A DNA stretch of 20,586 nt from a virus (IMGVR_UViG_3300002053_000075:1-20586); one strand, 5' to 3'. Positions 1 through 20,586 are shown, numbered from the stretch's first letter. Made by a program: numbers and translations. Notes: generated from the sequence alone by a model not told the origin.

Positions 1-32
1 ATTGATACAAGCCGCATATATCGACGGGGGAA

Positions 33-56
33 GTCTATATATGTAGTTATATAGAC
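33..56. repeat. Inverted repeat / hairpin at left end of iteron region
   Basis: Seen directly: a perfect 9-bp inverted repeat, GTCTATATA at 33-41 and TATATAGAC at 48-56, around a 6-base loop that lies inside a TATGTAGTT box. There is no following T-run, so it is not a typical intrinsic terminator. With the adjacent boxes it is more likely a protein-binding or cruciform-type site. Function not known. Confidence 0.6.
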
Positions 57-233
57 CTGTTGATGTATTGATGTATGCCTATGTAGTTGTATGCCTATGT
101 AGTTGGAGGGGAGCTCCTGCTCCGTCTACAAATTATGTAGTTTACATAACATACGTTATCAGACTATAGTTATGTAGTTATGTAGTTGACCGCGCCCGTG
201 CCGTCGCGTCTCTCTGGTCTACAAATTATGTAG
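40..233. repeat. Iteron-like array (TATGTAGTT boxes, 16-bp and 17-bp direct repeats)
   Basis: Six exact copies of TATGTAGTT start at 40, 80, 96, 134, 171 and 179, with a seventh truncated copy (TATGTAG) at 227-233. The copies at 80 and 96 lie in a perfect tandem 16-bp repeat (GTATGCCTATGTAGTT at 73-88 and 89-104), which overlaps a tandem 8-bp repeat (TGATGTAT at 61-68 and 69-76). GTCTACAAATTATGTAG occurs at 124-140 and 217-233, and each copy contains the dyad CTACA/TGTAG. All full boxes have the same orientation. Such an array upstream of the terminase genes suggests binding sites for the small terminase (lambda cosB also uses repeated 16-bp sites). A replication origin or operator array is equally possible from sequence alone. 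Confidence 0.7.
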
Positions 234-757
234 CCCCCCTCGAAGGAACTAAAAGGACGCGCCGACATGTCCGACTACCGAGACTCGGTCACAAAATATC
301 GTCCACTTTTCAGAAAAACATTAAAGGCCCACTGAAAATGACGACTGCCAAACCCCCTGTTCCAGACAGCGGATAGCGGCAAACAGCTAAAGGTAAAAGT
401 ATATAGGGTCCCCTGACTATTAAATATTCACATCCAACAATCCTAAACTCAATATCTCACCTGTAGACCTTGTGTAATTGAATCTTTCTTATCGTAGCCT
501 AATAAGCCTCAACCCCCCAGGACTTTCCCCTATTTCCTCAGACACACACACTTCCGCTTCGAGCCAGGACCCCCACCCTTCGTCTCACGCTGTAATCGCT
601 GTCCTTGTTTCTCTCCAATCCACACGTGTATATGTCTGTCTAAACCATGCCAAATCAAGCATTTACAAGCATAAACCTTGATAAATAGGTGTTCTCAGCA
701 CGATAGACCCCCATTTACCGTGCCCAGAACTGCACGGAAATAATATCCATTTTTCGC
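234..757. other. Long non-coding stretch with a short dyad
   Basis: No convincing gene on either strand. The only longer + strand frame (478-681, TTG start) has no ribosome-binding site and low-complexity Ser/Pro/His-rich content. The visible structures are a 6-bp dyad ACCGAG-A-CTCGGT at 277-289, an 8-bp palindrome GACATGTC at 264-271, and a short GGG-T-CCC at 406-412. About 520 bases without a gene is notable in such a compact module. It may hold the packaging cut site, an untranslated leader or a small RNA, but nothing here proves any of these. Confidence 0.5.
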
Positions 758-787
758 TTGACAAACTGAGGTTGAATCAGTTATAAA
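758..787 (+). promoter_or_regulatory. Sigma70-type promoter for the terminase/late operon
   Basis: A perfect -35 hexamer TTGACA (758-763) is followed after 18 bases by TATAAA (782-787), which matches TATAAT at five of six positions. Read with a 17-base spacer the -10 would be TTATAA. Transcription would start near 794, leaving about 48 bases of leader before the first ATG at 842. This is the best promoter-like sequence upstream of the terminase genes and suggests the host RNA polymerase drives them. Confidence 0.7.
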
Positions 788-841
788 AAAGGATTAAGCT
801 TGCTTCTAACCAATAACAAACGAGAGAGAGAGAGTGTAATT

Positions 842-1504
842 ATGCCCAAAACTACCACAGGCTTGGATAGAAACTTTGACTATCGGGAATATGGACTGAT
901 GAAAGCGACCCGCAGAAAGTATAATGATGTTTTCTTTCCTGTGTGGAGTGCAGTACAGGACTGTGAGCAAGAAGACTGTATTGCGGCACATGCCTGTCCT
1001 TATATGGGTCCTAACGGGGTACTCGTACCCGGACAGCGTGATTCTGAAGGAAAGACAAGAGCAAAATGTCAGGTGTTGATGAAATACTTGAAGCAGGTTG
1101 AACACATTGTCCTGAAGCAGAACGAGTTCGACCTTGATGACTTCGATCTGTTTAGAGTGGGGATGCACATAATTCCTTTGTATAAGCAACTATGCAGGTT
1201 TAAGATTGTCGAAATGAGCATAATGAATCCAGCGATTGCGGAAATGACGAAGTCAGGAACGACTAAGGTTAACTCGATCTTTAAAGAAATACGTGAGTGT
1301 CTGAAAGCGATAGACCTTGCATGGAGAGAGTTAGGAATCTCTCAAAAACGTCATAAATCAGTTGAACCTGAAAATATAACTCCAACGCAAGGATACTATG
1401 AGCAAATGGAAAAGCAGGCGCTCAACGAACAGAACTTGCAGAACGCGAACAGCAAGAACGTTGATCAAAGGAATAATAAAAAGACGAAACTCGTAAGGAG
1501 ATAA
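842..1504 (+). CDS. Probable terminase small subunit with a cysteine cluster
   Basis: 220 residues, directly upstream of the large terminase (4-bp gap), where the DNA-recognition subunit normally lies. I placed the start at ATG 842. The frame is open to a TTG at 800, but a promoter at 758-787 would start transcription near 794 and leave that TTG without room for a leader. Residues 41-76 hold C-x4-C-x5-C-x23-C (C41, C46, C52, C76), a plausible metal-binding knuckle. Residues 100-168 look helical, ending in a segment (ECLKAIDLAWRELGIS) reminiscent of P27-type small terminases. From about 175 the chain is Gln/Asn/Lys-rich and probably disordered, ending in KKTKLVRR. The last codons also supply the AAGGAGA ribosome-binding site of the next gene. 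Role assigned mainly by position; the family assignment is uncertain. Confidence 0.6.
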   Translation: MPKTTTGLDRNFDYREYGLMKATRRKYNDVFFPVWSAVQDCEQEDCIAAHACPYMGPNGVLVPGQRDSEGKTRAKCQVLMKYLKQVEHIVLKQNEFDLDDFDLFRVGMHIIPLYKQLCRFKIVEMSIMNPAIAEMTKSGTTKVNSIFKEIRECLKAIDLAWRELGISQKRHKSVEPENITPTQGYYEQMEKQALNEQNLQNANSKNVDQRNNKKTKLVRR

Positions 1505-1508
1505 GAAA

Positions 1509-3422
1509 ATGGCTAAGATCGTCCCCCGAACCTCGAATATCTTCTTTAGTAATGAGATCGATAAGCTTGACATTGTCAGTATGCGAGAGTATATTCCTAC
1601 TTCCTATCGTGATGGAGGTGAGGGATTCTGTGCTTGGGCAAACGATAACGTCTGTGTGCCGATATATCCACCGGGATCGCCCACGGTGGTATGGACCCTC
1701 TTGAGTCAGCTACCGACCGAAAAACATCCCGATACCCGCAAATCCTATATGTCGATGTGGAACGCACAGCAAAACATTTGTCGGAAAGCATTGCGAATGG
1801 AAGACGGAAGATTTCTTTACCGTTTGATCGTACTCTGCTGGCAGCGTGGCGAGGGAAAGTCTCTCTTAGCGTGCTTGATTCAGTTATGGAAGTTCTTTAA
1901 CTTTCCTCGCCAACAGATAATGCTGGGAGCGAACTCCCGAGATCAGGTCAAGTTCGTCCACTACGATATTATGCGCGATATTATTCAGAACTCGCCTAAT
2001 CTATTGCAGGCGGTCGGTAAGAAGAATATTCAGGAGAAGGAAATACGACTGAAAGGGTTAGATGGACAAGTCAGATCGTTGATTCGATCAATATCTTCGT
2101 TTTCAGGTATCGTAAGTAATATTACCGGATATACCTTTTCTGAAATCTTTGATATGAAGAAGCCTCGATTCTTTGTCCAACTTGACGGCTCGATTCGTAA
2201 TATGCCTAACGCATTGGGGGTTATCGATAGCACAGTCAGCGATAAGACCCATGTCCTTTATCAGTTGTACGAGAACTATATTACCCAAAAAACGAAGACG
2301 GTTTATTTCGATTATCGATGCAGCAAGCTGGGAGACGTTGACGACTATATGAACCCGCATATGACCGCAGCACAGCTTGCCGATTACAAAGCGAAGTTTC
2401 CCTTCGGAGAGTTCGAGCGTTACTTTCTGAATACCTGGGAAGCAGGAAGAACTCAGATATTCTCGGATGCGATGATAGCAGCAACGAGGATAATTGCAAT
2501 CGATGACCAATACCTTGACAACGCAAATATTCAAGCAGCATGTCAGAAGCGCATTGACGTCCTTAATAGTGTGGATTCGAATAAAGAGAGAGGATTCGAT
2601 ACCGACTTCTTGCATCAGCAAATTATGAATATCGATAACAGGTTTAAATATATCGATGACGTAGCACGTATTGACAGCGTTTCGAACTATCCCGTAACTT
2701 TCGATATGCTGCGAGCGTTGACCGATTTATTCGATACCGATTGGTGCATACTCTGTGGACTTGATATGGGTGATCCTCTCGCTATTAGAGGACAAGCTCG
2801 AACGGTATTGAGTGTCGTTGCAAAAGGACTTGTACAGAGTCGCAGTAACCCTTTGATAGCGAGGCTGTCAGAAGCCGCTCCAAAGTACTTCTACGTGTTG
2901 CTGTCTCTGATGAACATTGAGAATCATTCCGTTAATGGAATGAAAGAAGCACTTGATCTGATCGATGTCGAATATGATGGAATAGACGTACTCTGTTCAG
3001 AACGATGGGGTGCATGGGATATGGGGGGCTGGTGTGAAGAACGAGCGATTAAATTTGATCCGATCTATCCGAACTACGACCGACAAAAAGCCGCGTTCAA
3101 AGAGTTCTACGTCTGTTGTAAAGAAGGGAGATTTAAAGCGCCCTACGTCCCCGTGTCAGGCTCAAAAAAAGAAGACATCTTACGAGAAGAAATGGGTGCT
3201 TTCGATCATTGGACTAAATCCCCAGACCCTACAACATCATCCTATATGTTTGGTAGCCGTGAAAAGTTTGAACGCGGAGGAATTCAAGATGACAGCGTCT
3301 ACGCGACAGGTTGGGCGCTCTATGGGGGTCGTGAATTAGGTGTTGACGATTTTCGTTTGAGACGCTCCGGTTCAGGTTTTGGCTTTTTTGTGCCACAGGA
3401 AGGACTTTTGGGCAAGTACTGA
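1509..3422 (+). CDS. terL: Terminase large subunit (packaging ATPase and nuclease)
   Basis: 637 residues, the normal length for a phage DNA-packaging motor. The N-terminal ATPase half carries a Walker A loop at 111-118 (WQRGEGKS), a Walker B-like region around 205-216 (TGYTFSEIF, probable catalytic Glu212) and a coupling-type motif near 239-245 (IDSTVSD). The C-terminal RNase H-like nuclease carries GLDMGD (Asp419), an acidic position around 498-504 (SERWGAWD) and the closing motif QDDSVYATGWAL with Asp594/595. The protein docks on the portal, hydrolyses ATP to translocate DNA into the prohead and cuts concatemers. ATG 1509 follows AAGGAGA at good spacing. The stretch 325-400, between the ATPase and nuclease cores, is longer than the minimum and unassigned. 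It does not show the lambda GpA-type signature I would expect, although the genome order is lambda-like. Confidence 0.95.
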   Translation: MAKIVPRTSNIFFSNEIDKLDIVSMREYIPTSYRDGGEGFCAWANDNVCVPIYPPGSPTVVWTLLSQLPTEKHPDTRKSYMSMWNAQQNICRKALRMEDGRFLYRLIVLCWQRGEGKSLLACLIQLWKFFNFPRQQIMLGANSRDQVKFVHYDIMRDIIQNSPNLLQAVGKKNIQEKEIRLKGLDGQVRSLIRSISSFSGIVSNITGYTFSEIFDMKKPRFFVQLDGSIRNMPNALGVIDSTVSDKTHVLYQLYENYITQKTKTVYFDYRCSKLGDVDDYMNPHMTAAQLADYKAKFPFGEFERYFLNTWEAGRTQIFSDAMIAATRIIAIDDQYLDNANIQAACQKRIDVLNSVDSNKERGFDTDFLHQQIMNIDNRFKYIDDVARIDSVSNYPVTFDMLRALTDLFDTDWCILCGLDMGDPLAIRGQARTVLSVVAKGLVQSRSNPLIARLSEAAPKYFYVLLSLMNIENHSVNGMKEALDLIDVEYDGIDVLCSERWGAWDMGGWCEERAIKFDPIYPNYDRQKAAFKEFYVCCKEGRFKAPYVPVSGSKKEDILREEMGAFDHWTKSPDPTTSSYMFGSREKFERGGIQDDSVYATGWALYGGRELGVDDFRLRRSGSGFGFFVPQEGLLGKY

Positions 3423-3442
3423 AAAATAGTGAAAAAAAGTTC

Positions 3443-3473
3443 TTGACAAGCATATAGGACCATCTGTTATGAT
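3443..3473 (+). promoter_or_regulatory. Internal promoter with extended -10 ahead of the zinc-ribbon/portal genes
   Basis: A perfect TTGACA (3443-3448) and TATGAT (3468-3473) are separated by 19 bases. The -10 is preceded by TG at -1/-2 spacing (TGTTATGAT), an extended -10 that tolerates a long spacer. It sits in one of the only two gaps longer than 50 bases inside the late gene block. It could give extra transcription of the head genes independent of the terminases. Prediction from sequence only. Confidence 0.6.
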
Positions 3474-3509
3474 ATTCAGAATTCCTATTACTTTGTAGGA
3501 CTTATACTT

Positions 3510-3683
3510 ATGGCGATGACGTGCGAGAAATGTGGTCAAGAAACGTATACTATATTTTTTACGAAAAACGTTCCCCACTTTATTTGTTCTCTTTGTAAAT
3601 GGATAGAACGGGAGGTTGCTGCTCTCCTCTCTCAATCTCAGAAATCCACCCTTAATGATAAACTACATGGAGGTTTATCTTGA
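3510..3683 (+). CDS. Small two-CxxC zinc-ribbon protein, function unknown
   Basis: A 57-residue protein beginning MAMTCEKCGQE and ending in a stop at 3681-3683. It has two CxxC knuckles, C5/C8 (CEKC) and C26/C29 (CSLC), separated by 17 residues with aromatic and beta-prone sequence between. This is a typical minimal zinc ribbon. TAGGA at 3496-3500 is its ribosome-binding site, and it has its own promoter-like sequence at 3443-3473. Its last codons contain the GGAGG ribosome-binding site of the portal gene, and its stop overlaps the portal TTG, so translation is probably coupled. It sits where lambda has W, but gpW is not cysteine-rich and no similarity is evident. Possible roles are a Com-like RNA-binding regulator or a small nucleic-acid-binding head factor; neither is shown. 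Confidence 0.75.
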   Translation: MAMTCEKCGQETYTIFFTKNVPHFICSLCKWIEREVAALLSQSQKSTLNDKLHGGLS

Positions 3684-5305
3684 ACCCAGAAGAAATTGCC
3701 GATTATGTCCTAAACATTCCTGACGAGGTTATGGCAAACCTCACCTTTTCCATGCCATGGCAATACAACGACGGTTCAGAAGAAGTCAAAGACGCAGACG
3801 GCTTTCCCACGCAACTCGATAATAAAGAGGACGGTTCTGCATACCGCAAGGTCTTGCAGACTGAATGTTGGGATAAGTTTCAGCGAAACCCGCAAGTCAA
3901 TACCGCAATACGAGGACTTGCTGGTCGCATGACTGGAATGGGTTTTACTGCTACTTCGGAGATCCGGGAGATCCAAGAGGTTCTGGACGAAATTACCTAC
4001 GACTGGCGTAATCGACTCTACTCATTATGGACAAAGTACGCCGCTCGCGCAGAAATTGAGGGCGAACTCTTTCTACTCTGTACCGTTCACGAAAACGGCT
4101 TTGTCGAAGTAGACTTCATTGATCCCACAACTATCGATGGTTCAGGAGATGAAGGTACAGGAATTATCTTTCATCCCACAAAAGCGCTCTTACCTTTATA
4201 TTATAACATTCGAATGAAAAAGAATGGTCTTGCTACCGAATATCAACAGATTCCCAGCATATATGTTGCAAAATTCCCCGATTTAGTGCGCTCTCTGGCT
4301 GATAATAACGATGTCAGCGCGAAATATCAGAAGCAGAGTAAATCTGAAAAGCCCATATACAAGCCATTTGGTGGTTATTACCGGTTTGTTTGTGCTTGGG
4401 ACAAAGGTTTTATGACCCGTCGAGCGATAGGTCATCTTCGAACAACCCTTGAATGGTTGAACCATTACGAGAACTTGAAGAAATACGAGATCGATCATAA
4501 AAAAGCGGCAGGTGCTTATGTTTGGGTTGTAGAGATCGAAGATCCTCGAACGTTCAAACTTTGGCTCTCACTCTCCGATGAAGAGAAGCGTAAGACCGGT
4601 ATAATGGCAAAGAAGACGCCCGGCAGCACTCTTGTCTTACCCCCAGGATGCAAGCTTTCAGCTACTTATCCTCAACTATCTAATATTAGAGAAGAAGATA
4701 CCGATATTTTGAATCTAATTACTTCGGGACTCAATGAACCTGAAGATATCAGTACTGGCAAATCGACCGGTACTTTTGCGAGTGTCAAAGCTTCAAGAGG
4801 TCCTTACTCTGATAGGGTCAGTGATGAAATTGCATATTTTGATAGGTTTTTGAAATTCGATTTTTGGTCATTCATATTTTACGTTCGAAGCGAGTTAACC
4901 AGATTTCCCAAGAAGTTCAAAGTTAGAGAAGCGACTCACTTCAACGATAAGGGAGAGCCTCAATTCGAAGTGGTATCAAGAGCTCCTGAACATTTGACTG
5001 ATATAACATTCCCGATATCTGAAGTCATCGACTACGAGGCTCGGGCAAAGGGATTATTGGGTACGAAGCACGGTCCTGTTGGAGAACAGATTGGCATACC
5101 CAATAGCGAAGTCGCACGACGGATGGGGTTTAGCGGGTACGGGCGTCTGCGGCTTCGCAAAGCTACTGAAGATGAAAAATATCCTGAACTCATTTACTCG
5201 GCAGGCGTCGATGCTGAAGGTGTTCAGGAAAAGGTCGAGGGCGAGCCTGGTAAGACGTTACCGAAGCCCAAAAAGAAGAAATTGGTCAAGCGCACGACTG
5301 ATTAA
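3680..5305 (+). CDS. Portal protein
   Basis: 541 residues, following the large terminase as portals nearly always do. Portals form the twelve-fold ring at one capsid vertex through which DNA enters and to which the terminase and neck bind. The start is TTG at 3680, supported by GGAGG at 3669-3673 with six bases spacing; the next Met is well inside the conserved region. Features fitting a portal are the alpha/beta wing and clip region, a substituted stem near residues 275-310, and the segment around 350-385 (SGLNEPEDISTGKSTGTFAS), which resembles the loop and long-helix region of other portals. The C terminus is highly basic (PKKKKLVKR), matching the tails of the small terminase and of the small protein at 8758. 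No single diagnostic motif was used, so the call rests on position, size and overall pattern. Confidence 0.85.
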   Translation: MNPEEIADYVLNIPDEVMANLTFSMPWQYNDGSEEVKDADGFPTQLDNKEDGSAYRKVLQTECWDKFQRNPQVNTAIRGLAGRMTGMGFTATSEIREIQEVLDEITYDWRNRLYSLWTKYAARAEIEGELFLLCTVHENGFVEVDFIDPTTIDGSGDEGTGIIFHPTKALLPLYYNIRMKKNGLATEYQQIPSIYVAKFPDLVRSLADNNDVSAKYQKQSKSEKPIYKPFGGYYRFVCAWDKGFMTRRAIGHLRTTLEWLNHYENLKKYEIDHKKAAGAYVWVVEIEDPRTFKLWLSLSDEEKRKTGIMAKKTPGSTLVLPPGCKLSATYPQLSNIREEDTDILNLITSGLNEPEDISTGKSTGTFASVKASRGPYSDRVSDEIAYFDRFLKFDFWSFIFYVRSELTRFPKKFKVREATHFNDKGEPQFEVVSRAPEHLTDITFPISEVIDYEARAKGLLGTKHGPVGEQIGIPNSEVARRMGFSGYGRLRLRKATEDEKYPELIYSAGVDAEGVQEKVEGEPGKTLPKPKKKKLVKRTTD

Positions 5306-5315
5306 GGAGGTAGTC

Positions 5316-6665
5316 ATGCCCTGGACAGTCAAAGACGTTGATGGATTTAAGAAAGGACTAACCCCTGCACAAAAGAAAAAGTGGGTCAAGATTGCTAATG
5401 GAGTTTTAAAAGATTGTCAGGCAAAGGGTGGCAAAGATTGTGAGGCGAGCGCAATTCGAATCGCAAATTCAAAATTCAATGAGGAGATAGTCATGGCACA
5501 TGAAAAAACTGGCAAGAAGGTTCCCAAGGGTGCACTCCGTTTTGTAGGTCCCGAACAGCAAGCACTCGCTGTGAGTGAGGAGGGCAAATCCCCCCAAATG
5601 CAAATGACTGTATATAATGGTAAAGTCATTAAAGACCATTGGTACTGGGACGATTTAGCAATCGATCTTAGTGGGATGAAGTTTGCTTCGGGCAAATTCC
5701 CAATCCTCGAAAATCATGACACATCGAGAAAGATCGCTTTTCATTCTGGTAAACCTGACATTTCGCAGGGCAAGCTTGAACTCTATCCTGAAAAGGTCAA
5801 GTTTGTTGATACCGAACATTCCGCAGAGTTTATCAAGTTGTCGGGTGAAGGATTTCCTTATCAAGCCAGTATGTATGCCAAACCCACTGAAATTCAACGA
5901 CTTGCAAAAGATGAAACGACAGAGGTAAACGGGTTCAAAATGAGTGGACCCGGTACTGTCTGGCGTAGGTGTCAATTCAAAGAGGCAAGCGTTTGCGTCT
6001 TTGGTTGGGACTCTGAAACGAAGTCTTCGGCGTTTTCACGAGAAACATTTGAAGAAGTGGACTACGTCGAGAACGAAAACTCCGATTCTGATGGATTGGA
6101 GAACAACAGTAACAATGAGGAAGGAGGTGAAATCATGAATTTATCAGAGTTGAAAATGAAACATCCTGATCTTGTCGCACAACTGAGTGATGAAGTCAAA
6201 GCGGCTGTGACCGCTGAGATGAACACTGAGTTTGATAAAGAACGGGAAAAGTTCGCTGCCGAGAAGACTGCTCTTGAGACTAAGTTGGAAGATCAATCCA
6301 CACGTCTGGCAGATCTTGAGAAGAAAGATGCTCTACGGGACGAACGTGAGCGGGAAGCTACTGCCGATCGAGTTTGGAACGAAAAGCTTTCTGCGTCTGA
6401 AATCGGCAACCATCTGTATGACAAAGTTAAGAGGATGGTCTCTTTTTCGAAGTACATCAAAGACGATGCTCTTGACGTTGAAGCGTTTTCAGCGGCAGTT
6501 GATGCTGAAATTGCCGATTGGGAAAAGAGAGGTGCTGGTGTGACTGTTTCTGGTCTCGGCGTTGTCGAAAGAAGCACCGAGCCGAAGAACACCGCAGCCG
6601 CTGAGGAAAATGTGAAACTCTCTAATGATCTGCTTTCACGAGCAGGCCAAGTTCAAACAGCTTAA
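5316..6665 (+). CDS. Head maturation protease and scaffold polyprotein
   Basis: 449 residues in three parts. Residues 1-59 form a small Lys-rich helical domain with a C33/C42 pair (KDC...KDCEASAIRIANS), of a type often fused to phage proteases. Residues 60-245 look like a Mu-I/prohead-type serine protease, with a candidate His134 in ENHDTSRKIAFHSG and Ser185 in FPYQASMYAKP. Residues 246-273 are an acidic Asn/Glu-rich linker. Residues 274-449 are a scaffold with a charged coiled coil at about 292-355. The product would assemble inside the prohead, cleave scaffold and be removed, as lambda C/Nu3 does. The start is ATG 5316 after AAGGAGGT; the frame is open further upstream, but only inside the portal gene. 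Two further internal starts, at 5493 and 6135, sit exactly at the domain borders. Catalytic residues are inferred from motif context. Confidence 0.85.
   Translation: MPWTVKDVDGFKKGLTPAQKKKWVKIANGVLKDCQAKGGKDCEASAIRIANSKFNEEIVMAHEKTGKKVPKGALRFVGPEQQALAVSEEGKSPQMQMTVYNGKVIKDHWYWDDLAIDLSGMKFASGKFPILENHDTSRKIAFHSGKPDISQGKLELYPEKVKFVDTEHSAEFIKLSGEGFPYQASMYAKPTEIQRLAKDETTEVNGFKMSGPGTVWRRCQFKEASVCVFGWDSETKSSAFSRETFEEVDYVENENSDSDGLENNSNNEEGGEIMNLSELKMKHPDLVAQLSDEVKAAVTAEMNTEFDKEREKFAAEKTALETKLEDQSTRLADLEKKDALRDEREREATADRVWNEKLSASEIGNHLYDKVKRMVSFSKYIKDDALDVEAFSAAVDAEIADWEKRGAGVTVSGLGVVERSTEPKNTAAAEENVKLSNDLLSRAGQVQTA
5481..5495 (+). promoter_or_regulatory. Possible internal start of the protease domain (GAGGAGA + ATG 5493)
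   Basis: GAGGAGA at 5481-5487 lies five bases before an in-frame ATG at 5493-5495 (Met60, MAHEKTGKK). Translation from here would give a 390-residue protein without the small helical N-terminal domain. The sequence around it (GGAGATAGTCATGGC) closely resembles the true gene start (GGAGGTAGTCATGCC). That suggests this was once a separate intergenic start. The spacing is slightly short. Confidence 0.4.
6121..6137 (+). promoter_or_regulatory. Perfect internal ribosome-binding site for a nested scaffold start
   Basis: AAGGAGGTGA at 6121-6130 is a full match to the complement of the 16S rRNA 3' end, four bases before ATG 6135-6137. That ATG is in frame with the protease gene (273 codons after ATG 5316). 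The identical decamer precedes the decoration, capsid and tail tube genes, so it is unlikely to be chance codon content (it is read as Glu-Gly-Gly-Glu). Confidence 0.75.
6135..6665 (+). CDS. Nested scaffold protein (C-terminal part of the protease gene)
   Basis: 176 residues, starting MNLSELKMKHPD and sharing the 3' end of the protease gene. The N-terminal two thirds is rich in Lys, Glu, Ala and Asp with long heptad-like stretches, as expected for an elongated scaffold. The C-terminal part ends in a Thr/Glu/Ala-rich segment. A perfect ribosome-binding site right at the domain border predicts much more scaffold than protease, which is what capsid assembly needs. This is the arrangement of lambda Nu3 inside gene C. 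The frame is certain; separate expression is inferred. Confidence 0.7.
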   Translation: MNLSELKMKHPDLVAQLSDEVKAAVTAEMNTEFDKEREKFAAEKTALETKLEDQSTRLADLEKKDALRDEREREATADRVWNEKLSASEIGNHLYDKVKRMVSFSKYIKDDALDVEAFSAAVDAEIADWEKRGAGVTVSGLGVVERSTEPKNTAAAEENVKLSNDLLSRAGQVQTA

Positions 6666-6667
6666 AA

Positions 6668-6699
6668 AATACATTCCCTTAAGGAGGTGAAAAAGCATG
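6668..6699 (+). promoter_or_regulatory. Duplicated translation leader, copy 1 (decoration gene)
   Basis: A 32-base leader reading AATACATTC, then CCCTT, then AAGGAGGTGA, then AAAAGC and ATG. It matches copy 2 before the capsid gene (7387-7418) at 28 of 32 positions by my count. The shared AATACATTC upstream of the ribosome-binding site suggests either duplication of a gene-leader unit or an element enhancing initiation. Confidence 0.6.
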
Positions 6700-7386
6700 C
6701 CGACTGATATTCCTGCAATCATACGGGGAACACAAGATGACTATCGCGTTCTGTATTACAGTGAGCCGATGGCTGCGCTTAAAGTCCCTGTGACCTTGCA
6801 AGCTGGTTATGGTCTTCTGAAGATCGGAACTATTCTTGCGAAGAACTTGTCCGCTGGCGTTGCTGGCAACAAAGACAAGCTTGTCCCGTATAATCCAACA
6901 ACCTTTACCGGAGCTGAAAATCATCCTGGTAGAGCGTATTTAGTTGCTGATTCAGGCACCACTGCTTCCGTTCTTTATGTGAGTCAAGATGACTCTTGGA
7001 AGTTCAAAGTAGGGGACGATGTCATCATTAACGATGATACGACCACCGCTGAGAATTTGGGTGCCATCACAGCAATCGACCGAACGACTGACCTGTCTCG
7101 TGCCGCGATCACTGTTACGACCGCTACGGGTGGAACATCGTTCACTGCCGCGAGAAAAGCATATCTCGCGATAGAGGCTGGAGACGCTACCAATAGCTAT
7201 TCCGACGCTGTTGGTATTCTTGAAAAATCTGTAGACACCGGAACTGGAGTCAATGCCAAAGGTGCTGTGGCGACCTTGATCCTTGGCAACTGTGTTGTCT
7301 ATGAAGGACTAATTACCAATTTAGATGCTGCTGCGAAAACCGATCTTAGTGGCACTTCATTTGGTCAATACATGTACATTCGTTAA
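6697..7386 (+). CDS. Capsid decoration protein, lambda gpD-like, with inserted beta domain
   Basis: 229 residues, larger than lambda gpD (about 110). Residues 1-84 and 164-229 fit a gpD-type head-stabilising protein: an N-terminal extended arm, a segment that brings the material properties of a filled head, and a C-terminal part with EKSVDTG...GAVATLILGNCVVYEGLI, close to the repeating pattern of the family. Residues about 85-163 look like an inserted small beta-barrel (VGDDVIIN...AITAID...AAITVTTA), a type also inserted in the capsid protein of this phage. The protein would bind as trimers on the expanded capsid surface. Position between scaffold and capsid genes and the perfect ribosome-binding site at 6681-6690 support a high-copy head protein. 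Confidence 0.75.
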   Translation: MPTDIPAIIRGTQDDYRVLYYSEPMAALKVPVTLQAGYGLLKIGTILAKNLSAGVAGNKDKLVPYNPTTFTGAENHPGRAYLVADSGTTASVLYVSQDDSWKFKVGDDVIINDDTTTAENLGAITAIDRTTDLSRAAITVTTATGGTSFTAARKAYLAIEAGDATNSYSDAVGILEKSVDTGTGVNAKGAVATLILGNCVVYEGLITNLDAAAKTDLSGTSFGQYMYIR

Positions 7387-7418
7387 AATACATTCTCTGA
7401 AGGAGGTGAAACAGTATG
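7387..7418 (+). promoter_or_regulatory. Duplicated translation leader, copy 2 (major capsid gene)
   Basis: This 32-base leader carries AATACATTC, TCTG, AAGGAGGTGA (7400-7409) and ATG 7416. It differs from copy 1 at 6668-6699 at only four positions, all in spacer bases. Confidence 0.6.
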
Positions 7419-8741
7419 CCACGTGGAGCAAGTGAAATACCAACTCTAAGATTGGAAGTTCTACAGGACTTTATTACAAGGTTCAAAGCGGCACCCAATC
7501 TTATGTTTACCAATCTCTTCCCCGGTACTCGTAACGCTGAATCGGACACCATTAAGTGGGAGTCCCAGCGAGGTGGAAGAGGTATGATTCCGTTTGTGCC
7601 CCCGGGAGCTCCTGCGCCCGTATCGGCACCGCATGGGATTGCTCAACATCAAGCTACCGCCGCGTATTGGAAAGAAAAGCGGTACTTTGATGAGGAATTT
7701 TTGAACAATCTTCGCAAGCCGGGCACAGATTCAGCGTATCAGTCTGCCGCAGATACGTTGTCGGATAACTTAGCAGACATTGTCAATCGAGCCAACCGCA
7801 GGAAAGAGTGGATGTTCTCGAATATGTTCATCAACAATGGCTTCTCTTACATGGTCAAAGGTGGGTACATGGTCGACATCGACTACGGTATCCCGACCGA
7901 CCATCGCGTCTCTCTGACTTCTGCTTACTACTGGGATACCGGTGGTAGCAAGGACATTATGGGTGACGTTAAAGACGGCAAGCGAAAGATTGCTGAGGCT
8001 AATGGTGGCGTCGTAGACGTTGCTATCTGTAATAGTCAAGTCCTTGACATGATAGGCAAAGACAGTTCAATACGTTCTTTGTTGCAGACCAATGCCTTTC
8101 ATGATGGTTCGTTGATGGCAGGTCCTGGTATAGACGCCCTCGCGCTGGTCAATGCCAAAGTTCTTGGCACTTTGCTTGATATCAAAAATTTCATCATCTA
8201 TGACGAGATGTATGAGGTCAAAGCAGAGCTTACCGCCGGTGTTACGGGTGGGTCCAGTACTTGGGTTCAAGTGAACGATGCGTCCGACTTCGACGCTTAT
8301 GAAAAATTGACCATTTGGGACAGAAGTTCTCCCGATACTTATGAGTCCAGATACATTCTCTCGGTCAATAAGTTCACCAACCAAGTACAGATCGAGTATC
8401 CCTTTACCAACAGTTACACCGCTGGTGAGGACTACGTTACCATGCAGAGGTACTATGTGCCTGGTGACAAATTCATCATGATGGCTTCGAGTGTTGAGGG
8501 AACACCTATTTCCCGATATATTCAAGCGCCGTTCGGCTTAGGCCGACATTGGGGTCTTTATACCGATAAGAAAGACGAATGGGATCCCGAAGGTACGTGG
8601 ATCAGAGTGCAGGACAAAGGTTTGCCCGTTCTGTATCATACCGATGCGATTTACACCATCGATGTGACCGCAAGAACCGGTGAGTCTGCAACCAGCACGA
8701 CCACGACCACAAGTTCAACATCTACAACGACCTCTACTTAA
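7416..8741 (+). CDS. Major capsid protein, lambda gpE-like, with Thr/Ser C-terminal tail
   Basis: 441 residues; lambda gpE has about 340. Residues 1-265 and 347-420 follow the gpE-type HK97-fold pattern: an N-terminal helix, the IKWESQRGGRGMIPFVPPGAPAP segment split by a Gly/Pro-rich loop, an E-loop-like charged stretch around 80-135 and an AICNSQVLDMI spine region. Residues about 268-346 are an inserted small beta domain like that in the decoration protein. Residues 424-441 form a tail of only Ser and Thr (apart from one Ala) that would project from the last capsid strand. All four Thr codons are used in the tail. The protein forms the icosahedral shell around the scaffold and portal. A perfect ribosome-binding site gives high expression. 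Confidence 0.92.
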   Translation: MPRGASEIPTLRLEVLQDFITRFKAAPNLMFTNLFPGTRNAESDTIKWESQRGGRGMIPFVPPGAPAPVSAPHGIAQHQATAAYWKEKRYFDEEFLNNLRKPGTDSAYQSAADTLSDNLADIVNRANRRKEWMFSNMFINNGFSYMVKGGYMVDIDYGIPTDHRVSLTSAYYWDTGGSKDIMGDVKDGKRKIAEANGGVVDVAICNSQVLDMIGKDSSIRSLLQTNAFHDGSLMAGPGIDALALVNAKVLGTLLDIKNFIIYDEMYEVKAELTAGVTGGSSTWVQVNDASDFDAYEKLTIWDRSSPDTYESRYILSVNKFTNQVQIEYPFTNSYTAGEDYVTMQRYYVPGDKFIMMASSVEGTPISRYIQAPFGLGRHWGLYTDKKDEWDPEGTWIRVQDKGLPVLYHTDAIYTIDVTARTGESATSTTTTTSSTSTTTST

Positions 8742-8757
8742 TAGGGAGGGATAATCG

Positions 8758-9114
8758 ATGAAAATCGAACAAGTCAGATTAAAAAAGACGCTTAAGGCTG
8801 GCAAGATTGTGTGGGTAGAGGGATCGTACTTTCCTAACAAAGAGTACCCCTCTATCCCACAGGACCTCTTGCTTGAAGTAGCACTTGGAACGGGAACGGT
8901 TGAAGTTACCAAACAATCTGAGGAAAAGGTGATCACCTTGCCTAAGAAAGCTGCAACCGCTCCTGATCTGACATCAACATCGAGTGACGTTTCGACTTCC
9001 GTCACCGATAGAGCATCGTTAGAAGCGGCTTTGGTTGAAGAAAAACGAGTGATCGAAGCTGTAGAGAAGCCCAAAATAGTAAAGAGGAAGTCAAAACTTG
9101 TTAGGAGATCGTAA
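8758..9114 (+). CDS. Small head-associated protein with basic C terminus
   Basis: 118 residues, starting at ATG 8758 after GGGAGGG. Residues 1-50 (MKIEQVRLKKTL..GKIVWVEGSYFP) look like the small beta-barrel found in short phage proteins encoded right after capsid genes (the pattern in which a Gly-rich strand is followed by a Pro-led helix). Residues 55-85 are Thr/Ser/Pro-rich and probably disordered. Residues 86-105 are a charged helix, and the end is KRKSKLVRRS, matching the tails of the small terminase and portal. Its stop overlaps the next ATG (TAATG), and its final Arg codons form that gene's AGGAGA ribosome-binding site. It sits where lambda has FI. The exact role is unknown. Confidence 0.7.
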   Translation: MKIEQVRLKKTLKAGKIVWVEGSYFPNKEYPSIPQDLLLEVALGTGTVEVTKQSEEKVITLPKKAATAPDLTSTSSDVSTSVTDRASLEAALVEEKRVIEAVEKPKIVKRKSKLVRRS

Positions 9115-9566
9115 TGACACGACAAGAGTTGCTTTTGAAGCTGGAGAAGGAGTTCAAGGGATCGCATAAGTACTTGGTAAAAGAGGATTATGAAAATGCC
9201 TCTAATGATGCAATCAATGAGTTTGAGACTTCATATCCTGTTTCAGGTCAACTGCTTGAGTACTGGATTAAGAAACGTGCGAAGCGTCATATATTCTATT
9301 ATCTTCTGACTGAGAGTGCCCATAAGTTTAAATTCGAGCAGATAAACTTACAACATAGGTTTGATCATTACAGCGAGTTGGTCAAAATGGAAGACGAAGC
9401 GTTTGCTGAGTTCATGGAAGAGCATCCTGAACTATTCACAGACGCGGAGAGCTACAAACTGTTCGGAACAAAGATTGACGCAGGTTTTGCTTATACCGAA
9501 ACAGGTGTAGATATAACCTACCGTAAAGACCAGCTTGTCGAGTTTGATCCCAAAGAGAGTGCATAA
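9114..9566 (+). CDS. Probable head-tail connector (adaptor) protein
   Basis: 150 residues, almost entirely predicted helical: LLLKLEKEFK at the start, then NDAINEFETSYP, then LLEYWIKKRAKRHIFYYLLTESAHKF. The last third contains an amphipathic helix and a short beta region (GFAYTETGVDITY). Size, helical content and position behind the capsid genes fit the adaptor ring that binds below the portal (the gp6/gp15-like group). It starts at ATG 9114 in a TAATG overlap with the preceding gene. No decisive motif, so the assignment is by context. Confidence 0.55.
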   Translation: MTRQELLLKLEKEFKGSHKYLVKEDYENASNDAINEFETSYPVSGQLLEYWIKKRAKRHIFYYLLTESAHKFKFEQINLQHRFDHYSELVKMEDEAFAEFMEEHPELFTDAESYKLFGTKIDAGFAYTETGVDITYRKDQLVEFDPKESA

Positions 9567-10255
9567 TGACTATCGGTCCTGATATTGAAGAGGTTTTAGA
9601 TGAAGTAGGAACTTCATTTACGATCCTTCGAGATAGCGGAAATGTAACTGGGGAGAAAACCTATTACAAATCGAATAGTCAAGTAACGAAGCCTTTCATT
9701 CGCGAGTTCTTTCTTGAGGCTTGGTTCTCCTATAATACCGAGGCAGTAGGGGGCGATTACGTTCAATTCAATACGACAGGTGACATCTACCTTGTAATGA
9801 ATAGAACTCCTCAGATGTTCGAGGATGCGATAATTAAGTGGGACGTAGTTCTCTACAAATGCAACGTTGTTATAGACATTTTGAGACCCGTCGAAAGCGA
9901 CGGTTGGGATGCAAACTACCAGAAACCTACTACATGGCAATACATTCAAGAGCAAAGATATGCTTTGATCACAACCCCCCTGTATGGCCATGATCTTGCT
10001 ACAGACGAGGAGCTTGGTTACTTAGGTCTTGAAGTTCATGAGATGTATGCTCCTTTGTCTTTCGATATACAAACTCTCGATAGAATCCGACTGACCTCTT
10101 TAGAGTATTATCGTGTTGAAACAATTAAACCGAGACGATATGAAGGGGTCAATGTTTTTGAAATCGGTGAGGATACGAGAGTTTCACAGTCCACTACGAC
10201 TACCACAACCACATCAACAACCTCTTCTTCGTCCACGACCTCGACAACGGTGTAA
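9566..10255 (+). CDS. Neck/head-closure-type protein with Thr/Ser C-terminal tail
   Basis: 229 residues, start in a TAATG overlap. Residues 1-205 look beta-rich with repeated short strands (GGDYVQFNTTGDIYLVMN, WDVVLYKCNV, DRIRLTSLEYYRVETIKP), as in head-closure and neck proteins. Such proteins plug the portal exit and provide a surface for the tail. A phrase of the form 'D-R-I-x-L...Y-Y-R-V-E-T-I-K-P' is typical of proteins whose barrel binds the previous ring. The final 24 residues are almost all Thr and Ser. The codons there are mixed, so the tail is kept at the protein level, not by DNA slippage. No gene-specific motif is seen and the role is inferred from position. Confidence 0.55.
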   Translation: MTIGPDIEEVLDEVGTSFTILRDSGNVTGEKTYYKSNSQVTKPFIREFFLEAWFSYNTEAVGGDYVQFNTTGDIYLVMNRTPQMFEDAIIKWDVVLYKCNVVIDILRPVESDGWDANYQKPTTWQYIQEQRYALITTPLYGHDLATDEELGYLGLEVHEMYAPLSFDIQTLDRIRLTSLEYYRVETIKPRRYEGVNVFEIGEDTRVSQSTTTTTTTSTTSSSSTTSTTV

Positions 10256-10257
10256 GC

Positions 10258-10692
10258 ATGTTCGATACTGTAGTTGGCGGTGGAAACCGCTTGTTGGATT
10301 TGTTTATCGTTCCCAGCAAACGGGTATTCGATGAAAACAAAGCCCGTCGTGCGGTCGAAAGTTCGATGTCTATCATCAATCAATATTGGCAGGCAAAAGA
10401 TTGGCAACAGATCAACATAACAATGAAAACCTCTTTATACTACATGGTGGTGTATGACAACGAGTGGTTTGATCCAAGATTGGTGACTGATCTGAAAACG
10501 GCGCTGATTTATTCGCGCGAGATCGATATGCTTGTCGTTTTTACAGCGGAGGGTGGTGGAGAGGTGCGATTTCAGCCTCGAGTATTTAGCAGTAAGCATT
10601 TGTTGAATGTCGATGAAAAAGCGCCTCTTCCCCATAATCACAGAGAGTTGAAGTTTGAAAAACTCATAGGTGGATGGCTGTACGTTGATTAA
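10258..10692 (+). CDS. Conserved-looking neck-region protein, function unknown
   Basis: 144 residues, starting at ATG 10258 two bases after the previous stop. There is no clear ribosome-binding site, so translation is probably coupled. The N-terminal half is helical (KARRAVESSMSIINQYWQ); the C-terminal half alternates hydrophobic strands (MLVVFTAEGGGEVRF) and ends KLIGGWLYVD. No cysteines, no signal peptide and no membrane segment. It lies in the head-tail joining cluster and may be a small connector or completion factor. I do not recognise the family. Confidence 0.65.
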   Translation: MFDTVVGGGNRLLDLFIVPSKRVFDENKARRAVESSMSIINQYWQAKDWQQINITMKTSLYYMVVYDNEWFDPRLVTDLKTALIYSREIDMLVVFTAEGGGEVRFQPRVFSSKHLLNVDEKAPLPHNHRELKFEKLIGGWLYVD

Positions 10693-11230
10693 TCTTGAAA
10701 TCAAATTTGATCAAGCTGATGTTCGTAGGGTGCTGCGAGCATTTAGAAGGATCGAGCGCGCGGTCGATAGAGAGAAGAAGGAACTTCCCTACCGATGTGC
10801 GGTTGAGTATGTCAATCTTCTGAGGGGAAACATAATGACTCAGAAGTTTGCAGGAGGGTATGCCCCCTATCATCCTCGATATGCGAATTGGAAAGCTCAG
10901 TACTTCGCGTCTTCAGGTTATTGGGTGATGCGTGGAACAGTTGTCAACTCTCTAACTGTCTACCGAGACAGACATCCTCAGAGATGGGTGGGTGGTATTC
11001 GTCCTAATGCTGGCATGGTTCCTGGTAGTTCTTGGTTCGGACCGCCAGGTAGAGGTAAACCTAAAAGTATTAATATGTATGCGTATGTAAACGAGTACGG
11101 TGGCAATTACGGGGGTGCAAATCATCCCGCACGACCAGTTTTTAGACCCACAAAGAAAGAGTACGAAAGAGGTGGGTTTCCGAAAAGAGGTAGAGAATCT
11201 TTAGACATAATCGGGAGGAGCTGGAGATGA
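10685..11230 (+). CDS. Tail completion/neck protein, HK97 gp10-like
   Basis: About 181 residues. The frame is open from a GTG at 10670 (186 residues), but TTG 10685 gives the natural N terminus (INLEIKFDQADVRRVLRAF) and has AGGTGG upstream, at a rather long spacing; the start is uncertain. The pattern is typical of the gp10/lambda Z group: an N-terminal helix, CAVEYVNLLRGNIMTQKFAGGYAPYHPRY, then W...SGYWVMRGTVVNSLTVY, a Gly/Pro loop, MYAYVNEYGG and a closing ARPVFRPTKKEYERGG before a final helix. Proteins of this group join the tail to the neck or complete the tail. Its 3' end overlaps the next start by four bases (ATGA). Confidence 0.75.
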   Translation: MINLEIKFDQADVRRVLRAFRRIERAVDREKKELPYRCAVEYVNLLRGNIMTQKFAGGYAPYHPRYANWKAQYFASSGYWVMRGTVVNSLTVYRDRHPQRWVGGIRPNAGMVPGSSWFGPPGRGKPKSINMYAYVNEYGGNYGGANHPARPVFRPTKKEYERGGFPKRGRESLDIIGRSWR

Positions 11231-11622
11231 CAAACGAACCTGTAGCATTTAATCCTGAACACAGTCCTCAAGACTTTATTGAGGCGATTGATCGAAAGTT
11301 CAAAGAGTTGAGAGGAAAAGAAGATCGACTGAGTTTAAAGTGGGGACATTTCTCACGAGGAATGAACGTCGAAATCAGAAAATATCTTGAAGTCCTACCC
11401 GAGGAGACACAGCTTCGAGAACAATATCATTATACACAGGTCTATTGGACTTGCAAGAGTAGACTCCTTGATCTTTACATGCGCCACAAGCTCTTGGGAA
11501 AGGGTAGAATCAGACGCGAAAACAAAATGGCGAATGACATTAAAAATATGATTTTGACAGGGGAGTTCTTGCGTCCTGTCAAAGAAAATGATATCATAGC
11601 GCAAGTGTTGGGAAAATTATAA
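11227..11622 (+). CDS. Small charged helical protein, function unknown
   Basis: 131 residues, ATG in an ATGA overlap with the previous stop and GGGAGGAG just upstream. It is highly charged and mostly helical: AIDRKFKELRGKEDRLSLKW, then a mid-section with WTCKSRLLDLYMRHKLL and a Lys/Arg-rich helix (RIRRENKMANDIKNM). There is one Cys and no domain I recognise. Its place among neck genes and coupling on both sides argue that it is a real gene, probably a minor structural or assembly factor. Confidence 0.7.
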   Translation: MTNEPVAFNPEHSPQDFIEAIDRKFKELRGKEDRLSLKWGHFSRGMNVEIRKYLEVLPEETQLREQYHYTQVYWTCKSRLLDLYMRHKLLGKGRIRRENKMANDIKNMILTGEFLRPVKENDIIAQVLGKL

Positions 11623-11837
11623 TGGAAGTGTTAGAAATATATCCAAAAGACTGGTTTGTCAGGATAGAACTCTCACTCGATCAGATTCAGAAAATCCTTG
11701 ACTTTCTTGATAATTGTACCTTTGAGGGCAGTTCTGAATCCAGAGATTTAGTCGCGGCTAAAGATTACGTAGTCGGAGACTTTTTTGCTAAATTGGATGC
11801 GTTGTCTGAAGACATCATAAGGAGAAGGGGAATCTGA
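11622..11837 (+). CDS. 71-residue acidic protein, function unknown
   Basis: It begins in a TAATG overlap and ends in a TGATG overlap with its neighbours, which strongly supports it as a real gene despite its size. The sequence MEVLEIYPKDWFVRIELSLDQI starts with beta strands and continues with an amphipathic helix (DQIQKILDFLDNC) and a second helix (FFAKLDALSEDIIRRRG). Net negative with a basic end. It is unrecognised and may be a small partner of the tail terminator encoded next. Confidence 0.7.
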   Translation: MEVLEIYPKDWFVRIELSLDQIQKILDFLDNCTFEGSSESRDLVAAKDYVVGDFFAKLDALSEDIIRRRGI

Positions 11838-12310
11838 TGGCTCTCGATCCTACAGCAAGAGAAGCAAATTTCAAGGATAGCATAAAGAAGTACATTGTCG
11901 ATAATTTATGGACGACAGATAACATTCCCGTAAGTTTCGATCCTTCTTTAGCGACACCGAAAGTTCCGAACAATGTTGAACTCAAAAAGTGGATCAATGT
12001 TCGTTTCGGTGATTTTTATCGGGATGATCTCAGCAGAGCGAATCTCGAAATTCGGTGCTGCACACGTCAAGATAATGAAGGGTTCTCACTCGCCCAGCTT
12101 TGTGATCGTGTTATAGGGTATTTGACAACGACAACGGGTGACGGAATCAAGCGTATCACTTTTTATCGCAGTTATCCTTCACCGACAGCTTGGGAGGTCA
12201 TAGGTGGGATAGTCGTGCAAGATATCATTGAATCAGGGGTCTACCGAGCGCAAGATGAAACAACTTACAAAGTCTTGAATATCGTCTTGCGTTTTGCGTC
12301 TAAAATTTAA
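11837..12310 (+). CDS. Probable tail terminator protein
   Basis: 157 residues, ATG in a TGATG overlap after GGAGAAGGGG. It starts with a helix (REANFKDSIKKYIVDNL), then has beta strands (WINVRFGDF, LEIRCCTRQ), the helix GFSLAQLCDRVIGYL, a strand/hairpin (IKRITFYRSY) and a last strand pair (YKVLNIVLRFASKI). That helix-strand-helix-strand order, with ring-forming size, matches the lambda gpU/tail terminator group, which caps the tube and stops its growth. It sits just before the tube gene, as in lambda (U before V). No unique motif is visible; position gives most of the support. Confidence 0.65.
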   Translation: MALDPTAREANFKDSIKKYIVDNLWTTDNIPVSFDPSLATPKVPNNVELKKWINVRFGDFYRDDLSRANLEIRCCTRQDNEGFSLAQLCDRVIGYLTTTTGDGIKRITFYRSYPSPTAWEVIGGIVVQDIIESGVYRAQDETTYKVLNIVLRFASKI

Positions 12311-12376
12311 AACTCGACGCTCCAGGTCGCGCTCATTGAACGATCTTTTTAAAGTAATACTAAGTATAGGGTAAAT
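12311..12376. other. Short gap before the second zinc-finger gene
   Basis: 66 bases without a gene, one of only two sizeable gaps inside 842-18029. There is a weak TTGAAC at 12336-12341 but no good -10 at a proper distance. A 17-base stretch at 12355-12371 begins TAATAC and ends TATAGGG. It looks like a phage-polymerase promoter but is three bases short of the T7 form. A promoter is possible and not established. Confidence 0.3.
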
Positions 12377-12655
12377 ATGTCTCGTTCGAAAAAACTCTTT
12401 TATAGATGCGAATTATGTGGAAAAATTCTGATCGAACGTAGACCTAATGGATTGTGGTATTTCGTTTTCGGTAAGAACAAGAAATTTGTTCCCGTTGAAA
12501 TGCACATTCACGGCAATATCAAAATGCGTTGTCTCAGAAGGTCTTGTAGAAGGGATCATGAGACACACTGGAATGTCTTTAACTTTTTTCCACAAGCTAA
12601 AGATCCAATCGATGACTCAGTCGAATCTCTACCGGCAGAGATTAATTCAAAATAA
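12377..12655 (+). CDS. Small cysteine-rich (zinc-finger-like) protein
   Basis: 92 residues, starting at ATG 12377 behind AGGG. C11/C14 form a CxxC knuckle (CELCG) and C52/C57 form CLRRSC, with His43/His45 and His61/His64 nearby as further possible ligands. The centre is aromatic and basic (GLWYFVFGKNKKF), and the C terminus is acidic. It resembles the idea of a Com-like RNA-binding finger (phage Mu Com activates translation of mom), but I cannot show homology. It interrupts the otherwise standard terminator-tube order and has a gap in front of it like the other zinc-ribbon gene at 3510. It could be a moron or a translational regulator. Confidence 0.7.
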   Translation: MSRSKKLFYRCELCGKILIERRPNGLWYFVFGKNKKFVPVEMHIHGNIKMRCLRRSCRRDHETHWNVFNFFPQAKDPIDDSVESLPAEINSK

Positions 12656-12656
12656 G

Positions 12657-12675
12657 AAGGAGGTGAAGTAATATG
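12657..12675 (+). promoter_or_regulatory. Perfect ribosome-binding site of the tail tube gene
   Basis: AAGGAGGTGA at 12657-12666, one base after the upstream stop, sits six bases before ATG 12673. It is the fourth copy of this decamer in the window. It predicts high translation of a protein needed in a few hundred copies. Confidence 0.8.
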
Positions 12676-13314
12676 CCAAGAACTGGTCCAACTACGAAAG
12701 ATACCACGACAGTCCCATTGGGTCTTGCACAGATTAGAATTGGTGAGTCTGCCGCTCTTATTGGTCAGATACGCCCCATTCTTTCGGCGTCTGATTCTAT
12801 CGGAGCTCTTGCAAACACGAAGTTAACCTTGAATCAAGAGTTTTATAAACTTGAATCGGGGTATCCTTTGCTTGAAGATGCTGTGTTTCCGTTGCGTGAG
12901 TCTGCTATGCTCGAATGTTCCTTTAAAGAGTTGACCCCCGCAAATATGGCTCTTGCAAAGGGTAAAGATCCTGCTTCGAGTGATTACGCCGCTGCCCATA
13001 CGGGTGTTTTAAAATTGGGGGATTTGTCGACCCCTGTGTATGTCAGAATGGAAGCTGTATATACCTTTCCTGATGGCACGAATACCATGACAATTATCTT
13101 TCCACGAGCGCAGGTCACATCTGCCCCTGAAGTTGATTTTCAACAGGAAGAGGTGGCTGCTGTTCCAATCAGCATTGAAGCCAAACGTGCTGACAGTGAA
13201 ATGTCTGGTGGACATGTCGCTTGGGACTCTCAGCCCCTTGGAAGAATCTATTGGGATGATGGTTCTGGGACAACCATGACTACCACGAGTTCAACTACAA
13301 CCACGACTGCGTAA
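12673..13314 (+). CDS. Major tail (tube) protein with Thr/Ser C-terminal tail
   Basis: 213 residues. The fold pattern is that of siphovirus tube proteins: a flexible N terminus (MPRTGPTTKDTTTVP), a strand/loop TLNQEFYKLESGYPLLEDAVFPLRE split by prolines, the family-like FKELTPANMALAKGKDP helix, VYVRMEAVYTFPDGTNTMTIIFPRAQV, and the closing VPISIEAKRAD strand. It polymerises as rings around the tape measure to form the tail tube. Residues 200-213 are almost only Thr and Ser, a tail shared in character with the capsid and neck proteins. Position between the terminator region and the tail chaperones matches lambda V. Confidence 0.88.
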   Translation: MPRTGPTTKDTTTVPLGLAQIRIGESAALIGQIRPILSASDSIGALANTKLTLNQEFYKLESGYPLLEDAVFPLRESAMLECSFKELTPANMALAKGKDPASSDYAAAHTGVLKLGDLSTPVYVRMEAVYTFPDGTNTMTIIFPRAQVTSAPEVDFQQEEVAAVPISIEAKRADSEMSGGHVAWDSQPLGRIYWDDGSGTTMTTTSSTTTTTA

Positions 13315-13334
13315 GTAGTCTTAGGAGAATTGTT

Positions 13335-13817
13335 ATGCCGGACGAGGACCGATCTCAACTAAATCCCCAGATAGCGAGTGCCAAAATTGGTGTTCGCTAT
13401 CTGAGGAACATTCCTATCTACCCATTAGCAGTAGGGGATCAACTCTCTCTAACCAATATGATTAGCGAGGCAATATCGTCTGTTGCTCAATCAGAGGACG
13501 ACATTGAAACAGCAGGGATTGCTATTAGAATTATTGAAGACAATCTCCCCATTGTATTGGAATTTATTACCGATACTGAAAATGAAACCCCTATACAACT
13601 CTTAAAAGATATTACAAATACTCAAGCGGTCGAAATTGCTGAAATCGTCTATGAACAAAACTACGCAGCCTTAGCAAAAAAAGTTCAAGGCCTCTTCGAC
13701 AAGATGGGGAAGATGATGGACAAGCTTCCTTCGAAGGGGCCGTCACTGCCGTCTGCCAATTCTATGGATATCGACTCGAAGACATCTACCGAAAGCACTT
13801 CAGAGAAGGTGGATTAA
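13335..13817 (+). CDS. Tail assembly chaperone (lambda G-like)
   Basis: 160 residues, ATG 13335 after AGGAGA. It lies between the tube and tape measure genes, where nearly all siphoviruses encode the tail assembly chaperone. It is mostly helical with an acidic first half and a long helix YEQNYAALAKKVQGLFDKMGKMM. The C-terminal 40 residues are Ser/Pro/Lys-rich and disordered. Codons 115-116 lie on a run of seven A, where a fraction of ribosomes should slip back one base to make the longer product. The chaperones coat the tape measure before tube assembly and are not in the virion. Confidence 0.8.
   Translation: MPDEDRSQLNPQIASAKIGVRYLRNIPIYPLAVGDQLSLTNMISEAISSVAQSEDDIETAGIAIRIIEDNLPIVLEFITDTENETPIQLLKDITNTQAVEIAEIVYEQNYAALAKKVQGLFDKMGKMMDKLPSKGPSLPSANSMDIDSKTSTESTSEKVD
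13676..13682 (+). other. Programmed -1 frameshift slippery site A-AAA-AAA
   Basis: Seven A in the order needed for tandem slippage: the zero frame reads GCA AAA AAA GTT, and both Lys codons can re-pair one base back. The -1 frame is open from 13655 to 14083 with no stop, so slippage gives a 116 + 133 = 249-residue fusion. This is the lambda G/GT strategy with a different heptamer. Nearby GGGGAAG (13706-13712) does not allow re-pairing in the second site. Confidence 0.7.
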
Positions 13818-14083
13818 CAGTCGGTCAGGTGACGACTTTACATAATCATTGGCGAAAAAGAGACCTCGAGAGTTGGAAGAATCAAGCTCGGATCATGGGT
13901 GCTGAGTTCAAAGATGAACCCAAAGCGTCTAAGACAGTTGAATCCGAAGAAACTCCAACAACTTTTGGCGATCCAGAGTCTTATAAACATCTTCCCGTAG
14001 AAAAGCGCAAAGAAATGACTGAGCGCATGAAGACCAATTTTATGGGAATATTAAGTAAAGGACAATGGATCAAGGGGAAGTAA
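13682..14083 (+). CDS. Frameshift extension of the tail assembly chaperone (T-like part)
   Basis: The -1 frame, entered at 13682 after slippage, adds about 133 residues. It carries a protein-like stretch encoded upstream of any start codon (SFEGAVTAVCQFYGYRLEDI, then FREGGLTVGQVTTLHNHW). That conserved-looking helix would be lost if translation started at the only obvious start, GTG 13829, which has no clear ribosome-binding site. The part after that is charged and linker-like (residues matching EPKASKTVESEETPTTFGDP) with a final KMT/E-rich helix. The fused protein links the chaperone to the tube protein, as gpGT does. I treat it as an extension, not an independent gene. Confidence 0.72.
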   Translation, partial: SSRPLRQDGEDDGQASFEGAVTAVCQFYGYRLEDIYRKHFREGGLTVGQVTTLHNHWRKRDLESWKNQARIMGAEFKDEPKASKTVESEETPTTFGDPESYKHLPVEKRKEMTERMKTNFMGILSKGQWIKGK

Positions 14084-14084
14084 A

Positions 14085-17000
14085 ATGCCTGATCCAAGTG
14101 ATCTAACTCTCGGTGTACTTTTTAGAGCAAGAGAAGATGCCAATTTTAAGCGGATAACAAGACGCTTGCATACTATTGTTACTGGATTTCAACAGGGTAT
14201 GCATAAGGTCGATGTAGCCGCTAAGAAAGTCGATGCGTCTCTCAGAAAGATCGAGGCGTCGAGCAGGAGAGCAGCTTCAGGATTAAAAGCGACTGGGGAT
14301 GCTGCTGGCTTTACTGGAAAACAGATTGGTAAAGTTCACGGTGGAATCCAACGTCTCATTGCTGCATTTAAAGTTGTAGCTGTCTATACAGTAGCAGGTC
14401 GATTATTCGGTGGTCTACAAACAGGTTTGCGTAATGCTTGGGAAGAGATCATCAATTTCGATCAAGCACTTGCTAACCTGAAAGCTATTACAGGCGCTAC
14501 CGATGCTCAGATAGGGGCTATGAGGGAGACCCTCAAAGAGACCGCTCTCCGTACAAAATTTTCAACGACTGAGATTGCTGAAGGCATGGTACTTCTCGGT
14601 CAAGCTGGTTTAGATGCTGGCGAGTCTGTCAAAGCGATTGATGCGGTCGCAGACTTAGCAGCAGGAACTCTCAGCGACTTCAAAAACGTAACAGACCTCG
14701 TAACTACCTCACTCAGAGCGTTCAATCTTGACGCAACCGAGACCCGTCGTGTTGCAGATGTCATGGCGAACGCTGTCAATAAATCAAAACTCACGATTGA
14801 TAAACTTCGAACCGCATTCAACTATGTTGGTGCTGGTGCCGCTCAAGCAGGATTAGAGGTCGAACAGGTAGCGTCCTCGATGATGATTCTTGCTAATAAC
14901 GGTATGAGAGCGTCCACGATAGGTACAGGACTTCGTCAAGTACTGTCGAGATTGCTATCTCCCAACGCGAAGCTGAAACAAGCGATGGATTCTTATGGAT
15001 TATCAATCGATAAAGCTACAGGAAAAAGCGATTGGTTTGGTAAACAGATCGGCAAGCTTGCTACCGCTATGTACGACTATGAGAAAGAGACGGTCGATAT
15101 GGCGATGGCATATAAGTTGTTTGGTCTTCGAGGAGCTCAGGCTGCTGCAATCCTTGTGAAATCGTACATGAGCCTTGATGGTACGTGGGATACGATGCTC
15201 AACAAAGTCAAAGAGATTGGAACAGCGCAAAAGATGATGGAAGCTCAAGCAGAGGGTCTTGGCTTTAAGATCAAAAACTTAGCCGACTCTTTCGGAGTAC
15301 TTGCTGTCAATTTGGGCGAAGCGGGATTTACTGCTGGATTAAGGGTGGCAGTTGACGCATTAAGAGACTTCACTCAGTTCTTAGCTCGGAATGTCAATAC
15401 TGATCTTGGTGTATTCACAGCTACTCTTCTCGGAACTGCTTCGACCCTCTATATTGTCAAGCTTGCGGTACTTGCTTTACGGCAGGCAATGCAGTTTGCA
15501 GGTGCTGGAATGTTGAAGTTCTTTGTCAATCCTGTAGGTGCTGTTATTCTGGTGGTATCTGCATTAGTGGGCGCTATTCATATGGGCATCAAAGCAATAA
15601 AGAGACAGAGGGACGCAATGAATGAGCAAGCGACCGCGTCCGCTGCATTTGCAAATAGTCTTAATGCTTATATCAGAGAGTTGGATAAAGTCACAGAGGG
15701 TTCAGAGGAATATGAAAAGGTCATCGAACGCTTGAAGCAGCAGCACGAAGATTATATTCCGTTGATCGATAAGTTGAAGGGCAATTATGAAGAACTCAAA
15801 AAAGCGTTGCTCGAACTAAGTCATGAGGAGAGAAAACGGGCAGTATTCGAAAAATCAAAATTCCTTTCTACTGACAAAGACGTTTTAGGAGTTATGGCTG
15901 AGTATAAGAAAGAGCAGTTCATGGCTGCAGGTTATGGTCGGGAAGTCACTCCTCTTGATAAATTTTTGGAGAAAAGACCTGAAGCGAAAAAGAAAATAGA
16001 TGAATATGTTCAGATGGTTGGAGATATATATGTTCAACAAATGAAAGAGGGCAAATCTCGATCTGAGATCGAAAAAGGTCTTGGTCCAGAATCTGGTCCT
16101 TTCGGGTATTTAGATAATCTGAGAAAGCAAGCTCCTGAAGCTGTAGCGAAAATCTATAAGGATGTCATTAAGATTATAGATGACTATGAAAAACAGTTGA
16201 TAGCTCAGGCTGAGAGACGCCGTAAGTTAATGGCTGATAAGATAGACAAACTTCCTTCTGAATGGAGAGGGTTACTTAATCAAGCTTGGGATGAAAAAGA
16301 TTATCTTAGGTACTTAGAAATCCTCGATGCGATTACTAAAGCTGAAAATCAATGGGTTAAAAGGGAAGAACAATTCAGAGCTTCGTCAGGTGACAAATTT
16401 AAAGACCTCGCTGAAAAAGAAATGGCTGTTACAAAACTACGTGAGCAGCATTGGCAACAGCATTTGGACGCGCTTCTGGGCAAGAATGATAAATTCAACG
16501 ATAAATTACAGGGTAAAGTAGAGGAACTTCAGAAGTGGTATGTTGGAGCGTATGGCACAGGTTGGGATAAAGCATTTAATGAGATCGATAAAAAATATGT
16601 CGATCTTCAAAATAAAATTGAGAACATGGATATCAGTGAGAAACAGCGGGCTTTTTATCTCTCTCAAATGTGGGGTGCTTACTACGCTGAACTGCAAGCA
16701 ATGATTGATAAGGGAAATGTTCCCGGTTCGATATTCTCAAAAGAGTATGTAGAGGCAAGACTTGCTGGTCTCAGAGCAATGTCGAAAGCTTCTGGTGCTG
16801 GAGGGGCTATTGATAAAGTTCCTGGTGCTTCAAAAACGTCTTCTGAAAAAGAAAGACTTTCCCAAGAAGAGTGGCTCAAGCGTGATAAAGAACTCAATAA
16901 AAGGCATAACGAGTGGTTGATTGCTGAAGCTAAACGGGTTGCAGAAGAAAGAGGAAGAGTTGCTGAGGCAGCTTACCGTAGAGGAGAAATGGCAGCAGAG

Positions 17001-17657
17001 GACTACTTCGCAGCCTTAAAAGAAATGTACAATCAAGGTCTTATTGATTGGCGAACATATCAAGAGAAGATGCGGCGCGAGCAGCAAACGACTTGGCAGA
17101 ACTTCAAAGAGGGCTGGAATAAATTCTTTGAAGATATGGAAACTCATGGCGAATGGATGTATCGATTGGGTCAAGAGCTACCCAATATGATGGCTGACAA
17201 CTTCGCTGATGCATGGGGCGACTTCGTTACCGGAACAAAGAACGCCAAAGACGCATTTAAAGACTTTGCTCGCGATATGTTGAGATGGATAGCTGAAATC
17301 ACAGCTAAACGGGCAATGCTTGGAATGTTGGGTATGTTTGGTGGAGGAGGTACTCCTTATATTCCTGCTGCTCATGGTGGTGGAATGTACGGTGAATTTA
17401 GTCTTGGCAAAAGACTTAAAGGGGTGCATTTTATGCCCAAACTTCATTCAGGTCTGATGCCTGATGAATTTGCGGCTGTTCTCAAGAAAGATGAAGGGGT
17501 GTTTACTCCCAAACAGATGAAAGCCCTTGGTATGATGGCTGGTGGAACTGAGATCAATGTCCCAGTAAATATTAATGGCGCGGGGGGTGCGTATCAACGC
17601 CATCTTCCGGGTGAGATAGAAGAGGCAGTCTTAAAGACTATGCGTAGATATACTTAA
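14085..17657 (+). CDS. Tail tape measure protein
   Basis: 1190 residues, the largest complete gene here. Order: a basic helical N terminus (1-120); the TP901-type tape measure core at about 125-310 (FDQALANLKAITGATDAQI, then TALRTKFSTTEIAEGMVLLG, then VADVMANAVNKSKLTIDKL); hydrophobic segments at about 444-505 (LYIVKLAVLALRQAM and NPVGAVILVVSALVGAIHMG) that may insert in the host membrane; a long charged helical rod (about 515-1030); a lambda-H-like segment at about 1034-1090 (DAWGDFVTGTKNAKDAFKDF); and a C-terminal HSGLMPDEFAAVLKKDEGVF motif. It sets tail length and is ejected ahead of the DNA. At lambda's ratio of length to residues it predicts a tail near 180-190 nm (inference). ATG 14085 follows AAGGGGAAG. 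Confidence 0.95.
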   Translation: MPDPSDLTLGVLFRAREDANFKRITRRLHTIVTGFQQGMHKVDVAAKKVDASLRKIEASSRRAASGLKATGDAAGFTGKQIGKVHGGIQRLIAAFKVVAVYTVAGRLFGGLQTGLRNAWEEIINFDQALANLKAITGATDAQIGAMRETLKETALRTKFSTTEIAEGMVLLGQAGLDAGESVKAIDAVADLAAGTLSDFKNVTDLVTTSLRAFNLDATETRRVADVMANAVNKSKLTIDKLRTAFNYVGAGAAQAGLEVEQVASSMMILANNGMRASTIGTGLRQVLSRLLSPNAKLKQAMDSYGLSIDKATGKSDWFGKQIGKLATAMYDYEKETVDMAMAYKLFGLRGAQAAAILVKSYMSLDGTWDTMLNKVKEIGTAQKMMEAQAEGLGFKIKNLADSFGVLAVNLGEAGFTAGLRVAVDALRDFTQFLARNVNTDLGVFTATLLGTASTLYIVKLAVLALRQAMQFAGAGMLKFFVNPVGAVILVVSALVGAIHMGIKAIKRQRDAMNEQATASAAFANSLNAYIRELDKVTEGSEEYEKVIERLKQQHEDYIPLIDKLKGNYEELKKALLELSHEERKRAVFEKSKFLSTDKDVLGVMAEYKKEQFMAAGYGREVTPLDKFLEKRPEAKKKIDEYVQMVGDIYVQQMKEGKSRSEIEKGLGPESGPFGYLDNLRKQAPEAVAKIYKDVIKIIDDYEKQLIAQAERRRKLMADKIDKLPSEWRGLLNQAWDEKDYLRYLEILDAITKAENQWVKREEQFRASSGDKFKDLAEKEMAVTKLREQHWQQHLDALLGKNDKFNDKLQGKVEELQKWYVGAYGTGWDKAFNEIDKKYVDLQNKIENMDISEKQRAFYLSQMWGAYYAELQAMIDKGNVPGSIFSKEYVEARLAGLRAMSKASGAGGAIDKVPGASKTSSEKERLSQEEWLKRDKELNKRHNEWLIAEAKRVAEERGRVAEAAYRRGEMAAEDYFAALKEMYNQGLIDWRTYQEKMRREQQTTWQNFKEGWNKFFEDMETHGEWMYRLGQELPNMMADNFADAWGDFVTGTKNAKDAFKDFARDMLRWIAEITAKRAMLGMLGMFGGGGTPYIPAAHGGGMYGEFSLGKRLKGVHFMPKLHSGLMPDEFAAVLKKDEGVFTPKQMKALGMMAGGTEINVPVNINGAGGAYQRHLPGEIEEAVLKTMRRYT

Positions 17658-17666
17658 GGAGGTATC

Positions 17667-18029
17667 ATGGACAAAATGGTACTTGATAGTTATACTTTCC
17701 CTGAAAATCCACAAGAAATGGATTTAATTGAAGCAAAGAAAGTGTTGGTTACTGTGATGACCTATTCAGGTCAAGGTGTTTTTCAATGGGCTGCTGACAT
17801 TCAAGATTTATCAGTAATGTTGAAGTGGGATAATATTTCAAATACGTTTTGGGATAATCTCAGAACGAAGTATTTATCGACAAGTAGTGTGGTTTTCGAT
17901 CCCAAGAACGGAAGCACTTACAACGTAATCGTTGAAGACTTGACAGGAAAATACGTTCAGTACGGACTCGAAGATATTCCTCATAGAAAGGATGTTGAAT
18001 TAACTCTTAATATCAGGTCTACGGTGTAA
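17667..18029 (+). CDS. Small tail-tip (minor tail) protein
   Basis: 120 residues, ATG 17667 after AAGGAGGT. It follows the tape measure, the place of lambda M and of small tip proteins generally. Residues 1-35 are Pro/Glu-rich with a strand (KKVLVTVMTYSGQGVFQW). The middle is a helix-strand pair (WDNLRTKYLSTSSVVFDP), and the end is a beta pair (YNVIVEDLTGKYV, then VELTLNIRSTV). No cysteines or enzyme motif. It would form part of the ring between tube and tip. The family is not certain. Confidence 0.7.
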   Translation: MDKMVLDSYTFPENPQEMDLIEAKKVLVTVMTYSGQGVFQWAADIQDLSVMLKWDNISNTFWDNLRTKYLSTSSVVFDPKNGSTYNVIVEDLTGKYVQYGLEDIPHRKDVELTLNIRSTV

Positions 18030-18031
18030 AA

Positions 18032-20586
18032 ATGGCATTATCTCTTGATGGAACTTTACAAACTCGTCTCAACGGAATTGTACGTGAACCGATAGCACGT
18101 ATTATATCAAGTTCATTTGATGCGACTATTCCGTTTGATGGTAATGATTTTGGCTACAGTGAGACTTCAGAGCTTAATCCCAACATTATATCGCTGAGTA
18201 CAGGAGAACTCGTCTGTATAAGTCAGAAGCCAAGTACTTCGTATGGTTATAGATTCTTGAAAACAGACGAGGATCGTAATCAATGGTCTACGAGTGTCTT
18301 TACAGCGGGAAGTTACACGCCCAAAGCTTTCGATATATGTGAGAAACCAGATGGAAACATTGCCTTGCTTTTTGCATATAATTGGAGTTTGACTGATGCG
18401 GTCAGAGTTACCACGATAAGCTCAGATGGTGTGTATTCAGGTACTTCCTATTCCGTACATATCGTTTATTCGAATTATGATTATACGTATGAGCCTTGCA
18501 TTATTTACAATTCGAACATAAGTAAATACCAGGTCTTTGTGCCTTACAGAGATTATTCTGCAGGACCCGCTTATTACATTTATAAGTATGAATCAACGAA
18601 TCTTAGTTCTTGGACAGGACCGGTAGATATCACCCCTGCAAGTTTGGGAAATGCTGCGAAATACTCACGGTGTGAAGCTCTCCTGTTGTCTGACGATGAT
18701 ATTGCGTTGACCTTTGATTATGTCACAGAGACAGACGTAGCATCGACCTTTGAGACAACGAATGTTTATTATATGGTCTCTCAGGATGATGGGGCTACAT
18801 GGTCAACTCCTACAGCCGTGACCAGTTATACAGGGGTTGGTAAAGCTGCGCGAAACCCATCTTTGGTTGAGAAAACTACAGGATCTATCTATTCCGTATT
18901 CCATGACAGAGTGACGTTTGTTAAAATCGATAGTAGCACGCCCAATATCATACACGATGGCTGTGTAGATATGGAAATGATCCACATGTATGACAGTAAA
19001 ATTTATGTGAGTGGTGCATATCCGGGTGCTGGTAATAAAACTCTCTGTGGCGTGTGGGTCATTGATCCTTCTGATATGAGCATTGAAAAGAATTATACGA
19101 GTACGACAACTCCCGGGTATAGTTCAATGTTCAAACTTAATCATAATTGGCCTCGAACATGTACTGCTGATGGGAAATATCTCGCTCGATTTATTACGGG
19201 TCCAGCTCAAGTCGGTGCGGTAATGCTTGTTACTTATGATGGGGTCACTGATCAAGTAACCCAATATATTATAGGCACTGGAGGGGGTGCGGGTGATATA
19301 CCTTCTTATAGTTTAGATGAAAATGTAGCGATTACCCAAAGTGCAGGAACAGGGGGATTCGGGTTACAGCATATTTGGATAGATGCAGCGACCGATAGAC
19401 TGTATTTGTATTTTTGGAATGGGTACTACTGGACTCCATATGGTATGTATGGTTACATTGATCTGACAGAAACAGCGGATCCTGTAACTGGCTATTACAC
19501 ATTCCATGAAATATGGAGAAAAAGTTCTCTTAGTCATAGTACCCAATATGGTTTGGGCGGGCGTTTTCATTTAGGTTTTTCGTATAGTAAATATTGCACA
19601 GAAAATGGACTCGTTGTCTTGATGGAAAATGAGGCTAATGGTTCTGTCATGGTAATGGATACCGCAACGGGGGTTATTCAGTTCTGTGCGAATTATAATT
19701 CAAACAAGAAGATGCCCTATAACGGGTTGCTTTCTGCTTATACTTACGATGGTAAAATTTATGGCTCATTCGGTTACACGTCCTCTTATGATCAGGGAGC
19801 TTGGAGGGGTTTATGGATATATGACATGGTCACGACTTCAAAAGCGACAGTCAGACCCGGATATGCGACCAAAAATCAGTACACGTTTTATGACTACGAT
19901 TTCGCTGATATAGGAAATGGTTATATTTGGATTGCGGGTTATGATGGCGCGCTTCGATATAGTGTGGGCTCACAATACTTTGAGATCTGGGATGAGAATA
20001 ATATTCCGGGCTTTGACATGGGACTTTCCAGTGCTTGGTGTCATGGGATAGTGTATGATCCAGTAACTGAGGACGTTTTTGTGACTTCAAACAATAGTTA
20101 TGGTAACCCATGGGCGGGTCTAAGACGCTTCAGTATCGAAGGGGATTACTATCGAGGTCAATACCTTGTAGGGTTAAAAGCTGGAACAAGTCTTGGTTTA
20201 GGAAGTCAAGCAAATTTTACTTATGGCCTTTATGAGAGGGATATAAGTGTTACTGTCGATGAAGATGATTACCTTTGGGCTGTTTGGGATCACGTCGATA
20301 GAATAGACGATGATAGAGAAATTTGGTGGGATCACGATCTGTCAGAGATCAATGTATCAGATAACATGGTCGATTCAATCACGATATCTTGGGATATAGA
20401 GATACCGGGAGAACTCAGATTCAGTCTTGCTAATGGACACCTCTATGATCAACAAAATTATCTTTCAAGTTTGTCATACGTATTTAGGAGAGGACGTAAA
20501 GTGTCTGTTCAACTCGGTGAGAATATTTCCGATGTTCCTTATTGGGTGGATCAGGGAACTTTCATCGTTGAAGAAGCAAAGCTTCG
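18032..20586 (+). CDS. Large tail-tip/receptor-binding protein with beta-propeller (3' end outside window)
   Basis: Open from ATG 18032 to the window end (851 codons, no stop), so it is incomplete at its C terminus. Residues 1-35 look like a tail-docking strand (IVREPIARIISSSFDATIPF). Residues about 40-765 are made of repeated blades: a sialidase-type Asp-box at 250-257 (SQDDGATW), a degenerate one at 77-85 (KTDEDRNQW), then Tyr/Gly-rich blades of the form (D-x-K-I-Y-V-x-G) around 320 and 575. Residues about 768-851 (VDSITISWDIEIPGELRFSL, then FRRGRKVSVQLG, then GTFIVEEAKL) resemble a structural hub domain found in tip proteins. This suggests a propeller placed between docking and hub parts, probably binding surface glycans. 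Sialidase activity is not implied: no catalytic set is visible. It starts two bases after the previous stop. Confidence 0.8.
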   Translation, partial: MALSLDGTLQTRLNGIVREPIARIISSSFDATIPFDGNDFGYSETSELNPNIISLSTGELVCISQKPSTSYGYRFLKTDEDRNQWSTSVFTAGSYTPKAFDICEKPDGNIALLFAYNWSLTDAVRVTTISSDGVYSGTSYSVHIVYSNYDYTYEPCIIYNSNISKYQVFVPYRDYSAGPAYYIYKYESTNLSSWTGPVDITPASLGNAAKYSRCEALLLSDDDIALTFDYVTETDVASTFETTNVYYMVSQDDGATWSTPTAVTSYTGVGKAARNPSLVEKTTGSIYSVFHDRVTFVKIDSSTPNIIHDGCVDMEMIHMYDSKIYVSGAYPGAGNKTLCGVWVIDPSDMSIEKNYTSTTTPGYSSMFKLNHNWPRTCTADGKYLARFITGPAQVGAVMLVTYDGVTDQVTQYIIGTGGGAGDIPSYSLDENVAITQSAGTGGFGLQHIWIDAATDRLYLYFWNGYYWTPYGMYGYIDLTETADPVTGYYTFHEIWRKSSLSHSTQYGLGGRFHLGFSYSKYCTENGLVVLMENEANGSVMVMDTATGVIQFCANYNSNKKMPYNGLLSAYTYDGKIYGSFGYTSSYDQGAWRGLWIYDMVTTSKATVRPGYATKNQYTFYDYDFADIGNGYIWIAGYDGALRYSVGSQYFEIWDENNIPGFDMGLSSAWCHGIVYDPVTEDVFVTSNNSYGNPWAGLRRFSIEGDYYRGQYLVGLKAGTSLGLGSQANFTYGLYERDISVTVDEDDYLWAVWDHVDRIDDDREIWWDHDLSEINVSDNMVDSITISWDIEIPGELRFSLANGHLYDQQNYLSSLSYVFRRGRKVSVQLGENISDVPYWVDQGTFIVEEAKL

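Follow-up and report, generated by a model that had tools for sequence, protein, structure and literature searches.

Why should three unrelated virion proteins of one phage end in stretches of almost nothing but threonine and serine (T/S)? The question is raised by a 20,586-base record from IMG/VR (hereafter the window), a single contig of an uncultured phage that ends at position 20586 and carries a siphovirus-like late module. Genes in this module code for a terminase, a probable portal, a capsid, connectors, a tail tube, a tape measure, and a distal tail protein. The portal is termed probable because it was assigned by position.

Threonine/serine tails on three virion proteins

The major capsid protein (441 aa; 7416–8741, + strand) is a member of the phage capsid E family (Phage_cap_E, PF03864, E = 1.4e-31; phrog_29, E = 3.4e-46), and the tail tube, or major tail protein (213 aa; 12673–13314, + strand), matches phrog_117 (E = 1.7e-4). 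The product of the ORF at 9566–10255 (229 aa, + strand) had been called a neck protein in a sequence-only reading of the window. Its AlphaFold model (pLDDT 79) was matched by Foldseek to phage head-tail connectors (the SPP1 gp15/gp16 complex, T4 gp13/14, and the neck of cyanophage Pam3) with a probability of ~1.00. The name is therefore right, and the protein is described here as a stopper-like head-tail connector. A capsid E protein, a stopper, and a major tail protein are unrelated to each other, as had been claimed. Distant homologs of the tail tube (L031–L033) are ~90 residues longer (293–303 aa), suggesting an inserted domain.

The capsid tail has 16 T/S residues followed by a stop codon (8691–8738, + strand; ...GESA-TSTTTTTSSTSTTTST). 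The stopper tail has 20, followed by a valine and a stop (10190–10249, + strand; ...SQ-STTTTTTTSTTSSSSTTSTTV), and the tail-tube tail has 13 residues, 12 T/S and one methionine, followed by an alanine and a stop (13270–13308, + strand; ...GSG-TTMTTTSSTTTTTA). Almost pure T/S tails on the capsid, neck, and tail tube are thus confirmed, and the lengths originally given for them (18, 24, and 14 residues) were slightly generous. No T/S run exceeded 7 residues in 500 rounds of shuffling of all window proteins, so the observed tails are far beyond chance.

Threonine and serine codons are mixed within all three tails. The capsid tails of the window and of relatives L004, L008, and L034 have an identical peptide, under which 6–12 of 20 codons differ synonymously and none differ non-synonymously. 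An unchanged peptide with synonymous-only codon change indicates selection on the peptide and not a slipping DNA repeat, in agreement with the sequence-only reading. A translational frameshift signal at the repeats was considered and rejected, given the clean stops that end the tails and the next genes, which have their own ATG.

Conservation was examined in 33 tail-tube relatives retrieved from IMG/VR. Tail tubes more than ~65% identical to that of the window carry a T/S tail, and more distant ones stop at about the position where the tail would start. Capsid and connector tails are split among the relatives in the same way, with the capsid tail occurring at the same position in all tailed relatives and missing from tailless relatives. 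All three tails are found on the same three genes in tailed relatives, and none of the three is found in tailless relatives. This holds even where connectors are divergent: L007 has a connector that is only 38.5% identical, yet has all three tails, and L027, at 39%, has none. Because they are gained or missing together, the three tails amount to a single character. The length of the Thr-rich run differs among relatives. Two capsid homologs (L010, 3–710, and L011, 3972–5441) have a tail of ~56 residues with STTSSTHS/STASTT-like repeats, far longer than elsewhere.

Two observations had been named in advance as counting against a dedicated role for the tails, namely their absence from close relatives and an equal presence on non-virion proteins. 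Every close relative is tailed. ORFs with T/S runs in three long contigs (seven in G002, 67 kb; three of 125 in G005, 83 kb; six in G009, 54 kb) are confined to structural and fiber parts, as judged by position and homology, and in the fiber proteins T/S blocks are also placed between folded domains. Tails on the same genes in relatives and T/S ORFs in structural and fiber parts support the proposal that several parts of the virion are decorated.

A glycan cassette downstream of the tail genes

No modifying enzyme is visible in the window, as previously stated, because the contig stops 7.3 kb past the tail tube. A search of the remaining genome for a glycosyltransferase or kinase had been suggested, and glycosyltransferases were found in relatives G002, G005, and G009. 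All three carry a cassette 10–22 kb downstream of the tail tube, with its start at 10–20 kb, a distance that reaches beyond the window end at 20586. The cassette in G002 (24055–32470) encodes two Sulfotransfer_2 proteins, a GT2 (24832–25881), a GT-A-like protein, two methyltransferases, two GT4-type enzymes, a second GT2, and a radical SAM protein. Homologs of the GT2, both GT4-type enzymes, one methyltransferase, the GT-A-like protein, and the small GT2 occur in all three contigs, and sulfotransferases occur in the cassettes of some relatives only. The radical SAM gene (30234–31214 in G002; L054:10235–11215, − strand) is present in only a few other loci. G001, with a capsid and tail tube 84–87% identical to those of the window, likewise stops before the expected place of the cassette. 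Judging from these relatives, the window's own phage would carry the cassette beyond the contig end.

Relatives were surveyed for joint loss of tails and enzymes, as had been suggested. A GT4 profile identified matches in 4/4 tailed relatives with contigs long enough to reach the cassette and in 0/15 tailless relatives, including contigs of 50–90 kb. Generic GT2 genes (PF00535) also occur in five tailless relatives, indicating that the tails go with this particular cassette rather than with just any glycosyltransferase. GT2 presence was rejected as a marker of the system for the same reason, and the specific GT4 was used.

Mucin-type O-glycosylation in animals is started on Ser/Thr by polypeptide GalNAc-transferases, and the cassette GT2 resembles these enzymes. 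GalNAc-T10 was the top match in a profile search (E = 2.3e-7). A D-x-H motif (D135/H137) and G239-G240-E241 are invariant in 11/11 cassette GT2 members and align with DSH and WGGE of GalNAc-T10; the WGGEN motif is present only in part because its Trp is not conserved in the cassette GT2. The AlphaFold model (pLDDT 88, pTM 0.88) was compared to the PDB, and the best 50 matches were all polypeptide GalNAc-transferases (E from 8.5e-16, TM 0.56–0.70). The best match among predicted viral proteins, an uncultured Caudovirales protein, was weaker (3.5e-13). Likeness to the mucin-type O-glycosylation of CAZy family GT27 thus extends to T/S-rich acceptor stretches and to a GT2 with what is predicted to be the same fold, along with the DxH and GGE(N) motifs. 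In contrast to GT27, the cassette GT2 is phage encoded and only ~14% identical to GalNAc-transferases in sequence, and no C-terminal ricin-type lectin domain was found in its members (302–349 aa), in which Pfam identifies GT2-type domains only.

Distribution of the cassette and of T/S-rich proteins

We searched IMG/VR for GT4 homologs and identified at least 105, of which 80 were kept as loci. T/S-rich ORFs are present in 58/80 GT4 loci and in 0/34 control loci, which were chosen by random 15-mer and are shorter on average than the GT4 loci. Since the loci are counted as independent but are not fully so, the fairer figure comes from clustering GT4 at 60% identity, with T/S-rich ORFs in 27/37 clusters compared to 0/34 random loci (Fisher, ~1e-11). 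A T/S gene occurs within 4.3 kb of GT4 in 53/80 loci, and as T/S-rich fiber linkers adjoin the cassette, the association could partly reflect glycosyltransferases located near fiber genes. Whole-contig scans identified T/S tracts in 7/25 GT4 contigs whose fetched flanks had none, and the pattern (WCN)12 was not found in any of 28 control contigs scanned whole. By the filters used, T/S runs are lacking in some GT4 contigs, including one of 98 kb.

A reverse search using ten Thr codons followed by a stop yielded 54 loci, in which the tails are borne by tail tubes of other types and by capsid-like and baseplate-like proteins (names from reading of the sequences). Among contigs of at least 75 kb, GT4 occurs in 4/4 with poly-Thr tails compared to 0/11 random contigs. 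Within the close GT4 group, the cassette GT2 is present in 31/45 loci and the second GT4 in 26/45. Other cassette enzymes are absent from random loci, and some cassette members are missing from many GT4 loci.

Distant GT4 homologs (L131–L158, ~25% identity) have small T/S-rich ORFs within ~1 kb of GT4 in many loci. Examples are 131–143 aa in length with ~80–106 residues in T/S blocks, and they are followed by proteins of ~90 aa with T/S C-termini. The small ORFs perhaps encode dedicated mucin-like proteins. The T/S DNA pattern matches a 277-kb IMG/VR contig (G056; L109) at least 100 times, with overlaps, and the matches listed fall within its first 27 kb; by these matches the contig appears to come from a large phage in which T/S-rich proteins are numerous. 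A GT4-like match in G311 was rejected as a distant homolog amid ordinary bacterial genes with no cassette.

Independent cases were identified in bacterial genomes. In a contig from a Deltaproteobacteria MAG (a GTDB record, L252), the cassette adjoins a tail module of another kind, one of whose proteins has a T/S tail. Another genome of the same phylum (G261) has a 390-kb contig with a prophage-like region (contig C2, 353929–379388; L258–L260) that contains a GT4, a methyltransferase-like gene, a GT2, and unrelated structural genes. Here, Thr clusters (TTTT blocks) spaced by acidic residues (TTTTEEETTTTEDE...) form the ends of a tail-region protein and of what is probably a decoration protein, indicating that a tail need not be pure T/S and that Thr clusters may suffice.

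A tblastn search (E up to 1e-5) matched GT4 to none of the 50,697 INPHARED phage records, so the system, if real, would have escaped notice in isolates. No match to the capsid was found in INPHARED, and the cassette GT2 had one weak match, in Tunturi_4 (PP885687.1, 1567–2565). This cultured Tunturiibacter phage has a glycosyltransferase gene between the terminase and portal and no T/S tails by our filter.

Cytoplasmic O-glycosylation in bacteria uses transferases that act on Ser/Thr of flagellins and serine-rich adhesins. By analogy, the cassette enzymes would work in the cytoplasm and modify Ser/Thr of structural proteins that are exposed on a surface, with the difference that in this case the acceptors belong to the virion. 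When the cassette enzymes were used in profile searches of NCBIfam and the PDB, the flagellin and serine-rich adhesin transferases were not returned. A search of the open-access literature for poly-threonine, threonine-rich, or mucin-like phage proteins returned nothing relevant, which is weak evidence of absence.

A closer precedent comes from mycobacteriophages Che8, Corndog, and Myrna, where glycans on the C-termini of the capsid and tail tube are attributed to phage-encoded glycosyltransferases in the passages of PMC12619734 and PMC12363180 that cite Freeman et al. 2023. As in the mycobacteriophages so described, genomes of the window's relatives (G002, G005, G009, and others) encode glycosyltransferases, and the capsid and tail-tube C-termini are candidate acceptors. 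Compared to the same descriptions, the present phages differ in having a tailed neck protein, tailed fibers in relatives, and other enzyme families. Che8 has no T/S tails (its capsid, stopper, and major tail protein have 5, 0, and 3 T/S, respectively, among their final 30 residues), and its gp108–110 have no similarity to any of the six cassette profiles (E > 0.06). This points to a known kind of glycosylation with different acceptors and enzymes. The suggestion of an undescribed system therefore stands with regard to the enzymes and T/S tails and falls with regard to glycans on capsid and tail-tube C-termini, which, going by PMC12619734, had already been reported.

A probable glycan coat and its alternatives

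With sugar-attaching enzymes located near the tails in relatives, one of them GalNAc-transferase-like, the particle is probably sugar coated. We consider it likely that the T/S tails are acceptors for phage-encoded, mucin-like O-glycosylation. Among the uses listed in the sequence-only reading, O-glycosylation is favored by the enzymes found beyond the window in relatives and by their co-occurrence with T/S proteins across unrelated phages. We infer that the cassette enzymes act on the tails, and we propose the following order and sugars on the same basis. During infection, the phage would produce the glycosyltransferase cassette. The GT2-type, polypeptide GalNAc-transferase-like enzyme may add a first sugar to Ser/Thr of the flexible tails, which the GT4-type and other GT-A enzymes would extend. 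Methyltransferases, plus sulfotransferases in some phages, may then modify the glycan. The result would be a hydrated, possibly charged glycan brush covering the capsid, neck, and tail tube, as well as the fibers in relatives. The most plausible benefit is a hydrated coat that would limit aggregation and non-productive adsorption. Shielding may be a further benefit, and surface adhesion could be an alternative to a hydrated coat.

Three non-homologous proteins are either all tailed or all tailless, which makes it unlikely that the tails are unmodified, flexible, hydrophilic spacers and that the glycosyltransferases modify something else, such as a host surface polysaccharide. Many phages do direct glycosyltransferases at host surface polysaccharide, and T/S blocks separate folded domains in the fiber proteins of relatives. 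However, the association with GT4 is specific (27/37 clusters and none in controls), the GT2 is predicted to fold like transferases whose acceptors are proteins, and some tailless relatives carry other GT2 genes without GT4.

Protein O-glycosylation is common in bacteria and the window contig has no cassette, so the tails might instead be glycosylated mainly by a general O-glycosylation system of the host, with the phage cassette tailoring the product or doing another job. This is improbable because tails and phage cassette co-occur in unrelated phages and one of the cassette enzymes is GalNAc-transferase-like. Tail composition alone would also suit Ser/Thr phosphorylation and a charged coat, another of the uses first listed, but the option is without support and very improbable: PF00069 (Pkinase) has matches in 0/10 contigs with tails or cassette, and in the window tails T/S are not flanked by a kinase motif, whether acidic or basic. 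Least probable is a slippage-prone (ACN)n repeat with no function at the protein level, which would fit the variable length of the Thr-rich run among relatives but is contradicted by the synonymous changes under an identical peptide, the mixed codons, and the position of the runs, in frame at the C-terminal ends of virion proteins.

Beyond the reading of the tails as acceptors for O-glycosylation, we tentatively propose a transferable module, which we hold with less than even confidence. It would consist of a GalNAc-transferase-like initiator, GT4 extenders, and sulfo and methyl tailoring enzymes, with T/S or Thr-cluster/Glu tails on many non-homologous virion proteins. Tails and enzymes would evolve as one tag-and-writer system in an uncultured phage family, at least some members of which occur in bacteria assigned to Deltaproteobacteria. 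If true, this would be a portable system that paints whole particles with sugar and to which any virion protein could be recruited by the addition of a T/S tail. It would include a family of phage enzymes similar to those that initiate mucin glycosylation and would explain a recurrent odd trait of metagenomic phage proteins. The purpose of virion glycosylation could then be tested outside mammals, where immune evasion is ruled out as the reason.
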